From the NCBI RefSeq assembly GCF_014697025.1, contig NZ_JACJRC010000006.1, positions 1 through 64,000 of the forward strand: DNA of 64,000 bases, in the 5' to 3' direction. Shown here in pieces: positions 1 to 64,000 of the stretch. The translations under genes were made by a program, and so were the position numbers. Positions within the stretch are counted from its first letter, which is position 1; the number at the start of each line of letters is the position of its first letter. Origin of the DNA: Alkalinema sp. FACHB-956 (GTDB lineage: Bacteria; Cyanobacteriota; Cyanobacteriia; Leptolyngbyales; Leptolyngbyaceae). The notes under the pieces are model-generated. The model was not told the DNA's origin, made no database searches, and saw nothing but the letters and a program-made list of their open reading frames with translations.

Positions 1-677
1 GTCAGCTCGAAATCGCTCGTCTGGTCGGACTGCGACCCTACAACGCGATCGCCTTCACCGGCCCGATCGCGGTGTTTGTCAGCGTCTTCCTGATGTACCC
101 ATTGGGCCAGTCTTCCTGGTTCTTTGCCCCGAGCTTTGGGGTAGCGGGGATTTTCCGCTTCATCCTGTTCGTGCAAGGGTTCCACAACTTCACGCTCAAC
201 CCCTTCCACATGATGGGAGTGGCGGGCATTCTGGGTGGAGCGCTGCTGTGCGCCATCCACGGTGCGACCGTTGAGAACACGCTGTTTGAAGATGGTGAAG
301 GCTCGAACACCTTCCGTGCGTTCAACCCGACCCAAGCGGAAGAAACGTACTCGATGGTGACCGCGAACCGCTTCTGGTCGCAGATTTTCGGGATTGCGTT
401 TTCCAACAAGCGTTGGTTGCACTTCTTCATGCTGTTTGTGCCCGTGACTGGGTTGTGGATGGCATCGGTTGGGATTGTGGGCATCGCGTTGAACCTGCGG
501 GCCTATGACTTTGTGTCGCAGGAATTGCGGGCAGCGGAAGACCCTGAATTTGAAACCTTCTATACGAAGAACATTCTGTTGAATGAGGGGATCCGTGCTT
601 GGATGGCTCCTCAAGACCAGATTCACGAACACTTTACTTTCCCCGAAGAGGTACTGCCCCGTGGTAACGCTCTCTAA
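1..677 (+). CDS. psbD: Photosystem II D2 protein, 5'-truncated by window edge
   Basis: This is the 3' part of the D2 reaction-centre protein, which with D1 binds P680, pheophytin, QA and the non-haem iron in the thylakoid membrane. The reading frame is open from base 3 and 224 residues are visible. Counting back from a 352-residue D2, the first residue is Gln129. That numbering puts Tyr160 (TyrD) in LMYPLG at bases 96-98, His197 in NPFH and His214 in the AIHGAT segment, which confirms the alignment. The C-terminus PRGNAL is typical. The last 17 bp overlap the GTG start of psbC, the usual psbD-psbC arrangement, so the two are co-transcribed. The promoter and the first 128 codons lie outside the window. 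Confidence 0.98.
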
Positions 678-2043
678 TCGCATGGTGGCGGGGAACCGGG
701 ACCAAGAATCCTCGGGATTTGCTTGGTGGTCGGGTAATGCTCGCCTGATTAATCTTTCTGGTAAGTTGCTCGGTGCTCACGTAGCCCACGCAGGTCTCAT
801 CGTATTCTGGGCTGGTGCGATGACCCTGTTCGAAACCGCGCACTTCATCCCTGAAAAGCCCATGTATGAGCAAGGTTTAATCCTGCTTCCTCACCTTGCA
901 ACCCTAGGTTGGGGCGTAGGCCCGGGTGGTGAAGTTGTTGATACCTTCCCATACTTTGTTGCAGGTGTATTGCACCTGATTTCTTCGGCGGTTCTCGGTC
1001 TGGGTGGGATTTACCACGCAGTTCGTGGCCCCGATACCCTGGAAGAATATTCCACCTTCTTTGGCTACGACTGGAAAGACAAGAACCAAATGACCAATAT
1101 TATTGGTTATCACCTGCTGATGCTGGGTGGCGGTGCTTTGCTCTTGGTCGCTAAAGCCATGTTCTTCGGTGGCGTATACGATACCTGGGCACCCGGTGGT
1201 GGTGACGTTCGTGTGATTACGAACCCGACCCTAAACCCTGCGGTAATCTTTGGCTATCTCACCAAGGCTCCCTTCGGTGGTGAAGGCTGGATCATCGGGG
1301 TGGACAACATGGAAGACATCATCGGCGGTCACATTTGGATCGCGTTGATTTGTATCTTCGGTGGTGTTTGGCACATCCTCACCAAACCCTTTGGTTGGGC
1401 GCGTCGTGCATTCATTTGGTCTGGTGAAGCTTACCTTTCCTACAGCCTTGGTGCACTGTCCATGATGGGCTTCATTGCTTCCGTCATGGTGTGGTATAAC
1501 AACACGGCTTACCCCAGTGAATTCTTTGGCCCCACTGGCCCTGAAGCGTCCCAAGCACAAGCGATGACCTTCTTGATCCGTGACCAAAAGCTGGGTGCTA
1601 ACGTCGGTTCTGCTCAAGGCCCCACGGGTCTGGGTAAATACCTGATGCGCTCTCCCACGGGTGAAATCATCTTCGGTGGTGAAACCATGCGTTTCTGGGA
1701 CTTCCGTGGTCCTTGGTTGGAGCCTCTGCGTGGACCTAACGGTCTGGATTTGAGCAAGATCAAAAATGATATTCAGCCTTGGCAAGTACGTCGGGCTGCT
1801 GAATACATGACCCATGCACCGCTGGGTTCCATCAACTCGGTGGGTGGCGTAGCAACGGAAATTAACTCCTTTAACTACGTGAACCCCCGCGCTTGGTTGG
1901 CAGCTTCCCACTTCATCCTTGGTTTCTTCTTCTTGATTGGTCACCTATGGCACGCTGGTCGTGCTCGGGCTGCGGTTGCAGGCTTTGAGAGAGGGATCGA
2001 TCGTGAGAATGAACCCGCACTGTCTATGCCTAACCTTGACTAA
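661..2043 (+). CDS. psbC: Photosystem II CP43 chlorophyll-binding protein
   Basis: CP43 is the inner antenna of photosystem II and supplies ligands to the Mn4CaO5 cluster. I take GTG at 661 as the start: it lies 17 bp inside psbD, has a GAGG box about 12 bp upstream, and is the position known for cyanobacterial and plastid psbC. An in-frame ATG exists at 583 but would add residues that only read psbD sequence out of frame. The product is 460 aa with six hydrophobic segments and a large lumenal loop. The GGETMRFWD motif carries Glu341 and Arg344, equivalent to Glu354 and Arg357 of standard numbering. The C-terminus ends SMPNLD. A strong terminator follows at 2101. Confidence 0.98.
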
Positions 2044-2100
2044 TCAACTAGTTCGATTGGATCAACAGGTTGATTTAAGTCTGGTTTAGACAAAGATGAT

Positions 2101-2130
2101 AAAAAGGCTCCTTACAGGAGCCTTTTTATT
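2101..2130 (+). terminator. Rho-independent terminator after psbC
   Basis: Arms AAAAAGGCTCCT (2101-2112) and AGGAGCCTTTTT (2116-2127) pair perfectly around a TAC loop and run into a T-rich tract. It lies 58 bp after the psbC stop and should end the psbDC transcript. Confidence 0.92.
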
Positions 2131-2603
2131 TTTAGTCAAGCATTTTTGTTGGGATGAGTCGGGTCTTATTAGTTTGATTTTGGAGTTCTATGGATATACC
2201 GTTAGAGATGCTCTCAGTTGACTGACAGTTATCTACAACGCCTTGCTGTTGCGTGAGAAAAGAGTTGGTTATGAGGCATTCAGGCGGAATTCCAGGTGGA
2301 ATTCGGTTGAGACAAGGTTCTAGGAGAGGAATAATTGCACTATCGGAACTCAGCTGATCATGACGCTGACTGCCATGACCAACAAAAGTGCTATGACCAA
2401 CAAAAGTATGACAGCAATACCTATGACAGCAATACCTATACCAACAAAGAGTCATCTGAGCTGATGGCCAACGGAAAGACAAAAAAGCTTTGCAGTTAAC
2501 TACAAAGCTTTCAATCAGAATCCATAGGGGAATCAAACTGTTGTCAAATCGGTAATACCTGCCAAATCGGAAATCTCATTCACCAATAAATGATCTAAAT
2601 GAC
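2131..2603. repeat. Gene-free stretch with short tandem duplications
   Basis: No convincing gene lies between the psbC terminator and ndhE. Inside are an imperfect pair of 18-bp units based on ATGACCAACAAAAGT (2375-2407), directly followed by an exact 15-bp pair, ATGACAGCAATACCT (2408-2437). A 134-codon minus-strand frame runs through these repeats but reads as low-complexity sequence with no family resemblance. Confidence 0.7.
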
Positions 2604-2909
2604 CTACCATTTCAGCAAGTTAAACTGCTCCATATCCACCGTGTCGCGGTTGCGGTAGATGGCTAAAACGATCGCGAGTCCTACAGCAGCTTCTGCAGCA
2701 GCGATCGCAATCACAAACGTCGTGAAGACTTGGCCTTTAATGTCTTGAGGATCTAGATAATTGGAAAACGCCATCAAATTGAGGTTGACAGCATTCAACA
2801 TTAGTTCGATCGACATCAAAACCCGAACCGCATTGCGACTCGTTACCAAACCATAGACCCCAATGCAGAACAAAGCAGCTGCAATTAGAAGAAAGTACTG
2901 GAGTTGCAT
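2604..2909 (-). CDS. ndhE: NAD(P)H-quinone oxidoreductase subunit 4L (NuoK homologue)
   Basis: NdhE is a small membrane subunit of cyanobacterial NDH-1, which takes electrons from ferredoxin to plastoquinone in cyclic flow and respiration. The 101-aa product has three hydrophobic helices. It carries the NuoK-type acidic residue in [12 protein letters not shown] and a second one in [11 protein letters not shown], both part of the proton channel in this family. Length and sequence match the family throughout. It is the last gene of the minus-strand ndhA-I-G-E run, 87 bp after ndhG. Confidence 0.96.
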
Positions 2910-2996
2910 CGGTTGAATTCCTTACGCTTCAATTCCTAAACGAATAGAGAGGGATAAAGGTGATCAGGATTGGGGCGGTCTCATCTTGAAGATTCG

Positions 2997-3605
2997 TTAC
3001 TTCTGCTCAGCCTTAGACGCTGCTACCAACTCCCGAGGACGTTCCGGCAACATAAGTGCTTCGTCTTCACCCTTCGAAGAGCGAATTTCCGGAATAAATT
3101 CCCGACGAGCCAACACGATCGCGCCAATCAGTGCCATCAGCAGCAACACCGACACCAGTTCAAAGGGCAACAAATAGTCGCTGAAGAAATGCAGCCCGAT
3201 CGTTACAATACCGCTATCACCCGCTGGGACGAGAGGAGAAATGGCCCAAGGGGTTGAAACAATCATGGTTCCCAACAACGCAAACAGCCCAATACAAATT
3301 AAGGCCGTGGCTGCTTGACGCACAACCAGCCCTTTGACAGGCTTGAAGTCTTCACGCTTATTGACAAGCATGATGGCAAAGAGAATCAAAACGTTAATCG
3401 CACCAACATAGATCAGAATTTGAGCGGCTGCCACAAAGTCAGCATTGAGCAACAAATACAGTCCGGACATGCTGATGAAAACGCCCCCCAACAAAAATGC
3501 CGAGTAGACTACGTTACCTAATAAAACCACCCCAAAGGCGGATCCCAACATCATGATTGCTAGGAGGCCAAACGAGACGATTTGAACGCCTTCTGCTAGA
3601 TTCAC
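2997..3605 (-). CDS. ndhG: NAD(P)H-quinone oxidoreductase subunit 6 (NuoJ homologue)
   Basis: NdhG is a membrane-arm subunit of NDH-1. The 202-aa protein has about five transmembrane segments. It includes the conserved NuoJ stretch around GVVLLGNVVYSAFLL and the AAQILIYVGAINVLILFAIM helix. The C-terminal 30 residues are polar and lysine/glutamate rich, as in other cyanobacterial NdhG proteins. It sits 79 bp after ndhI and upstream of ndhE on the same strand, in the conserved cyanobacterial order. Confidence 0.95.
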   Translation of the reverse strand: MNLAEGVQIVSFGLLAIMMLGSAFGVVLLGNVVYSAFLLGGVFISMSGLYLLLNADFVAAAQILIYVGAINVLILFAIMLVNKREDFKPVKGLVVRQAATALICIGLFALLGTMIVSTPWAISPLVPAGDSGIVTIGLHFFSDYLLPFELVSVLLLMALIGAIVLARREFIPEIRSSKGEDEALMLPERPRELVAASKAEQK

Positions 3606-3684
3606 AACTCTTGCTCCCTCTCAAACCAGTCTTGAAACCGATACCAAACCCAGTCAGATTTTACTCAAAAAACGAGATAAAGAC

Positions 3685-4299
3685 TTACTTGGCCTCTTCC
3701 GTCGGAGTGGCCGATGATTTTTTCAACGTAGCTGCAATCTCGTCAGGCCGCTGACCTGCCCGCTGCGAACCTGATGGCAAACCATGGGGTTCCACAACTC
3801 CCTTAGGTAGATAGGCAAATTCTCGCAGCGGCGTCACCATCGGATCGTTGGTCACCTTGTAGGGCAACCGTCCAAGGGCCACGTTGTCGTAGTTCAACTC
3901 GTGACGATCGTAGGCGGCCAGTTCATATTCCTCCGTCATAGACAGGCAGTTAGTGGGACAGTACTCCACACAGTTGCCGCAGAAAATACAAACACCGAAG
4001 TCAATGCTGTAATGACGCAGTTCCTTTTTCTTCGTTTCTTTGTTAAATTCCCAGTCAACAACCGGCAGGTTAATGGGACAAACCCGCACGCAAACTTCAC
4101 AGGCAATACACTTATCAAATTCGTAGTGGATCCGTCCTCGAAATCGTTCTGAGGGAATCAGTTTTTCGTAGGGATACTGGACTGTCACAGGTCGCCGTTG
4201 CATGTGGTCAAAGGTGACCGACAATCCTTGGCCGATGTACTTTGCAGCTTGGACGGCTTCTTTGGTGTAGTCGCTGACTTGCTTAAGAAACTTCAGCAT
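3685..4299 (-). CDS. ndhI: NDH-1 subunit I, 2x[4Fe-4S] ferredoxin-type (NuoI homologue)
   Basis: NdhI carries the two [4Fe-4S] clusters that pass electrons to the quinone site of NDH-1. Two complete cluster motifs are visible, [12 protein letters not shown] and [12 protein letters not shown], in the centre of a 204-aa protein. The N-terminal [16 protein letters not shown] segment is typical of the plastid/cyanobacterial branch. The roughly 40-residue C-terminal tail ([19 protein letters not shown] and on) is variable in the family. It lies 59 bp downstream of ndhA. Confidence 0.96.
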
Positions 4300-4358
4300 G
4301 GTTCACCTTCTATAATTCACCTTGCAAGGGAAACGGAATACGGAATTCATCACAAACC

Positions 4359-5477
4359 TTAGCCACCAAAGGCGACAGGGAAAGCGAGTTTCAGGCCAGC
4401 CGTGACCAACAAATTCACCAGCGAGATGGGCAATAGGAATTTCCATCCCAGATCGAGCAGTTGGTCAATCCGGACACGGGGAACTGTCCAGCGCATCAGA
4501 ACGGCTAGGAAGACTAAGGCATAGGCTTTCACCAAGGTCATCACAATCCCCAGGGAAGCTGTAATCACCTGTAACCAAGGGGTCGTTTCACTAACCCCGA
4601 CTAGGTTAGCCAACCAACTTACGGGAACAGGAGATTCCCACCCCCCCAGGTAGAGAATTGCGACCAATAGCGCAGACAGGGTGAGATTTACGTAGGAGCC
4701 CAGATAGAATAGGGCAAACTTCATACCGGAATATTCTGTCTGATACCCAGCGACCAATTCTTCTTCTGCTTCCGGCAGGTCAAAGGGCGTCCGTTCACAT
4801 TCTGCCAACGCTGCAATCCAGAAGATGATGAACCCCACAGGTTGCCGCCAAATATTCCATCCCAACAGACCATAGCCCGACTGCTGCTGCACGATATCGA
4901 TCGTGCTGAGCGAGTTGGACATCATCACGATCGCCAAGACTGACAAAGCTAGCGGAATTTCGTAGGCCAGTGATTGAGCCGCGGCCCGCAATCCCCCCAA
5001 GAGCGAATACTTATTGTTGGAGGCATAACCTGCCATCAACAGGCCGATCGGCACAATGCTGGAAAAGGCAATCCAAAGGAACACCCCCATCGTCACATTG
5101 GTGATTACCAAGTTCTGTCCGAAGGGCACAATTAAATAGGATAAAAACACCGGGATCACCACAATCATGGGCCCCAAGGTGAATAGCAAGCGATCGGATT
5201 TGGCCGGAATGACATCTTCCTTAAAGATCAGCTTCAAGCCATCCGCAAGGGGGGCAAGAATCCCCAAGGGGCCAATAAACTCTGGGCCAATCCGTTGCTG
5301 AGCTGCCGCCGAAATTTTTCGTTCCAGCCAAACCGCCACCAAGACGGCCACCGTTGAGGCAACCAGCATAATTAACATAGGTAGGGGCATCCACAGCGCC
5401 TTGGCAGCACCTGCTGGAATCCCCAAACCCCGAAGCGATTCAATAAACGTTCCTTGAAGATCAATTCCTGGGTTCAT
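4359..5477 (-). CDS. ndhA: NAD(P)H-quinone oxidoreductase subunit 1 (NuoH homologue)
   Basis: NdhA is the membrane subunit that forms the quinone-binding chamber with the peripheral arm of NDH-1. The 372-aa protein has about eight transmembrane helices. It contains the diagnostic acidic loop [20 protein letters not shown] followed by [12 protein letters not shown]. The start is an ATG at 5477. It is the first gene of ndhA-ndhI-ndhG-ndhE; the 355-bp gap to gltA upstream, with a terminator in it, implies its own promoter. Confidence 0.96.
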
Positions 5478-5832
5478 TGCTTCCCACTGGCATCATCATC
5501 AGTCCGTACCACGGGTTTATCTGATTAACTCGATTGGTCAATGGCGATCGCTCAAGCTAGGTCGATAAACTCCCCTGACCAGTATATCTTCCTATCGTGG
5601 TCTGAATTGCGACCTATGCAAAGGATTTGTCCTTAGATGAGGATTGGGAAAATACTTTGGTTCCTGAATCCATTGAGAGTCCAAGCCGGTTTCCTATCAC
5701 AAACAAAAATAAACCCCCAGATTTTGTCTGAGGGCTGGAGTTCCTGAAAATCGTCACACCTTCATCCTGGCAAGTTTTTCTTTTTTCGTGAAGAGGGGCG
5801 AGACCCATCACGACGGTTTTAAAACCTTAGGT
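5478..5832. other. Gap between gltA and ndhA
   Basis: This gap holds the gltA terminator (5706-5737), a HIP1 octamer (5544-5551) and presumably the ndhA promoter. No gene is convincing: the 65-codon minus-strand frame at 5614-5811 runs across the terminator and resembles nothing known. Confidence 0.6.
5706..5737 (-). terminator. Rho-independent terminator after gltA
   Basis: On the minus strand CCCTCAGA (5736-5729) pairs with TCTGGGGG (5723-5716) around a CAAAA loop, with one G-U pair, followed by TTTATTTTTG. It is about 100 bp past the gltA stop codon. Confidence 0.8.
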
Positions 5833-6969
5833 TTATCGGTGCTCGATCGGAACGTAGGGCGCACTGTGAAGCCCCGTATAGATCTGAGTTGGACGGAAAA
5901 TGCGGTTTTCCGCCAGTTGTTCCTTCCAGTGAGCCAACCATCCAGCAGTCCGGGAAATGGCAAATACGGGCGTAAACAAATCCGTAGGAATACCGAGTTT
6001 TCGGTAAACCAAGCCAGAGTAAAAGTCTACGTTGGGATAAATGCCTCGGTGTCCCAGTTTTTCTGCAACAACCTGCTCCATTTCAACCGCAATATCGTAG
6101 TACTTATCTTGGCCAAACTTAGCAAATAGCTGTTCGGCCAACTCCTGCAAAATATTGGCCCTCGGATCCTTTACTTTGTAAACCCGATGACCGAAGCCCA
6201 TGATCTTCTTCTTATGTTCCAGGCAATGATCCAAGTAAGGACGTACATTTTCAACGGATCCGATTTCTTCTAGCATGAGAATCACTTCTTCCGCCGCTCC
6301 ACCGTGCAGAGGGCCTGCCAGCGTTCCCACCGCCGAGGCAATGACTGCATAGGGATCCGTCAGTGTGGAAGCGGTCACCATCGCAGAAAAGGTGGAAGCA
6401 TTAATCGTGTGTTCTGCGTGTAAGGTCAAGCAAACATCAAAAATATGAGCTGCTAAAGGATCTGGCTCTTGCTCATTCAACATGTAGAGAAAATTCGCAG
6501 CATAGCCCAAATCATCCCGAGGTTGCACTGGATCGTTCCCCTTCCGCATGAGTTGGAATGCCGCCACCATCGTGGGAACTTTAGCGAGTAGCCGCACGAC
6601 CGCTGCTCGAACATAGGTCGGATCATCTAACGCTCGACGGGAGTAAAACAGACCCAGGGCTGCAGCACAGGCCTGGAGGGCATCCATGGGGTGGCCACTT
6701 TCCGGGAAACATTTCATCATGTCCCGAATGCGGTATTTCAACCGTCGATGGTAGCGAATTTCAGTCTCAAAGGCCCCGAGATCCTCTGCACTGGGCAACT
6801 CGTTCCAAATTAAGAGGTAGGCTGTCTCTAAAAAGGTACTTTTCTCAGCAAGTTCCTGAATAGGGATGCCCCGATACTCCAGAATTCCCTTTTGCCCATC
6901 AACAAAACTGATACTGGATTGGGTTGCGGGAACGCCTTCTAAACCAGCGCGGTATTCGCAAACTGTCAT
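5833..6969 (-). CDS. gltA: Citrate synthase
   Basis: Citrate synthase condenses oxaloacetate and acetyl-CoA, feeding the 2-oxoglutarate branch that supplies carbon for nitrogen assimilation in cyanobacteria. The 378-aa protein is of the short bacterial type. The active-site regions are present: LAGPLHGGAAEEV (first catalytic His), GFGHRVYKVKDPRA (second His) and YPNVDFYSG (catalytic Asp). The N-terminal substrate-domain motif ILEYRGIPIQELAE is also clear. The start is the ATG at 6969. It is monocistronic by its own terminator, although ndhA follows on the same strand. Confidence 0.96.
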   Translation of the reverse strand: MTVCEYRAGLEGVPATQSSISFVDGQKGILEYRGIPIQELAEKSTFLETAYLLIWNELPSAEDLGAFETEIRYHRRLKYRIRDMMKCFPESGHPMDALQACAAALGLFYSRRALDDPTYVRAAVVRLLAKVPTMVAAFQLMRKGNDPVQPRDDLGYAANFLYMLNEQEPDPLAAHIFDVCLTLHAEHTINASTFSAMVTASTLTDPYAVIASAVGTLAGPLHGGAAEEVILMLEEIGSVENVRPYLDHCLEHKKKIMGFGHRVYKVKDPRANILQELAEQLFAKFGQDKYYDIAVEMEQVVAEKLGHRGIYPNVDFYSGLVYRKLGIPTDLFTPVFAISRTAGWLAHWKEQLAENRIFRPTQIYTGLHSAPYVPIEHR

Positions 6970-7553
6970 GGGGACACCGTCTTACTGCAATATTTCAACT
7001 ATATGCAGTTAAATTATCAGATTTTACCGGAGGATGGGGGGAGACTCTCGGAGAAAGAAGCGTGGTGATGTCAGGAGATGGGATATAGAGTTTATTGCCA
7101 AAAAGCACATCTTATTACCAAAAAGCACATCCCTGCGATCGCCTTCCTTCTCTCCCTCACCTAAGAAATCCTCGATCGGGCGCTGGTTACAAAGGTTCAT
7201 AATCACCAGTAGTTCATAATCACCGCCAGTTCACAGTTGTCACCAATCCACAATCGCCACATACCATACTTGGATTGAGATTAGTGGCTCAAACTTCAAA
7301 AAATGATAAAAAATTTGCCGTTTTTTGTAAAAGGCAATATTATGAAGTTATAAAGATTGACAATTCCCTTCAATTATCAATTGAACACATTCGGTTGAAT
7401 TGATTCAGTTGAACAAATTCAGTTGAACAAACCTAGTCGTCAGAAGCAGTCCTACAGGTCAGTCCTGTGTCATCTGGGCTACCGCAGTCTGGGCTGAACC
7501 AGCATATATGTATGTGCAATGGCGACTTTTGTCCTTTCTCATTAAGGAGCTAT
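6970..7553. repeat. Divergent intergenic region with tandem duplications
   Basis: This stretch lies between divergent gltA and the 7554 gene. It contains a 20-bp tandem pair differing at one base (7092-7111 and 7112-7131) and an exact 14-bp pair, ATTCAGTTGAACAA (7403-7416, 7417-7430), preceded by decayed copies. TTCATAATCACC also recurs around 7195-7225. The overlapping 60-codon frames on both strands at 7024-7219 are byproducts. Promoters for both flanking genes must lie here, but none can be assigned firmly. Confidence 0.6.
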
Positions 7554-7934
7554 ATGCCTCAGAGACATTCCTATCGTCGGTCTCACCAAGCTAGTCAAGA
7601 ATCCAATCATTCCTTTGCCCACGGAGAATCCCGCCCTGATAAAAGTTGGGCCGCCTCGCAGCGTAGAGGGCATCGTCCCCCCCAAAAGAGTTTGACACAG
7701 TTAATTGAACAAGACGCGCCTCTTGGCGATCACAACCATCTAGTGCTAATGTACGGCCCATTTCAAGCAGAGTGGGTGCCCGAAATTGGGCAAGGGGTTG
7801 CAACCTGGTTAAAAGATTGTATCCATAAGCATGGCATTCCCAGTCTCGTTCGATTCGACTATCGCCGCAGGGCACAAGTGTTTCGCCGTGACCAGTTTCA
7901 ACCTTGGTTTGACCAGTTAATGGAGGCTTCCTAG
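7554..7934 (+). CDS. Conserved-looking hypothetical protein, 126 aa
   Basis: I do not recognise a named family. ATG at 7554 is preferred because AAGGAG lies 4-5 bp upstream; the frame is open back to 7467 but that part has no ribosome-binding site. The first 45 residues are basic and rich in His, Ser, Arg and Gln and look disordered. The C-terminal 75 residues look folded: a hydrophobic strand HLVLMYGPF, an amphipathic helix around GVATWLKDCIHKHG, and a basic strand-helix SLVRFDYRRRAQVF ending in FDQLMEAS. No signal peptide or transmembrane segment is seen. The basic character could fit nucleic-acid binding, but this is a guess. Confidence 0.6.
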   Translation: MPQRHSYRRSHQASQESNHSFAHGESRPDKSWAASQRRGHRPPQKSLTQLIEQDAPLGDHNHLVLMYGPFQAEWVPEIGQGVATWLKDCIHKHGIPSLVRFDYRRRAQVFRRDQFQPWFDQLMEAS

Positions 7935-8381
7935 GTCGCCTTACCGGAATCAGTGGCTTAACCGGAAGATTCCTACAAAATTGACTTTCCAATGGCAGGA
8001 TTCAGCGCAGGATTTAAGAAGTCGTTTCGACTGCCCAATTTTCTCAGTTTGTGAGGGCACGACAGCATCACGACCTCAGTCGGTTGAAGAACAGTAGGTT
8101 AAAAAACAGTAGGTCGCAAAACGTTAGGCCGCAAAGCATTCAGTCAAGCAGCCTAAATTGAGTGCACAAGTTGAGTGCACAAGCTAGTTTTCTATCCCAG
8201 TTGTTTTTTGTTCTGCACAGTACCATTGCTAACTGCAACCCAAACTGAGGGTATCTAGTCGTGTTTTGCAGTGGTTCATGCAAGAACTGGGTGAGTTGTC
8301 AAATTCCAATTTGTTGGGGTGTTAAAGGGTTAGAGCCATTGTCTCTAGCCCTTTGGTGTATCTAGTGGAACCACCATAGAC
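7935..8381. repeat. Gene-free region upstream of codA with tandem duplications
   Basis: No gene is supported here. An exact 13-bp pair, TTGAGTGCACAAG, lies at 8158-8170 and 8171-8183. Looser copies of AACAGTAGGT and GCAAARC-type units occur at 8085-8140. A strong hairpin stands at the downstream end (listed separately). Confidence 0.6.
8324..8354 (+). promoter_or_regulatory. Strong hairpin 27 bp before codA start
   Basis: Arms AAAGGGTTAGAG (8324-8335) and CTCTAGCCCTTT (8343-8354) form a 12-bp stem with one G-U pair and a 7-nt loop. No T tract follows, so it is not a classical terminator. Its position just before the codA start would allow a role in mRNA stability or translation; that role is inference. 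Confidence 0.45.
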
Positions 8382-9746
8382 ATGAACTGTGATCTTCTTC
8401 TTCAGGGTGGGCGAGTTTTAGTGACGCCCGATCGCTGGATTTCGGCTGATATTGCAATTTCCCAGGGACAAATTGTTGCGATCGTCCCCAATGTTTCAAC
8501 GACTTCCGAGTCAGCAATTCCTGACACGATCGCATCAAGTGCATCAAGTCCATCAAGTCCAACAGTTGCATCAAATTCTGAGGTCGATGGCACTGGAGCG
8601 GGGATAGCAGCCCAGCAGATTTTAGATGTGACAGGTAAACTCATCAGTCCTCCATTTGTGGAATCCCATATTCATCTGGACTCTGCATTAACCGCAGGAG
8701 AACCCAGGTGGAATCAAAGTGGCACGCTGTTTGAAGGAATTGAAATTTGGCGCGATCGTAAACGCAATCTATCCCTAGAGGATGTTAAACAGCGGGCGAT
8801 CGCGACCCTCAAGCAACAGGCAATGCAGGGCGTTCTCTTTGTGCGCAGCCATGCTGATGTCAGTGAACCGAGTCTAACGGCTCTCCAAGCCCTTCTCGAA
8901 GTTCGTGAGGCAGTCAAAGATTGGATGACCTTGCAAGTTGTAGCCTTTCCCCAAGATGGGATTTATGGCAGTCCTGGGAATGAAGCTTTGCTGGAAGAAG
9001 CGCTGAAGCAGGGGGCCGATGGCGTAGGGGGCATTCCCCACTACGAGTTGACGCGGGAAGATGGCGTGCGATCGATCCAGCGGATTTTTGAACTTGCTGA
9101 GCAGTACGATCGCTGGATTGATATTCACTGCGATGAGATTGACGATGACCAATCCCGCTTCCTAGAAGTGGTGTCTGCCTGTGCATTGCGGCGAGAGATG
9201 GGCGATCGCGTGGCAGCGAGTCACACCACCGCCTTTGGTTCCTATAACAACGCCTACGCCTTTAAACTGCTGGGCTTTTTGCAGCGATCACGGATTAATT
9301 TCATTGCTAATCCGTTGATTAACATTACATTGCAAGGACGTACAGATAGCTATCCCAAACGGCGCGGTGTGACCCGAGTCAAGGAGCTATGGCAAGCGGG
9401 TTTAAATGTCAGTCTGGGGCACGATTGCGTGCAAGATCCTTGGTATTCCCTAGGAACGGGCAATATGTTGGATGTAGCGATGATGGCCATTCATGTCTGC
9501 CAAATGACAGGCACAGCGGAAATCGATGCCTGTTACAACATGGTGACTTGGAATGGGGCAAAAACCTTGGGCGTCGCGGATCAGTACGGGATTGCCATCG
9601 GTCAGCCTGCCAATTTACTGGTGCTGGATGCTGGCGATCGCTACGATGCTTTGCGGCGTCGAGCCACGGTTCAAACCGTGATTTCCCAAGGCCGAATTCT
9701 CGCGGAAACCCCTCCTAGTCATCCCGTATGGCGAGGCCAGAACTGA
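8382..9746 (+). CDS. codA: Cytosine deaminase-like amidohydrolase
   Basis: The protein matches CodA closely along its length. CodA deaminates cytosine to uracil and ammonia using a metal centre in a TIM barrel. Visible family motifs are HIHLD (residues 96-100), TAGEPRWNQSGTLFEGIE, VRSHADVS, the IDIHCDEIDDDQSRF stretch, ASHTTAFGSYNNAY, the PLINITLQGR loop and GHDCVQDPWY with the catalytic Asp. The 454-aa length exceeds the E. coli enzyme mainly through an extra Ser/Ala-rich segment of about 40 residues (roughly 38-78), placed between the N-terminal beta sandwich strands and the barrel. That segment contains three 9-bp repeats. Related isocytosine or creatinine deaminases cannot be fully excluded, but the match is to cytosine deaminase. 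Confidence 0.88.
   Translation: MNCDLLLQGGRVLVTPDRWISADIAISQGQIVAIVPNVSTTSESAIPDTIASSASSPSSPTVASNSEVDGTGAGIAAQQILDVTGKLISPPFVESHIHLDSALTAGEPRWNQSGTLFEGIEIWRDRKRNLSLEDVKQRAIATLKQQAMQGVLFVRSHADVSEPSLTALQALLEVREAVKDWMTLQVVAFPQDGIYGSPGNEALLEEALKQGADGVGGIPHYELTREDGVRSIQRIFELAEQYDRWIDIHCDEIDDDQSRFLEVVSACALRREMGDRVAASHTTAFGSYNNAYAFKLLGFLQRSRINFIANPLINITLQGRTDSYPKRRGVTRVKELWQAGLNVSLGHDCVQDPWYSLGTGNMLDVAMMAIHVCQMTGTAEIDACYNMVTWNGAKTLGVADQYGIAIGQPANLLVLDAGDRYDALRRRATVQTVISQGRILAETPPSHPVWRGQN
8533..8559 (+). repeat. 9-bp tandem repeat inside codA
   Basis: Three units CATCAAGTG/CATCAAGTC/CATCAAGTC keep the codA frame and encode a Ser-rich linker in the N-terminal insertion. Confidence 0.85.
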
Positions 9747-9860
9747 GGCCGTCACGAAAGAATCTAGGCAGCGACTAAAGAATCTGGTACAACGGACAAG
9801 ACTCCCGTGAATCTCCACATGAGCTGCACGGAAGAATTTCATTGTTCAGGAAGCTGCTGT

Positions 9861-11528
9861 ATGCAAGGTGCTGCTCGATCGTCCGATCTCTCCAAGGCAA
9901 CCTATTACTGGGGATTGTTAGGGATTTTTATCATTTCCCTCGGTTTACGATTTTGGGGGCTAGAGCGCTTAAACACCTTTGTATTTGACGAGGTTTACTA
10001 CGCGAAGTTCGCCAATAATTACCTCACCCATACGCCATTTTTCAATGCCCATCCGCCCTTGAGTCAATACCTCATCGCGATCGGGATTTGGTTGGGCGAA
10101 AAGTTACCCTTTGGAGATGGGGTCACCAATTCCCTGACGGGTTCAGTCCTAAAAACCTGGAGCTATCGCTGGTTAAACGCCTTGACAGGCTCCCTGATTC
10201 CCCTAGTAATTGCAGGACTGGTCTATCAGCTGAGCGATCGACGACGATTTGCATTCATTGCAGGGTTAATCGCAGCAATTGACGGTTTATTTCTAGTTGA
10301 ATCCCGTTATGCACTGAATAACGTTTATTTAGTATTATTCGGTCTATTGGGTCAAATTTGTTTCCTGATCGCTGTTCGGATTCATTCATCACTCCAAAAA
10401 TGGCTTTGGCTCTTTCTTGCAGGCTTAATATTTGGCTGTGCAGCTTCGATTAAATGGAATGGACTGTCTTTTTTGTTAGGAATTTATGGAATTGTAGGGG
10501 CGGCATGGCTACTTAAAGGGATGGTTCATTTCAAAAATGGCTCCTTGTCACCTAGCTCCTTGTCACCTAGCTCCTTGTCACCTAGCCTAACGGCACAAGA
10601 AGCAATCCCTGGAAACCTGCTACACCCGGTACACAATAACTTACCATCGGCCTCGCCATCTAACGCCCCGATCGCGCCTCCCACCCCAGTCAATCTTTGC
10701 CAATCCATAACACAGCTTCCCCCGATCGCGCTGATTCTCGGGTTGGTCATTCTCCCGATCGTCACCTATCTGGTACTGTGGCTCCCCCATTTACAACAAA
10801 ACCCCAACCCTGGACTGTGGGAGATGCAACAACAGATTTGGAATTACCACCGGGGCAAAAATGTCATTGGACAAGTGCATCCCTACTGTTCTAACTGGAT
10901 CAGTTGGCTCATCATGGGCATTCCCGTCGCTTATTTTTACCGCACGGGCATCAGCCCCTACGAATTTCTGCAACCCAATGCACCGTCTACCGGATCTGAA
11001 ACACCGATTTACGCCGTTCACGCCATGGGCAATCCGTTTCTATGGTGGATGACGACGATCGCAATCTTGTTCACGATCGGGACAGTCCTAGTTCGCTTGG
11101 GCAAGGGAATGGCGGCACTCACTCATCATCCATCAACTCAGAGCCAATCAATTTTATTGACTAATCGATTTTGGATTTTGCTTTATTTAGTCATGAACTA
11201 TGCAGCCAATCTTCTTCCTTGGATGAAAATTAGCCGTTGTGCATTTATCTACCACTACATGGGGGCTTCAGTATTTGCCATGATCGCCCTAGCATTATGG
11301 TTGGATCTCGCCCTGCGTTACCCCAATTCCCCTTCAAGCAATTTCGCCAAGAGTTGCATTACCCTGTCGATCGTGGGATTTATTTGGTGGATGCCGATTT
11401 ATTTGGGATTGCCCTTGGCCTCTTCACAGGATTACCGACTGCGCATGTGGTTTGATCTGTGGATTCAGGGCCGCCCCGTTCAAACCACCCCCGCACCGGA
11501 AGCAACCACGCATCGCTTGAGCCCTTAA
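9861..11528 (+). CDS. GT39-family membrane glycosyltransferase (PMT-like)
   Basis: This is a multi-pass membrane protein of the dolichyl-phosphate-mannose protein mannosyltransferase type (GT39, GT-C fold), which transfers a sugar from a polyprenyl-phosphate carrier at the outer face of a membrane. The first extracytoplasmic loop has the catalytic acidic motif FVFDEVYYAKFANNYL followed by NAHPPLSQYLIAIG, as in PMTs. At least ten hydrophobic segments follow. I chose ATG at 9861 (555 aa) because AGGAAG lies 7 bp upstream; an in-frame ATG at 9807 would add 18 Cys-rich residues without a clear ribosome-binding site. Between membrane segments there is a Ser/Pro-rich loop made by three exact 15-bp repeats. 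The acceptor is unknown. Confidence 0.85.
   Translation: MQGAARSSDLSKATYYWGLLGIFIISLGLRFWGLERLNTFVFDEVYYAKFANNYLTHTPFFNAHPPLSQYLIAIGIWLGEKLPFGDGVTNSLTGSVLKTWSYRWLNALTGSLIPLVIAGLVYQLSDRRRFAFIAGLIAAIDGLFLVESRYALNNVYLVLFGLLGQICFLIAVRIHSSLQKWLWLFLAGLIFGCAASIKWNGLSFLLGIYGIVGAAWLLKGMVHFKNGSLSPSSLSPSSLSPSLTAQEAIPGNLLHPVHNNLPSASPSNAPIAPPTPVNLCQSITQLPPIALILGLVILPIVTYLVLWLPHLQQNPNPGLWEMQQQIWNYHRGKNVIGQVHPYCSNWISWLIMGIPVAYFYRTGISPYEFLQPNAPSTGSETPIYAVHAMGNPFLWWMTTIAILFTIGTVLVRLGKGMAALTHHPSTQSQSILLTNRFWILLYLVMNYAANLLPWMKISRCAFIYHYMGASVFAMIALALWLDLALRYPNSPSSNFAKSCITLSIVGFIWWMPIYLGLPLASSQDYRLRMWFDLWIQGRPVQTTPAPEATTHRLSP
10541..10585 (+). repeat. Three exact 15-bp tandem repeats in the GT39 gene
   Basis: CTCCTTGTCACCTAG is repeated three times without a mismatch and in frame, coding for SLSPS-type units in a predicted loop. 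Exact identity suggests recent expansion. Confidence 0.95.
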
Positions 11529-11590
11529 AGTTTCCACAGGTCGCTTCTACCGATCGGGGGTCACCAGACCGGAATCAACCAAGCCCGGAA

Positions 11591-12223
11591 TCACCGATGC
11601 TTGAGCAGTAGGCGATAGACCGGATCGCCATCCCGCAGCGTGGCCAATTCCCGTTCCGTCGGTACCAGCATGGGATTGGTGTCTAGCCAGTCGATCGATT
11701 GCAATTGAAAGGCCGGGTGATTACCAAAACGATCGCGCATTTCCTCCGCCACTTCCAACACATCGGATTGAATAAACACCTCAGTTCCAGGGGCCATAAA
11801 ATCCGCTAAGTCCTGGACTAAGGGCGGCTGTACAACCCGTCGCTTATGGTGCTTCTTCTTGAACCATGGATCGGGAAATTGGATAGTGACCCGTTGCAAC
11901 TGTCCCGGAACCAAAGATTGCAAGAGCGGTCGCAGGGTTTTGTTGGCATTACAGGCTAAGAAATGTAAATTTTTCAATCCTTGCTCGTCCCGCCACTCGT
12001 TGGCATGAACCACCAGGGGCGATCGAATTTCCAGGCCCAGGTAATTCCAACTTGGATCCGTTTGAGCCATTTTTTGCAAAAATCGACCTTTGGCACAGCC
12101 GATATCCAGATGGAGCGGACGGGATAAATCGGCGTAAACTGACTCCCAGTGAGGGATTTCAGTGGGTTGTTGGTACTTTAGTGCCAACGGATTGACATGT
12201 TCACGAACCCGGATCAGGGACAT
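11591..12223 (-). CDS. trmB: tRNA (guanine-N7-)-methyltransferase
   Basis: TrmB methylates N7 of G46 in the variable loop of tRNAs using S-adenosylmethionine. The 210-aa protein shows the SAM-binding motif LHLDIGCAKGRFL, the acidic LGLEIR motif and the family signature QFPDPWFKKKHHKRR near the middle. It ends with the conserved TERE-type segment (LVPTERELATL). It is divergent from the metallophosphoesterase gene at 12399 and convergent with the GT39 gene. Confidence 0.95.
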   Translation of the reverse strand: MSLIRVREHVNPLALKYQQPTEIPHWESVYADLSRPLHLDIGCAKGRFLQKMAQTDPSWNYLGLEIRSPLVVHANEWRDEQGLKNLHFLACNANKTLRPLLQSLVPGQLQRVTIQFPDPWFKKKHHKRRVVQPPLVQDLADFMAPGTEVFIQSDVLEVAEEMRDRFGNHPAFQLQSIDWLDTNPMLVPTERELATLRDGDPVYRLLLKHR

Positions 12224-12398
12224 AGTCTTGATGCGTATACGTAGGACTTAAGATAGAGAACCGCTACATTCCGACTTCTTAAGTTACCACTTGAGACCGT
12301 TGCTAGAAAATTTGGGAACCCATTAACTTAGAGGCAGTGGATTTCATCCTTGCTGACACTTCTTCTTCCCTGTTTTTGAAATTAGTCAGTGAACTTCT

Positions 12399-13628
12399 AT
12401 GAGTCTGAATTTTCGCTTTGCGGTTGTTAGTGACATCCATGCTGCGCTTCCATCCACCGTTTGGCAGCATCCCAGTCGTATGCACTTGGTAGAAGTGGGA
12501 ATTCCAGCTCTAGAAGTGGTATTAGAGCGGTTGAAGGATCTTGACCTAGATTTTCTGCTGATTCCAGGAGACCTGACCCAGCATGGGGAACCGGAAAATC
12601 ATCAGTGGATGGCTCAACGGTTGGCACAGTTGCCCTACCCCGCCTATGTGATTCCAGGCAACCATGATATTCCGGTGATGGAAGCGAATGAGCAGTCGAT
12701 CGCCTACTCAGAGTTCCCTCACTTTTATCGCGCCTTTGGCTATGAGGATCCCCGCTCCCATGACTATAGCCATGAGATTTTACCTGGGGTGCGGTTAATC
12801 GGGCTGAACTCCAACACCTTTGATGCCCAAGGCAAACAGGTGGGACGACTGACGGAGGCACAACTCGTCTGGCTAGAAGCGGTGTTGGCTCAGTCCACCC
12901 ATGAATTTGTCATGGTGATGATCCACCACAATGTTTGCGAGCACATGCCCCAGCAATCCCAGCAGCCCCTCGGCAAGCGCTACATGTTGGAGAATGCAGC
13001 GGAATTGCGTCAACTGTTACAAACCTATAACGTCAATGTAGTCTTTACCGGGCACCTCCATATCCAGGATGTGGCCTTGCAGGATGGCGTTTACGACATC
13101 ACAACGGGTTCGCTCGTCAGCTATCCCCATCCCTACCGGGTGTTTCAATTTCAGACCGATCGCCAAGGCCGCCACTGGCTCCATATGGACTCAGGCCGGG
13201 TAGAAGCGATTCCTGAATGGCAAACCTTAGCCCAGGATACCCACCGCCTCATGAGCGATCGCAGCGCCTCCTACATGTTGCAACTCCTCATGCAACCACC
13301 GCTCAACCTACCCCAAGCAGAAGCGGAAGGGCTCGTTGGTGACTTACAGCAGTTTTGGCCTTCGGTTGCCAATGGCGATGCCGTCTTTGATTTTGCCCAC
13401 TTCCCAGAGCCAGCCCGGAGCTATTTTGCAGCCTTTAGTAGCCATGGGGCGATCGATAACCAAGCGTCCCTCCATGTTGGCCAGAGTCGAGGGGCGGACA
13501 GTCATCGGAAGTCCTACGATTTACAACCTTGGTCTCTCTATGCCTGTCCCCTCTTTTTCCAACCCCCTCAGACAGAAGAACACGCCGTTGAGTTGACTTC
13601 CCATAACGTCGTAGGGCATACTGGATAA
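12399..13628 (+). CDS. Calcineurin-like metallophosphoesterase
   Basis: The N-terminal 230 residues form a dinuclear-metal phosphoesterase domain with the full motif set: VSDIHA, GDLTQHGEPENHQ, IPGNHDIP, MIHHNV and the GHLH box. The domain resembles the 3',5'-cAMP phosphodiesterase/Icc-like and exonuclease SbcD-like branches. The C-terminal ~170 residues are not assignable and are rich in aromatic residues. There is no signal peptide, so it is probably cytoplasmic. The substrate cannot be named from sequence. Confidence 0.85.
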   Translation: MSLNFRFAVVSDIHAALPSTVWQHPSRMHLVEVGIPALEVVLERLKDLDLDFLLIPGDLTQHGEPENHQWMAQRLAQLPYPAYVIPGNHDIPVMEANEQSIAYSEFPHFYRAFGYEDPRSHDYSHEILPGVRLIGLNSNTFDAQGKQVGRLTEAQLVWLEAVLAQSTHEFVMVMIHHNVCEHMPQQSQQPLGKRYMLENAAELRQLLQTYNVNVVFTGHLHIQDVALQDGVYDITTGSLVSYPHPYRVFQFQTDRQGRHWLHMDSGRVEAIPEWQTLAQDTHRLMSDRSASYMLQLLMQPPLNLPQAEAEGLVGDLQQFWPSVANGDAVFDFAHFPEPARSYFAAFSSHGAIDNQASLHVGQSRGADSHRKSYDLQPWSLYACPLFFQPPQTEEHAVELTSHNVVGHTG

Positions 13629-13718
13629 CTGGCGTTTATTTGCTCGGATCAGGTTTTGACCGAAATGCCTCATCCGCATTCGATGGGCTACCTGTACGGC
13701 AGTTTAAGGACAAAGACA

Positions 13719-14054
13719 ATGGCATACGCAATTATTGAGACTGGCGGTAAGCAAATGCGGGTTGAACCCGGTCGCTTCTACGATGTAGAGCGCTTGGTTG
13801 GCGACGCAGACACCGCGATCACGATCGACAAAGTTCTCTTTGTCAGCAACGACGGTGCAATTACAGTCGGTCAGCCCACCGTCTCTGGTGCAACGGTGCA
13901 AGGCAAAATTTTGAAACAGTTCCGAGCTAAAAAGGTACTGGTTTACAAAATGCAGCCCAAGAAAAAGACCCGCAAAAAGCGGGGTCACCGCCAAGAGCAA
14001 ACCCGTCTGCTGATCGAGTCAATCACCGTCGGCGGTCAAACTATTTCTGCGTAA
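13719..14054 (+). CDS. rplU: 50S ribosomal protein L21
   Basis: L21 is a primary binding protein of the large ribosomal subunit. ATG at 13719 is the start: AAGGA lies 8 bp upstream and the protein then begins MAYAIIETGGKQ, the universal L21 N-terminus. The frame is open to 13656 but those 21 codons have no counterpart. The product is 111 aa and shows the C-terminal basic signature QPKKKTRKKRGHRQ. It is followed by rpmA after 125 bp, the standard pairing. Confidence 0.96.
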   Translation: MAYAIIETGGKQMRVEPGRFYDVERLVGDADTAITIDKVLFVSNDGAITVGQPTVSGATVQGKILKQFRAKKVLVYKMQPKKKTRKKRGHRQEQTRLLIESITVGGQTISA

Positions 14055-14179
14055 AATTCTGCGCAGAGGTCGCTCCAAACGTAGGCCGTTAGACCATAGG
14101 TTTTAGACGAGTAATTCGGTTAAAGCCTATCCAAGACGGAAAACTTTTGAAGTTTTTTCAGCAGATTTGAGAGGAAACC

Positions 14180-14449
14180 ATGGCTCATAAGAAAGGTACA
14201 GGTAGTACAAGAAACGGTCGCGACTCTAATGCCAAACGCCTCGGCGTGAAGCGCTACGGTGGCGAAGTGGTTAAAGCGGGTAACATTATCGTTCGTCAAC
14301 GGGGCACCAAAATCCACCCCGGTAACAACGTGGGTCGTGGTAGCGATGACACATTGTTTGCCCTTGTTCCCGGTGTTGTCACCTTTGAACGCTTGGGTAA
14401 GAGCAAGAAGAAAGTCAGCGTTTATCCTGTAGAAGCTTGCGCTAATTAG
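14180..14449 (+). CDS. rpmA: 50S ribosomal protein L27
   Basis: L27 lies near the peptidyl-transferase centre and tRNA. The 89-aa protein starts directly with [16 protein letters not shown], so no N-terminal prosequence is cleaved as in Firmicutes. A GAGAGGAAACC ribosome-binding region precedes it. The [19 protein letters not shown] signature is intact. The last codons and the TAG stop merge into a 17-bp tandem repeat that continues past the gene. The transcript ends at the terminator at 14631. Confidence 0.97.
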
Positions 14450-14494
14450 TTGCGCTAACTCTCTAGTTGCGCTAACTCTCTAGTTACGCTAACT
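14447..14494 (+). repeat. 17-bp tandem repeat beginning at the rpmA stop codon
   Basis: TAGTTGCGCTAACTCTC occurs at 14447-14463 and exactly again at 14464-14480, with a shortened third copy to 14494. The first TAG is the rpmA stop, and the preceding codons TTGCGCTAAT already resemble the unit, as if the gene end had been duplicated downstream. Confidence 0.92.
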
Positions 14495-14831
14495 GTAAGG
14501 TTTGCTGGCTGATAGGCAACTCGCCTAACAATCAACAAACCTAGCAATCGAAAACTTCCTAGCCGACGATAATCAAGGGGTTAACGGGGTATCTGCTCAG
14601 TTCTCCAATCTGTCTTTAGGATGAAACAAAAGGAGGAAAGTGCATGTCGGCTTTCCTCTTTTTATTTGCATTGATTTGGTTAATCTACATTACTGGTTGA
14701 TTTGCATTAAGTTGATTTGCATTGACTGGCAATGGTTCAGGTTGATGGGGACGACTCATTTCGATGGGTTTTCCTCATTTGAGATAGGTCGCGCTACACT
14801 CGAAGACGAGTGACGCAGTGAGGCATACAGC
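14495..14831. other. Gap between rpmA terminator region and methyltransferase gene
   Basis: Apart from the terminator at 14631-14665 I see short TTGATTTGCATT-type repetitions around 14670-14725 and no gene. Confidence 0.5.
14631..14665 (+). terminator. Rho-independent terminator after rplU-rpmA
   Basis: GAGGAAAG (14633-14640) and CTTTCCTC (14651-14658) form a perfect 8-bp stem with a 10-nt loop, followed by TTTTTATTT. Confidence 0.9.
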
Positions 14832-15704
14832 ATGAGGGACGACAGCGGAACCCTGTTTGAGCGATGGGTCGCCCCCGTATTACAACACTTCTTACTCGAT
14901 CGAGAGGAGCTGCAAGCACAGCAGGACAGTATTGACTGGGATAGTGCCTTAAGCCAATTCACCAATCCACAGATCATCTATCCTCGCTACTATCGTGAAC
15001 TTTCATGCCATGGCTTTACCGATGGCTACCTGTGCCCGGAAGCCGCCGTTGCCTACGATGCCATCACCCAATATGCATTACCCCCGAATGAAGATTGGGT
15101 CAGACAGGGCGTCATTGATGCAATTCAAAGCCACCCTAGCCGCATTCTCGACTTGGGGTGTGGGACGGGTTCCACCACCTGTCGGTTGAAAGAAGCCTTT
15201 CCCAGTGCTGAAGTGGTGGGGCTGGATTTGTCGCCTTACATGTTAGCGATGGCTGAACAAAAAGCCTTGGAAGCGCAATTGAACCTCCACTGGCGGCATG
15301 GAAAAGCAGAGCAAACCGGATTTCCAGATAATTCCTTTGATGTTGTCACTGCGTCACTGTTGCTCCACGAGTTGCCCCCTGCGATCGCCCAAGCGGTACT
15401 CCAGGAAGCCCATCGAGTCTTGCGATCGGGGGGTGAAATCATTCTATTAGACTGCAACCAAAAAGCCCTGCGCCAAACCTCTTTTATCACGACTCTCTTT
15501 GAAGAACCGCACCTAGAAAACTATGCGGCAGAAAGCTTGGATGCTTGGCTCGGAGCTGCCCAGTTTGGCTTTGTACGCACGCAAGATCACTGGCTCGTTC
15601 ATCAAATTAGCCGGGGGGTTAAAGGGGTTCATTACCCCAATCCGGAGGAAGCGTTGTTTGCCGATTTAGAAGCATTGGAAGATCTGGAATGGGCGGTAGG
15701 ATGA
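14832..15704 (+). CDS. SAM-dependent class I methyltransferase
   Basis: The central domain is a Rossmann-fold methyltransferase: motif I ILDLGCGTGSTTCRL, the acidic ribose-binding strand VVGLDLSPYML, motif IV FDVVTASLLLHELPP and the strand EIILLDCNQ. An N-terminal region of about 90 residues precedes it and is unfamiliar; it is rich in aromatic and acidic residues. The family resembles UbiE/COQ5-type enzymes, but the substrate is unknown. The gene stands alone on the plus strand. Confidence 0.82.
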   Translation: MRDDSGTLFERWVAPVLQHFLLDREELQAQQDSIDWDSALSQFTNPQIIYPRYYRELSCHGFTDGYLCPEAAVAYDAITQYALPPNEDWVRQGVIDAIQSHPSRILDLGCGTGSTTCRLKEAFPSAEVVGLDLSPYMLAMAEQKALEAQLNLHWRHGKAEQTGFPDNSFDVVTASLLLHELPPAIAQAVLQEAHRVLRSGGEIILLDCNQKALRQTSFITTLFEEPHLENYAAESLDAWLGAAQFGFVRTQDHWLVHQISRGVKGVHYPNPEEALFADLEALEDLEWAVG

Positions 15705-15811
15705 GACAATTGGGCGAAGATAGCGCAATGGGCAACGCTGTCGCAAGGCGATCGCTTGACGATCAACGATCGCTGATCGAACAGTATCGTGTAGCCTCAT
15801 ACTTCTACAAT

Positions 15812-15898
15812 GACTCAATCTGAGTCACGCATTCATAACTCAATCTGGGTCACGCATTTTCAGGGACGACGTTAGAATTTTCAGGGACGACGTTAGAA
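15812..15898 (+). repeat. Two tandem duplications upstream of HAD gene
   Basis: A 22-bp unit containing CTCAATCTGRGTCACGCATT occurs at 15812-15833 and 15837-15858. A 21-bp unit containing CAGGGACGACGTTAGAA occurs exactly twice at 15857-15877 and 15878-15898, ending 5 bp before the next start codon. Confidence 0.92.
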
Positions 15899-15903
15899 CA
15901 GGT

Positions 15904-16614
15904 ATGACTTTAAAAGCCGTTTTATTTGACTTTAATGGCGTCATTATTAATGATGAACCCCTCCATGCCAAGCTGGTTGAACAAATTCTGCTGGAGGAAA
16001 ACCTTATTCTTAAACCCGGTGAATTTAAGCAGTATGGACTCGGGCGCAGCGATCGAGCTTGCTTTACCGATTTATTTAATCTCCGGGGACGGGTTCTCAC
16101 TGAGTCGTTGCTGACTTCTTTAATTCAACGTAAGGCCGAGGCCTATTTCAAACAATTAGCAGAACTGGAAAAACTCCCGACTTATCCGGGGTTAGAAGAC
16201 TTCATTTTCAAAGTACGCGCGGCCAATTGCAAACTCGCGATCGTCAGTGGGGCGCTGCGATCGGAAATTGACTGGATTCTGCAACGCAGTCATCTTCAGC
16301 AATGTTTCACCGTCATTGTTGCGGGGGATGACATTACCACAAGCAAACCCGACCCAACGGGCTATCTTTTAGCCGTCGATCGCTTGAACCAAGAGTTCCC
16401 TGATTTGCATTTGCAGCCTTCGGAATGCCTGGTGATCGAAGATACCTTTGCGGGGATTCAAGCGGCTAAAAATGCCCAGATGCCAGTCGTAGGCGTAGCC
16501 AATACCTACCCCTTTCATATGATGCAACGGCGGGCTAACTGGGCAGTGGATTATCTGTCGGATATCGAGTTCGATCGCCTGCAAGATCTCTATGCCAACC
16601 CAACTGCGGCTTAA
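15904..16614 (+). CDS. HAD-superfamily phosphatase (beta-PGM/Gph-like, DxN variant)
   Basis: The 236-aa protein has the HAD core with a helical cap of the phosphoglycolate phosphatase/beta-phosphoglucomutase type. Motif I reads VLFDFNGVI: nucleophile Asp9 is present but the second aspartate (general acid/base) is Asn11. Motif II is IVSGA, motif III is SKPDPTGY and motif IV is VIEDTFAGIQAAK. The Asn substitution would weaken phosphomutase or phosphatase chemistry of the classical kind. I believe similar DFNGVI proteins exist in other cyanobacteria, so it may define a subfamily rather than a mutation. Substrate unknown. Confidence 0.8.
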   Translation: MTLKAVLFDFNGVIINDEPLHAKLVEQILLEENLILKPGEFKQYGLGRSDRACFTDLFNLRGRVLTESLLTSLIQRKAEAYFKQLAELEKLPTYPGLEDFIFKVRAANCKLAIVSGALRSEIDWILQRSHLQQCFTVIVAGDDITTSKPDPTGYLLAVDRLNQEFPDLHLQPSECLVIEDTFAGIQAAKNAQMPVVGVANTYPFHMMQRRANWAVDYLSDIEFDRLQDLYANPTAA

Positions 16615-16775
16615 ATTTCAATTCACCAGCCGAATGGATTCAGTATGGATTCAGCAGAGATCACCCATCGCGTAGAGATGACAAATAGCAAGACCGCTCC
16701 AAATTGCAAAATGTGTAACCAAATCTAAATACGGGCATTATAGGGGGACATTCCCCAGGGTTTCCATGTATCTGC

Positions 16776-17603
16776 ATGTCTACTCAGAAAATTCCCCTCG
16801 ATGCCTTGCAGAAAATTCGGCAGTACATTAAATCTAATGTTGTTTTGCCAGAATCCGAAAATCATCCATGTCGGCTGCCGAAGCTAGAAATGGGCAGCTC
16901 CAGCTTTGCAGTACCTGAACCAGATTCCTTGGTGGGATTGGGCGATTTATTTCGGGTGGGTGCCACTTTGGAAGAAGGGGTTCCCATGCCAAATAATCAG
17001 GGTCGCTGGTTCCTGAGCATGATTGATCCTGGTGCAGTTTTCATGAAACTTCCCGGACTATCGTTGCAACCAGAGTTCCGTTTAGTGACCTATCTCTATC
17101 GGCTGGGCGAAGAAGGCTGCGGTAAGCTGTGGGCCGTTCCAGAACACCTGAGTTGCACCGCTCAGCTCGAACAAGCACTCCCAGAAATCCACCAAGCTGA
17201 ACAACCTCCCCACCCCCAGGGCGCACTAGACAACTGGATGGCGTCAGTGCAGGGCGATCGCACGCCTGCGTCCTTTCTCATTGCCTCACTGCTCCGACGG
17301 GAATTCAATGAATTGGGAGCCTTGGGCAAAGCGGCAGTCTGGAGTAAGCATCAGTTAATTAGTGCGGTGCCCCAGCAATTACAGTGGCAATGGCGCAATG
17401 AACCGATCAAAGATTTATCCCCCAAGGTGAAGGTACTACCCGATGGACGGGCAGTGGTGGAATTCTTTACCTGCCGCTTGACGCCTTCGATCGCCCTATT
17501 CCAGCATTTGGATCAATACAAAGCCGATCAATACATTGCTCAAAGTATCGATCGGCCCATTGCAGTCGGTGAACGCCGAAAAGCGGCACCAACGGCCCAG
17601 TAA
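16776..17603 (+). CDS. Hypothetical protein, 275 aa, probably cyanobacterial
   Basis: I do not recognise a named family. The sequence looks like a soluble mixed alpha/beta protein with no signal peptide or membrane helix. It has a hydrophobic core around GRWFLSMIDPGAVFMKLPG and FRLVTYLYRLGEEGCGKLW, a proline/histidine-rich hinge near residues 140-150, and a C-terminal strand pair VKVLPDGRAVVEFFTCRL. Codon use and HIP1 sites match the neighbours, so it is probably a resident gene. It is followed by minus-strand proA, with which it is convergent. Confidence 0.7.
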   Translation: MSTQKIPLDALQKIRQYIKSNVVLPESENHPCRLPKLEMGSSSFAVPEPDSLVGLGDLFRVGATLEEGVPMPNNQGRWFLSMIDPGAVFMKLPGLSLQPEFRLVTYLYRLGEEGCGKLWAVPEHLSCTAQLEQALPEIHQAEQPPHPQGALDNWMASVQGDRTPASFLIASLLRREFNELGALGKAAVWSKHQLISAVPQQLQWQWRNEPIKDLSPKVKVLPDGRAVVEFFTCRLTPSIALFQHLDQYKADQYIAQSIDRPIAVGERRKAAPTAQ

Positions 17604-17669
17604 CTCGTTCGGCTGAATAGCAACTCGTTTAGCCAACTACCGTTGAAACCGACTTCAGCAGATCAGTCA

Positions 17670-18974
17670 TCATAAATCCCGGTGGGTGAAGGGCTTAGCC
17701 TCTTTACCTGCATAGGTAGCGGCAAGATGACCTGCCCCCACCATTTGGTATTTATAGGTCACTAAGCCTTCAAGGCCCACGGGGCCACGGGGTGGCATTT
17801 TTTGGGTACTGATGCCGACCTCCGCTCCAAAGCCATAGCGAAATCCGTCGGCAAAACGGGTGGAACAGTTTTGATACACCCCAGCAGCATCGACCTGGCC
17901 CATAAAGGTGGCAGCAGCAGCGGCATCTTCAGTCACGATCGCTTCAGTGTGGCGGGAGCCGTAGGTATTAATGTGATCGATCGCAGCAGCCAAGGAATCC
18001 ACAACCCGAATGGCCAAAACGAGATCGCTGTATTCCGTGGCCCAATCCGTTTCCGTGGCAGACTGTATTCCCGGCAAAATCTGTTGGGTTGGAGCATCGC
18101 CCCGCAGTTCCACCTGTTTGCTTTGCAGGGCTTGGGCGACTTGGGGAAGGAACACGTCAGCGATCGATTGATGGACAAGTAGCGTTTCGATCGCATTGCA
18201 GGCAGCCGGATACTGGGTTTTCGCATCCACCGCGATCGTCACCGCCTGGGCCAAATCCGCCGCCGCGTCCACATAGAGATGACAAATGCCATCCGCATGG
18301 CCCAGCACCGGAATCCTTGTGTTCTCCTGGACAAAGCGGACAAAGGAGTTGGATCCTCGAGGAATAATCAAATCCACGTACTGATCCAACTTGAGCAGCG
18401 CCAGGGTTTCCTCCCGAGTCGTCAACAATTGCACACTATTGGGATCTAATCCCGCCCTTTGCAAGCCTTGGTGAATGGCCTTGACTAAGGCTTCGCAGGA
18501 ATGCACAGCCTCCTTGCCGCCCTTGAGAATCACCCCGTTGCCCGACTTGACCGCAAGACTAGAAATCTGCATGACTGCATCCGGGCGCGCCTCAAAGATC
18601 ACCCCCAATACCCCTAAAGGACAGGACAGCCGCTTCATCACCAGTCCCGCATCCAATTCCCGATGGAGTTGGATTTGCCCGATCGGATCCGGTAGCTTAG
18701 CCACATCCCGCACCCCAACGATCGCGCTTTGTAACTTCGCTTCGTCCAACTTGAGCCTTGCATACAACGCCGAGGAGATACCATCCCGCTGGGCCGCTTC
18801 GCAATCCGCTTGATTAGCCGCCAAAATTGCGGGTGCTTGGGCGGCTAGGGCATCGGCGATCGCGTGGAGGGCTTGATTTTTGGCTTCGGTCGCCTGGGAC
18901 GCCAGCGATCGAGCGGCGGTACGGGTCTGTTGCGCCAGGGTGAGAAGATCGGGCTGAGCCTGAAGAGCAGTCAT
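17670..18974 (-). CDS. proA: Gamma-glutamyl phosphate reductase
   Basis: ProA reduces gamma-glutamyl phosphate to glutamate semialdehyde in proline synthesis. The 434-aa protein has the aldehyde-dehydrogenase-like fold. Visible markers are the NADPH-site region [16 protein letters not shown], the [13 protein letters not shown] segment and the catalytic cysteine in [14 protein letters not shown]. The C-terminal [14 protein letters not shown] is characteristic. ATG at 18974 gives a normal-length enzyme. The gene stands alone; no proB is in the window. Confidence 0.96.
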
Positions 18975-19093
18975 AGTTGCGCGAGGTGAATCTTGATGGT
19001 TGCAATTTTTATCTTTCTAGATTAGCGGTTTGGGGGAATCTTTGTTAGAGTGAAGTCGTTATGAGTTTGTATAGAATATCGGAGTGAAGCACG

Positions 19094-19357
19094 ATGGCAC
19101 GCATTGAAGCCCTCCCCCTCAGCCAAATTCGCCGCCCCTTGCCTCGTAGTAATGATCCTGCTAAGGTACAAGCCCTCATGGCCTCGATCACGGAAATTGG
19201 CTTACAAGAACCGATCGAAGTGCTGGAAGTGGAGGGTGAATATTACGGCTTCTCTGGCTGTCACCGCTATGAAGCCTGCACCAGACTGGGCCACGAAACC
19301 ATTCTTTGTCGGATTCGGCGGGCACCTCGATCGGTATTGCTCCGTCACCTAGCCTAG
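19094..19357 (+). CDS. srxA: Sulfiredoxin
   Basis: Sulfiredoxin uses ATP to reduce cysteine sulfinic acid in hyperoxidised 2-Cys peroxiredoxins. The 87-aa ParB/Srx-fold protein has the catalytic motif FSGCHRYEA near residue 55 and the N-terminal LPLSQIRRPLPRSND segment of the family. Length matches other cyanobacterial sulfiredoxins. GGAG lies about 10 bp before the ATG. It is followed 42 bp later by the SpoIID-like gene, with which it may be co-transcribed. Confidence 0.92.
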   Translation: MARIEALPLSQIRRPLPRSNDPAKVQALMASITEIGLQEPIEVLEVEGEYYGFSGCHRYEACTRLGHETILCRIRRAPRSVLLRHLA

Positions 19358-19399
19358 GTGCCATCGATGAATAGAGACTGTCTTTCCACGAGTTAGACC

Positions 19400-21073
19400 A
19401 TGTTCCAGCGTTGGCACTACAATCAAAGGCGTAATTTTTGGTGTGTGGCTCGAATGGCGATCCGTTTGCTGCGTCCGGCTTCCTATATTGGGTTGGTGAG
19501 TTCCTGTGCGATCGGGGGGCTGGTGCCCGTAGCCCAAGCCCAAGCACCGCAAGATGTTGAGCTACAGATCGGCATTATTCAGCGATTTGGGGATAAGGGA
19601 GCCAAGGACAAGCTGACCCTCCAAGCCTTACCGGGGGATCAACTCACGATCAAAATTCCGGCCAACGATGGCAAGGTGCAAACCCTGACAACCAACGCGT
19701 TAACCCTGGAAATTGCCCTCCAGCCGTTGCCGAAACCACGGGTGGAAGAGCGGGTCATCTTCAGCACCCATCGCAGCTTTGAAACCGCAGAGGAGCAAGC
19801 CCTAGAGTGGCGCAAACGGGGCATTGAAGTGGAAATTGCCCAACCCGATCGCTGGCAAGTTTGGGCCAAACGGGGGGTTTACAAAACGCCCACTGTACGG
19901 CGAATGCTGGTGCAAAATTTGCAAGCCCAGGGCGTTAAAACCGCACAACTGGAGACCCAAACGCTGAAGGAAGTTCCCCGCGCGACGTTTGTGCTGAGTG
20001 GCTTGAAATATACCCGCGATCGCCTGGAAATTTCGTCCAGCAAGGGCATGATTCAGGTCGATCGGGAGAAAGATGATGCCCCCAATCGCACCTTTGCCGG
20101 AAGCCTCAAGCTGCAACCCAACGCCTATGGCACCTACAGCTTGGTCAACTTGGTTAACCTGGAGACGTACTTGCGGGGTGTCGTGCCCTATGAAATTGGC
20201 ACCGGAGCGCCCAAAGCCGCCATGGAAGCCCAAGCCATCCTCGCCCGTACCTACGTCCTACGGAATTTGCGGCGGTTTGCGATCGACAATTATCAACTGT
20301 GTGCCACCACCCAATGTCAGGTGTACTTTGGCTTGAACGGCGTCACGGCAGCCACCGATCAAGCGATCGCGACGACTCGGGGCATGGTTTTGACCTATAA
20401 AAATGAGCTAGTGGATGCGTTGTATTCCTCGACTTCGGGAGGGGTAATGGCTCCATTCCATGAAGTGTGGCGTGGCAAAGAGCGCCCTTACTTGATGGGT
20501 AAACTGGATTCGGTCAATGGGCTATGGAATTTAATGGAACGGCCCCTGTCCGATGAAAATAATCTGCGGGACTTTTTGAAGCTCACTCAGGGATTTAACG
20601 AATCGGAAGAGTCTAGCTATTTCCGTTGGAAGGTAGAAGCATCCCTGGAGAAAGTCACCCAAGACCTCCAAAAGTATCTCAAAAGCATTCGCCATCCCCT
20701 CGCAGGCTTTACCACCATTCAAGATATGCAAGTGGTTGAGCGATCGCGGGTGGGGCGGGTCATGAAAATGGCGGTGCAGACGAATTTAGGGTTTGTGGTG
20801 CTAGAGAAAGATGATGTGCTGTTGGCCTTTGAATCCCCCAATAGCATGTTGTTTTATTTCGATCCCATTCTGGAAAAGCCCCGCAAGCTCAAGGGCTATA
20901 CCTTTGTGGGCGGAGGACTGGGCCATGCAGTGGGCCTTAGCCAATATGGGTCTTACCATTTGGCCAAGCAAGGCTACAGCTACGATCGCATTCTCAGCTT
21001 CTATTTCCCAGGCACCCAGCTACAACCCCTCAATTCCTCGATCACCTTCTACCGAGAACCCTCACAGCCTTAG
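19400..21073 (+). CDS. SpoIID/LytB-domain secreted protein
   Basis: An N-terminal hydrophobic segment ending VAQAQA (about residues 25-50) is a likely signal peptide. The C-terminal half carries the SpoIID/LytB domain: LETYLRGVVPYEI, AMEAQAILARTYVL, the ALYSSTSGG box, and GGGLGHAVGLSQYGSYHLAKQ. SpoIID enzymes are peptidoglycan lytic transglycosylases in sporulating bacteria, while LytB proteins enhance amidases; in cyanobacteria the role is probably cell-wall remodelling. Residues 50-220 contain a SPOR-like region (STHRSFETAEEQALEWRKRG). Catalytic activity should not be assumed from the domain alone. Confidence 0.88.
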   Translation: MFQRWHYNQRRNFWCVARMAIRLLRPASYIGLVSSCAIGGLVPVAQAQAPQDVELQIGIIQRFGDKGAKDKLTLQALPGDQLTIKIPANDGKVQTLTTNALTLEIALQPLPKPRVEERVIFSTHRSFETAEEQALEWRKRGIEVEIAQPDRWQVWAKRGVYKTPTVRRMLVQNLQAQGVKTAQLETQTLKEVPRATFVLSGLKYTRDRLEISSSKGMIQVDREKDDAPNRTFAGSLKLQPNAYGTYSLVNLVNLETYLRGVVPYEIGTGAPKAAMEAQAILARTYVLRNLRRFAIDNYQLCATTQCQVYFGLNGVTAATDQAIATTRGMVLTYKNELVDALYSSTSGGVMAPFHEVWRGKERPYLMGKLDSVNGLWNLMERPLSDENNLRDFLKLTQGFNESEESSYFRWKVEASLEKVTQDLQKYLKSIRHPLAGFTTIQDMQVVERSRVGRVMKMAVQTNLGFVVLEKDDVLLAFESPNSMLFYFDPILEKPRKLKGYTFVGGGLGHAVGLSQYGSYHLAKQGYSYDRILSFYFPGTQLQPLNSSITFYREPSQP

Positions 21074-21136
21074 ATCGTCAGCTTGCAAACAAAACTATGG
21101 CTCCCACAACCGTGAGCGGATAACCGCTAAAAAATG

Positions 21137-21171
21137 CCCCGATCGAACAAGGTTGATTCCTGCGATCGGGG
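21137..21171. terminator. Hairpin between convergent SpoIID-like and MscS-type genes
   Basis: CCCCGATCG (21137-21145) and CGATCGGGG (21163-21171) form a 9-bp stem with a 17-nt loop. There is no strong T run, so it is a possible bidirectional terminator built from HIP1-like sequence. Confidence 0.5.
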
Positions 21172-21253
21172 TCACGATTTAGAGTGAGAGCCCCATTGTT
21201 GGACGAACTGAAATGGCCTGAAAAAGTTGGGACTGCCCAGACTCCTGAAAAAT

Positions 21254-22828
21254 CTACTTTTTAAAGGGCTTGACCCAATCCCGTAATTGTTCCGCCGCAA
21301 CTTCACGGCCCCCGAGGCCAAAGGCGATCGCGATCGCGACAGCCACGGCTCCTAGGAGTAATCCAAAGGCAAGATTCACAATATTGGTAGACACCCCTGC
21401 CCGTTCCAGTGCCATGGCTCCGGTGAAGGCTAGGATGACGATGCGAGCCGTATTGGCCAAGGTGCCTGACTGTGGAACCCCGGAACTGCGGATCAGCCGT
21501 GCCGAGAGGTTAGCAAAATACATGCCCACCGCAAAGATTAAGACGCCAACCAGGACCTGACCCGCAACGGCTAGCACGGACAGAACCACCGTTTTGAGCG
21601 CAGGTAATTGCAGCACATCGACAGCGGCGATCGTGGCAAAGAGCATAATGCCAACCAACACCACGATCCCAGCAATTTCCGACGGCGTTTGCACCGTACG
21701 GCTCACCTCACCCTCCGATTCTGGATAGATGGGAGCACTGGGACGGGGTTCTGCTTGGATACCCAAAACGGTCAGAATATTGTCAAAGCCAAATCCTTGC
21801 AGCAAGCTGGTCACCAAATCTGCAATAAACCGACCAATCCCGTAGGCAACCGCCAAAATTAACCCCGCCATGAAGATCTGCGGGATCACCTTGAGCACTT
21901 GATTCAGCATGTTGGTGGCGGGATCGGCGATCGCTGAAATTTTCAACGCTGCCAAGGCCGCCGTTGCCGTTGGAATCAGAATCAGAACGTAGACGAGTAA
22001 ACCTAAGAGCGAAGAGAGGGATTGACCGGTGGTCGATCGGCTGAGGCCCACTCGGGAACCCATCTGATCAATCCCAGTGGCTGCGACCAAGTTGGACACA
22101 ATACCCCGGACGATTTGAGCCACGAACCAGCCCACCCCAGCGATGATACTGGCCTCTAGAATTCTGGGCAGGGCCGCTAAAACATCATTCAGCAGATTCT
22201 GCACAGGCCCCAGGGTGCCTTTGAGTCCTAGGACATCCAGCAGAATCGGTAGAAAAAAGAGAAATACGAACCAATACAGGGCATTACCCAACGTCTCACT
22301 CAGGACGATCGGCGTTTCATTGGATGCACTGTTGAAGCGACTGTCTAACTCAAACGATCGAGCCGCTTGAATGGTTAACCCCTTAACCACGGTCGCAATC
22401 ACCCAAGCGAGCGCCAAGAGCAACGCAGCCCCGCCTAGTTTGGGCAAATATTCAAAAATAATCGAGAGAAAATTATTGAGGGGCTGGGAAACCGTGGTGA
22501 GGTTAAAAAAGTTAAGAACCGCCACCACCGCTAGGATCATGATGATCCAAAATGTGATCCCGCCAGCCACTGCCTCAATGTTGAGACCCGGCTGCGGGGA
22601 ACCCGCCACCCAATCGGCCAAGCGATTGTCAAGATTTGTCTGTTTGAGAATTCCTTTGACCACGCTGGACACCCAAACGGCGACCAGCCAGCCCAAGAAC
22701 AGAATCGCGACGGCAATGAAGATATTGGTCAAGATGTTTAACCAGTAGCTGCCATCAAAATTCATCAATCCGAGCGCACCCAGCCAGCTCACGCTGTTGG
22801 GGTTGGCCCATTGCAAAACAATATCCAT
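21254..22828 (-). CDS. Mechanosensitive-channel-type membrane protein (TM-helix repeats)
   Basis: The 524-aa protein has about ten hydrophobic segments arranged as repeats. Each pairs a helix with an LPKLGGAALLLALAWVIA- or LPRILEASIIAGVGWFVA-like segment, the pattern of conserved TM-helix (PF05552) proteins related to small-conductance channels. The C-terminus GLGGREVAAEQLRDW corresponds to the start of the MscS linker, but the MscS beta domain is absent. It is thus a CmpX-like protein, probably involved in osmotic or envelope response. The channel role is inferred from family only. Confidence 0.75.
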   Translation of the reverse strand: MDIVLQWANPNSVSWLGALGLMNFDGSYWLNILTNIFIAVAILFLGWLVAVWVSSVVKGILKQTNLDNRLADWVAGSPQPGLNIEAVAGGITFWIIMILAVVAVLNFFNLTTVSQPLNNFLSIIFEYLPKLGGAALLLALAWVIATVVKGLTIQAARSFELDSRFNSASNETPIVLSETLGNALYWFVFLFFLPILLDVLGLKGTLGPVQNLLNDVLAALPRILEASIIAGVGWFVAQIVRGIVSNLVAATGIDQMGSRVGLSRSTTGQSLSSLLGLLVYVLILIPTATAALAALKISAIADPATNMLNQVLKVIPQIFMAGLILAVAYGIGRFIADLVTSLLQGFGFDNILTVLGIQAEPRPSAPIYPESEGEVSRTVQTPSEIAGIVVLVGIMLFATIAAVDVLQLPALKTVVLSVLAVAGQVLVGVLIFAVGMYFANLSARLIRSSGVPQSGTLANTARIVILAFTGAMALERAGVSTNIVNLAFGLLLGAVAVAIAIAFGLGGREVAAEQLRDWVKPFKK

Positions 22829-23481
22829 AAGTTAAAACTTCCAACCATAACGGACTGCACAAGCTTGCGCTGTATGACGAGGACTGAAGGACGGGCGTTG
22901 CAGTCAGCAGGAACTGAAGTCAAAAAGTTAGCGTGTGGAATACAAAAGGGTTGTTGCTAATAGGGTACTGGCTTAGCCGAATCTGGGAAAGATAGTATTA
23001 ATACTAAGCAATATAATTATGCTGATTTATGAATGCTCTAAAGAAATTTAGATTAAAGAAATTTAGATTAAACCTGACATGACGTTCCCTTATCCATCTG
23101 AGCCTATTGAGCCACAGACCGTTAACCCAGGCATTGAGCCACAGACTGTTAACCGCTGTAGGCCGACCGTAGACCTGTGGGCTCTGACTCCTCCAGGGCC
23201 TCAGTCCACAGTAAGCTTGCTAAAACGGAAAAATTCCTATGCATATCATGCATCATAAAAGATGTGATTTAAATCAGAAACTAAATTGATTTAAAACGAT
23301 TAATCAAGCGCTAAACTAGCGAAAAATTTATATTGTTCATTCATAGAATCAACCATTTCTTCAGTTAAATTCCTTGGAGCGATTTCTTAATTCGTTGTCC
23401 CCCTCCTTTGAGTGGTGTCCTAGGGTTAAATATCCGTATCTAAAGTTGTGTCTTCACTGGGATTTCCAGTGCAATTTTCCA
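22829..23481. repeat. 653-bp divergent intergenic region with two tandem duplications
   Basis: No gene is supported. An exact 15-bp pair, AAAGAAATTTAGATT, lies at 23040-23054 and 23055-23069. A 21-bp unit containing GAGCCACAGAC and GTTAACC is present at 23107-23127 and 23134-23154 with one difference. The sequence from 23220 to 23370 is AT-rich and probably holds the promoter of the SRPBCC gene. Confidence 0.6.
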
Positions 23482-23943
23482 ATGCCCGATCGGCAAGTTT
23501 TTGAGCAATCCATCCCTATCCATGCCAGCGCTAGCGTTGTTGAACAATGCTTTACCAACCTCGAATTGATGCATCGTTGGCTGAATCCTGCCTTGCGATG
23601 TCAGCCCTTAGGCCCTTGGAGTACTGATTTAGGCAGTGAAAGTTTATTCATTGTCAAAGTTCCTTTCCTGAATCCCACACTGCGTAATCGAGTTGTGGAA
23701 CGACAACCGGGACTCGTGGTCTGGGAATTTGAAGGATTTTTTCGCGGGCGCGATCGCTGGGAATGCCGACCCACGCCCGAAGGCACGTTATTGCTGAATC
23801 GTTTTGAATTTGAGATTCCCAATCCTCTGGTGTCCTTGGGCTTCCAGTGGTTTGCAGCACGTTGGACAGCGGAGGATATGAAAACGCAACTACGCCGACT
23901 GAAACGGGTGGCAGAAGAGATCCACCAACGATCGGGAGTCTAA
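23482..23943 (+). CDS. SRPBCC-family protein
   Basis: The 153-aa protein has the START/polyketide-cyclase-like (SRPBCC) pattern: an N-terminal strand QSIPIHASASVVEQCFTNLELMHRW, a series of beta strands (LVVWEFEGFF, RDRWECRPTPEGTLLLNRFEFE) and a long C-terminal helix EDMKTQLRRLKRVAEEI. Such proteins bind hydrophobic ligands in a deep cavity. ATG at 23482 is preferred, since the family begins with the PDRQVFEQSIPI strand; the frame opens at 23374 without a ribosome-binding site. Ligand unknown. No operon partner is evident. Confidence 0.75.
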   Translation: MPDRQVFEQSIPIHASASVVEQCFTNLELMHRWLNPALRCQPLGPWSTDLGSESLFIVKVPFLNPTLRNRVVERQPGLVVWEFEGFFRGRDRWECRPTPEGTLLLNRFEFEIPNPLVSLGFQWFAARWTAEDMKTQLRRLKRVAEEIHQRSGV

Positions 23944-24375
23944 CCCTGGGATGTTCAAATTTACAACTTGGGGATCGAAGCTCTAACCTCAGGATGTCTA
24001 GTCTCCAAAAGATAGACTTTTTTTCCGTCTTATTTCAGGATAGAAGTAGGGGGTCTCACCCCTCTCGATCGTACAAATACAGAGCCAGTGAAAAAATCAA
24101 GACAGGTCTTGAGATCTCTCAAGATGTCACCAATCAGCAAGAACCACTGGCTTTGCACCTTTTCAATCAAGCCACCAAATTTTCCGGAATTTCCATTTAA
24201 TCCGTGAAAAACGCAGATAAGGTTGTTCTTGTCACTTGACCTAGAGGGGGAAATCAGTTCATCCTTATAGTCAACCTCACTGATTGCAACCGCTTACAAT
24301 CAGTCTAGTAAGCTTCACAAAAATTAATGGTGTTTCACCTTGAACTTCTCAATCCGCCAACTCCAAACTGGTTTG
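23944..24375. other. Gap before ribBA
   Basis: No gene and no recognisable FMN riboswitch (the conserved RFN helices are not found). A small GGGG/CCCC hairpin near 24049-24064 is too weak to interpret. Confidence 0.5.
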
Positions 24376-26031
24376 ATGCAGACTTTCGCCTTTGATTCGA
24401 TCGAGTCCGCCCTTGCTGACCTCAAGATCGGAAAGGCGGTTGTGGTCGTGGACGATGAAAATCGAGAAAACGAAGGGGATGTCATTTGTGCGGCCCAGTT
24501 TGCTACGCCCGACATGATTAATTTCATGGCAGTTGAGGCACGCGGTCTGATTTGTTTAGCCATGACGGGCCAGCGTCTAGATGAGCTTGATTTACCCCTC
24601 ATGGTTCGGGAAAACACGGACACCAACCAAACCGCCTTCACCGTGAGCATTGATGCCTCTCCATCCCTCGGGGTTTCGACGGGAATTTCCGCAGAGGATC
24701 GGGCCCGCACCATTCAAGCCACCCTCGACCCCAACACCAAGCCCAACGACCTCCGTCGCCCCGGCCATATTTTTCCCCTGCGATCGCGGGATGGGGGTGT
24801 CCTGAAACGGGCGGGGCATACCGAAGCAGCCGTGGATTTGGCAGAACTGGCGGGACTCTATCCAGCGGGCGTTATTTGCGAAATTCAGAATCCCGATGGT
24901 TCAATGGCGCGTCTGCCAGAGTTGATTCAGTACGCAAAGATCCATGGCCTCAAAATTATTAGCATTGCGGATCTGATCAGCTACCGCCTCAAGCATGAGC
25001 GCTTTGTTCGACGGGAAACCGTAGCCAGCTTGCCGACCCAGTTTGGGGAATTTCAGGTCTATGCCTATCGCAATATCCTAGATGGATCGGAGCATATTGC
25101 GATCGTCAAAGGCAATCCCAAAACCTTTGCAGAGCAGCCGGTGATGGTACGGGTTCACTCAGAATGCCTCACAGGCGATGCCCTAGGATCTTTGCGGTGT
25201 GACTGTCGGATGCAGTTGCAGGCAGCCATGAAAATGATTGAGCAGGCGGGCCGAGGCATTGTTGTGTATCTGCGCCAAGAGGGGCGGGGAATTGGCTTGG
25301 TCAATAAGCTCAAGGCCTATTCTTTGCAAGATATTGGACTGGACACCGTGGAAGCAAATGAGCGCCTCGGATTTCCAGCGGATCTGCGGGATTATGGCGT
25401 TGGAGCACAGATTTTGAATGATTTAGGGGTGAAGCAAATTCGCCTCATCACCAACAATCCGCGCAAAATTGCGGGCTTGAAAGGATATGGCCTCGAACTA
25501 GTCGATCGCGTTCCACTGTTGATCGAAGCCACCAATTACAACGCCAATTACCTGGCCACCAAAGCTGAGAAATTGGGCCATATGTTCCTGCGGAACTATC
25601 TCGCTACCCTCTCGATCGCCTGGGCAGACGAACCCCGATCGTTGGCAGAGCGCTATGAACGGTTGGAAAAATTACGATTTTTAGCCCGTGGCTATGGCCT
25701 GATGCTCCAAGAGGAAGTGCGACCCGTAGCCTCCGCTTTGATGCAGCAAGCTTCGTTAATTGTCAACCTAGGAACCGAGGATACTGAAGGGAACAATCCC
25801 AACTGGTACGAGGATCCGACCCATCCCGATAGCGAAGCCATCCTTGGATTGCTGCGACAATTACCCCACTGGATGAATATTGGTCAAATTTCGATGCTGG
25901 CTTCCAATGGTTCCGATCCTTTAACGGGTTTACAGGTGCAGTTAGAGCGCGAAACCTACCTGATGAGCGACTTAGAGGAGAAGTTAAACCACTTGCAACC
26001 TCAAGTGATTTACAACTTTGTTCGTCCTTAA
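24376..26031 (+). CDS. ribBA: Bifunctional DHBP synthase / GTP cyclohydrolase II
   Basis: RibBA supplies both precursors of riboflavin: 3,4-dihydroxy-2-butanone 4-phosphate from ribulose 5-phosphate, and the pyrimidine precursor from GTP. The N-terminal half has [16 protein letters not shown] and [21 protein letters not shown]. The second half has the zinc cysteines in [16 protein letters not shown] and the [16 protein letters not shown] loop. ATG at 24376 fits family N-termini ([16 protein letters not shown]); a TTG at 24340 is also open. About 130 residues follow the cyclohydrolase domain, an extension I associate with cyanobacterial RibBA and whose role I do not know. Confidence 0.94.
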
Positions 26032-26260
26032 ACTTTGTGGGTCAACTGGCGCGATCGGTCAGCTTGATAGGCAGCCCGAATATGCTCGATGGGCAGCCCG
26101 AATATATAGGTGATATAGATTGCCCCGCAGCATCCAACTGTGGGGATATTCTGTTGTAGGGCCGATCGTGTATTGTGGGCGATCGCGTTCTACAGGATTC
26201 CTGGGGGCATCCCAGTCTCGCGGGCGCATGTGTAGTACAGAACCTAGCGCTTAGGCGATT

Positions 26261-26320
26261 AGATGAACTGGTAATAGATGAACTGGCGATAGATTAACTG
26301 GCGATAGATTAACTGGCGAT
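26261..26320 (-). repeat. Four 15-bp tandem units across the nblS stop codon
   Basis: AGATGAACTGGTAAT, AGATGAACTGGCGAT and two copies of AGATTAACTGGCGAT lie end to end. The nblS stop (complement of 26309-26311) and its last codons lie in the fourth unit, so copies extend from the gene end into the 3' region. Confidence 0.93.
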
Positions 26321-28261
26321 CGCAGTATTTTCCTGGAGCATTTCCTCCGACTCAATCAGCAAGTCCGTTTGATCTTGAAAGACCAGTAAATCAAACCAGA
26401 AGGTCGTACCAACCCCGACTTCACTGATGATGTTAACTTGACTGTGATGCTTGTCGTGGACGATGTTTCGGACGATCGATAGCCCTAGCCCAGTCCCTTC
26501 TAGGGTATGCACACGATTTTCCACCCGGAAAAAGCGCTCAAACACCGCTTCTTGGTCCTCCGGATCAATCCCAATGCCGGTATCACTCACTTCAATACGT
26601 ACCCGTTGGGACTGGTGATCCACATCACATTCATCCAGTAGGTAGGCTCGGATTGCCACCTCACCGCCGGAGCTAGTAAATTTCATCGCATTGCCAACCA
26701 GATTGGCAAACACCTGCACCAACAAATCGTAATGCCCCAAAACGGCAGGTATATTCGCTTGCACATCTTGGATCAGCGTGATGCCCTTATCTTTGGCATT
26801 CAACTGATAGGTGCGCAGGGTTTGCTCGATCGTTTGGTTCAGATCCACCGCATCCAAGGTATAGGTCCGGGACGATTCCAACCGGGACAGATCCAAGACA
26901 TCATTGACCAAGCGGGTGAGCCGATCGGTTTCCCGGTTCGCCGTTTCCAGAAAATCCCGCTGTTGCTCGGGTTCCAACGCATCCCCATACTCATAGAGCG
27001 TTTCAATGAACGACTTGATATTAAACAACGGGGTACGAAGCTCGTGGGACACATTGCTGATGAATTGACTCTTGGCTTCATTCAGTTCAGCTTCACGGGT
27101 GATATCTTGAACTGTGAGGGCAATTCCTTTAACATTTTCCCTTGCACTATCCAAGACGTTATTCAGCAGGATACGAATGGTGCGCTGGGTGGGTTCCTTG
27201 AGGGTAATCGTGAATTCAGCTTCTTCCTTCAGTTCTCCGCGCACTAATTGATAGAGCGGTCGCGTGAGTTCCGCCTGTACCGCTGCGGGAAAGGCATAGA
27301 GAACGTTTTCGCCTTCCAGCGTTTGGTTTTCCCAGCCAAAAATGCGACGGGCAGTGCGATTGGCTAACACCACTTGAAAATCCGTATCGAGCAAGATAGC
27401 CCCATCGGCGATCGTCGAGACGAGCGTATCCAGTTTGGCCTTTTCAGCGGTGAGTTCTTCAATATTCTGCTCTTCGTAGCGCTCCAGCTTTTCCGCCATT
27501 TCGTTGAAACTGGACATCAATGCCAGAAATTCTCCCCCCAGGGGCAAATCCACTCGCTGTTTAAAGTTACCCTTGGCAATATTTTGCACCCCTACCAGTA
27601 ACTCCTTGATGGGCTTGGTAATGGTGAGGGCATTAAACACCGCACCTAAAATCACCATGACCCAAATCGAAACAAATACAGCGGTGGTAACATCTCTCGT
27701 CAAATGGGATGAGGCTACTGCCGTGGGATTGGGGTTCGTCCCGATCGCCAACACGCCCAGATATTGGCCTTCGTAGACTAACGGCACAAAGACATCGGTC
27801 ACTTCACCATCGGGGGTGAGATGTTGGCGCACCATGGGCAAATCCGATCGCTCGGAAAAGTCATCCGGCAACTGAATGCGCCGTTTGATGGTTAAAGAAT
27901 TTTGCACCTCGGAGTCGGAAAAGGGGATACCAAAAAAGATATTGCCATCCGGATCCGCGTAGAGCATATAGCGAATACTGGCGGTGCTGCTATAGAAACG
28001 GTGGGAAAAGCGAGCCAGTTCAGATTTGTTATCTTCCGCCAGCAATGGGGCAGCATTCACCGCTAACAGCAAGCCCAAGTCACTGCCAAAGCGGGTATCG
28101 TTCAGCCGTGCGTCATATTGAATGGTGTTGACCGCCCAGAACGTCAAACCGCTCATCACCAATGAGACCACCAACGTGGCGACAGCCATCAACTTGGTCT
28201 GGAGCGTAAAGTCCGACCACCAACGCAACAACACATTCCGCAACGTTCTGAGAATTTCCAC
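26309..28261 (-). CDS. nblS: Sensor histidine kinase NblS/Hik33 type
   Basis: The 650-aa protein matches the NblS (DspA/Hik33) family, the conserved kinase that controls high-light, nutrient and cold responses and phycobilisome turnover through RpaB. The N-terminus FTLQTKLMAVATLVVSLVMS contains TM1. A periplasmic sensor (YMLYADPDGNIFFGIPFSD) follows, then TM2, HAMP (TKPIKELLVGVQNIAKGNF), a PAS domain, and HisKA with VSHELRTPLFNIKSFIETL. The ATPase domain has N, G1 (DTGIGIDPED) and G2 (GTGLGLSIV) boxes. Length and domain order are those of the family. It is downstream of glcE-glcF on the same strand, about 100 bp after glcF. Confidence 0.88.
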   Translation of the reverse strand: MEILRTLRNVLLRWWSDFTLQTKLMAVATLVVSLVMSGLTFWAVNTIQYDARLNDTRFGSDLGLLLAVNAAPLLAEDNKSELARFSHRFYSSTASIRYMLYADPDGNIFFGIPFSDSEVQNSLTIKRRIQLPDDFSERSDLPMVRQHLTPDGEVTDVFVPLVYEGQYLGVLAIGTNPNPTAVASSHLTRDVTTAVFVSIWVMVILGAVFNALTITKPIKELLVGVQNIAKGNFKQRVDLPLGGEFLALMSSFNEMAEKLERYEEQNIEELTAEKAKLDTLVSTIADGAILLDTDFQVVLANRTARRIFGWENQTLEGENVLYAFPAAVQAELTRPLYQLVRGELKEEAEFTITLKEPTQRTIRILLNNVLDSARENVKGIALTVQDITREAELNEAKSQFISNVSHELRTPLFNIKSFIETLYEYGDALEPEQQRDFLETANRETDRLTRLVNDVLDLSRLESSRTYTLDAVDLNQTIEQTLRTYQLNAKDKGITLIQDVQANIPAVLGHYDLLVQVFANLVGNAMKFTSSGGEVAIRAYLLDECDVDHQSQRVRIEVSDTGIGIDPEDQEAVFERFFRVENRVHTLEGTGLGLSIVRNIVHDKHHSQVNIISEVGVGTTFWFDLLVFQDQTDLLIESEEMLQENTAIAS

Positions 28262-28360
28262 CAGCGTTTTTCGCCTAATGCTTCTGTTACTTTCTAAGAT
28301 ACCAGCTAGAAATTATAGGTGATTGGCCGATCGAGCGGACTGGAGTCTCAGTCTTGTCAT

Positions 28361-29788
28361 CTAGGGGTCGGCGTCTAAGGCAATGCCTCGTATCGCGTAG
28401 TCCAGCAACTGCATAGGATGGAGCACGGGCACCGATTTGCCTTGCAGGGCTAAATGCTTGGAAATTTGTACAAAACAGCCAATATTGGCGGAGGCAATGA
28501 CTTGTGCGCCCGTATTGGTCAGATTCGTCACCTTTTGTTGTCCCAGCTCCGCAGCCACCTCCGGCTGCAGGATGTTGTAAATTCCCGCACTGCCGCAGCA
28601 CAGAGCCGCATCGATCGGTTCCCGCAGTTGCACCCCAGGAATCTGGCGCAGCAATTGCCGGGGCTGGACACTGATCTTTTGACCATGAATCATGTGACAG
28701 GCATCTTGATAGACCAGCGTTAATGGGGCGGTCTGCAACGGTTGCAAGGGAACCGTTAAGCCCACGTCCGCCAAAAATTCCTGCACATCCTTGACCCGAT
28801 CGACAAATGCCTTGGCCCGATCGGCATAGTCTGCATCCTCTTGGAGAATATGGCCGTATTCCTTCAATGTATGGCCACAACCAGAAGCATTGATCAGTAC
28901 ATAATCCACCCCCGCCTGGGCAAAGGTATCAATCATTTGCTTGGCCAGGGTTTGGGCTTGGGTTTCTTCGCCCTGGTGGTGGGACAGCGCACCACAACAG
29001 CCTTGACTTTTGGGAATCACGACTTCGCAACCATTTGCGGTCAGAACTCGCACCGTTGCTTCGTTCACCTCTGGATTAAACAACCGTTGCACACAGCCCA
29101 AAATCAGACCCACCCGATAGCGTTGCTGGCCCACCGCTGGAACCACTTCCGGCAGTCGATCCTGAAAGGCTTGGGGGGAAACCTCCGGCAGCATGTCTTC
29201 CATGGCCGCCAATTGGGGGGAAATGCGTGGGAGCAGTTTGAGCGATCGCAACCACTTTTGCAATCCAGATTTCTGGTACAGCACCACAGGCCGCAGGAGC
29301 GCCCGCAGCCGCTCGGGATAGGGGAAGGTCTGAAAAATTAGGTTCCGCAGCAGCTTTTCAGGCAGCGATCGGGGATGGTTGCGGGCCACCTGCGATCGGG
29401 TAGCCTCAATCAACTGGTTGTACTGCACCCCAGAAGGACAGGTGGTGACGCAGGCCAAACAGCCCAAACAGGAATCAAAATGCTGCACCGTCGCTGGAGA
29501 CAGGGGAATCTGACCTTCATTCACCCCATCCATCAGGTAAATCCGACCGCGCGGCGAATCCATTTCCGTCCCTAGGACGCGGTAGCTGGGACAGGTGGAC
29601 AGACAGAACCCGCAATGGACACAGGCGTCAATCAGTTTCGGATCGGGCGGATTTTGTGGATCGAAGCCCTTTAAGCTGGCCAACGCATCACTGATTGAGG
29701 TGGATGCTGCATCGATCGGCAAATTTGCCTGGGTGGGTTCACGGGTATCCCCGATTGAGGGGGCGGTCGAAGTCTCTGGTGCTTGCAT
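28361..29788 (-). CDS. glcF: Glycolate oxidase iron-sulfur subunit
   Basis: GlcF is the iron-sulfur subunit of glycolate dehydrogenase, which oxidises photorespiratory glycolate to glyoxylate. The two ferredoxin-type motifs are CVHCGFCLSTCP and CLGCLACVTTCP. Two CCG domains follow with GCCGAL and LCCGSAG, expected to bind a further cluster. Length (475 aa) is slightly over the E. coli protein because of an N-terminal Thr/Ala-rich stretch of about 35 residues. The gene follows glcE by 17 bp on the same strand, which supports a shared complex. GlcD is not in the window. Confidence 0.9.
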   Translation of the reverse strand: MQAPETSTAPSIGDTREPTQANLPIDAASTSISDALASLKGFDPQNPPDPKLIDACVHCGFCLSTCPSYRVLGTEMDSPRGRIYLMDGVNEGQIPLSPATVQHFDSCLGCLACVTTCPSGVQYNQLIEATRSQVARNHPRSLPEKLLRNLIFQTFPYPERLRALLRPVVLYQKSGLQKWLRSLKLLPRISPQLAAMEDMLPEVSPQAFQDRLPEVVPAVGQQRYRVGLILGCVQRLFNPEVNEATVRVLTANGCEVVIPKSQGCCGALSHHQGEETQAQTLAKQMIDTFAQAGVDYVLINASGCGHTLKEYGHILQEDADYADRAKAFVDRVKDVQEFLADVGLTVPLQPLQTAPLTLVYQDACHMIHGQKISVQPRQLLRQIPGVQLREPIDAALCCGSAGIYNILQPEVAAELGQQKVTNLTNTGAQVIASANIGCFVQISKHLALQGKSVPVLHPMQLLDYAIRGIALDADP

Positions 29789-29805
29789 GATTCTGCTCCG
29801 TTTCC

Positions 29806-31125
29806 TTAAATTCCACCGATAAACCGACCGGGACTGAACAGTCGCTGCGGATCAAATTGCTGTTTGATGGCTTGCATCATGGCCAAGGCGGCTCCGCGCT
29901 CTCCCCAGATATCCATTTGCTGTTTCAGGGCGATCGGCGCTTCTTGCACGGTCAAAAATCCACCGGCGGCTTGACAGATCGATCTGGCTGCGAGCAATTG
30001 CGTCGATCGAATCGTGGCTGGCAAAACCAGTTGACCTAAGCCACTACCCAAATGGAGCCTTGCGCCTAATCCCGGCAATTGCGTTTCCCATTGCAGGAGT
30101 TGCGCGATCGCCCCTGAGGACTTCATGCCTATTTTGCAGGTTATGCGATCGGTCTGATCCGTTGGAGTCATACATTCTCCCAAGCGTCTCCATAGATCGC
30201 CCTCCGTTTCCGGGGGCACGATCGTGGCAGCTAAGCCTAAGGTCGTCGCCAAGTCAACGCAGCGCTGACTCTGTTCCTGCACACTTTCGCGAATACTTTG
30301 GAATCTGACTAGGAGTGCTATGGCATCACCTAGCTGGAGGTGGGAACTGACACGGGCTGAAATCGCATCCAGGGCGATCGGGGTCAGGGCGGAATTCAAT
30401 AAGGTTTGCGCGGCTTGGCCAATACGATCGGGCGCTCCGGAGAGCACCACCGTTTGCACCGTTTCTGGAATAGGATAGACCCGCAGCGTCACCTGGGTGA
30501 TGACGCCCAAGGTGCCATAGGAGCCCGTTAACAGCTTCATCAGGTCATAGCCCGCTACGTTTTTCACCACGCGCCCCCCTGCTTTAACAAGCTGCCCATC
30601 CGATCGCACAAAGGTCACCCCTAGCACCATATCCCGCACGCTGTTATAGCGATGGCGCAGGGCTCCCGTATCCCCCGTGGCGATGATGCCGCCGATCGTG
30701 GCGTGATTGGGATAGCTGGGGTCAATCGCTAAAAACTGCCCCGCAGTGGCTAAACTTCGTTGTAATTCCGCCAAGGTCAACCCCGCTTCCACCGTGACGG
30801 TTAAGTCCCCCACCGCATGGTCAATCACCCGATTGAAGGGAGCCATCCTGAGGAAGACGATCGGCCTAGAGGAATGGGCCAAGCCCCCCCATCCCAACTT
30901 ACTACCCTGCCCCATCGGCACCACCGCACAGCCCAAGTCCTGCGCTTGCACCACCATGGTACTCAGTTCTTCCAGCGTCTGCGGCGTCATCACCCCAACT
31001 ACCGTTTGCTGGGGCGCGATCGCTCGGTGCCAGGTTGCTTGTAGCGCTGGGGACACCTCGTCCCAAAGCTGCATCCGATCGCCGTCCCACCTTGCTGCCA
31101 ATTCTTTCACGATCGTGTTTTGCAC
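29806..31125 (-). CDS. glcE: FAD-binding oxidoreductase, glycolate oxidase subunit GlcE-like
   Basis: This is an FAD-linked oxidase of the vanillyl-alcohol-oxidase fold. The N-terminal FAD domain shows VVPMGQGSKLGWGG, HATIGGIIATGDTGALRHRY, the GGRVVKNVAGYDLMKLL motif and GSYGTLGVITQVTLRVYP, the pattern of GlcE, the smaller flavoprotein of glycolate dehydrogenase. The start appears to be a GTG at 31125 (MQNTIVKELAARW); an exact 11-bp duplication crosses it. A later ATG (M18) is possible. glcF follows after 17 bp, so the two are almost certainly co-transcribed. Confidence 0.86.
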   Translation of the reverse strand: MQNTIVKELAARWDGDRMQLWDEVSPALQATWHRAIAPQQTVVGVMTPQTLEELSTMVVQAQDLGCAVVPMGQGSKLGWGGLAHSSRPIVFLRMAPFNRVIDHAVGDLTVTVEAGLTLAELQRSLATAGQFLAIDPSYPNHATIGGIIATGDTGALRHRYNSVRDMVLGVTFVRSDGQLVKAGGRVVKNVAGYDLMKLLTGSYGTLGVITQVTLRVYPIPETVQTVVLSGAPDRIGQAAQTLLNSALTPIALDAISARVSSHLQLGDAIALLVRFQSIRESVQEQSQRCVDLATTLGLAATIVPPETEGDLWRRLGECMTPTDQTDRITCKIGMKSSGAIAQLLQWETQLPGLGARLHLGSGLGQLVLPATIRSTQLLAARSICQAAGGFLTVQEAPIALKQQMDIWGERGAALAMMQAIKQQFDPQRLFSPGRFIGGI

Positions 31126-31136
31126 GTGTTTTGCAC
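31115..31136 (-). repeat. 11-bp exact tandem duplication over the glcE start
   Basis: GTGCAAAACAC (minus-strand sense) occurs twice head to tail. The inner copy supplies the GTG start codon; the outer copy places a second GTG 11 bp upstream in another frame. Confidence 0.9.
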
Positions 31137-31478
31137 CGCCCCACTCTTTAGATCACTTGATCTACATCTAAGATCGCCATCCACTAATTTACCGTTTTCC
31201 TGGTACATCCACCTGTTTCCGTGGGCAAGCTAAAACTATCTCACCGTAATTTTTCTGCGGACATTCATCTTCGCACCGTCTAGTTCGGCCTGGAGGAAGT
31301 TTACGAATCCCGGTTACCAGCCCACCAGGGGCGTCCTGGAATCCCTCTCTCCAAGCCCCTCAACCCGTTGGGGCTACCCATCGATCTAACGCCATCGATC
31401 TAATACCGTTGACCAGACCCGTCCTTTCACCAGACAGTCCTTACCCACTGCCAATCAACCGTACCCATGGGTTAGTCT
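31137..31478. other. Divergent gap between glcE and the hybrid kinase gene
   Basis: No gene. There is a 6-bp hairpin AGCCCC...GGGGCT near 31353-31374 and a 14-bp tandem pair based on CATCGATCTAA (31379-31392, 31393-31406). Both divergent promoters should lie here. Confidence 0.5.
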
Positions 31479-32624
31479 ATGCCCAAGTTCCAGATTCTCA
31501 TTGTTGAAGCCGATGCCATCCTCGCCCAAGCGGTCAAAACCCGTTTATTACAGGCAGGGTATGAAGTCGCGGGTTTAGTAGCGGATGGAACAACAGCGAT
31601 CGCCCTTGTACAGCAACGGTTGCCTGACCTCATCCTGATGGGAATTCACCTTCAGGGTACCCTCGATGGGATTGAGACAGCGGATCAACTGCGGGGGATT
31701 TGCGATCGCCCCGTGGTTTACCTGACCAACGAGACGCAGCCCCAAACCTTTGAACGGGCCAAAGCAACCCATCCCTATGGGTATCTTCTGCATTCCTGTT
31801 GTGATCGGGAACTCATCACCACGATCGAACTGGCGATCGCTCGGCATCAAGCAGAATCTGCGCTCCGGGAATCACTACAGCAACAGCAAGAGATCTGCGA
31901 GATGCAAGCTCGCTTTGTATCGATGGTGGCCCACGAGTTTCGTAACCCCCTCAATTCAATTTTATTCTCAACAGAATTATTAAATCGCTACGGTACCCAA
32001 CTGGCTGACGATAAACGAGATGCTTACTTTCAGCGAATCCACGGATCGATTCGCCGCATGCATCAACTTTTGGATGATGTCCTGACGATCGGAGAAGCGG
32101 AGGCTGGCAAGTTGACTTACCAACCACAGCCGTTGAACCTTCTTCAGGTGTGCCAGGATGTCCTGCACGATCTCCAACCCTCCGAGGGGTTCACCCACCC
32201 TGTGGTTTTTACGTACTCCCCCGACTTGCTCCATGACCGAAATACTCAACATTGCTTAGATGAACGCCTTTTACGCCACATTTTGGGGAACTTACTCTCC
32301 AACGCAATTAAGTATTCTCCCCAAGGTCAAAGTATTTTCTTTGACGTAGTGTGTAACAAAGAAGAGGTAGTCTTTCGGATCCAAGATCAGGGCATTGGAA
32401 TCCCGATTTCAGACCAAGCTCACCTCTTCCACGAATTCCACCGAGCCAGCAATGTTCGCACCATTCCCGGTACAGGGCTGGGATTGGCGATCGTCAAACA
32501 ATGTGTTGACCGGCATGACGGCCATGTGGAATTTCACAGTGAGGTGGGTCAAGGATCGACGTTTACGGTGACCCTACCGTTGGCCCAGACCTTGGTACAT
32601 CCGCCTTCTTCCGTGGTGGCTTGA
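31479..32624 (+). CDS. REC-histidine kinase hybrid with degenerate receiver
   Basis: An N-terminal receiver-like domain (1-120) is followed by a HisKA domain with FVSMVAHEFRNPLNS (His152) and an ATPase domain with N box (LSNAIKYSPQG), G1 (DQGIGIPISDQ) and G2 (GTGLGLAIV). The kinase half looks fully active. The receiver does not: where DxxMP-type proteins have the phospho-acceptor Asp, this one reads DLILMGIHL with Gly55, and the conserved Lys is His105 (GYLLHS). The receiver is therefore a probable pseudo-receiver acting by binding. The protein has no membrane helix. The next gene, 46 bp downstream, is a response regulator, so they form a pair. Confidence 0.85.
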   Translation: MPKFQILIVEADAILAQAVKTRLLQAGYEVAGLVADGTTAIALVQQRLPDLILMGIHLQGTLDGIETADQLRGICDRPVVYLTNETQPQTFERAKATHPYGYLLHSCCDRELITTIELAIARHQAESALRESLQQQQEICEMQARFVSMVAHEFRNPLNSILFSTELLNRYGTQLADDKRDAYFQRIHGSIRRMHQLLDDVLTIGEAEAGKLTYQPQPLNLLQVCQDVLHDLQPSEGFTHPVVFTYSPDLLHDRNTQHCLDERLLRHILGNLLSNAIKYSPQGQSIFFDVVCNKEEVVFRIQDQGIGIPISDQAHLFHEFHRASNVRTIPGTGLGLAIVKQCVDRHDGHVEFHSEVGQGSTFTVTLPLAQTLVHPPSSVVA

Positions 32625-32670
32625 ATCAGTGCTACTCGCAGTTGGTTCCCTTTAGGTGCATCTAAGAACT

Positions 32671-33345
32671 ATGAAGACAATTTTGGTGATTGAGGACGAT
32701 AAAAACGTCCGGGAATGCTTGATAGACCTACTGGAAGTTGAAGGATTTCAAACGATCTCGGCCTGTGATGGGCCAACGGGACTAGAGCTAGCCCAGCAGC
32801 AACAACCGGACATGGTGCTGTGTGATGTGCACATGCCGGAGGTGGATGGCTTTACGGTTCTACACCAAATGCGCCAGAATCCTGATACGTCGGCATTGCC
32901 GTTTATCTTTCTAACAGCTCGGACAACCAAAGCTGATTTGCGCCGAGGCATGGAGTTGGGCGCAGATGATTATCTGTTCAAACCATTTACACCGGATGAG
33001 CTCTTCGCAGCAATTGCAACGCGATTGGACAAATATGCTGCATTAACCCAACATTTGAATACGGGAGCAGGAGAAGACATCAGTAACCATCACAATGGTT
33101 TATTGAATTACTTCTATCAAGAACTCCGTAATCCTTTGTCTAACCTGAATGTTGTGATTCACCTTTTGCAAGAGGAGCATCAGGACTGGCAAACGATCGC
33201 GACCAATTCTGACTATGCCAAAGAACTGGCAATCCTGCAACAGGTTTGCGCCCTGCGAGAAACATTAACCCCTGAAAGTGCAGCGCTGTTGTCTGAATGC
33301 CCGATCTCATCGGTGCTCTCCCACAGCCCACCCCTCGCAGCCTAG
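32671..33345 (+). CDS. Response regulator with HisKA-like tail lacking the histidine
   Basis: Residues 1-120 are a complete receiver: ILVIEDD, phospho-acceptor Asp52 in VLCDVHMPEVDG, Thr82 and Lys104 in DDYLFKPF. The C-terminal part resembles the dimerisation helix of a histidine kinase, LLNYFYQELRNPLSNLN, but Gln150 stands where the phospho-accepting His would be, and no ATPase domain follows. There is no DNA-binding domain, so it probably acts by protein contact. ATG at 32671 (MKTILVIEDD) is preferred over GTG at 32656. It follows the hybrid kinase closely on the same strand. Confidence 0.85.
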   Translation: MKTILVIEDDKNVRECLIDLLEVEGFQTISACDGPTGLELAQQQQPDMVLCDVHMPEVDGFTVLHQMRQNPDTSALPFIFLTARTTKADLRRGMELGADDYLFKPFTPDELFAAIATRLDKYAALTQHLNTGAGEDISNHHNGLLNYFYQELRNPLSNLNVVIHLLQEEHQDWQTIATNSDYAKELAILQQVCALRETLTPESAALLSECPISSVLSHSPPLAA

Positions 33346-33433
33346 TCCAAACAGCAGACTAGTTCAAGCCACGGAAGTCCCCCCCGAAGGCACATCGAGT
33401 TTTCGTTGCATCGAGGGGGCAGACCGATCGGCA

Positions 33434-35155
33434 TTAACCGCTAATCAGGGCTTCGACAAATTCATAGCTGGAGAACGGACGGAGATCTTCAATCCCTTCC
33501 CCCGCGCCGATAAAACGAATCGGTAAGCCTAGCTGTTGAACCACGGCTAAGGCAATGCCGCCTTTTGCAGTGCCGTCCAGTTTGGTAAGCACCACACCAC
33601 TTAACTGAGCCGCTTCCGCAAAAACTTTGGCTTGCTGAAGGCCATTTTGTCCAAGGGTGGAATCGAGCACCAGTAAGGCTTCGACGTTAGCACCTTCTGC
33701 TTTTTTATCAATAATGCGGCGAACCTTGGCTAGCTCATCCATCAGATTTTTCTTATTCTGCAAGCGGCCTGCGGTATCCACTAGCAGCAATTCCGTGCCC
33801 CGCGACTGGGCCGAGGTAATCGCATCGAACACCACTGCGGCAGGGTCGGTATTCTGGCCGGGGTTGGCGATGACTTCCACATCACTGCGTTGTCCCCAGA
33901 CTTTGACCTGCTCAACTGCCGCTGCTCGGAAGGTATCCGCCGCTGCGATTAAGCATTGGTAACCGGATTTGCTGGCCACATGGGCAAGTTTACCGATCGT
34001 GGTGGTTTTACCTGCACCATTCACACCCGTCATCAGCCAGATGTTCAGCTTGTCTTTTTCTGGGCCAAAGCCGCGTTTGAAGCCCCCTTCCCGCACGGGC
34101 TGTTCCAGCATGTCCCGCAAAAGTTGCTTGAGGTAGGCGATCGCTTGATCGGGGGGGAGAGCTTCTTCCCGCAATTTACTTTGTAAACCTGCAATGATCG
34201 CATCGGTGGCAGCAACTCCCACGTCGGCTTGCAGTAGCAGGGATTCAATTTCCAGAACCGCATCTTCATTCAGCGGCCCCTGACCCACGATCGCCTTCAG
34301 TTGGTTAATCAGACCCCGCCGGGTTTTATCGAGTCCCTGCCGCAGCCGTTTCAGCCAGGTAATTTCTTCGATCGTGATGTCTTCAATGCGCCGCCCTTGG
34401 GCTGCTAGCACTTCCGCAGACCAGATAAAGCCGTCATCGAGATCGATCGGTTCATAGATGGGTTGCGGAGTGGAACTTTTGGCGGCTGGGGTTTGAGCCA
34501 CGATCGGTTCCGGTTCTTCGATCGCGGTTTCCCGGAGCCGCTCTAACCGTGCTTCCCGATCGGCTTCAGCCCGTAACCAAAGCGGTTGAGCGGTTGCCCC
34601 GTCAGCCTCACTCGTCGCACTGCTAGCATCCGCAGCCAGGACGGGTGTAGCTTCCGTAGGTGCTTCTGGCACAGGAGTTGCCTGGGTTCCAGCCTCTGCT
34701 GCTGCTGGCTCAGCAACTTCTGGCTCAGCAATTTCCGGCTCAGCTACGCCTGGTTCAGCAATTTCCGGCTCAGCTGCCTCAGCAACATTTGCGTCTGCTA
34801 CGGCTGTCTCAGCAACGCCTGGTTCAGTCACGGGTGATCCAGCAATGTCTGGTTCAGCAATGTCTGGCTCAGTAATGTCTGGCTCCACCTCGGTGGCCGC
34901 TGCTGAAACCCCAGAATCTGCTTCCGTGGACTCTGTAGCAGCAGGTTGTTCTTGAGACGATTCTTCCTGTGCTTCCGCTTGAGCTGCCTGCTTTTTCTTG
35001 AGATTCTCGTAGGCTAGCTTCGCAAAGTTGAGATACTCTTCCTGGGAAGGTTGGGCCGCCGATTCACTGGTTTCCGACGTGGGCTCACTTGGTTCAGCGG
35101 CTTTGTCTGTTTCCGGCTGCTCGTTGAGCTTGCGATTGAACCAGTTAAACGTCAT
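33434..35155 (-). CDS. ftsY: Signal recognition particle receptor FtsY
   Basis: FtsY docks SRP-bound ribosomes at the membrane. The C-terminal NG domain is complete: G1 GVNGAGKTTTIGKLA, DTFRAAAVEQ, DTAGRLQNKKNLM, TKLDGTAKGG and GAGEGIEDLRPF. The N-terminal ~240 residues form an acidic, Glu/Ala/Pro-rich region with many IAEP/VAEP pentapeptides, produced by 15-bp units around 34700-34880. An acidic A domain is normal for FtsY, but its repeat-built form is unusual. It is the last gene of the minus-strand DUF502-nusB-ftsY set, about 106 bp after nusB. Confidence 0.95.
   Translation of the reverse strand: MTFNWFNRKLNEQPETDKAAEPSEPTSETSESAAQPSQEEYLNFAKLAYENLKKKQAAQAEAQEESSQEQPAATESTEADSGVSAAATEVEPDITEPDIAEPDIAGSPVTEPGVAETAVADANVAEAAEPEIAEPGVAEPEIAEPEVAEPAAAEAGTQATPVPEAPTEATPVLAADASSATSEADGATAQPLWLRAEADREARLERLRETAIEEPEPIVAQTPAAKSSTPQPIYEPIDLDDGFIWSAEVLAAQGRRIEDITIEEITWLKRLRQGLDKTRRGLINQLKAIVGQGPLNEDAVLEIESLLLQADVGVAATDAIIAGLQSKLREEALPPDQAIAYLKQLLRDMLEQPVREGGFKRGFGPEKDKLNIWLMTGVNGAGKTTTIGKLAHVASKSGYQCLIAAADTFRAAAVEQVKVWGQRSDVEVIANPGQNTDPAAVVFDAITSAQSRGTELLLVDTAGRLQNKKNLMDELAKVRRIIDKKAEGANVEALLVLDSTLGQNGLQQAKVFAEAAQLSGVVLTKLDGTAKGGIALAVVQQLGLPIRFIGAGEGIEDLRPFSSYEFVEALISG
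34700..34880 (-). repeat. Degenerate 15-bp coding repeats in ftsY
   Basis: Units of the form GGCTCAGCAATTTCC (plus-strand reading) recur about ten times with substitutions and keep frame, coding for (I/V)AEP(E/G/D) pentapeptides in the acidic N-terminal domain. Confidence 0.85.
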
Positions 35156-35261
35156 TGACCTTACCCAAACAACTGCGAAGGAATCATTCTAAATCCTACA
35201 AGATGAACTGCTGTCCCGTTCGACTGGCTTCAGTGGGGTTTTCCGAAGCCGACCATGCTGG

Positions 35262-35903
35262 CTAGGACTGGGATGCACTCGCCTGAACGCCCCCTTTGAT
35301 TTGCTCGTACGCCCGCCGGAGAACACCATTAATAAAGCGGTGACCATCTTCTTCGCTGTAGCGTTTGGCCAATTCCACGGCTTCGTTAATCGCCACTTCC
35401 GGCGCAGTGCCCAAAAACATCATTTCCACGACGGCAATGCGCAATAAATCCCGATCGATGCCTGCCAAACGGTTCAACTGCCAATCCACCAGGGATTGAT
35501 TTAATACTGCGTCCACCGTGGCGCGATCGGTCTGGAAACGGCCCAAAATCTCAAGGGCGTAATTCCGTACATCCTTTTGATTGGACAACTGCAAAAATTC
35601 AGGAATCTCTAACGTATGGCCGAGACGGTTGATGGCTTCCTGCGTCAACCGAATGGATTCCTTCAACATTTCCTTGGCGGCTTCCGGACTGCTCGCGCGG
35701 GTTTCGCTATCCAGCAGTTGACTATTACTACGTTGCAGTTCCGCTGAGGCCGTTTCCAACGTATCCCGTGCCTCCGATGCCAAGGTACGCACCGCAGCCA
35801 CCACAATATCCTGCAAAGACTGCGCATTCAGCCGTTCTGGCTTGCTGGGCATTTGGCTTAGACTCAGAAGGGCGAGTTCACGGGCGATACGACGAGCTTG
35901 CAT
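35262..35903 (-). CDS. nusB: Transcription antitermination factor NusB
   Basis: NusB binds boxA RNA with NusE in rRNA antitermination. The conserved C-terminal half is clear: NRLAGIDRDLLRIAVVEMMF, APEVAINEAVELAKRYSEED and FINGVLRRAYEQI. The N-terminus MQARRIARELALLSLSQ is typical. At 213 aa it is longer than the E. coli protein owing to a helical, charged stretch between residues 35 and 105, an expansion I associate with cyanobacterial NusB. The gene lies between a DUF502 membrane protein gene and ftsY. Confidence 0.93.
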   Translation of the reverse strand: MQARRIARELALLSLSQMPSKPERLNAQSLQDIVVAAVRTLASEARDTLETASAELQRSNSQLLDSETRASSPEAAKEMLKESIRLTQEAINRLGHTLEIPEFLQLSNQKDVRNYALEILGRFQTDRATVDAVLNQSLVDWQLNRLAGIDRDLLRIAVVEMMFLGTAPEVAINEAVELAKRYSEEDGHRFINGVLRRAYEQIKGGVQASASQS

Positions 35904-35940
35904 GGCGCGATAAAAATTGACGAGGTTCGGATTGGCTTGC

Positions 35941-36684
35941 TTATCTTACATTAGATGGGTCTTCGATCGTCACGGGTTGCAAATCCCGCTCCAAAAGTTG
36001 ATTCATGGGTAGGGCGTCTGATCCGGCGATCGCGCTACCGGGAGATACGGTGGTTAAAGCATCGGGGCTGACAATGCCACCGGAGACAATGACTTTGAAG
36101 GCATCCTCGATCGGCATGGCGAGGTTAATCACCGCCGTTTCGGGGACAACTGCATACCAGCCCGTGGTGGGGTTGGGGGTGGTTGGGACGAAAACACTGA
36201 GCATCGTACCGCTAAAGTGGGATTGAATCTCAGCGCTAATCGTTCCTGTGACAAATCCTAAGGCCCAAACCCCTTCCCGAGGATATTCCACCAACACCAC
36301 TCGACGAAATTTCCCAGCGGAGTCCTTGAGGACCGTTTCTAATAGCTGCTTCAGGGTCTTGTAGACCTGCCCTGCGAGGGGAATGGCTTGGAGAACACTT
36401 TCACCCAGCTCCAGCAGCCACCGCCCAGCGATATTCCTGGCCATTAGCCCGATCGCCAAGATGGAAAGCAAGGGGACAGTCAACCCGACTAAAAAATCTA
36501 GGAGATTGACCAACAGGGGATGCAAGCCATCAAAAGGATTCAGTTGTTTGGGAATGCGGGTTAGAAACTCAATAACCCAAGTCGCAATCGTATAGGTCAG
36601 CCAGATCGTTGTTGCCAGTGGGATTATCACCAACAGACCCGCAATCAGGTCATTTTTCAGATCTTGCTTCAGGCGGTTTAGCAT
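35941..36684 (-). CDS. DUF502-family membrane protein
   Basis: The protein begins MLNRLKQDLKNDLIAGLLV and has two transmembrane helices (about 14-40 and 65-90), followed by a soluble domain. The domain has the family patterns GRWLLELGESVLQAIPLAG, FRRVVLVEYPREGVWALGF and TTPNPTTGWYAVVPE. DUF502 proteins are widespread, with no established biochemical role. ATG at 36684 has a GGAGAGG box about 11 bp upstream; a longer frame from TTG at 36747 is less likely. The protein is encoded just upstream of nusB and ftsY, a neighbourhood I believe recurs in cyanobacteria. Confidence 0.88.
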   Translation of the reverse strand: MLNRLKQDLKNDLIAGLLVIIPLATTIWLTYTIATWVIEFLTRIPKQLNPFDGLHPLLVNLLDFLVGLTVPLLSILAIGLMARNIAGRWLLELGESVLQAIPLAGQVYKTLKQLLETVLKDSAGKFRRVVLVEYPREGVWALGFVTGTISAEIQSHFSGTMLSVFVPTTPNPTTGWYAVVPETAVINLAMPIEDAFKVIVSGGIVSPDALTTVSPGSAIAGSDALPMNQLLERDLQPVTIEDPSNVR

Positions 36685-36967
36685 TTCGGTAGTGGCCTCT
36701 CCCCGCAAATTGGCAGTCGTGATCCCGATGGAGCCAATCTTGAACAAATTCGTGAATCTTGAACCAAGGAATCGTCCTTTAGCGTTGACTAAAATTAAGC
36801 CGCTTGCGCTTGATCTTTACATTCAGTTGCAAAACTAGTAAAGAAATGTTGCAAATCTGAGTTGGCTTCATTTTAGCGGTGTGCTTTCCGTGAAGTCTAT
36901 CGGGATCGACTTAAAGATCTTGAATATTTCGATCGTAAACTGATTAATTTTGTGAACCTATTGTAGC

Positions 36968-37909
36968 TTAATTGACATTTTCTACGATCGTAGTGGGATC
37001 ATTTCTGTCCAAGGGCTGGAGCGCATCGTTGCTGTTGCCGTTAAGGGTTGCGTCCGGCAGCGCAGCACCGGATACGGTTGGGACGGGCATGTGGCGAAAC
37101 TCCCAGACCTTCAGCAGGATCATGTATTCGTAAAAGGCTTGTAACGTGCACCAGGCAAATCCCGCACGCCCATCTAGAATGCCTCCCAGGAAGAAATACA
37201 TATAGATCCAGCGAACTAGGGGCCGAAAGGGGACTCGTTGCGAGAGATCCTTCAGGGCGTGGCGTCGTTCAACTTCTGTTTTTCCAAAGAAGATTTTCCG
37301 CCAGTCCACTTTGCCCTGCTCTAGTTGACGAATTGTTTCCTTCGCTTCGTTGGTGGAGTAGGTGTTGTGTTTATCGAACCAACGCTCAAAGCCCTTACCC
37401 TGGGTGTAGTGGGGATAGGTCTCTTTGAGAAAGCCCGTGGAGCCATCGCAAACTTCCCGTTCCGTATGGCCATAGTCGGAAAACCAAACCTTGTCTTTGC
37501 GGAACAGGCGCATTTGATAGCGCGGGTATTGGGTGCTGTACTTGATCCACTGACCCATGAACATCACCCGTTCCGCCACGTAGTAACCGATGTGTTCCGG
37601 CTGCTGAATGCTGCGGAGGCATTCTTGGAACAATTCCGGCGTCATGAGTTCATCGGCTTCCAGGATGTAAACCCATTCATATTTGGTGGGGATCGATCGC
37701 AGCATCCAAGTGCGCTGTTTGCCGTGGCTTTCGAAGGCGTGCTGCACAACACGGACAGGATGCTTGTGGCTGTAGCGCTGAGCAATTTCAACCGTGCGAT
37801 CGCTGCTAAAGGAGTCCACCACAATCACATCGTCGGACAGCAATGCCGAGTCCAGGCAGGCTGCAATATCCAGTTCTTCGTTGTAAGTCAGGATGTAGAT
37901 GGAAAACAT
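36968..37909 (-). CDS. Family 2 glycosyltransferase
   Basis: The protein has a GT-A fold: MFSIYILTYNEELDIAACL at the N-terminus, VIVVDSFSSDRTVEIA with the nucleotide-binding Asp, and ILEADE in place of a DXD motif. The C-terminal region has two hydrophobic segments (LVRWIYMYFFLGGILDG, then the following stretch) that probably bring it to the membrane. This type resembles LPS core WaaE-like glucosyltransferases. ATG at 37909 is preferred: the upstream frame to 37969 reads three repeats of CDAG with no family counterpart. Neighbours suggest surface polysaccharide. Confidence 0.86.
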   Translation of the reverse strand: MFSIYILTYNEELDIAACLDSALLSDDVIVVDSFSSDRTVEIAQRYSHKHPVRVVQHAFESHGKQRTWMLRSIPTKYEWVYILEADELMTPELFQECLRSIQQPEHIGYYVAERVMFMGQWIKYSTQYPRYQMRLFRKDKVWFSDYGHTEREVCDGSTGFLKETYPHYTQGKGFERWFDKHNTYSTNEAKETIRQLEQGKVDWRKIFFGKTEVERRHALKDLSQRVPFRPLVRWIYMYFFLGGILDGRAGFAWCTLQAFYEYMILLKVWEFRHMPVPTVSGAALPDATLNGNSNDALQPLDRNDPTTIVENVN

Positions 37910-37915
37910 GGCTGC

Positions 37916-37969
37916 CCCAGCGTCACAATTTGTCCCAGCGTCACAATTTATCCCAGCATCACAAGTCAT
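37916..37969 (-). repeat. 18-bp tandem repeat at the 5' end of the GT2 gene
   Basis: CCCAGCGTCACAATTTGT occurs at 37916-37933 and with one change at 37934-37951; a decayed third copy runs to 37969. It is open in frame with the gene, so it is either a leader or a repetitive N-terminal tail. Confidence 0.9.
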
Positions 37970-38081
37970 CGTCCGTTTGACCCGCAGTTTAGATCATAAA
38001 AAAGGAGAATCAAGCGTTGACAGTTCATAACAACCGGCTTCGCTCAATTCTCTGTTTAGACTGCCCGAATTGGGGAACGGG

Positions 38082-38930
38082 TTAACGATTGGACTTGCTG
38101 AAAGTACCCATTTCCGCCAAACCGACCCAGCCCACGATCGTATAAGCGATCGCAAACAGTAGGCTGTTTAACGCCATGCGGATCCGGGTCTTCGTAACAT
38201 CTGTATTGGTTTGATCGGTCAGTTTTTTAGATTGGTCTTCTGCTTTTTTCCGATTTTCTCGGATCCGCATTAATTCCTTATCTTTAAAGTCCTTAGCCAT
38301 ATTATTGAGGTGATTGGGATCCGATTTGAGCTTTTCTAGATCCTGCTGAGCTTTTTTAGCCTGCTCTAGTTGATCCCCTTTCAGTTGCCCACTGTTCACA
38401 GCGTCGGTCAGGGCTTTGAGTTCTTGATCTAACTTGGCTTTGTCCTTGACTTGTTCCTGTAACTGGGCTAGACGTTGCGGAATCTGAGCCTCTAGAATCT
38501 TTTCTTCCTGTTCGGTCTGGGCAACGATGCGATCGCGCTCTTCAGAAATGGTTTTGAGGCGGTTGGTCACTAAGTCACCGCTGTTAAGGAAATAAGCAGG
38601 GCTGGAAAAGAGAAAGCCGAGACCAAAGAGGCAGGAGAGCGCGATCGCCCAAAACCGTCCAGTCACGAAGGGCGATTTGCCTTGGGGGGCGAGGGTCCCA
38701 CTTTCTAGAAAGTAAGACACATAAAGCAGAACCAAACCAATCAAAGGGACAAACCCTCGATCGATCGATTGGCTAACGGTGGTGATCACCCACTCCTTGC
38801 TGGATGCCTGGAAGGGAATCAGAAGTGAAAGATAATCTACAAGTGCAGATAACAGAATGACTGATCCGGCAACTTTGAGAATAAAGGGGGCTGAGAGGGC
38901 GGAGGTTGCTGATTTCATCGAATTACTCAA
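38082..38930 (-). CDS. HpsJ-like membrane protein with coiled coil
   Basis: The 282-aa protein has hydrophobic segments near residues 15-38, 60-80 and 90-115, then a long charged coiled coil (about 125-235) with heptad Leu/Ile and many Lys/Glu. A final membrane segment sits near residues 250-270 (LLFAIAYTIVGWVGLAEMG). This topology and the C-terminal helix resemble HpsJ, a hormogonium polysaccharide protein of cyanobacteria, and its cyanoexosortase-associated relatives. I am moderately sure of that link. The GT2 gene lies downstream on the same strand, consistent with extracellular polysaccharide work. Confidence 0.6.
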   Translation of the reverse strand: MSNSMKSATSALSAPFILKVAGSVILLSALVDYLSLLIPFQASSKEWVITTVSQSIDRGFVPLIGLVLLYVSYFLESGTLAPQGKSPFVTGRFWAIALSCLFGLGFLFSSPAYFLNSGDLVTNRLKTISEERDRIVAQTEQEEKILEAQIPQRLAQLQEQVKDKAKLDQELKALTDAVNSGQLKGDQLEQAKKAQQDLEKLKSDPNHLNNMAKDFKDKELMRIRENRKKAEDQSKKLTDQTNTDVTKTRIRMALNSLLFAIAYTIVGWVGLAEMGTFSKSNR

Positions 38931-39408
38931 ATTGAATATAATTTCGGCACCTTAAACGGTTTGAATCTAAGAGAGGATACCCCAAATTCTTTGTGTTACC
39001 GACGATTATTTCAGAATCCCGGTAGAAAGTTTTTGGTCGCAGCTTGATTGGTACGTTTAAACTATTCGTAGAAATACGGAATTGATTTCGGGGATCGATC
39101 GGGATTAGGCGGTTTAGGCTACATTACAGTCACCGCTCGTCATGATCGCGGTCAGCCCATGCATTCACTGTAAGAACCATACACTCTTATTGTTGCCAGT
39201 CGTCAGCCAAACCGTCTGCCAGCCGCTGGTTCATGGGCAAAATCCGTCGATCGATGACAGTCCAGTTCATCTATCCTCGATAAAATAAAAACGCCCATTG
39301 TTCCCTATTGATCAACCGTTTAACGTCCGCTGTTCAACGTTTCTAGTTCAACGTTTCTAGTTCAACATTTAAGTTCAACGCTCACGTTCTCCGTAACCTT
39401 GACGACCT
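38931..39408. repeat. Divergent gap with 14-bp tandem repeat
   Basis: No gene is supported. GTTCAACGTTTCTA occurs exactly at 39332-39345 and 39346-39359, with decayed copies at 39360-39372 and from 39373, just before the next start codon. Confidence 0.65.
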
Positions 39409-40767
39409 ATGTCTGGAAATCGCTTTCTGCTCTCTTCCGTGGCCTTTGGCATCAGTTTTGGTGTCAGCTTGGTTTTTAGCAAGGGCGATTGGGGTAAAGC
39501 ATTGGGAACGGGGTGTTTGACCTTTTTGGGTAGCCAAGTGGGCGCGATCGTCGCCTCGCGCCAAGCAGAAGATGCGCTGACCTGGCGGATTGATGAACTC
39601 AAAGGCCACATCCGAGCCCTACAACGTAAACGATCGGAAGCCTATATTGACCTACTGGATGTGATTGAAGAACACGATCGCATCATCGCCAACATTAATT
39701 CCCTGCAATCCCAGACCAAGCAGATGAAGGCGCAAAATGCGGTCAGTCATCGATCGAACCAGCCTTTTCCCAGTTGGGATCTCTCAGTCCCCACCCAACG
39801 CCGCACCACCGCAGAAATTCAAGACTTAGACAGCAAGATTAAGGAACTGGAGCAGGAAGAAGCGGCGGTCAATGAATCCTTGACGACTACCCTAGCTGCC
39901 AAGCAACGGGCTGAACTGAGTCTCACCACCACCCAGGCGGAGCTCAAACAAGTTCAACAAAAAGTTGCCGAGCAGCAGAAACACCAAATGCGGCTGCAAC
40001 AAGATATTCAACACCTCCAAACCACGAAGCACCAGTTAGAGCAGGAATTAAGCCAGTTACAAGAACAAGTCGCCACCCTAGAACAGTACCGCAGTGAACT
40101 CGATCGCCTCGTGGCTGCTGCCGAACCCACGCGCCAACAGGTGGAAGCAGGGGCTCAATCTCTTCAGGGGGCGATCGATCAACTGCAACAACAAATCCGC
40201 TCCCTCCATGGGGAACTGGGGCAGTTGGAAGAGCAAATCTTAGAGCGCCGGACGCAGAAGGACGATCTAGATCGGGAACTCACCAGCCTGCGCCAACAGC
40301 AACAACAGTTATCCACTTCAGCCACCGTTCTCCAGGGTGCTAATTCGGCGGCAACCCATCCCTCCTTCGCGACCGCGTGGCAGGGGTCGATCGCTCAGAA
40401 TGGCCATTCGTCAGGTCACTCTGTCCCCACTGATCCATCAGCCCCCATCGACCTCGATCTGAGTCAAGCTGCCCTGAGTCCAGGTTGGATCACCTTCGTT
40501 CATCAGCTGCCCCACTATGAGTTGCAGGCCCTCTGCGCGATCGCCCAGGAAGCCAATCCGGCAGGCACCCTGAAGCAAATCGCAGAATCGAATTTGACGA
40601 TGCCAGAACTGCTGATTGATGCCATCAATGAACAAGCCCTAGAAGCGATCGGGGATCTGATTCTGGAAACCACGTCCGAAACCAACACCCCCATCATTGC
40701 CCAGGAGTATCGCAGCACAGTCGCAAAAGTGGTGCAAGCCTACGAAGCAAGCCAGAAAACCGCTTAG
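39409..40767 (+). CDS. Coiled-coil protein with TerB_C-like C-terminus
   Basis: The N-terminus (residues 5-50) is weakly hydrophobic and may associate with membrane. Residues 55-310 are a very long coiled coil, rich in Gln, Leu and Glu. The last 90 residues form a separate helical domain: LPHYELQALCAIAQEANP, NLTMPELLIDAINEQALEAIGDLILET and a final helix EYRSTVAKVVQAYEA. This tail resembles the C-terminal domain of TerB-type tellurite-response proteins (TerB_C). The assignment is from recall, not a search. TerB_C proteins are known to co-occur with P-loop ATPases of the DUF2791 type, one of which lies 2.3 kb downstream. Confidence 0.6.
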   Translation: MSGNRFLLSSVAFGISFGVSLVFSKGDWGKALGTGCLTFLGSQVGAIVASRQAEDALTWRIDELKGHIRALQRKRSEAYIDLLDVIEEHDRIIANINSLQSQTKQMKAQNAVSHRSNQPFPSWDLSVPTQRRTTAEIQDLDSKIKELEQEEAAVNESLTTTLAAKQRAELSLTTTQAELKQVQQKVAEQQKHQMRLQQDIQHLQTTKHQLEQELSQLQEQVATLEQYRSELDRLVAAAEPTRQQVEAGAQSLQGAIDQLQQQIRSLHGELGQLEEQILERRTQKDDLDRELTSLRQQQQQLSTSATVLQGANSAATHPSFATAWQGSIAQNGHSSGHSVPTDPSAPIDLDLSQAALSPGWITFVHQLPHYELQALCAIAQEANPAGTLKQIAESNLTMPELLIDAINEQALEAIGDLILETTSETNTPIIAQEYRSTVAKVVQAYEASQKTA

Positions 40768-40781
40768 CAACCCGCTTAGCA
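40759..40781 (+). repeat. Tandem duplication across the TerB_C-like gene stop
   Basis: ACCGCTTAGCA (40759-40769), containing the TAG stop, is followed after 1 bp by CCCGCTTAGCA (40771-40781). Confidence 0.8.
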
Positions 40782-40808
40782 GCCCTGCTAATTCTGCCCT
40801 CTGAAATT

Positions 40809-40841
40809 GCTGATAGATTGCCGATAGATTGCTGATAGATT
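40809..40841 (-). repeat. 11-bp tandem repeat reaching the PEP-CTERM gene stop
   Basis: GCTGATAGATT, GCCGATAGATT and GCTGATAGATT lie end to end. The stop codon of the minus-strand gene (complement of 40840-40842) falls at the end of the third unit. Confidence 0.88.
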
Positions 40842-41649
40842 ACCGAGCACGACGGGACACTGTACGCCCTACCAACCAAGCCCCCACTCCTAACAATGCC
40901 AAACCCGCTCCCGATTCTGGAATTTTGCGGGGGGGCTGGGATGCTGTGCCATTAACCCGCAAAACCCAATTGCCAGAACCCGGAGCTAAAGGGGTGGGTT
41001 TGCCATAGTTGTTATTGAGGTTGACTGGATCAAAATTACTTGGCTCATTATCCCCATGGTTGGCAATCACATACCAAGAGCGGTTATCCACTGAATTAAA
41101 TGAATCGACTGTGGCAGGAAGCTGCCCCCGTAGTTGATTGCGGAACAACGCTCCCACAAAGAAATTACTACCCACAGCTAACTGAGTGGGTTGGATATCA
41201 ACCGTGGTGAACGTTAGGGTATCAGGCTGGGTGATGGTGGTTTCTGCCTGGGTCAAAATCTGTGCATCATCAGGCCGTCCATCATTGTTGGGGTCACTAT
41301 AGAGGAAAAGACTGATGGGATAGGGACGAGTCTTCCAGTCGGATAACCCGGTGTAACCCGTCCAGAGCCCCGGAGCCCCCCAGGTCAAGGAGATCGATTT
41401 GAGAAGATCTCCCCCTTGCTGCACCTGATAGGAGTTCATCCACATCCAATCTCCGACAATATTGCCCTTGTAATTTACATTTTCTGGTGTAATGCCGACG
41501 GGATAGAGATCTTCAGGCAATGTATCTCCGTCAATGTCATCAAGTCTATAGGTTACAGCGGCTTGGCTAGTGGGTGCCATGACACATCCCAAGACTCCGA
41601 TCGCTGCTAGTTTCAATACTATTGAAGATAATTTAAACCGCCTTGCCAT
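40840..41649 (-). CDS. PEP-CTERM-type secreted protein
   Basis: A signal peptide (SSIVLKLAAIGVLGCVMAPTS, cleaved near AQA-like SQA) is followed by about 200 residues of beta-rich sequence containing LFLYSDPNNDGRPDDAQ and GNWVLRVNG. The C-terminus has the tripartite sorting signal: IPESG, then the hydrophobic stretch LALLGVGAWLVG, then RTVSRRAR. This is a PES variant of PEP-CTERM, processed by exosortase in cyanobacteria. ATG at 41649 is chosen because GAGGAAAG lies just upstream; the longer frame from 41664 starts with TTG. Its ligand or role is unknown. An exosortase gene is not in the window. Confidence 0.85.
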   Translation of the reverse strand: MARRFKLSSIVLKLAAIGVLGCVMAPTSQAAVTYRLDDIDGDTLPEDLYPVGITPENVNYKGNIVGDWMWMNSYQVQQGGDLLKSISLTWGAPGLWTGYTGLSDWKTRPYPISLFLYSDPNNDGRPDDAQILTQAETTITQPDTLTFTTVDIQPTQLAVGSNFFVGALFRNQLRGQLPATVDSFNSVDNRSWYVIANHGDNEPSNFDPVNLNNNYGKPTPLAPGSGNWVLRVNGTASQPPRKIPESGAGLALLGVGAWLVGRTVSRRAR

Positions 41650-43031
41650 CTTTACTTTCCTCAAACCACTGCAAAACCCTTGTCCCTGTTTGTGTGCAAG
41701 CTTGCGAGGTGAATGGGGATGTCAGTTCAATATCTGACGTTTGATAGATTCGTATCTTCCCCTCAATGCCCTACCCTTATGAGTACCCCAATGCTACGAA
41801 ATATCTCTATACAAAGATTTTTGGAGCCCTGTGGGTGGTAACCAGCCCCAGTCGGTGTAGCCAGTGACTGAAAATTCCCTTTGGGTAAAACTGCACTACG
41901 TTAGAACTGCTTGTATTAGAAGGACGCGGATAGAAGGACGCAATTAGAACTAATCTGCTAGAACAACCCTTGAGTGAACACTCCCCATGGTCGGATCGCT
42001 ATGGCCAAGTCGCTCTCCTTCAGAAGGTTCCCAAAATTGCTTGGGCTAACTGAGCTCTTTGCAGACTTACCGCAGATTTCTACAACTAACGATTCTGACA
42101 GCTAGATTTTTGCACCACAAATATTCACTGATTGCGATCACTCAAGCGGAAACAAGGAACGGCCCTAGACTGTTGTGTCCCTGCGTAAACATCCTTGCCA
42201 GCAACGTACTGAGACGCAGCAGCCAAGATTCAACGATGGCACCCTAAATGGTCTGAACAATGTTCAATTAAGTATTTAAATAACTTTGGGAAAACTTATA
42301 GATGCGTTAACGGTCAACCATCCGAACACCAACGTTAGGCATAACGGACTTTGCCTCACAGTCAGCAATCAGACTCACCGTCAATCACCAACAGGGCAGA
42401 GAGAACCAACAATCAACAGGGGAAATGAACCAAAATCAACATAACGAACCATCCTAAATGCAGAAGTCAGTGATGACTTTTCCTGCAATTGACTGACTCA
42501 TTATTGATCCAGTGTAGTAATACGTATATTTCATATTACGTATATTCGCTTATTCTAATCGTTGCAGGGGAACATCGACATTGCCGATCGTCCCAACTTA
42601 GTCAACCAAGTTAAGGTGATTGAATTGCCCAAAACTCGCAGGAAATCCTAAATTTTCCCTTATTTATCCTCTGAACGATTAGAAAGTTGAATCGCTGCCC
42701 TCCTTCACTATTTAGACCCTCAAGTTAATTCGCTCTTTCTAAGGAATACAAAGTTTTTTCCAGAATTCCGGTGCGATTTGGCTACATTTCGATCGCAATG
42801 TTAATGCGATTTGGCCACATATCAAGATCCATTGATTAGGGCCTCTCCTAAGGGGTCTTACTGATATCTTCTTGCCGATGTCTTCTTACTGATATCTTCC
42901 TGCTGATGTCTTCTTGCCCCCTGCTCAACGAAGAATTTGCCAAATTCTCTGGGGAAAGCCATGCTGAAAGGAAAAAATTTGTGTAGACTGAACCTCTCAG
43001 ATGCCTAACTCCCCCTAGCTTGAGGTGTGCA
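41650..43031. other. 1.4-kb gene-poor region upstream of the BrxD-like gene
   Basis: I find no convincing gene. The region is AT-richer than its surroundings. Features seen: an ACGTATATT pair near 42521-42548; two copies of GCGATTTGG(C/T)(C/T)ACAT near 42772-42825; and the four-unit repeat at 42858-42913. Frames such as 42059-42247 start on TTG and have no family resemblance. It could be a degraded gene or carry an RNA; nothing shows either. Confidence 0.55.
42858..42913 (+). repeat. Four 14-bp tandem units
   Basis: TTACTGATATCTTC, TTGCCGATGTCTTC, TTACTGATATCTTC and CTGCTGATGTCTTC alternate two variants, as though a 28-bp unit had itself been duplicated. Confidence 0.93.
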
Positions 43032-44414
43032 ATGACGCAAACCAAACTCCCAAAACGCATTTCGACGGCCTTAGTCAATGCTTTGGGATCGGGCGTAGTC
43101 CCTCGTCTTGGGGTGGAACACATTGCTGTGGGACGCGATCGGGAGTTGGCCACCCTCAGCCATGACCTCAGCAACATCGAGGCTGGTGGGGCTAGTTTTC
43201 GTTTTGTAATTGGGCGGTACGGCGCGGGTAAAAGCTTTTTGCTGCAATTGCTGCGATCGCAAGCCCTGGAACAAGGGTTTGTGGTTGCCGATGCGGACAT
43301 TACCCCTGAACGGCGGTTGGCCGGGGCAGGGGGCGCGAGTCTGGCCACCTACCGCGAATTACTACACCACCTCTCTACCAAAAGTCGTCCCGATGGGGGC
43401 GCGCTGCAAACCATCCTAGAACGCTGGATTGCGGCGATTCAAACCCAGGTAGCGCAGGACAGCGGCAAGCGACCCAATGATGAAGGGTTTGACAGTGAGG
43501 TGGAGGCCAAGATCCGAGAGGTGACTCAGGATGTGGCGGATTTGGTGAATGGCTTTGAGTTTGCCAACGTCATCATTGCCTATTGGACGGGCTATCGCAG
43601 CGATAACGAAGCGCAGAAAGAAGCGGCCTTACGCTGGTTACGGGGGGAATTTGCCACGAAAACCGAGGCGAAATCCGCCTTGGGGGTGCGGGTGATCGTC
43701 GATGATGAAACTTGGTATGACTACATTAAGCTGTTAGCAAAATTTGTAGCGGACATTGGCTATAAAGGTTTAATTGTTCTGTTGGATGAGGCGATCCACC
43801 TAACAAAAATTACGACGACCGTTACCCGCCAGAATAACTACGATAAGTTGCTGGCCATGTTTAATGACACGATGCAGGGGCGAGTGAGCTATCTGGGAAT
43901 TATTGTCGGGGGGACACCGCAGTTTCTTGAAGATCCGCGCCGGGGACTGTATAGCGATCCCGCTTGGCAGCGACGTACTAGTCAGAATCGCTTACTGAGC
44001 CAGTCGGGCTTAACAGACGCGATCGCCCCTGTGGTGCGGCTAGAACCCTTGAGCCATGGGCAATTGCTAGAACTCTTACAGCGCTTAGCAGAAATCCATC
44101 GATCGCACTACGACTATGCCAAACCGGTTGCACCTAAGGATTTACAACAAATTTTGCAAACGATGACCGATCGGCTGGGGGCGGAGGCATTGCTGACCCC
44201 AGGGGAACTCGTACGCGATGTGATCGGCGTGTTAAACGTGCTGCACCAGAATCCCAACCTCTCGGTGAGTCAGCTGTTGCAAACCACTAGGAATCAACCC
44301 GAACGGAATGCAGCAGCCCCAACCGAGGCTGAGCCGAACTCATCGAAACCAAACTCATCGAAACCGATGGGCACGCCCATGGTTACCCCAGAATTTGCAG
44401 AGTTCACCCTGTAA
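43032..44414 (+). CDS. BrxD-like ATP-binding protein (BREX ATPase, DUF2791 type)
   Basis: The 460-aa protein matches the BrxD/DUF2791 ATPase family across its length. It begins with the family's KRISTALVNALGSGVVPR segment. Walker A is GRYGAGKSF (residues 61-69), the DADITPERRLAG and GVRVIVDDETWYDYIKLLA motifs follow, and Walker B is LIVLLDEA (247-254). The FNDTMQGR and GGTPQFLEDPRRGLYSD segments are diagnostic. BrxD is part of some BREX antiphage systems, and homologues accompany TerB_C proteins and SF2 helicases. None of the BREX core genes (methyltransferase, PglZ, BrxC) is visible here. The C-terminal tail contains a 15-bp repeat (NSSKP units). ATG at 43032 follows GAGGT. Confidence 0.85.
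   Translation: MTQTKLPKRISTALVNALGSGVVPRLGVEHIAVGRDRELATLSHDLSNIEAGGASFRFVIGRYGAGKSFLLQLLRSQALEQGFVVADADITPERRLAGAGGASLATYRELLHHLSTKSRPDGGALQTILERWIAAIQTQVAQDSGKRPNDEGFDSEVEAKIREVTQDVADLVNGFEFANVIIAYWTGYRSDNEAQKEAALRWLRGEFATKTEAKSALGVRVIVDDETWYDYIKLLAKFVADIGYKGLIVLLDEAIHLTKITTTVTRQNNYDKLLAMFNDTMQGRVSYLGIIVGGTPQFLEDPRRGLYSDPAWQRRTSQNRLLSQSGLTDAIAPVVRLEPLSHGQLLELLQRLAEIHRSHYDYAKPVAPKDLQQILQTMTDRLGAEALLTPGELVRDVIGVLNVLHQNPNLSVSQLLQTTRNQPERNAAAPTEAEPNSSKPNSSKPMGTPMVTPEFAEFTL
44336..44365 (+). repeat. 15-bp in-frame duplication in the BrxD-like tail
   Basis: GAACTCATCGAAACC and AAACTCATCGAAACC lie end to end and code for NSSKP-NSSKP. Confidence 0.9.
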
Positions 44415-44426
44415 CCCCCCTTCCTA

Positions 44427-46748
44427 TTACAGGGAAGCTCGGGGCGATCGCCCCAGCAATTGATCCACCCAACTAACGCGCCGGGGGGCTGGGATATCAC
44501 TAAACATCTGTCGAGCTTGTTGATAGAATCCCTCCGCTTGTTCCCAATTCCCCATTTGCTGGAAGGTGAGGGCCAATTGGGCATAGGCTTTGGCGAGGTC
44601 ACATTTTGCGCCGATCGCTTGCAATAGACTAATGGCTTTGAGATGGTGCTCCCATGCGAGGGTTAAGTTGCCTTGCATCCGATAAATCTGGGCGAGGCCA
44701 TGAAATCCCTTCGCTCGAATTTGAGTAAATTCCTGCTCCTCCGCATAACGAATTGTTTGCTGATAGGCTTGCAGGGCCCGATCGTACTCCCCCAAATGGC
44801 GGTAGGTATGGGCTAAAAAGAGCCAACTGTAGCCCCGTCCCATCATCGAAGCGGAACGATCGGGGGCGGTCAAGTTGATCGTCTGGAGTTGCGATCGGGC
44901 GGCCTCCGGTTGATTTTGGCAGGCATAGAGATAGGCTAAGCAACAGGCAGAATAGAGCCGATATCCTTCTGATTGCAGTTGTCCGGCCAGTTGGTAAGTC
45001 TGCCGGAATAACATAAGAGCCGTTTCAATGTGCCATAACTCCATCAAACACAGTCCTAGATTCAACAGTGAAGAGAGTTTTAAATCTTCACTACGGTTAT
45101 GTTTGGCGATGTAATGGGCGCGTTGATGAATTTCGATCGCATTGGTTAAGTCGCCAGCGATTCGATAAATGTAACCACACAGATTCAACAACAGACCCAA
45201 CCGCGTGTCATTCAGCAGGTGGGGGGCGATTCGATGAATCGCTTCAGTAATCTTTTGGACTTCACCAAAGCGATAGAACAGCCAACCTAATTGGAGTTCT
45301 TTACCCCAACGGCTAGGACGCAGGGTAATTAATACATCACAGGCTTTATCGTAATCGCTAACTTCTAAGTAATGATAATAAGCTTCGAGGATTTGCAGCG
45401 CATCTTCTACCCGATCGACATGGACAATAGAATTCAACCAAAATTCAGCTAATTTACGGTGGGTCATTTCCCAACCGGGGCGATCGTCCCGGAGCCGACT
45501 GCGGGCCTCCATCCGCATCATGGGGTGGAGCCAAAATTTGCCATTATCCCGACATTCCAAAAGCGAGCGATCGCGAAGACATTGCAAAATGGCAGGATGA
45601 CGCTGGAGGTTAGCCACATCCCATAGCAAACACTCCACTCCTTTGCGCGGAACATGGGAAATTTCCTGGTAACGATAGGCTCCCAAGCGGCAAAGTAACC
45701 GATAAGCTTCCGGAGCAATGCGGTATAAATCATCAAAATGGCGAGCCACTAGGTGCTGAAGTTCGCCACTGTGCAACAACCCCCGATTGCCATCCTGCCA
45801 AGCTTCTTCAACATCGCCCCCCAAATCCTGCTGGATCTTTGTGGCTAGGATGCGCATGGCCAAAGCATTCCCATCCCAAGTGCGCCACATTTCGACCAGG
45901 GCAGGGGTTGTGTGGGAAAGCTGCGATCGTTGAAAGTAATCCTGCCAAGCCGCCAAGGGCAACCCATCCAGGGCCAAGGCTTCAACGTCCAAGCGTTCTT
46001 CATGGAGGCGCGTCCGACTGACTAAAAACGTCACGGCATTCACCTGCGGATCGGACAGCATTTCCAACAATTGCACATAGTCCCGACAGTCCGGCACAAA
46101 GCGCGAGTCCCCATCCAAAGCCGTATCTAAATCGTCAATCAGAATACCGACAAACTGCTGGGGATCGCTTAGCCTATGCCGCAGTTGCATCAAGTTCAGC
46201 ATAAAGTCCCGCCCTGCTCTGTCCCCAAAGGTTTTGCTAAGCCAGTCCCCCACTAAACTTTTAGCGTTGGTTAAATGTTCCGGATCGGTGCCCATTTGAA
46301 AGATTAGGGTTTTAGCGAACGATCGTCGCTCCAGGTATTTCCGCACCAAACGCGTTTTGCCCAATCCGCCTTCCCCATGGATCAAAATGATTTTAGTCCC
46401 GCGATCGATGAGAGCATCCAGTTGGGTAAATTCGGGATCACGGGGAATCCAAAGGGTATCCGTTCGACAGGAATTACCGTTCCCCACACAGTACTGATGG
46501 GCATAATGGCCCAGCACCGCGCGAAAGTTTCTTTTGTTCACGGGTTGGCCTAACGTTTGCCCCAAAATTCGAAATAGCTTGGAGCCTTCTTCGCGAATGT
46601 GACTGGGACTGTACCCTAAATTCATCTCTTCGTAGGTACAATTTTCCCAAGCACAACGAAAAATATCTTGGTGTAAATTGCTCAAGGGTTCGCCGGTGGC
46701 TTGATGAAATAGCTCATTCATCAGCCTTAGCGCTTCATCACACTCCAT
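44427..46748 (-). CDS. STAND-type NTPase with C-terminal TPRs
   Basis: The 773-aa protein has three parts. Residues 1-90 are a helical N-terminal domain (EALRLMNELFHQATGEPLSN, then FRCAWENCTYEEMN) like the HTH-type domain found ahead of NTPases in cyanobacterial vWA-MoxR-associated proteins. Residues 100-400 are an NB-ARC/STAND ATPase with Walker A GEGGLGKT (125-132), Walker B ILIDDLD (202-208) and a winged-helix region. Residues 480-760 are a run of TPR-like helical pairs. STAND proteins of this plan sense a ligand with the repeats and signal by oligomerising; several are antiphage defences. It converges on the BrxD-like gene with 12 bp between stops. No catalytic effector domain is seen. 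Confidence 0.82.
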   Translation of the reverse strand: MECDEALRLMNELFHQATGEPLSNLHQDIFRCAWENCTYEEMNLGYSPSHIREEGSKLFRILGQTLGQPVNKRNFRAVLGHYAHQYCVGNGNSCRTDTLWIPRDPEFTQLDALIDRGTKIILIHGEGGLGKTRLVRKYLERRSFAKTLIFQMGTDPEHLTNAKSLVGDWLSKTFGDRAGRDFMLNLMQLRHRLSDPQQFVGILIDDLDTALDGDSRFVPDCRDYVQLLEMLSDPQVNAVTFLVSRTRLHEERLDVEALALDGLPLAAWQDYFQRSQLSHTTPALVEMWRTWDGNALAMRILATKIQQDLGGDVEEAWQDGNRGLLHSGELQHLVARHFDDLYRIAPEAYRLLCRLGAYRYQEISHVPRKGVECLLWDVANLQRHPAILQCLRDRSLLECRDNGKFWLHPMMRMEARSRLRDDRPGWEMTHRKLAEFWLNSIVHVDRVEDALQILEAYYHYLEVSDYDKACDVLITLRPSRWGKELQLGWLFYRFGEVQKITEAIHRIAPHLLNDTRLGLLLNLCGYIYRIAGDLTNAIEIHQRAHYIAKHNRSEDLKLSSLLNLGLCLMELWHIETALMLFRQTYQLAGQLQSEGYRLYSACCLAYLYACQNQPEAARSQLQTINLTAPDRSASMMGRGYSWLFLAHTYRHLGEYDRALQAYQQTIRYAEEQEFTQIRAKGFHGLAQIYRMQGNLTLAWEHHLKAISLLQAIGAKCDLAKAYAQLALTFQQMGNWEQAEGFYQQARQMFSDIPAPRRVSWVDQLLGRSPRASL

Positions 46749-47129
46749 ATCGTCCGCTAAGTATTTCTTCTCCTTAATCTAACGATTCGATTTTCTTTTT
46801 TCCAGACCTCGATCGCCTCAGTTGTCAGGAAAGGGAACAAGATCCGACAAAACCCGACAACTCCCAACATTCAAGGATTTCAGAGTATCTGGAATATCCG
46901 ACAGGATCGGATTGTCATCTCTGTAGTATCTGACGACAATTACAGGTGTTAGGCAAGCGTTAGCCAGTGAATCCATCGCTTAACTTGAGTTTTCCTAACA
47001 GATAACTTGGACTTTTAACCTGGATTTTTCAGTTTGATTTTTCAGTTTGATTTTTCAGTTTGGCTTTTTCAGTGAGGAGTCAAGACGATCAGACATCAGA
47101 CGCTTACGGATTACCACGGAGGAAACACT
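46749..47129. repeat. Divergent gap with 13-bp tandem repeat
   Basis: GATTTTTCAGTTT occurs at 47023-47035, 47036-47048 and 47049-47061, with a decayed fourth copy. ATCCGACA-type segments recur near 46830-46910. No gene is seen. Confidence 0.65.
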
Positions 47130-47645
47130 ATGACTCGCGATGTACCTCAACCCCCTGCAATGGGTACCAGAAATGAAACCTTATCTGAGAGCTTAGCCCC
47201 GATCGGCCAACGGTCTGAAGCCGCGTTAGAGCGTTCTCAAGCAGTGACGGATTGGTTCAAGCGGCTCGACCAACTTCACGTTCGTCAAGATGACACCGAT
47301 CGACGCCTGACTCGCTTAGAAACTCAACTTGAAACTCAACTCCAGTCTATCGCCATGACCACACAATCGGGCCAAAAATCCGCGTCCCCTCGCAGCTACC
47401 GTTCTTCCCACGCCAAAGCCCCACTCCCTTACTCTGCGCCGGTGCAGTTGTCTTTCCTGAGCCTGAAGTGGATGTTTTTCTTTGTCACAGGACTGTCATT
47501 AGTCCTGCTATTCTCCGCTGGGTTTGGGGCCGCTAATCCCGCGATCGGGACTTGGGTAGGACTGATGAAGACTCTCCTGACACCGCTAGCCATCATTGTC
47601 CTCATGGGTTGGTTTATCACGGTGGTTCAGGAATCCTTTAAATAA
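47130..47645 (+). CDS. Hypothetical two-TM protein, 171 aa
   Basis: I do not recognise a family. The first 75 residues are charged and include an amphipathic heptad stretch (SEAALERSQAVTDWFKRLD, then DRRLTRLETQLE), probably a short coiled coil. A Ser/Pro-rich linker (about 80-105) leads to two C-terminal membrane helices: SLKWMFFFVTGLSLVLLFSA and MKTLLTPLAIIVLMGWFIT. It ends VVQESFK. GGAGGAAAC lies before the ATG and a terminator follows, so it is a genuine single-gene unit. It is divergent from the STAND gene. Function unknown; a membrane scaffold or stress protein is possible. Confidence 0.72.
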   Translation: MTRDVPQPPAMGTRNETLSESLAPIGQRSEAALERSQAVTDWFKRLDQLHVRQDDTDRRLTRLETQLETQLQSIAMTTQSGQKSASPRSYRSSHAKAPLPYSAPVQLSFLSLKWMFFFVTGLSLVLLFSAGFGAANPAIGTWVGLMKTLLTPLAIIVLMGWFITVVQESFK

Positions 47646-47654
47646 GGATCCATG

Positions 47655-47690
47655 GGGGTGGGATGCTCCTTTTGCCCACCCCTCTTTTTG
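47655..47690 (+). terminator. Rho-independent terminator after the two-TM gene
   Basis: GGGGTGGG (47655-47662) and CCCACCCC (47675-47682) form an 8-bp stem with a 12-nt loop, followed by TCTTTTTG. Confidence 0.9.
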
Positions 47691-47906
47691 TAACGAAACG
47701 TATACGCCTTCTCAGAAGCGGTTCCGTAATTCCCTATGATGGTCTACTAATGAACCTTTCATAGCTCTACACAGTTGTTTACAAAGCTCGTTTGGGGACA
47801 TGAATCGTTCTAATCTGAAATATATGAGCTAGCGCTTGGGCTGCCTATTCTGTGCTGCTTCAAGTGAAAGTCAGATTTAACACCGTAGATCCGTAGGGAG
47901 CTTTAG

Positions 47907-51197
<3,291 letters not shown>

Positions 51198-51244
51198 GTT
51201 CAACTCCCTTGGAATCTGACTGTTTAGCTCGATTCTAAAATTAG

Positions 51245-51276
51245 CCCCTAGACGGGATTCGTCTAGGGGTTTTCTG
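51245..51276 (+). terminator. Rho-independent terminator after apcE
   Basis: CCCCTAGACG (51245-51254) and CGTCTAGGGG (51260-51269) pair perfectly around a GGATT loop, followed by TTTTCTG. Confidence 0.92.
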
Positions 51277-51301
51277 TGGCTGGGGGCCGATCGCTGGGAA
51301 G

Positions 51302-51844
51302 CTAAGCAACCCGTTTTTCCAGGTATTGGCCAATCATTTGTTCTTCCCCGGCGCGGGAAATGATGGTTTGGCGCGTGCGGTATTTGCTGCCGATGAGTTT
51401 GACTTCCTCTTCAAATACGGAGCCTTGGTACTCGGTGCGGAGGCAGAGGGTTTCTGGATTGGTCATGGAGAAGGTGGCAACGATCGGCTTGGGGGTGGCA
51501 AAGCCGCGATCTCGGTACATTAATCCATCGGCAATGCCAAATAGAGTGGATCCTTTAGACATATTTTTGCCCAGGATGGAATTTTTGCTATCCCAGGTGA
51601 CGCTAGCCCCGCAGGTCATGAAATCCACATCTTCCAAGTCATGCAACTGTGCTAAGTGCCGCAACTCATCGCAGCCCTGCTCAAGAAACTGAACCGTAAT
51701 CAGGCTTTCGACTTCCTGGACTTCCCCATCGGGCAAGGTGAAGTAGCGACGTTCCGATCGCCACTGCCCGGAGGAACTTTTGAAAAACTGAGCAATTAGA
51801 TCATCACCCACCGCATGGCGTTGCAGAGTTGAATTCACAGGCAT
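51302..51844 (-). CDS. Phycobiliprotein lyase, CpcS/CpeS family
   Basis: This family of small lipocalin-fold lyases attaches phycocyanobilin or related bilins to Cys84-type sites of phycobiliproteins. The 180-aa protein shows FFKSSSGQWRSERRYFTL, the ESLITVQFLEQGCDEL strand-helix, and FGIADGLMYRDRGFATPKPI, the patterns of CpcS/CpeS proteins. Which subgroup (CpcS, CpcU or CpeS) cannot be settled by eye, so no symbol is given. It is convergent with apcE, a fitting partner in phycobilisome biogenesis. Confidence 0.85.
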   Translation of the reverse strand: MPVNSTLQRHAVGDDLIAQFFKSSSGQWRSERRYFTLPDGEVQEVESLITVQFLEQGCDELRHLAQLHDLEDVDFMTCGASVTWDSKNSILGKNMSKGSTLFGIADGLMYRDRGFATPKPIVATFSMTNPETLCLRTEYQGSVFEEEVKLIGSKYRTRQTIISRAGEEQMIGQYLEKRVA

Positions 51845-52101
51845 CCTTCCTTGAGAGAGTAGAAGACACGACTTCAGTTACGAAATCATCACTTGATGGT
51901 CACAATTCTTAATATAAATCCAGATTCGTGGCGTAGCAATTTCTACAAATTATTGACAAATTTGCCAAAACAGTGATCAGTTTTTCTGAATCTACCGATC
52001 ATCTTCCCAATCCCTGGAGTCATTTCCCGATCGACCGCCATTTTGGGACAGGGCTGCGTAGGATAGATCAATGCCTATCTTTTGGTGCAATGTAATCGGT
52101 T

Positions 52102-53034
52102 ATGCAGCTTCTCCAAGTCACCCATTTGCAAAAACAGTACTCCAACCAGGGAAAATGGATCCAAGCTGTGGATAATGTCTCGTTGCACTTGGCGGCGGGG
52201 GAAGTCTTAGCATTTTTGGGGCCCAATGGCGCGGGTAAGACCACGACAATTAAGATGATTGCTGGGTTGATTGTGCCCGATCGGGGGCAAGTGACGGTCG
52301 TGGGTAAGAATCCCCATCGGGATCCATCGGCGCTGCGATCGTTAGGGGCAGTGTTGGAGGGCAATCGCAATCTTTACTGGCGCTTAACCCCCGAGGAAAA
52401 TTTGGAATATTTTGGGGTACTGCGGGGATTATCGGCGCGGGAAGCTCGGCAACGCGGGAGACGGTTGTTAGAGCGCTTTGAGTTAATGCACAAGCGGACA
52501 ACAGTGGTGCAGCGGTTATCCCGTGGAATGCAGCAAAAGGTAGCGATCGCGGTGGCACTCATTCACGAACCACAGTTGATCTTGCTAGATGAGCCAACCT
52601 TAGGATTGGATGTGGAAGCGACGCAAACGGTAAAGCGCTTGGTGCGGGAAATTGCAGCGGAGGGGCGGGGGATTTTACTGACGACCCACCAGTTGGACAT
52701 TGCAGAGGAGTTGAGCGATCGGGTAGCGGTAATTCGGCAAGGACGCATTGTGGCAGAAAAGCGGACGGCGGAACTGATTCAGGAATTTTCCAGCAGTGCC
52801 TACCGCATTGAGCTGGAGCAATCGATCGGAGTCGATCGACAAACTAAGTTAGCACTATTGGGCTTAGACATCGATCCATTTTCCCAGACGTTACATGTAG
52901 TAGATACAGAACTGTTGTATACCGTGCTAGCAGTTCTGCAACCTTTACCGATTCTGAGAATCGAGCGCGATCGGGCAAATTTGACGGATATTTTTTTACA
53001 ACTGGTTCAGGAGCGGTCGAGTGGCGAAGATTAA
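52102..53034 (+). CDS. ABC transporter ATP-binding protein
   Basis: This is an exporter-type ABC ATPase: Walker A GPNGAGKTTTIKM, Q-loop, signature RLSRGMQQKVAIA, Walker B LILLDEPTLGLD and H-loop TTHQLD. The C-terminal ~80 residues form the extra regulatory domain typical of ABC-2 drug/polysaccharide ATPases. The stop overlaps the GTG start of the permease by 14 bp, so the two are translationally coupled. Substrate unknown. Confidence 0.92.
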   Translation: MQLLQVTHLQKQYSNQGKWIQAVDNVSLHLAAGEVLAFLGPNGAGKTTTIKMIAGLIVPDRGQVTVVGKNPHRDPSALRSLGAVLEGNRNLYWRLTPEENLEYFGVLRGLSAREARQRGRRLLERFELMHKRTTVVQRLSRGMQQKVAIAVALIHEPQLILLDEPTLGLDVEATQTVKRLVREIAAEGRGILLTTHQLDIAEELSDRVAVIRQGRIVAEKRTAELIQEFSSSAYRIELEQSIGVDRQTKLALLGLDIDPFSQTLHVVDTELLYTVLAVLQPLPILRIERDRANLTDIFLQLVQERSSGED

Positions 53035-53842
53035 GGGTATGCAGGTGAAGCGATCGGCGCAGATTTTAGATATTTTTCGGTTATTTCTGGCGGAGTTTAA
53101 GCGGGCTTGGATTCAGTTTAAGCGCTATCCGGCGGAGTCGATCGGGGGTGTCTTTATTATTACGTCGGTGTTTTATGGTTTGTTTTTGAGTGCACAGTAT
53201 ATTGCGGGGCCGATTCAGTTTGGCGATAAGTTGGATAGTGTAATTGTGGGGTATTTACTATGGTCGTTGTCGATTTTCGTGATTACGGATATTGCGGGAA
53301 CATTGCAAAGTGAGGCGCAAACGGGAACGCTGGAGCAGTTGTTTTTAACCAGCTTTGGGGCGAGGACATTATTTCTGGTACGGGCGATCGCGGATTTAGC
53401 AATTCAGTTGATTTTGCTGGGCGTGATTTTGTTGATCATTATGGTATTGACGGGACGGTATTTATCGTTCCCGATCGTGCTAGTTTTGCCATTGGCAACA
53501 GTATTAATGGGAGCCTATGGTTTAGGGTTTATCATGGGCGGTATTTCGCTATTGTTTAAGCGGATACAGCAAATTCTAGCAATCTTTCAGTTTGCATTAC
53601 TGTTTCTGTTGACCGCACCAACAGAGGAATGGACGGGGATTGGGCACATCGTAGGATACTTTTTGCCGATGAGTCCGGGGGCAGGGCTGCTGCGGAATTT
53701 GATGGCGCGGGAGTCGGGTCTAGATGCCACGGCATTGGCGATCGCGTTGGTCAATGGGGGTGTTTATCTAGCAATCGGCTTGGTGTTATTTGGTTGGGCG
53801 GAACGGGAAACAAAGCGTCGCGGCAAGTTAGGGGGGTATTAG
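53021..53842 (+). CDS. ABC-2 type permease
   Basis: The 273-aa protein has six predicted membrane helices of the ABC-2 type, with FLAEFKRAWIQFKRYPAES at the N-terminus and the loop SEAQTGTLEQLFLTSFGARTL, which is common in these permeases. The start is GTG at 53021 inside the ATPase gene; ATG at 53039 is an alternative in the same frame. It pairs with the preceding ATPase as an exporter of unknown substrate. The TauE-like gene begins 2 bp after its stop. Confidence 0.9.
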   Translation: MAKIKGMQVKRSAQILDIFRLFLAEFKRAWIQFKRYPAESIGGVFIITSVFYGLFLSAQYIAGPIQFGDKLDSVIVGYLLWSLSIFVITDIAGTLQSEAQTGTLEQLFLTSFGARTLFLVRAIADLAIQLILLGVILLIIMVLTGRYLSFPIVLVLPLATVLMGAYGLGFIMGGISLLFKRIQQILAIFQFALLFLLTAPTEEWTGIGHIVGYFLPMSPGAGLLRNLMARESGLDATALAIALVNGGVYLAIGLVLFGWAERETKRRGKLGGY

Positions 53843-53844
53843 GG

Positions 53845-54675
53845 GTGCTGTTGGGATTATTGGATACGGCAACGATCGCAACGCCGGAAAGTTTGCTCGG
53901 GCTATTCGGGTTAGGAATTTTTACGGGAGCGGTGGCTGGCGTTTTGGGGATTGGGGGGGGATTGCTGATTGTTCCCGTGTTGAGCCTGTGGTCGATTCCG
54001 TTGGTGCAGGCGACGGCAACGAGCTTGGTGGGGGTGTGGATGAGTGCGGTGTCGGGAACCGTCCAGAATTGGCGCAAGGGGCAATTAGATGGCCGATCGT
54101 CGATCGTGTTGGCGGTGTTTGGAATGGTGACGGCATCACTAGGGGCTTGGGTGGGAAAAGTTTTGCCCAATGCCGCGATCGCCTTTAGCTTTGCGGGGTT
54201 GATGTGGGTGATTATTTATTTGATGGATCTCAAGCAGAAGTTGAAGGTGCGGGAAAAGACGATAACTGATGCGACTGAGAGTCTGTCCGATCGACGGCCG
54301 CCTGAACCGTTACGGTTGCCGCAGGTCGCTGGAATCGGGTTGGGAGCAGGATTTTTGTCGGGGTTGTTTGGAGTGGGTGGCGGTGCGATTATGGTACCGT
54401 TGCAGATGCTGTTTCTGGGGGAGCCGATTAAGTCAGCGGTCCGCACCAGTTTAGGCGCGATCGTATTGATTGCGATGAGTGGGTTGGTCAGTCATACGCT
54501 GAATGGAAATGTGTTGTGGCCTCCAGGGATTGCGATCGCGCTGGGTGGGATGTTAGGAGCACAGTTGGGAACGCGATTACTAAATCGATTGTCTTCGAAA
54601 GCGGTCGATCGAACCTTTCGAGGATTGCTGATTTTACTGTCCGTGTATATGGTTTGGAAGGGGTTTAGTAGTTAA
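53845..54675 (+). CDS. TauE/SafE-family permease
   Basis: The 276-aa protein has about eight helices in two inverted halves, each opening with a glycine motif: GVLGIGGGLLIVP and GLFGVGGGAIMVP. This is the TauE/SafE (sulfite or organosulfonate export) family. The start is inferred as GTG at 53845, 2 bp after the ABC permease stop, with a G-rich box before it; the frame runs back to 53629 inside the permease gene but that part reads antithetically to membrane helices. Tight spacing suggests co-transcription with the ABC pair. Substrate not determinable. Confidence 0.85.
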   Translation: MLLGLLDTATIATPESLLGLFGLGIFTGAVAGVLGIGGGLLIVPVLSLWSIPLVQATATSLVGVWMSAVSGTVQNWRKGQLDGRSSIVLAVFGMVTASLGAWVGKVLPNAAIAFSFAGLMWVIIYLMDLKQKLKVREKTITDATESLSDRRPPEPLRLPQVAGIGLGAGFLSGLFGVGGGAIMVPLQMLFLGEPIKSAVRTSLGAIVLIAMSGLVSHTLNGNVLWPPGIAIALGGMLGAQLGTRLLNRLSSKAVDRTFRGLLILLSVYMVWKGFSS

Positions 54676-54786
54676 GGCTCTCCTCACGCTCCTTCCTAAG
54701 GATGGCCAAAAAAGCTAGGGGATTTCGTTTTGCAACTCTAGAGGTTCCACTAGAGAGTCCAAGGCACAGCTGAATACCCAATGCAG

Positions 54787-56556
54787 CTAGCTAGATGAAT
54801 ATTCGTACGTAGGCTCATAGGGCAGGAAACCATTTGCCATCAACGTTGGAGATGGCAATTCCTGAAGCCTCACCTGGAAAGCTTCTAAGGATAAGGGTGG
54901 TGCATAGAGAAACCCCTGTCCGGCATGACAGCCTTGATGGCGCAAAAATGATAACTGACTACTATTTTCAATGCCTTCCGCAATAATTTTTAGATTTAAG
55001 CTGCGGGACATGGCAATAATTGCTTTACAAATCATGGTTGCATTACGATCGCGATTGATTTTATGGGTAAATGATTGATCAATTTTGATCTCATCGATCG
55101 GCAACTGACTTAAGTAGCTCAGTGATGAATAGCCTGTACCAAAATCATCAATAGCAATATTCACACCTAAGGCTTTCAGTTGTTGCAGTTTACGAATTGT
55201 CAATTCAACCTGCTCCATCAAACAACTTTCCGTAAGTTCCAACACAAGTAGATGCGGCGCTAGCCCACTTTCTTGCAAAATACTCGCCACTAGCTCTGGC
55301 AGCGTTGCTTGTTGAAATTGCGCCATGGACAGATTAACTGCCACTTGGAGGGGGAACTGCATCTGCCTTTGCCATTGAGCCGCATGGTGACACGCCTGCC
55401 GCAGAACCCATTCCCCCAACGCTAAAATCAGCCCTTGTTCTTCCGCGATCGCAATGAACTGATTCGGCGGAATCATCCCCCGTTCAGGATGCTGCCAACG
55501 CACTAAGGCTTCTGCACCAATCATGCAACCCTTCGCGAGATCTACCTGAGGTTGATAGTAGAGACGGAGTTCCGATCGTTCGATCGCCTTGGCAAGTTCA
55601 TTGGCAATTAAATGATGCTTAGCTTCCACCGCAGCCAACTGTGGGCTATAAAATCGATAGGAACTATGGCGCTTTTTGGCCCACCGCATCGCCGCATTAC
55701 TTTGAGTCAAGAGCTCCTCAGAAGACAAGCTATGTTGAGGATACAGTGCAATGCCAACACTCAGTTGAATCCGAATTTCCTGTCCGTCGATCGAGTAGGG
55801 AACGGTGAGAATGTTGATTAACAGTTGAACAAATTCTTCAATTTCTTCAGGATCACCTGCATCGGGCAGAGCTAGGCCAAATTCCTCTTCATGCAACCGG
55901 GCCGCCAGTCCTGGACGACCCGTCACTTGCAGACGCTCACCAATGGCATGGAGAAGACGATTACTAATCAAACCTCCGTAGGTCAATTGAATGACGCGGT
56001 AGGAGGTTATTTTCAACGACAGCACTGCGATCGACTCCGTGTGTTGAAGCGTCACTTCACAAAGTTGTGTCAAATGGCGTTGAAACAGATTAATGTTGGG
56101 GAGATTGGTCACACTATCCCAGTTGGCAACCTTCTCAAAGGCAGCCTTAGCCTGGGCAACCTGCTCTAAGTAACCTTGGGCAAAAACTGATTTTTTGCGA
56201 AAGCAAGAATGAATCGCAGCCAACAAATCCTGACTGCTGCAGGGCTTGGTGAGATAATCATCAGCTCCCTGGTTCATCCCCTGCCTCACCTCAGCATGGC
56301 TAGTCCGAGCACTGAGGAAAATGAAGGGAATTGCAGTCGTGGCAGGATGACTGCGCAGCGTCTCCAACACCTCGTATCCATCACACTCCGGCATCGAAAT
56401 ATCACATAGAATGAGATCGGGACGGAGAACTAAGGCTTGCTGAATTCCTTCTCTCCCATGATTAACGCCGATCGCACGAAAGCCATTGATTTCTAGGATC
56501 TTCACCCAGTTATCCCGGATTGCATCCTCATCCTCAATCAACAAAATTGTTTTCAT
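54787..56556 (-). CDS. Response regulator with degenerate GGDEF and EAL domain
   Basis: The receiver (1-120) is complete: ILLIEDED, Asp52 in LILCDISMPECDG and Lys104 in DDYLTKP. A diguanylate-cyclase-like domain follows, but the signature is RLHEEEFGLAL (HEEEF at 222-226) instead of GGDEF, so cyclase activity is unlikely. The C-terminal EAL domain is well preserved: AEALVRWQHPERG (EAL at 349-351), VNLSMAQF, IAIDDFGTGYSSLSYL, DEIKIDQSF and IAEGIE. It should therefore hydrolyse cyclic di-GMP, perhaps tuned by the degenerate domain binding GTP. ATG at 56556 (MKTILLIEDE) is used; the longer frame from 56574 starts on TTG. Confidence 0.9.
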   Translation of the reverse strand: MKTILLIEDEDAIRDNWVKILEINGFRAIGVNHGREGIQQALVLRPDLILCDISMPECDGYEVLETLRSHPATTAIPFIFLSARTSHAEVRQGMNQGADDYLTKPCSSQDLLAAIHSCFRKKSVFAQGYLEQVAQAKAAFEKVANWDSVTNLPNINLFQRHLTQLCEVTLQHTESIAVLSLKITSYRVIQLTYGGLISNRLLHAIGERLQVTGRPGLAARLHEEEFGLALPDAGDPEEIEEFVQLLINILTVPYSIDGQEIRIQLSVGIALYPQHSLSSEELLTQSNAAMRWAKKRHSSYRFYSPQLAAVEAKHHLIANELAKAIERSELRLYYQPQVDLAKGCMIGAEALVRWQHPERGMIPPNQFIAIAEEQGLILALGEWVLRQACHHAAQWQRQMQFPLQVAVNLSMAQFQQATLPELVASILQESGLAPHLLVLELTESCLMEQVELTIRKLQQLKALGVNIAIDDFGTGYSSLSYLSQLPIDEIKIDQSFTHKINRDRNATMICKAIIAMSRSLNLKIIAEGIENSSQLSFLRHQGCHAGQGFLYAPPLSLEAFQVRLQELPSPTLMANGFLPYEPTYEYSSS

Positions 56557-57277
56557 TACACTAAACTTAGTCAAACGGTAGTGCAGAGCCTTGCGTGATT
56601 GTGAGGAGAATGTAAAATAGCAGTCAAATTACAGAAAGTCGCTACCCTGAAATAATCACTCTTCTACTCAAAAACATTGCCTTTCAAAAACATTGCCTTT
56701 TGTCTTAGGTGATTTGGTCTTAGGTGATTATATGGGGCATAGCTAAGCATAGGCACAGAGTCTCCCCGTAAGCACGTGTAGACGAAACTTCAAGAATAGA
56801 TATTTCAGATAGATATTTCAGTATGTATCTGATGGTACTTTTACTGAGTGTATGTTGGGCAACATCACCGACCGATTATATCAAGGAGAAGAAGGGGATG
56901 TCGATCCGCAGAATCAAGTAGACAGCTTTCAGTAAGCTGACTCAGAGCGGGGGTGACTCAGCTTGCAGGGAACTCGGCTGGAGGTGACTCGATTGGGGGT
57001 GAGTCAGCTTCCCTCGCCTAAAAATCCTTAGTTGCCCGATCGCTCCTGGTGTGATCCTCAATCCAACACAGGTGTGATCCCCACCTCAACTCAGGAGGGA
57101 ACTGATTGAATCAACTTCTCTAAATAGATTGTGCTTATAGGCTAGGATAGGAGACAAGGTTCAAACCAGTTCGGATAATATTCCGACACATTTTTGACCC
57201 ATTCTTTTAGTAAAACTTTCAGCAATCAGTTCTCAAAAATCAAGGCTAGCTTGAACTTTGCAGCCGTAGCACTCGCT

Positions 57278-57318
57278 ATACACAGCCAGTCATACACAGC
57301 CAGTTATACACACCAGCT
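57278..57318 (+). repeat. 14-bp tandem repeat upstream of rpsA
   Basis: ATACACAGCCAGTC (57278-57291), ATACACAGCCAGTT (57292-57305) and a decayed copy to 57318. Confidence 0.9.
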
Positions 57319-57367
57319 ATACACAATGGAACACAGCACAGCCTGGTTAACCTAGCGTGTCTGCCGG

Positions 57368-57396
57368 AGAAATCTTAAAGGAATTTAAAGATTTCT
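57368..57396 (+). promoter_or_regulatory. Inverted repeat about 330 bp before rpsA
   Basis: AGAAATCTT (57368-57376) and AAGATTTCT (57388-57396) form a perfect 9-bp stem with an 11-nt loop. No T tract follows. It could be part of the rpsA leader; function unknown. Confidence 0.35.
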
Positions 57397-57725
57397 GGAG
57401 AGAAAATCGTATGGGTGATGCGTCCTAGCTTCAGTCCTAAGGTAAATTTGAATTAAGTTGAAGATAGACCAGTGGTCAGCTGAGGCGATCGATCGAGGAG
57501 CCTCCAGATCCGATTGAGGAATTCTGGAAACTCTGGTCTTGGGGGTACCACTTGAGCTATGATATGACTTCTGAACTCTTGAAACGTCTAGTTGAATCTC
57601 TTGCAACTATCTATAAGCAGGGGATGAAGGTGTAGGCTGCATGTTCTCAGGGTAGTTCTGGGGGCTGCATATGCATCGACAGGAGGCGAATCTTAACTAG
57701 AGATACGAACTAGGAAATCATTAGC

Positions 57726-58679
57726 ATGGTCAATCAGAAAGCAGGAACAGTGGATGTGGGCTTTACCCACGAAGATTTTGCAGCGTTATTGGATAAGTAT
57801 GACTACCATTTCAGCCCTGGAGATGTGGTGGCTGGAACGGTATTCAGTCTTGAGCCACGGGGTGCACTGATTGACATCGGTGCTAAAACCGCAGCCTACA
57901 TCCCCATTCAGGAAATGTCGATCAACCGCATCGACGCTCCTGAAGAAGTTCTGCAATCCAACGAAACCCGCGAGTTCTTCATTCTGGCTGACGAAAACGA
58001 AGATGGTCAGTTGACCCTCTCGATCCGCCGTATTGAGTATATGCGGGCCTGGGAACGGGTTCGTCAGTTGCAGGCAGAAGATGCAACCGTACGCTCCCTC
58101 GTCTTCGCAACCAACCGAGGTGGGGCCTTGGTGCGGATCGAAGGTCTGCGCGGGTTTATTCCTGGATCTCATATCAGTACCCGTAAACCCAAGGAAGAAT
58201 TAGTCGGCGAAGAGCTGCCCCTGAAGTTCTTGGAAGTGGACGAAGAGCGCAATCGTCTCGTCTTGAGCCACCGTCGTGCGTTGGTTGAACGTAAGATGAA
58301 CCGCCTAGAAGTGGGTGAAGTGGTCATCGGGACTGTGCGCGGGATCAAACCCTACGGTGCGTTTATCGACATCGGTGGCGTCAGCGGTCTGTTACACATT
58401 TCTGAAATCTCCCACGATCACATTGACATGCCCCACAGCGTGTTTAACGTGAACGATGAAGTTAAGGTCATGATTATTGACCTCGATGCAGAACGGGGTC
58501 GGATTTCGCTGTCTACTAAGCAGCTGGAGCCGGAACCTGGTGATATGGTGAAGAATCGCCAAGCGGTCTACGAACAAGCTGAAGAAATGGCTGCGAAGTA
58601 CCGTGAAAAGCTGAAGGAGCAGGGTGCTCCCGTTCCTTCCATGGAAATTACAACGGAAGAAGCTGTGATTGCAGAATAG
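57726..58679 (+). CDS. rpsA: 30S ribosomal protein S1
   Basis: The 317-aa protein is the short, cyanobacterial/plastid-type S1 that assists mRNA binding. It has three S1 RNA-binding domains: about 30-100 (GDVVAGTVFSLEPRGALIDIG), 115-180 (with GFIPGSHIS) and 195-265 (GEVVIGTVRGIKPYGAFIDIG followed by SGLLHISEIS). A charged C-terminal tail ends in the Glu-rich ITTEEAVIAE. The long upstream region suggests a regulated leader. The terminator is immediately downstream. Confidence 0.95.
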   Translation: MVNQKAGTVDVGFTHEDFAALLDKYDYHFSPGDVVAGTVFSLEPRGALIDIGAKTAAYIPIQEMSINRIDAPEEVLQSNETREFFILADENEDGQLTLSIRRIEYMRAWERVRQLQAEDATVRSLVFATNRGGALVRIEGLRGFIPGSHISTRKPKEELVGEELPLKFLEVDEERNRLVLSHRRALVERKMNRLEVGEVVIGTVRGIKPYGAFIDIGGVSGLLHISEISHDHIDMPHSVFNVNDEVKVMIIDLDAERGRISLSTKQLEPEPGDMVKNRQAVYEQAEEMAAKYREKLKEQGAPVPSMEITTEEAVIAE

Positions 58680-58733
58680 TTCTGCAGCATTCACCTAACT
58701 TGGCTTGAACTTGCTACACAAGCTTGAGCTTTA

Positions 58734-58764
58734 AGGGGCGTTCGATCGAACGCCCCTTTTTGGT
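58734..58764 (+). terminator. Rho-independent terminator after rpsA
   Basis: AAGGGGCGTTCGA and TCGAACGCCCCTT form a continuous 26-bp palindrome (58734-58759) that runs into TTTTTGG. Confidence 0.92.
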
Positions 58765-58822
58765 TGGATCTGGGATTTTGATTGGATATGAGAGCGCGGG
58801 TCAACCTGTGGGATGGTCACGC

Positions 58823-58850
58823 ATAGCGGTAATAGGATAGCGGTAATAGG
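58823..58850 (+). repeat. 14-bp tandem repeat before the HAD start
   Basis: ATAGCGGTAATAGG occurs exactly twice, ending 1 bp before the chosen ATG and so covering the ribosome-binding region. Confidence 0.92.
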
Positions 58851-58851
58851 G

Positions 58852-59628
58852 ATGGTAGTAATACAGTGTGGCGATCGCGTGTTCGAGGATATCCAAGCGG
58901 TCATTTTTGATAAGGATGGAACCCTGGCAGATTCACGGGCTTACTTAGTAGCGCAGGCTCAAAAACGGATTGACTGTTTAGAAACTCATCTGGCTGAAAT
59001 TCTTTCCCCCGCTGCAATGGAGCAGTTAACCGATCGGTTATTTCAGGCATGGGGGGTGGCGGAAACTCAGATTCATCCAGCAGGGCTGATGGCCGTGGGC
59101 TCCCGGCGGGATAACGAAATTGTCACGGCGGGATATGTGGCAGGATTGGGGTTTGCCTGGGTCGAGGCACTGACGATCGTGCAAACCGCCTTTCAAGCCG
59201 CGAATCAATTCTTTCCGCGCAAAGATTTACTGACCCCGATCGTAGCCCTGGGGCCAACTTATTTAGCGGCACTGCACAGACAGGGATTGCACCTGGGGCT
59301 ACTGTCGGCAGACACCACACCCAATGTTGAAGCGTTTGTCAATACCTATGGGTTACAGCCCTATGTCTCGTTGGTCATGGGTGCCCAAGAGGGGTTAAGC
59401 AAGCCTGATCCACAGTTGCTACACCAAGCCTGCGCGACAATCGGCGTTCCGCCCTCGCAAACGTTAGTGGTGGGAGACTCCGCTGCTGATATTGAATTGG
59501 CCAAGCGGGCGGACGCAGCAGGCGCGATCGGGGTTTGGGGTGCATGGGGACAGCCTTTTACCATCCCCAATGCAGATGTCATGATCGCCAGTCTGGCTGA
59601 AATTACAGTCTTGTCAGGAATGGGGTAA
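58852..59628 (+). CDS. HAD-superfamily hydrolase, phosphoglycolate phosphatase-like
   Basis: The 258-aa protein has the HAD core: motif I VIFDKDGTLADS with both aspartates, motif II LLSADT, motif III KPDPQLLHQA and motif IV VVGDSAADIELAKRA. The cap domain is the helical type of Gph-like enzymes. I chose ATG at 58852 because the following MVVIQCGDRVFEDIQAV resembles family N-termini; an upstream in-frame ATG at 58813 lies in front of a 14-bp tandem repeat (58823-58836, 58837-58850). Substrate may be phosphoglycolate or a pyrophosphate; not determined. Confidence 0.82.
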   Translation: MVVIQCGDRVFEDIQAVIFDKDGTLADSRAYLVAQAQKRIDCLETHLAEILSPAAMEQLTDRLFQAWGVAETQIHPAGLMAVGSRRDNEIVTAGYVAGLGFAWVEALTIVQTAFQAANQFFPRKDLLTPIVALGPTYLAALHRQGLHLGLLSADTTPNVEAFVNTYGLQPYVSLVMGAQEGLSKPDPQLLHQACATIGVPPSQTLVVGDSAADIELAKRADAAGAIGVWGAWGQPFTIPNADVMIASLAEITVLSGMG

Positions 59629-59666
59629 ACAGGCATCCCAATCAGAGATCCACAAATCAGGGCTAC

Positions 59667-59703
59667 AAAAAAGAACCGATCGATGCGATCGGTTCTTTTT
59701 TCC
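59667..59703. terminator. Bidirectional terminator between HAD gene and metK
   Basis: AAAAAAGAACCGATCG (59667-59682) and CGATCGGTTCTTTTTT (59686-59701) form a 16-bp stem around ATG. A/T tracts on both sides serve both converging genes. Confidence 0.92.
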
Positions 59704-59791
59704 TGAAGAAAATTTCGTGACTCAGACTCCAGTCGCCATGCGCTGAGGCATATGCTGAGTCATGTGCTAAGTCATGTGCCTAGATTCCGCT

Positions 59792-61024
59792 TTAAGCGGT
59801 TGCTAACAGACTCGTAGCCGCTTGCTTCAGGGCCTCAGCCTTATCCGTTTGCTCCCAAGGCAGTTCCAAATCGGGACGACCAAAGTGGCCGTAGGAAGCT
59901 ACATCTTGGAAGAACCGACCACCCCGCTCTCCGGGCAACGTTTGGAGATTGAAGGTTTGGATAATGCCAGCGGGACGCAATTCAAAGTGCTGATTGACCA
60001 ATTCGGTCAGCTTGTCAGCATCAATTTTGCCAGTGCCGAAGGTTTCCACCAACAAACTCACCGGACGAGCCACCCCGATCGCATAGCTCAACTGCACTTC
60101 ACATTTATCCGCCAAACCCGCAGCCACAATATTCTTAGCTACGTGGCGAGCTGCATAGGCTGCACTGCGATCGACCTTTGTAGGATCCTTACCGGAGAAG
60201 GCCCCACCCCCGTGACGGGAATAGCCACCGTAGGTATCCACAATAATTTTGCGACCTGTCAGACCAGCATCACCTTGAGGCCCACCAATCACAAACTTGC
60301 CGGTGGGATTCACCAAATACTTCGTATTTTCATCGGGTTTGATGGCAATATCTGCAAAGCAAGGCTCCACCACATGCTTCCAGAGGTCTGCTTTGATTTG
60401 TTCTTGGCTGACTCCTTCATCATGTTGGGTCGAAACCAGGATGGTATCAATTCCGATCGGTTGATTATCTTCGTAGAGAATCGTAACTTGAGTTTTGCCA
60501 TCCGGACGCAGATAGTTCACAATGCCAAGCTTGCGAACTTCCGCCAGCTTCCGGGAAATTCGGTGGGCCAAGCTAATGGGCAGGGGCATCAGTTCTGGCG
60601 TTTCGTTGCAAGCAAAGCCAAACATAATCCCTTGGTCGCCCGCACCAATTTTGTCCAGTTCCTCAGAACTAAGTTGTTCGCGAGTTTCCTGAGCGGTGTC
60701 TACCCCTTGGGCAATGTCGGGGGATTGCTCATCCAACGCCACTAAAACAGCACAGCTATTGGATGCAAAGCCATTTTCGGACAGCGTATAGCCAATTTCC
60801 GCAATTTTTTGGCGGGCTAACTCAATAAAATTGACCTGGGCCTTGGTTGTGATTTCACCCGTAATCAGCACGAGTCCTGTGTTGACAACCACTTCCGCCG
60901 CAACTCGGCTTTTCGGATCCTGGGTTAATACCGCATCCAGAATCGTGTCAGAAATTTGATCACAAATCTTGTCAGGATGCCCCTCAGTAACAGACTCAGA
61001 CGTAAAGAAATATCGGCGTGACAA
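59792..61024 (-). CDS. metK: S-adenosylmethionine synthetase
   Basis: MetK makes S-adenosylmethionine from methionine and ATP. The domains are standard: [20 protein letters not shown] (ATP site), [14 protein letters not shown], the flexible loop [34 protein letters not shown] and [19 protein letters not shown]. The start is TTG at 61024: GAGAGGG sits 7 bp upstream and the protein then begins (M)[11 protein letters not shown], matching cyanobacterial MetK. A longer frame to 61057 also starts on TTG but lacks support. No SAM riboswitch is recognisable in the leader. Convergent with the HAD gene. Confidence 0.96.
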
Positions 61025-61076
61025 GGCAATACCCTCTCTTTCGCTCGTTAGGAACAATCGAAAAACTTAGCACTTC

Positions 61077-61085
61077 ATCCTAGCA
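61077..61085 (-). promoter_or_regulatory. Possible extended -10 promoter for metK
   Basis: On the minus strand TGCTAGGAT reads as an extended -10 (TGN TAGGAT) 53 bp before the TTG start. The -35 region is poor. Assignment by pattern only. Confidence 0.3.
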
Positions 61086-61296
61086 GGTTCAGTGGGTACA
61101 ATTGCCGAGGGGAGTAAACAAGCTCACTCCACAGCTCCACTGAAGCCAGCTCAATTCCAAGAAACAGGCTAGAACGCCTATGACCTGATTGGAAACAACA
61201 ATACCCAATCGTTAATCTTCAATGGAAATTCATGGGATTGACAGGCATCCTAGCAATTCTACGGAGATCGATGCTAGAAAAAACTGTGAACTTCAT

Positions 61297-62109
61297 TCAC
61301 TCTTTGAATTCATTTTTAGAAAGTGAATGAACAAAAATGGCGGCTTGGGTCCGATCGCGCAATCCTAAACGGCTCAGAATATTGGTGACATGGTTTTTGA
61401 CGGTTTTTTCGGAAATATAAAGTTGTTGAGCAATTTCACGATTACTGGCTCCTTGAGCAATCCATTGCAAAATTTCCCGTTCGCGCGGCGTTAGGGATTC
61501 CAGTAGTTCTGTTCCTTCTATTGTGCCGTCCCAAGGTTTGTCCCATGCAAGATTCGTAGGATGGGAAATTGCGGACTGGGAACTATGGGGATTGTCAAGT
61601 TCAGAGGGCACTTTTTCGTAGGAAATCGTCTTGAGAGAATTGTCATGGAGAGAGGACTCATGGGCAGGGCTCTGGGATAACCCCGCACTAGACAGACCAC
61701 TGGACATCAGGATTTTTTGGGCTAATCCTGGTGCTAATTGGGTATAGCCTTTCGCCACTAGATGAATGGCCTGCACCAATTCTTCAACCGGTGTATCTTT
61801 TAATAAATAGCCAGAAGCCCCGTGTTGCAAGGCTTGGGTCACATAGTCAGTATCATCAAAGGTTGTGAGAATGAGAACCTTGACCTGGGGAAAGTGCTGA
61901 CAAATTTCCCGCGTTGCTGCAACGCCATCCATCACGGGCATCCGCACATCCATTAAGACCACATCCGGTTGCAACGTCGCCAGTTGACCGATCGCGGCTT
62001 CGCCATTGTCTGCTTCGCCAATCACTTCTAAATCCGGTTCCGGTTTAAGCAGCGCGCGCAGTCCTCGTCGAATCAGGGTTTGGTCATCTACTAGGAATAA
62101 ACGGATCAT
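61297..62109 (-). CDS. NarL/LuxR-family response regulator
   Basis: The receiver (1-120) has LFLVDDQ, phospho-acceptor Asp in VVLMDVRMPVMDG and Lys in GYLLKDTPVEEL. The C-terminal LuxR-type HTH shows LTPREREILQWIAQGASNREIAQ and ISEKTVKNHVTNILSRLG. Between them is a Ser-rich linker of about 65 residues, longer than usual for the family. The gene is 50 bp downstream of its kinase on the same strand; the two form a two-component system. The target may include the divergent Spy-like gene. Confidence 0.93.
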   Translation of the reverse strand: MIRLFLVDDQTLIRRGLRALLKPEPDLEVIGEADNGEAAIGQLATLQPDVVLMDVRMPVMDGVAATREICQHFPQVKVLILTTFDDTDYVTQALQHGASGYLLKDTPVEELVQAIHLVAKGYTQLAPGLAQKILMSSGLSSAGLSQSPAHESSLHDNSLKTISYEKVPSELDNPHSSQSAISHPTNLAWDKPWDGTIEGTELLESLTPREREILQWIAQGASNREIAQQLYISEKTVKNHVTNILSRLGLRDRTQAAIFVHSLSKNEFKE

Positions 62110-62159
62110 GGGTGAATCTCTCCAATAGCAAACCGGAGGACGAGAAGTTAAGCAAGGAG

Positions 62160-63401
62160 TTAAGTGGGGGGCCAGGGAAAGGTTGCGGTGATCTGACAGC
62201 CTTGGCCAGGAGCGGTCAGAATGTCTAAGGTGCCGCCCAACGCGGAAACTCGCTCCTCCATCCCCTTCAGTCCAAAACCGCTTGTGGTCTGCGATCGCAC
62301 AAATCCTCTTCCATTATCCTGAATCTTTACAACCAGCCGATCCTGGAGCACCACATCAATTTGGACGGTGGTTGCATTGGCATATTTTTGGATATTCGTC
62401 AGGGCTTCTTGGATAATGCGATAGGTCGATGTTTTGAGCGGATAGGGCAGATCGTGGGGAAGAGTCACCTCAATTTTAGGCAGGATCTGGGTCGATCGCT
62501 GAAAACCTTCCATTAATTCCTGTAACAAGGCTGCTAAAGGTTGATTCTTTAAAGGATCACTGCGCAGGGTGGATACAGAACTGCGCACATCCTGGAGGGT
62601 TTTGGCACTGAGTTGTTTAGCCTCTAAAAGGAGATCTTTCGCTTCCTGCGGATCGCTGTCTAGTAAACGAATCGCCGCCTCTAAATGGAGGTTAAAGGCT
62701 GTTAAGGTGTGACCGAGGGAATCGTGAATTTCGCGGGCAATGCGATTGCGTTCCTGCAAGGTTGCGACGTCTTCAATTTTGAGGGCATATTTCCGCAATT
62801 GCTCATGGGCGATCGCGAGTTCTTCACGACTTTTGCGTTCTGCCAATACTGCACTAATCATGGGGGATAGAAAAACTAGCGCAAGTCCCAGTAAGACAAT
62901 CCCACTCATGGAAATCAACCAAAGACGCGAGATAGCAAATTCTGGAATTCGAGTTGCAACTAAAGGTCTGGGTCGCGCCGCGATCGAGAAATTGGTGTAG
63001 CGAAAGGGCAGGAAAATTAACAATCGGTAGATCTGAATTGAAAATGCTGTCAAAAATGTCGTAGAAATGATAGCAAGATGGTATTTTGATTCAAAAATCA
63101 AACAGCATCGAATCACAAAGATTACAAATAATAACGGAAAAAATTGTAGACCACTCAGTAAACTACTGAGAACAATTAACCCTGCATTCAGCAACAAATA
63201 GCCAACCTTGGCCCCGACTTGTTGGGTGGGGATGCGGAGCCCCAAGAGACCCACCATGACAATACAGAGCATATTTAAGAAGGGTTCTCGCGGAACCCAA
63301 CGCACACCCCCGATCGAAAGTTCCGCAATCAGAGCGATCGTTAATAAGATCCATTCAAAATACAGCAAAAATTTAAGGGGATGATTGCGGGGGGTGAGCA
63401 T
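62160..63401 (-). CDS. NarL-type sensor histidine kinase (HisKA_3)
   Basis: The N-terminal half has about six membrane helices without a clear periplasmic domain, suggesting a signal sensed in the membrane, as in DesK. The HisKA_3 phosphorylation site is EIHDSLGHTLTAFNLHLE. The ATPase domain has RIIQEALTNIQKYANA, DNGRGF and GFGLKGMEERV boxes. It is 413 aa and precedes its response regulator on the same strand. A repressor-like Spy/CpxP gene is divergent from it, so the stimulus may be envelope or membrane stress; this is inference. Confidence 0.92.
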   Translation of the reverse strand: MLTPRNHPLKFLLYFEWILLTIALIAELSIGGVRWVPREPFLNMLCIVMVGLLGLRIPTQQVGAKVGYLLLNAGLIVLSSLLSGLQFFPLLFVIFVIRCCLIFESKYHLAIISTTFLTAFSIQIYRLLIFLPFRYTNFSIAARPRPLVATRIPEFAISRLWLISMSGIVLLGLALVFLSPMISAVLAERKSREELAIAHEQLRKYALKIEDVATLQERNRIAREIHDSLGHTLTAFNLHLEAAIRLLDSDPQEAKDLLLEAKQLSAKTLQDVRSSVSTLRSDPLKNQPLAALLQELMEGFQRSTQILPKIEVTLPHDLPYPLKTSTYRIIQEALTNIQKYANATTVQIDVVLQDRLVVKIQDNGRGFVRSQTTSGFGLKGMEERVSALGGTLDILTAPGQGCQITATFPWPPT

Positions 63402-63679
63402 GGTGCTGTCAGGTGGGACGTAAGGGTAAACGTAAGATGGAGAGGCACAATCGAGTTCGGTAAGACTCCCGATGACTCCTTCATTGCGGATTTTCTATGC
63501 TTCTGTCAATGGGTCTGAAGTCCTAGTCGGAGTAGAGCCCTAAGTTAGGACGATCGCCTCAGGGATGAATCAAGGGCAGTGGCTAGGATAGAACTATCGA
63601 AGCAAGCGGTAGCTTCTCCCCTTGCAACGAGGCATGTTAAACGATTTTCCTCAATGAGAATCCTTTCAAGGAGATAGGC

Positions 63680-64000
63680 ATGAATTTCCAACTCAATCGT
63701 AAATGGGTCACCCTAGTTGCCGGTATGGCGGTGTTAGCCAGTCCTTTAGTGGCATCGAGTGCCTTTGCTCGCCCTGCGTGGAATGGTGATTCTGGTATGC
63801 AGATTGCCCAATTGGGTGAAGGTAAAGGCGATCGCATCGAGAAACTCAAACAGGAGTTGAATTTATCCCAGCAACAAATCGATCAAATCAAGCAGATTCG
63901 CCAATCGACCCGGAGTCAAATTGAAGCCCTCTTAACCCCGGAACAAAAGGCTCAAATTAAAGCAGCTGCGGGCAATCGCCAGGGTCGTCGGGGCGGCATG
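63680..64000 (+). CDS. Spy/CpxP-like periplasmic protein, 3'-truncated by window edge
   Basis: ATG at 63680 follows AAGGAG by 5 bp. The protein has a clear signal peptide (basic MNFQLNRK, hydrophobic VTLVAGMAVLASPLVASS, AFA cleavage site), then a helical region with ELNLSQQQIDQIKQIR and the LTPEQ motif (IEALLTPEQKAQIK) of the Spy/CpxP (LTXXQ) family of periplasmic chaperones. At least 107 codons are open and the frame runs off the window, so the C-terminus is unseen. It is divergent from the two-component genes. Confidence 0.85.
   Translation, partial: MNFQLNRKWVTLVAGMAVLASPLVASSAFARPAWNGDSGMQIAQLGEGKGDRIEKLKQELNLSQQQIDQIKQIRQSTRSQIEALLTPEQKAQIKAAAGNRQGRRGGM

Follow-up and report, generated by a model that had tools for sequence, protein, structure and literature searches.

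The locus studied here, within a stretch of 64,000 nucleotides from Alkalinema sp. FACHB-956 (the whole stretch is called the window), raises the question of what a response regulator may do whose C-terminal tail resembles the dimerisation (DHp) part of a HisKA histidine kinase without its histidine, and whether this defect belongs together with the damaged receiver of HK2, the kinase encoded just before it. The regulator gene contains the following features:

32671–33345, plus strand: response regulator gene, 224 amino acids, ATG at 32671 and stop codon ending at 33345, with full-length relatives.
32680–33015, plus strand: intact receiver domain of the regulator (amino acids 4–115; PF00072, E 1.6e-29).
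33118–33120, plus strand: codon CAA for Gln150, which replaces the phospho-accepting histidine of the H-box (YQELRNPLSN).

A GTG five codons 5' of ATG 32671 is a possible alternative start. The acidic pair, the phospho-accepting Asp, the Thr/Ser and the Lys of receivers have well-established roles, and the residues E8/D9/D10, D52, T82 and K104 mark the protein as a response regulator; D52 and K104 are almost invariant in the alignment of its relatives. A Pfam search found no HATPase match in the regulator, which thus lacks the catalytic domain of a histidine kinase, and with Gln150 in the H-box it is also without the histidine that a HisKA kinase or an Hpt phosphotransfer protein would use. 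The conserved tail of about 100 amino acids after the receiver separates it from the single-domain CheY-like proteins. Against NCBIfam, it reached the family's own cut-off in none of the matches listed (25 of 103). The window's genome seems to hold one member of this family, which scores 115 bits with a profile of the tail; the next match, an ORF of 784 amino acids, scores 65 bits.

The nature of this tail is the first point to settle. By itself the regulator matches the HisKA family PF00512 under the Pfam cut-off (E 0.025 at full length, 0.0066 for the tail alone), the match covering amino acids 149–181. Twelve of 13 relatives' tails match PF00512 at E <= 0.1, the best at 1.5e-6, and 14 families other than PF00512 are each matched by one of the 13 (best 2e-4). 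When the profile built from these 13 tails was run against 177,635 PDB sequences, eight matched at E <= 0.01 (best 4.6e-6), seven of them named as histidine, sensor or hybrid kinases and one as Ethylene response sensor 1, and in a profile-profile comparison it matched the DHp helices of HK2 with E 3.5e-6 and probability 87.6. Chance likeness to HisKA is ruled out by these three sets of results, and the two hairpins, with 16% identity over 55 aligned columns, are distantly alike. Across 388 cyanobacterial genomes the top matches listed for the tail profile are short ORFs, scoring up to 154 bits, and from about 2e-22 downwards the matches listed include long ORFs, which are presumably kinases. 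The hairpin matched no DNA-binding Pfam family. Two helices are predicted:

33079–33171, plus strand: predicted helix 1 of the DHp-like hairpin (amino acids 137–167), holding YQELRNPLSN; pLDDT of the tail model about 50–62.
33187–33264, plus strand: predicted helix 2 of the hairpin (amino acids 173–198), with the conserved residues E+35, R+38, E+39 and L+43; pLDDT of the tail model about 55–78.

Modelled as a single chain, the tail forms two long helices with low confidence (mean pLDDT 62, pTM 0.27); this low-confidence model found no match in the PDB with Foldseek at E <= 10 and none with VIA-align. The full-length model is poor, with pLDDT below 50 at amino acids 83–106, 110–141 and 218–224. 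The preliminary description of this DNA had read the protein as a complete receiver followed by a HisKA-like C-terminus, with Gln150 replacing the histidine in YQELRNPLSN and the ATPase domain missing. The receiver, the replacement and the missing domain stand as it gave them, and the HisKA likeness is borne out by the sequence profiles; the weak structure model adds little to it. We regard the tail as a predicted hairpin without histidine that is related by sequence to the HisKA DHp.

Second, we asked how widely this design is shared. Sixty-one of 69 tail-profile matches with frames of 179–320 amino acids, picked among the matches listed, were studied, the window included, and a 114-amino-acid ORF with a tail match (genome G015) was excluded; a peptide-pattern search added 15 named loci, 12 of them duplicating profile-search stretches. 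The filter, a score of at least 70 bits with our own tail profile and no ATPase match, passed 76 proteins, which became 64 when identical ones were collapsed. Ten of the 13 rows of the profile have Gln at the histidine position, which may slightly favour such proteins, and the peptide patterns contain FYQ or ELRNPLS, so that the loci found by pattern alone (L063–L065) are biased to the motif. The family members studied span 15 cyanobacterial families, by genome labels and among the matches listed. A receiver match is present in all 64 relatives except L063. At that locus (L063:3914-4255) the receiver-coding part of the regulator is missing and the tail ORF shares bases with the end of HK2; the locus has no N bases and no clear ATG, and may reflect a deletion, a pseudogene or a draft assembly error.

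The H-box histidine is missing from 62 of the 64 non-redundant cyanobacterial relatives, where the position reads Q in 38, E in 13, I in 3, V in 3, L in 2, H in 2 and S, D and M in 1 each. The columns around it are kept (E/D+1 in 58, R+3 in 59, P+5 in 63, S+7 in 56), and so are the hydrophobic ones (L-5 in 60, L+16 in 63, L+43 in 54). Position +4 is Asn or Thr in 41 relatives and another residue in 23. Nineteen close orthologues, grouped by tail and gene order, stand out: all of them read Q-E-x-x-N (positions 0, +1 and +4), a pattern that varies in the other 45. Eighteen of these orthologues were found by protein or profile searches and L063 by peptide pattern alone. In eight of eight close family pairs computed, omega was 0.00–0.24 for the tail and 0.00–0.13 for the receiver, rough values given that several dS exceed 1, which indicates that the tail is under purifying selection. 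A recent, local decay of the H-box is ruled out, since the histidine is missing in all 19 orthologues and nearly all relatives, and the comparison indicates that the regulator without histidine is an old and conserved cyanobacterial design.

Third, the neighbouring kinase has to be considered, because the preliminary description had paired its damaged receiver with the regulator's missing histidine. Its features are these:

31479–32624, plus strand: gene of the partner kinase HK2, 381 amino acids, with receiver, HisKA and HATPase domains, ending 46 bases before the regulator ATG.
31494–31826, plus strand: degraded receiver of HK2 (PF00072, E 2.3e-13), with A11, G55 and H105 at active-site positions.
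31905–32108, plus strand: HisKA (DHp) domain of HK2 (PF00512, E 2.9e-16), with His152 (31932–31934) in AHEFRNPL.
32259–32585, plus strand: HATPase domain of HK2 (PF02518, E 1.3e-30).

The best NCBIfam model for HK2 among the 25 of 135 matches listed, the scytonemin-biosynthesis sensor kinase NF045595, gives 276.8 bits against a cut-off of 865 bits, so that HK2 is not a member. In 18 of the 19 orthologues a co-directional kinase gene immediately precedes the regulator, the 19th (L057) being cut by a contig end. In the wider family this holds for 31 of 64 members, namely these 18 and 13 of the other 45, when a neighbour is counted only if it is directly upstream, co-directional, within 300 bases and equipped with a good ATPase domain. 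Each of the 13 kinases adjoining non-orthologous members scores at least 90 bits with the DHp profile, in which the L070 kinase is itself a row; the kinase adjoining L055 was seen as its ATPase part alone. The remaining 33 members have no adjacent co-directional kinase by these measures, five of them being unclear cases (L057 and L103 are close to the ends of their contigs; at L090, L102 and L112 a kinase or fragment falls below the thresholds).

Of 18 readable loci, 15 have an intact HK2 receiver; in the other three, which include the window, it is damaged or missing. L070, the 19th row of the kinase alignment, has an intact receiver in another architecture and was left out of the 18. The preliminary description was right about the preceding gene, a kinase with His152 and an HATPase domain behind a degraded receiver, and the pair is conserved in other cyanobacteria, whereas a lack of such conservation would have refuted its view. 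Its view that a broken receiver plus working kinase complements a working receiver plus broken dimerisation domain does not hold, because 15 of 18 loci have an intact kinase receiver beside the same kind of regulator without histidine; the regulator's defect therefore does not compensate for that of the kinase. Judged by their distribution, the two defects differ in age, the missing histidine being old and shared and the decay of the HK2 receiver young and local.

What accompanies this decay is the absence of a third gene. In 14 loci a PAS-bearing HisKA_2 kinase gene, HK1, stands directly before the HK2-regulator pair (orthologues L052, L053, L054, L056, L058, L059, L060, L061, L062, L067, L069, L080 and L081, and the more distant L096). 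Pfam read the HK1 domains in 12 of these loci (10 + 2), with GAF also in five of the 12, and the remaining two genes are 67–68% identical to a Pfam-read HK1. No HK1 precedes the pair at the window, L051, L095 or L063. In six genomes that carry HK1 its orthologue scores 884–1667 bits; only partial matches, of 194, 117 and 163 bits, came from the window's genome (99.98% complete), G010 (L051) and G007 (L095), and the draft genome of L063 gave no HK1 match at E 1e-30 or better. The search of the window's genome scored 119 of 139 candidates, and a second HK1 query, which scored all 143, gave the same picture. Upstream of the pair in the window, where HK1 would stand, there are genes of the opposite strand (28361–31125, minus strand), which we take to resemble glycolate oxidase subunits, an iron-sulfur protein and an FAD-binding protein. 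At L090 a kinase-like ORF of 1133 amino acids (L090:219-3617), 36% identical to HK1 over 497 amino acids, ends 4 bases before the family regulator frame, with no HK2 between.

The acidic pair, Asp and Lys of the HK2 receiver are kept in all 14 loci that carry HK1. At the four loci without HK1 the receiver is degraded (window), has lost its acidic pair (L095), is gone (L051) or is intact (L063), a difference of 14/14 versus 1/4 for which Fisher's test, ignoring kinship, gives p 0.005. The kinase tree places L051 and L095 as sisters (95/93), for which reason their losses may be one event; they are also sisters in the regulator tree (80/73), and the window is not firmly placed. The link between HK1 and the receiver rests on one or two loss events and one exception, in the draft genome of L063. 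The regulator branches of the window, L051 and L095 are long (1.2–1.96, against a median of 0.12), with L061 at 0.94, and their HK2 branches are shorter (0.52–0.63; L061 0.21). The long regulator branches may point to relaxed or changed constraint after HK1 loss.

Because HK1 precedes the pair in 14 loci and the draft genomes with degraded receivers show no HK1 orthologue, the unit was apparently a three-gene cascade in the ancestor, of which the window has a shortened form. Most simply, the HK2 receiver would take its signal from HK1 and decay once HK1 is lost, HK2 and the regulator being kept. The loci without HK1 amount to a natural experiment, in which three of four have the receiver presumably fed by HK1 degraded or gone.

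What, then, does the regulator act on? Since its hairpin cannot carry phosphate, has no likeness to DNA-binding domains and keeps its H-box face, we infer an output by protein contact, and the regulator's targets are probably other signalling proteins, not DNA. In HisKA kinases the conserved H-box stretch is the part that meets receivers and the ATPase domain. We propose that HK1 would signal into the HK2 receiver and that HK2 would phosphorylate Asp52 of the regulator, whose phosphorylated receiver would then free or expose the hairpin. The hairpin would dock either a receiver or a kinase, acting as a brake or adaptor, and in the Q-E-x-x-N clade it might also dephosphorylate receivers. The window's lineage would have lost HK1, and its HK2 receiver would have decayed, leaving HK2 and the regulator as the remaining working core. 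Taken as a whole, with a hairpin effector without histidine, protein contact inside signalling and the loss of HK1 in the window's lineage, this cascade is the reading that we tentatively favour, at somewhat short of an even chance.

The hairpin might instead be a plain dimerisation module, through which phosphorylation would shift the oligomeric state of the regulator, with a partner outside two-component signalling as its real output. The conserved leucines at -5, +16 and +43 are in keeping with a helical bundle; outside the orthologue clade the histidine position varies. However, the conserved residues at +1, +3, +5 and +7 seem, in our judgement, to be kept too strictly for the core of a mere dimer, and we consider this explanation rather unlikely, if still a serious one.

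A more specific role would be that of a dedicated receiver phosphatase made from a kinase, whose hairpin would only remove phosphate, from its own or another receiver. The HisKA phosphatase motif is H-D/E-x-x-T/N (PMC3510030, PMC7005713); kinase but not phosphatase activity depends on the acid at +1, and phosphatase but not kinase activity on the Thr or Asn at +4 (PMC3510030). The clade differs from such phosphatases in reading Q-E-x-x-N, with Gln for the histidine, and in tethering its hairpin to a receiver; it has the residue required at +4, which is Asn in 19 of 19 orthologues and Asn154 in the regulator, and its motif would allow phosphatase activity. Work on HK853 reports that the protein without its ATPase domain was a phosphatase in vitro at pH 8, and that the nucleotide-bound ATPase domain stimulates the activity and the histidine helps to place the water (PMC7005713). 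A third paper states that the histidine is not essential for HisKA phosphatase activity, and argues against phosphatase activity as the general role of kinases without histidine (PMC12632262). A phosphatase role for the whole family was rejected, with Asn or Thr at +4 in only 41 of 64 relatives, and so was the HK2 receiver as the sole target of the tail, given that three genomes with Q-E-x-x-N in the tail have this receiver decayed or missing. If the phosphatase reading is true, the hairpin would have to act, in the window's genome, on its own regulator or on a receiver elsewhere, since the HK2 receiver is dead there. We hold a purely phosphatase function to be unlikely.

The preliminary description had further suggested that the two proteins may form heteromers through their paired H-box helices. 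The regulator's hairpin would then pair with the DHp helices of HK2 and so tune or block the kinase. The tight gene pairing in the orthologue clade and the HisKA likeness common to both hairpins would suit this proposal, but it meets the low identity between them, the failure of the complementary-defect logic and, as a family-wide rule, the 33 of 64 members without an adjacent co-directional kinase, on account of which we judge it quite improbable. That the regulator is a drifting relic of a receiver-kinase deprived of ATPase domain and histidine, with a receiver useful on its own (CheY-like or as a phosphate sink), is very improbable: receiver-HisKA-HATPase kinases of 366–384 amino acids among the best non-family matches are a plausible source, the regulator branches are long in the window's lineage and L063 has lost the receiver-coding part itself, but the tail's omega is low in every pair computed, the H-box columns other than the histidine are strongly kept, with Q-E-x-x-N in every orthologue, and the family matches reach across 15 cyanobacterial families.

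Other signalling genes lie near members of the family. Six receiver-HisKA-HATPase kinases close to family members have an H-box without histidine as well (L107:4766-5926, L108:6212-7366, L109:6213-7433, L093:1752-2861, L097:2277-3431 and L112:1847-3046; H-boxes ALPYELNTPL, TLPQEISSSL, ALPRELMVPL and ALPQELDAPL), although each keeps a G-box-like motif or more; they are possible further pseudo-kinases. Receiver-GGDEF-EAL proteins follow family members at L064:4372-6123 and L108:4311-6083, a possible link to c-di-GMP, and receiver-bearing ORFs of 574–598 amino acids lie near family members at L084, L086, L102, L103 and L109.

Loss of the histidine is rare among HisKA domains (722 of 76,471, 0.9%), and a pseudo-histidine kinase is defined as a kinase-derived protein that lacks at least one kinase function and is retained in a signalling network, both according to PMC12632262. 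The sequence part of this definition fits the regulator's tail, with its lost histidine and its purifying selection. A survey of thermophilic cyanobacteria lists CheY-like regulators and regulators of unknown output (PMC9953108), classes under which regulators like the window's could be filed; PMC5108060 concerns other receivers. We recognised no description of a response regulator with a HisKA output lacking histidine in the open-licence literature searched, so that the use of such a domain as response-regulator output is apparently new, pseudo-kinases themselves being already known. The family offers a conserved output of this kind, a rigid Q-E-x-x-N in one clade and natural variants in the others, and together with the pattern of HK1 loss this opens the cascade's logic to bench tests on harmless cyanobacterial proteins.

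Finally, the regulator can be set beside systems that share some of its parts. The cyanobacterial receiver-HisKA-HATPase kinases at L008, L011–L013, L016 and L018, with 46–54% identity over the aligned part, share the order of the first two parts but keep the ATPase domain. In Synechocystis the gene of a multi-sensor kinase reportedly lies beside a response regulator gene, as Slr1759/Slr1760 (Hik14/Rre8), and a mutant without Slr1760 has reportedly been described; large PAS kinases likewise precede the family members L084, L085 and L110. The pseudo-histidine kinase DivL of Caulobacter has DHp-type helices that lack the histidine and serve in contacts to other two-component proteins, and it retains an ATPase-like domain and sensor domains, whereas the window's regulator has the hairpin alone, as a response-regulator effector. 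DivL is named in PMC9430884. The same paper describes Osp of Rhodobacter sphaeroides, a receiver-type inhibitor that acts on the kinase CckA and not on DNA, much as we propose here for the regulator; Osp, however, is a single receiver without the Mg-binding acids and the lysine, whereas here the receiver is intact and is followed by a DHp without histidine (PMC9430884).

What the first reader, a model, noticed from the sequence alone, without database searches (positions are those of the whole stretch)
39409..44414. TerB_C-like coiled-coil protein near a DUF2791 ATPase
TerB_C domains and DUF2791/BrxD ATPases have been described together, with SF2 helicases, in predicted stress/defence systems. 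Here a TerB_C-like protein with a giant coiled coil and a BrxD-type ATPase lie 2.3 kb apart, separated by a PEP-CTERM gene and a gene-poor region. This might be a reduced or split version without the helicase, possibly tied to the membrane through the TerB_C protein's hydrophobic N-terminus.
Basis: partly seen in the sequence, partly recalled or inferred. Interest (0 to 1): 0.6.

Follow-up and report, generated by a model that had tools for sequence, protein, structure and literature searches.

The report
SepT-type split Shango module in cyanobacteria
The two genes are parts of a scattered, vertically inherited relative of the three-gene Shango phage-defence system, in which the TerB protein is replaced by a membrane-anchored coiled-coil protein of the SepT type, known from Anabaena to shape the walls between neighbouring cells, so a defence-type ATPase and helicase appear to be wired to the cell-division and cell-junction machinery of filamentous cyanobacteria.

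Summary
ORF A (39409-40767) carries a TerB_C domain over Pfam's cut-off; ORF B (43032-44414) is a full-length Shango SngB ATPase (E 1e-169). 'Without the helicase' is wrong: a full-length SngC helicase (800 bits) lies in the same genome, unlinked, on another contig. In all 31 sampled cyanobacterial genomes with this SngB clade, SngC and the coiled-coil TerB_C protein are both present. In some Nostocaceae the three form a tight A-B-C operon, so ORF A takes SngA's place. ORF A lacks SngA's TerB_N and TerB domains; it has a conserved membrane hairpin and a long coiled coil instead. That is the architecture of SepT (All2460) of Anabaena PCC 7120, a septal protein affecting peptidoglycan growth and nanopores, which co-precipitates All2459. 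By synteny All2459 is SngB (inferred). The SepT paper mentions neither Shango nor a helicase. SngB and SngC distances track RpoB (r 0.88, 0.90): vertical, not mobile. Best reading: a domesticated Shango offshoot in which SepT tethers SngB and SngC to membrane and septum. Identity is well supported, tethering partly; the task at the septum is unknown. New variant of a known kind.

The parts
39409..40767 (+). ORF A: SepT-type protein, 452 aa: two-helix membrane hairpin (about residues 2-50), coiled coils (28-116, 133-305), linker, C-terminal TerB_C head (351-452)
   Evidence: PF15615 over cut-off; PADLOC SngA C-terminal part; hairpin motif conserved; AlphaFold model mean pLDDT 81; matches the published architecture of SepT/All2460 (PMC10653889)
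40450..40764 (+). TerB_C head of ORF A, with the conserved stretch K.I.E..(I/L)TMP.LLID.IN..A...G; predicted winged-helix-like fold (weak)
40840..41664 (-). PEP-CTERM-type secreted protein inserted between A and B; also between A and B in five relatives; no direct evidence that it is part of the module
   Evidence: cluster c8 in loci L049, L072, L077, L080, L084
41665..43031 (.). gene-poor stretch between the PEP-CTERM gene and SngB; no Rfam family
43032..44414 (+). ORF B: SngB-type ATPase, 460 aa, Walker A GRYGAGKS, Walker B LIVLLDEA, both intact, key residues invariant in relatives
   Evidence: PADLOC SngB E 1e-169; PF10923 534.6 bits; invariant columns

Best explanation
The pair is two thirds of a chromosomal, vertically inherited offshoot of the Shango system. 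The third gene, the SngC helicase, is encoded elsewhere in the same genome. ORF A is a SepT-type protein: its hairpin anchors it in the cytoplasmic membrane, its coiled coil dimerises and spans tens of nanometres, and its TerB_C head, the one part shared with Shango's SngA, docks the SngB ATPase and through it the SngC helicase. The module thus holds a DNA-acting ATPase-helicase pair at the membrane and septum, where SepT also binds divisome and elongasome proteins. Shown here: the parts, their co-occurrence, the operon in relatives, vertical inheritance. Shown by others in Anabaena: membrane-dependent septal localisation, a cell-wall and nanopore phenotype, co-precipitation of All2459 with SepT. 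Inferred: that All2459 is SngB, that SngC joins the complex, and that it works on DNA at the septum (for instance processing chromosomal DNA at division, or guarding the septum against incoming DNA).
For: SngC in the own genome: 800 bits over model positions 7-716 of 720. Class-wide sample of 213 genomes: 31 with this SngB clade, all 31 with SngC and with a coiled-coil TerB_C protein; seven genomes have A without SngB, none the reverse. Within the window's family B and C are kept or lost together (24 both, 8 neither, 3 mixed; Fisher P 1.6e-5, ignoring relatedness). A-B-C operon in Nostocaceae (L161-L165); A directly before SngB in 56 of 80 named loci, A-B-C in 10. SngBs with an A-type partner form one clade apart from canonical Shango (97/96), the scattered ones one clade inside it (99/96). 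Distances follow RpoB: SngB r 0.883, SngC r 0.904, 0 of 2000 permutations as high. SepT paper PMC10653889: two N-terminal membrane helices, coiled coils, TerB-C; neighbours all2461 and all2459 both P-loop NTPases, all2459 downstream; All2459 co-precipitates with SepT; localisation needs the membrane part; mutants alter cell size, peptidoglycan incorporation and nanopores. My Nostocaceae loci show DUF815 (P-loop)-A-SngB in that order; SepT is 426 aa, the A proteins there about 420-450 aa.
Against: All2459 = SngB is inferred from synteny; the PCC 7120 sequence was not in hand. Window ORF A is only 25-31% identical to the Nostocaceae proteins, about the SepT paper's 30% threshold, so the same role in this lineage is unproven; that paper itself suspects functional divergence outside heterocyst formers. 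A persists without SngB and SngC in some genomes, so SepT may have a function of its own. No evidence yet that SngC is in the complex or that any of the three acts on DNA at the septum. Co-immunoprecipitation of a membrane protein can bring down bystanders.
Confidence: 0.6

Rival explanations
1. A working anti-phage Shango variant: the TerB_C protein senses infection at the membrane, and SngB-SngC act on phage DNA, as one would assume for canonical Shango; the septal role of SepT is a side effect of its coiled coil.
For: SngB and SngC match the Shango models at full length; Shango is anti-phage in P. aeruginosa (PMC10250203); catalytic motifs intact; patchy distribution across cyanobacteria.
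Against: Vertical inheritance and scattered loci; some relatives carry a canonical Shango copy in addition; TerB_N and TerB are missing; the published phenotype is in cell wall and septum.
Confidence: 0.2
2. ORF A is a pure cytoskeletal scaffold and SngB-SngC do something separate (DNA repair or other nucleic-acid work); operon and co-occurrence are inherited without a shared complex.
For: A occurs without SngB in 7 of 213 genomes; SngC resembles Lhr-type helicases; in the window's family the genes have drifted apart.
Against: SngB is never found without A, and B and C are lost together; co-occurrence survives repeated loss of linkage; All2459 co-precipitates with SepT.
Confidence: 0.15
3. Part of a BREX system, with ORF B as BrxD.
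For: PF10923 names BrxC/BrxD; the BrxD model matches at 197.7 bits; SngC is related to BrxHI.
Against: Below the BrxD equivalog cut-off of 350 bits; no PglZ in the genome; the SngB model scores 563 bits against 192 for BrxD.
Confidence: 0.01
4. Chance neighbourhood of two unrelated genes, as the 2.3 kb gap and the intervening gene might suggest.
For: In many members of the window's family A and B are unlinked.
Against: 56 of 80 loci linked in the same order and strand; co-occurrence 31 of 31.
Confidence: 0.01

Closest known systems
Shango anti-phage system (sngABC)
   Same: SngB and SngC are full-length members; TerB_C is shared with SngA; gene order A-B-C is kept in some Nostocaceae
   Different: SngA's TerB_N and TerB replaced by a membrane hairpin and coiled coil; own SngB clade; vertical, chromosomal, scattered in the window's family; no anti-phage data
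SepT / All2460 of Anabaena sp. PCC 7120
   Same: two N-terminal membrane helices, coiled coils, C-terminal TerB_C, similar length (426 and 452 aa), P-loop NTPase gene downstream
   Different: 25-31% identity to Nostocaceae proteins; the SepT study did not connect the neighbour with Shango SngB, did not report the helicase, and did not cover this lineage
BREX (BrxD, BrxHI)
   Same: homologous ATPase and helicase pair
   Different: no PglZ, scores below the BrxD cut-off, different third partner

Membership tests
Shango | SngB-type ATPase | tested here: met
   PADLOC SngB E 1e-169, positions 3-424 of 439
Shango | SngC-type SF2 helicase in the same genome | tested here: met
   800 bits, G000:C8:80151-82313
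Shango | SngA with TerB_N, TerB and TerB_C | tested here: not met
   only TerB_C present, and it is the only TerB_C gene in the genome; a canonical cyanobacterial SngA, L181, scores to all three over cut-off
Shango | three genes in one operon | tested here: not met
   A and B separated by a gene, C on another contig; met in some Nostocaceae relatives
Shango | mobile or defence-island inheritance (usual, not strictly defining) | tested here: not met
   SngB and SngC distances follow RpoB, r 0.88 and 0.90
Shango | anti-phage activity | not testable with these tools
   needs a phage assay
SepT | two N-terminal membrane helices | tested here: met
   hairpin motif shared with Nostocaceae A proteins; modelled helices 2-23 and from 28 on
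SepT | coiled coil followed by TerB_C | tested here: met
SepT | P-loop NTPase gene downstream on the same strand (all2459 position) | tested here: met
   SngB downstream, one gene inserted between
SepT | at least 30% global identity to All2460 (threshold of the SepT paper) | tested here: inconclusive
   All2460 itself not in hand; 25-31% to Nostocaceae relatives
SepT | septal localisation and nanopore phenotype | not testable with these tools
   needs microscopy and a mutant in this lineage
BREX | PglZ in the genome | tested here: not met
   no PF08665 match
BREX | BrxD equivalog cut-off | tested here: not met
   197.7 bits against 350

The most novel reading that the evidence does not exclude
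SepT-SngB-SngC is a Shango-type immune machine that filamentous cyanobacteria domesticated and moved to the cell-cell septum, where a membrane-anchored TerB_C protein couples a DNA helicase-ATPase to the divisome and to the intercellular channels, either to clear DNA at division or to stop foreign DNA from passing along the filament.
Probability: 0.35. Interest if true: 0.85.

Novelty: new variant of a known kind. Interest (0 to 1): 0.68.

Why it matters
It joins two separate literatures: a poorly understood phage-defence system and a protein needed for normal septal nanopores in a model multicellular bacterium. If right, SepT's unnamed NTPase partner gets an identity (SngB) and a predicted third partner (SngC), and Shango gets a lineage in which the TerB_C protein has already been localised and knocked out, so the architecture can be dissected in a laboratory strain. 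It also means that Shango-finding tools that require a classic SngA and linkage will miss this form, while single-gene hits on SngB or SngC in cyanobacteria should not be counted as phage defence without further evidence.

Tried and rejected
Stand-alone TerB gene (PF05099, 25.4 bits) divergent from sngC at L042:7540-8049: looked like the missing TerB part of SngA, but it adjoins sngC only in the window's genome and three relatives and occurs in many cyanobacteria without SngB or SngC, so not taken as a part. BREX membership rejected. PEP-CTERM gene and the c6 secreted protein as parts: they travel by synteny in the window's family, and the A-B gap in Nostocaceae is too short to hold them. AlphaFold model of SngB from 20 sequences: mean pLDDT 53, not used. 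Fold search with ORF A: winged-helix regulators lead for the head, best Z 7.7, no Foldseek E below 0.001, so only a suggestion. No solved structure matches SngB or the TerB_C head convincingly by sequence. No SngB in phage records and no PHROG match. Papers on this form of Shango in cyanobacteria: none found in the held library.

Full report
Observation. A carries TerB_C over Pfam's cut-off and is the only such gene in the 6.16 Mb genome. B is PF10923 at 534.6 bits. Against PADLOC, B is SngB at E 1e-169 and A matches the C-terminal part of SngA at 3.8e-13.

The helicase. The genome has one full-length SngC (800 bits; the next best helicase 98), at G000:C8:80151-82313. The window begins at the end of contig C6, so even if the two contigs abut in the closest way the genes are at least about 119 kb apart (my arithmetic from the places and contig lengths). 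SngC sits between what read as rpsB-tsf and atpC-atpD (gene names read from the translations, not tested).

Relatives. In 58 relatives and then 213 genomes across the class, SngBs fall into two groups: 575 bits or more (59-74% identity to B), and 342 or less (mostly about 42%). The first group occurs in 31 of the 213; all 31 have a close SngC and a coiled-coil TerB_C protein. Seven genomes keep the TerB_C protein without SngB (five of the window's family, two Nostocaceae); one of these, G017, still has SngC. By family the three sets coincide in seven of at least 38 families (a rough calculation that ignores relatedness). Where the window's family lacks SngB, the TerB_C scores are lower (22-36.5 bits against 36.4-56), though relatedness confounds this.

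Gene order. In Nostocaceae A, B and C can be a tight operon (L161-L165; family named through G115, whose contig length equals that of Anabaena sp. 4-3, L287). Among 80 named loci from cyanobacteria such as Nostoc, Anabaena, Leptolyngbya, Phormidesmis and Myxacorys, A lies upstream of B on the same strand in 56, with a median gap of 96 bp, and C follows on the same strand in 19. In the window's family one genome keeps A, PEP-CTERM gene, B, secreted protein and C within about 9 kb (L049), others keep A-B or B-C, and others have all three apart. In the SngB tree the scattered forms are one clade (99/96) inside the A-partnered clade (97/96), and canonical cyanobacterial Shango groups with proteobacterial Shango. 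So scattering looks derived from an operon. The tree is drawn with a midpoint root and some forks near the base are open, so the exact relation to canonical Shango, such as that of Paenibacillus (L231), is unsettled.

Inheritance. Pairwise distances of SngB and SngC follow those of RpoB in 30 genomes (r 0.883 and 0.904; 0 of 2000 permutations as high), and so does the A C-terminus in 28 (r 0.78). Some of the same genomes also carry a canonical Shango copy with a TerB_N-TerB-TerB_C SngA and an SngB at about 40% identity.

Architecture of A. Canonical SngA has TerB_N, TerB and TerB_C. A-type proteins, including the operon ones, have instead a conserved N-terminal hairpin (typically NRxxLGxxAFxVSFGxSL) and a coiled coil before TerB_C. 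The model (28 sequences, mean pLDDT 81, pTM 0.30) shows hairpin, two long helices, a disordered linker and a compact head that looks like a winged helix (weak). One genus (three genomes of family f25) has an A-type protein fused to a WD40 propeller next to SngB, beside a second ordinary copy.

SepT. This architecture is that of SepT (All2460) of Anabaena PCC 7120: two membrane helices at residues 12-50, coiled coils, TerB-C (PMC10653889), 426 aa (PMC12421839). Its paper reports a synteny block all2461-all2460-all2459 in which both neighbours are P-loop NTPases, septal localisation that needs the membrane part, interactions with MreB, RodA, FtsW, SepF, ZipN and SepJ, co-precipitation of All2459, and mutants with altered cell size, peptidoglycan incorporation and nanopores. 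In my Nostocaceae loci the order on one strand is DUF815 ATPase, A, SngB, so all2459 should be SngB and all2461 DUF815. That is inference: PCC 7120 itself was not among the fetched loci. The paper mentions neither Shango nor a helicase.

Mechanism. I take SepT as a membrane tether whose TerB_C head engages SngB, with SngC as the DNA-acting partner. Steps shown: parts, co-occurrence, operon, inheritance (here); localisation, phenotype, co-precipitation of All2459 with SepT (published). Steps inferred: identity of All2459, SngC in the complex, action on DNA at the septum, and transfer of the SepT role to this lineage, whose A protein is 25-31% identical to the Nostocaceae ones. A pure defence role and a split role remain open.

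Verdict. It is a new variant of a known kind.

Noticed in passing
L042:7540-8049 (G000:C8): Stand-alone TerB protein (169 aa, PF05099 just over cut-off) divergent from sngC in this genome and in three relatives; widespread in cyanobacteria without Shango genes.
   Followed up: yes
L287:7120-8475 and equivalents: A DUF815 AAA-type ATPase gene lies directly upstream of the SepT-SngB pair on the same strand in 44 of 80 loci; by synteny it should be all2461. A possible further partner.
   Followed up: partly
L173:3248-6055, L175:10318-13047, L177:8036-10807: Membrane hairpin, coiled coil and TerB_C fused to a WD40 propeller (domains tested for L173), directly upstream of SngB; a second unfused copy lies elsewhere in the same genomes.
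   Followed up: partly
L182/L183 (G096), L194/L195 (G191), L192/L193 (G106), L190/L191 (G109): Canonical cyanobacterial Shango with SngA-SngB adjacent but SngC at another place, in one case 124 kb away on the same contig: Shango helicases can be unlinked in canonical systems too.
   Followed up: partly
L091:6290-9735 (G032:C30): A second, very divergent SngB/SngC-like pair (26% and 30% identity) whose SngB groups with BrxD in the tree, preceded by a large same-strand gene.
   Followed up: no
window 44427-46748 (-): AAA/STAND-like ATPase with TPR repeats, convergent with SngB; not seen next to SngB in relatives.
   Followed up: partly
window 1072-1258 (-): IsrR antisense RNA (171 bits) inside a photosystem II CP43-like gene at 583-2043 (+), presumably isiA.
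   Followed up: partly
search_dna_similar plasmids; L315: SngB homologues on 692 plasmid records, 449 of them Klebsiella; in L315 no SngA gene is annotated upstream of SngB (the gene table is incomplete).
   Followed up: no
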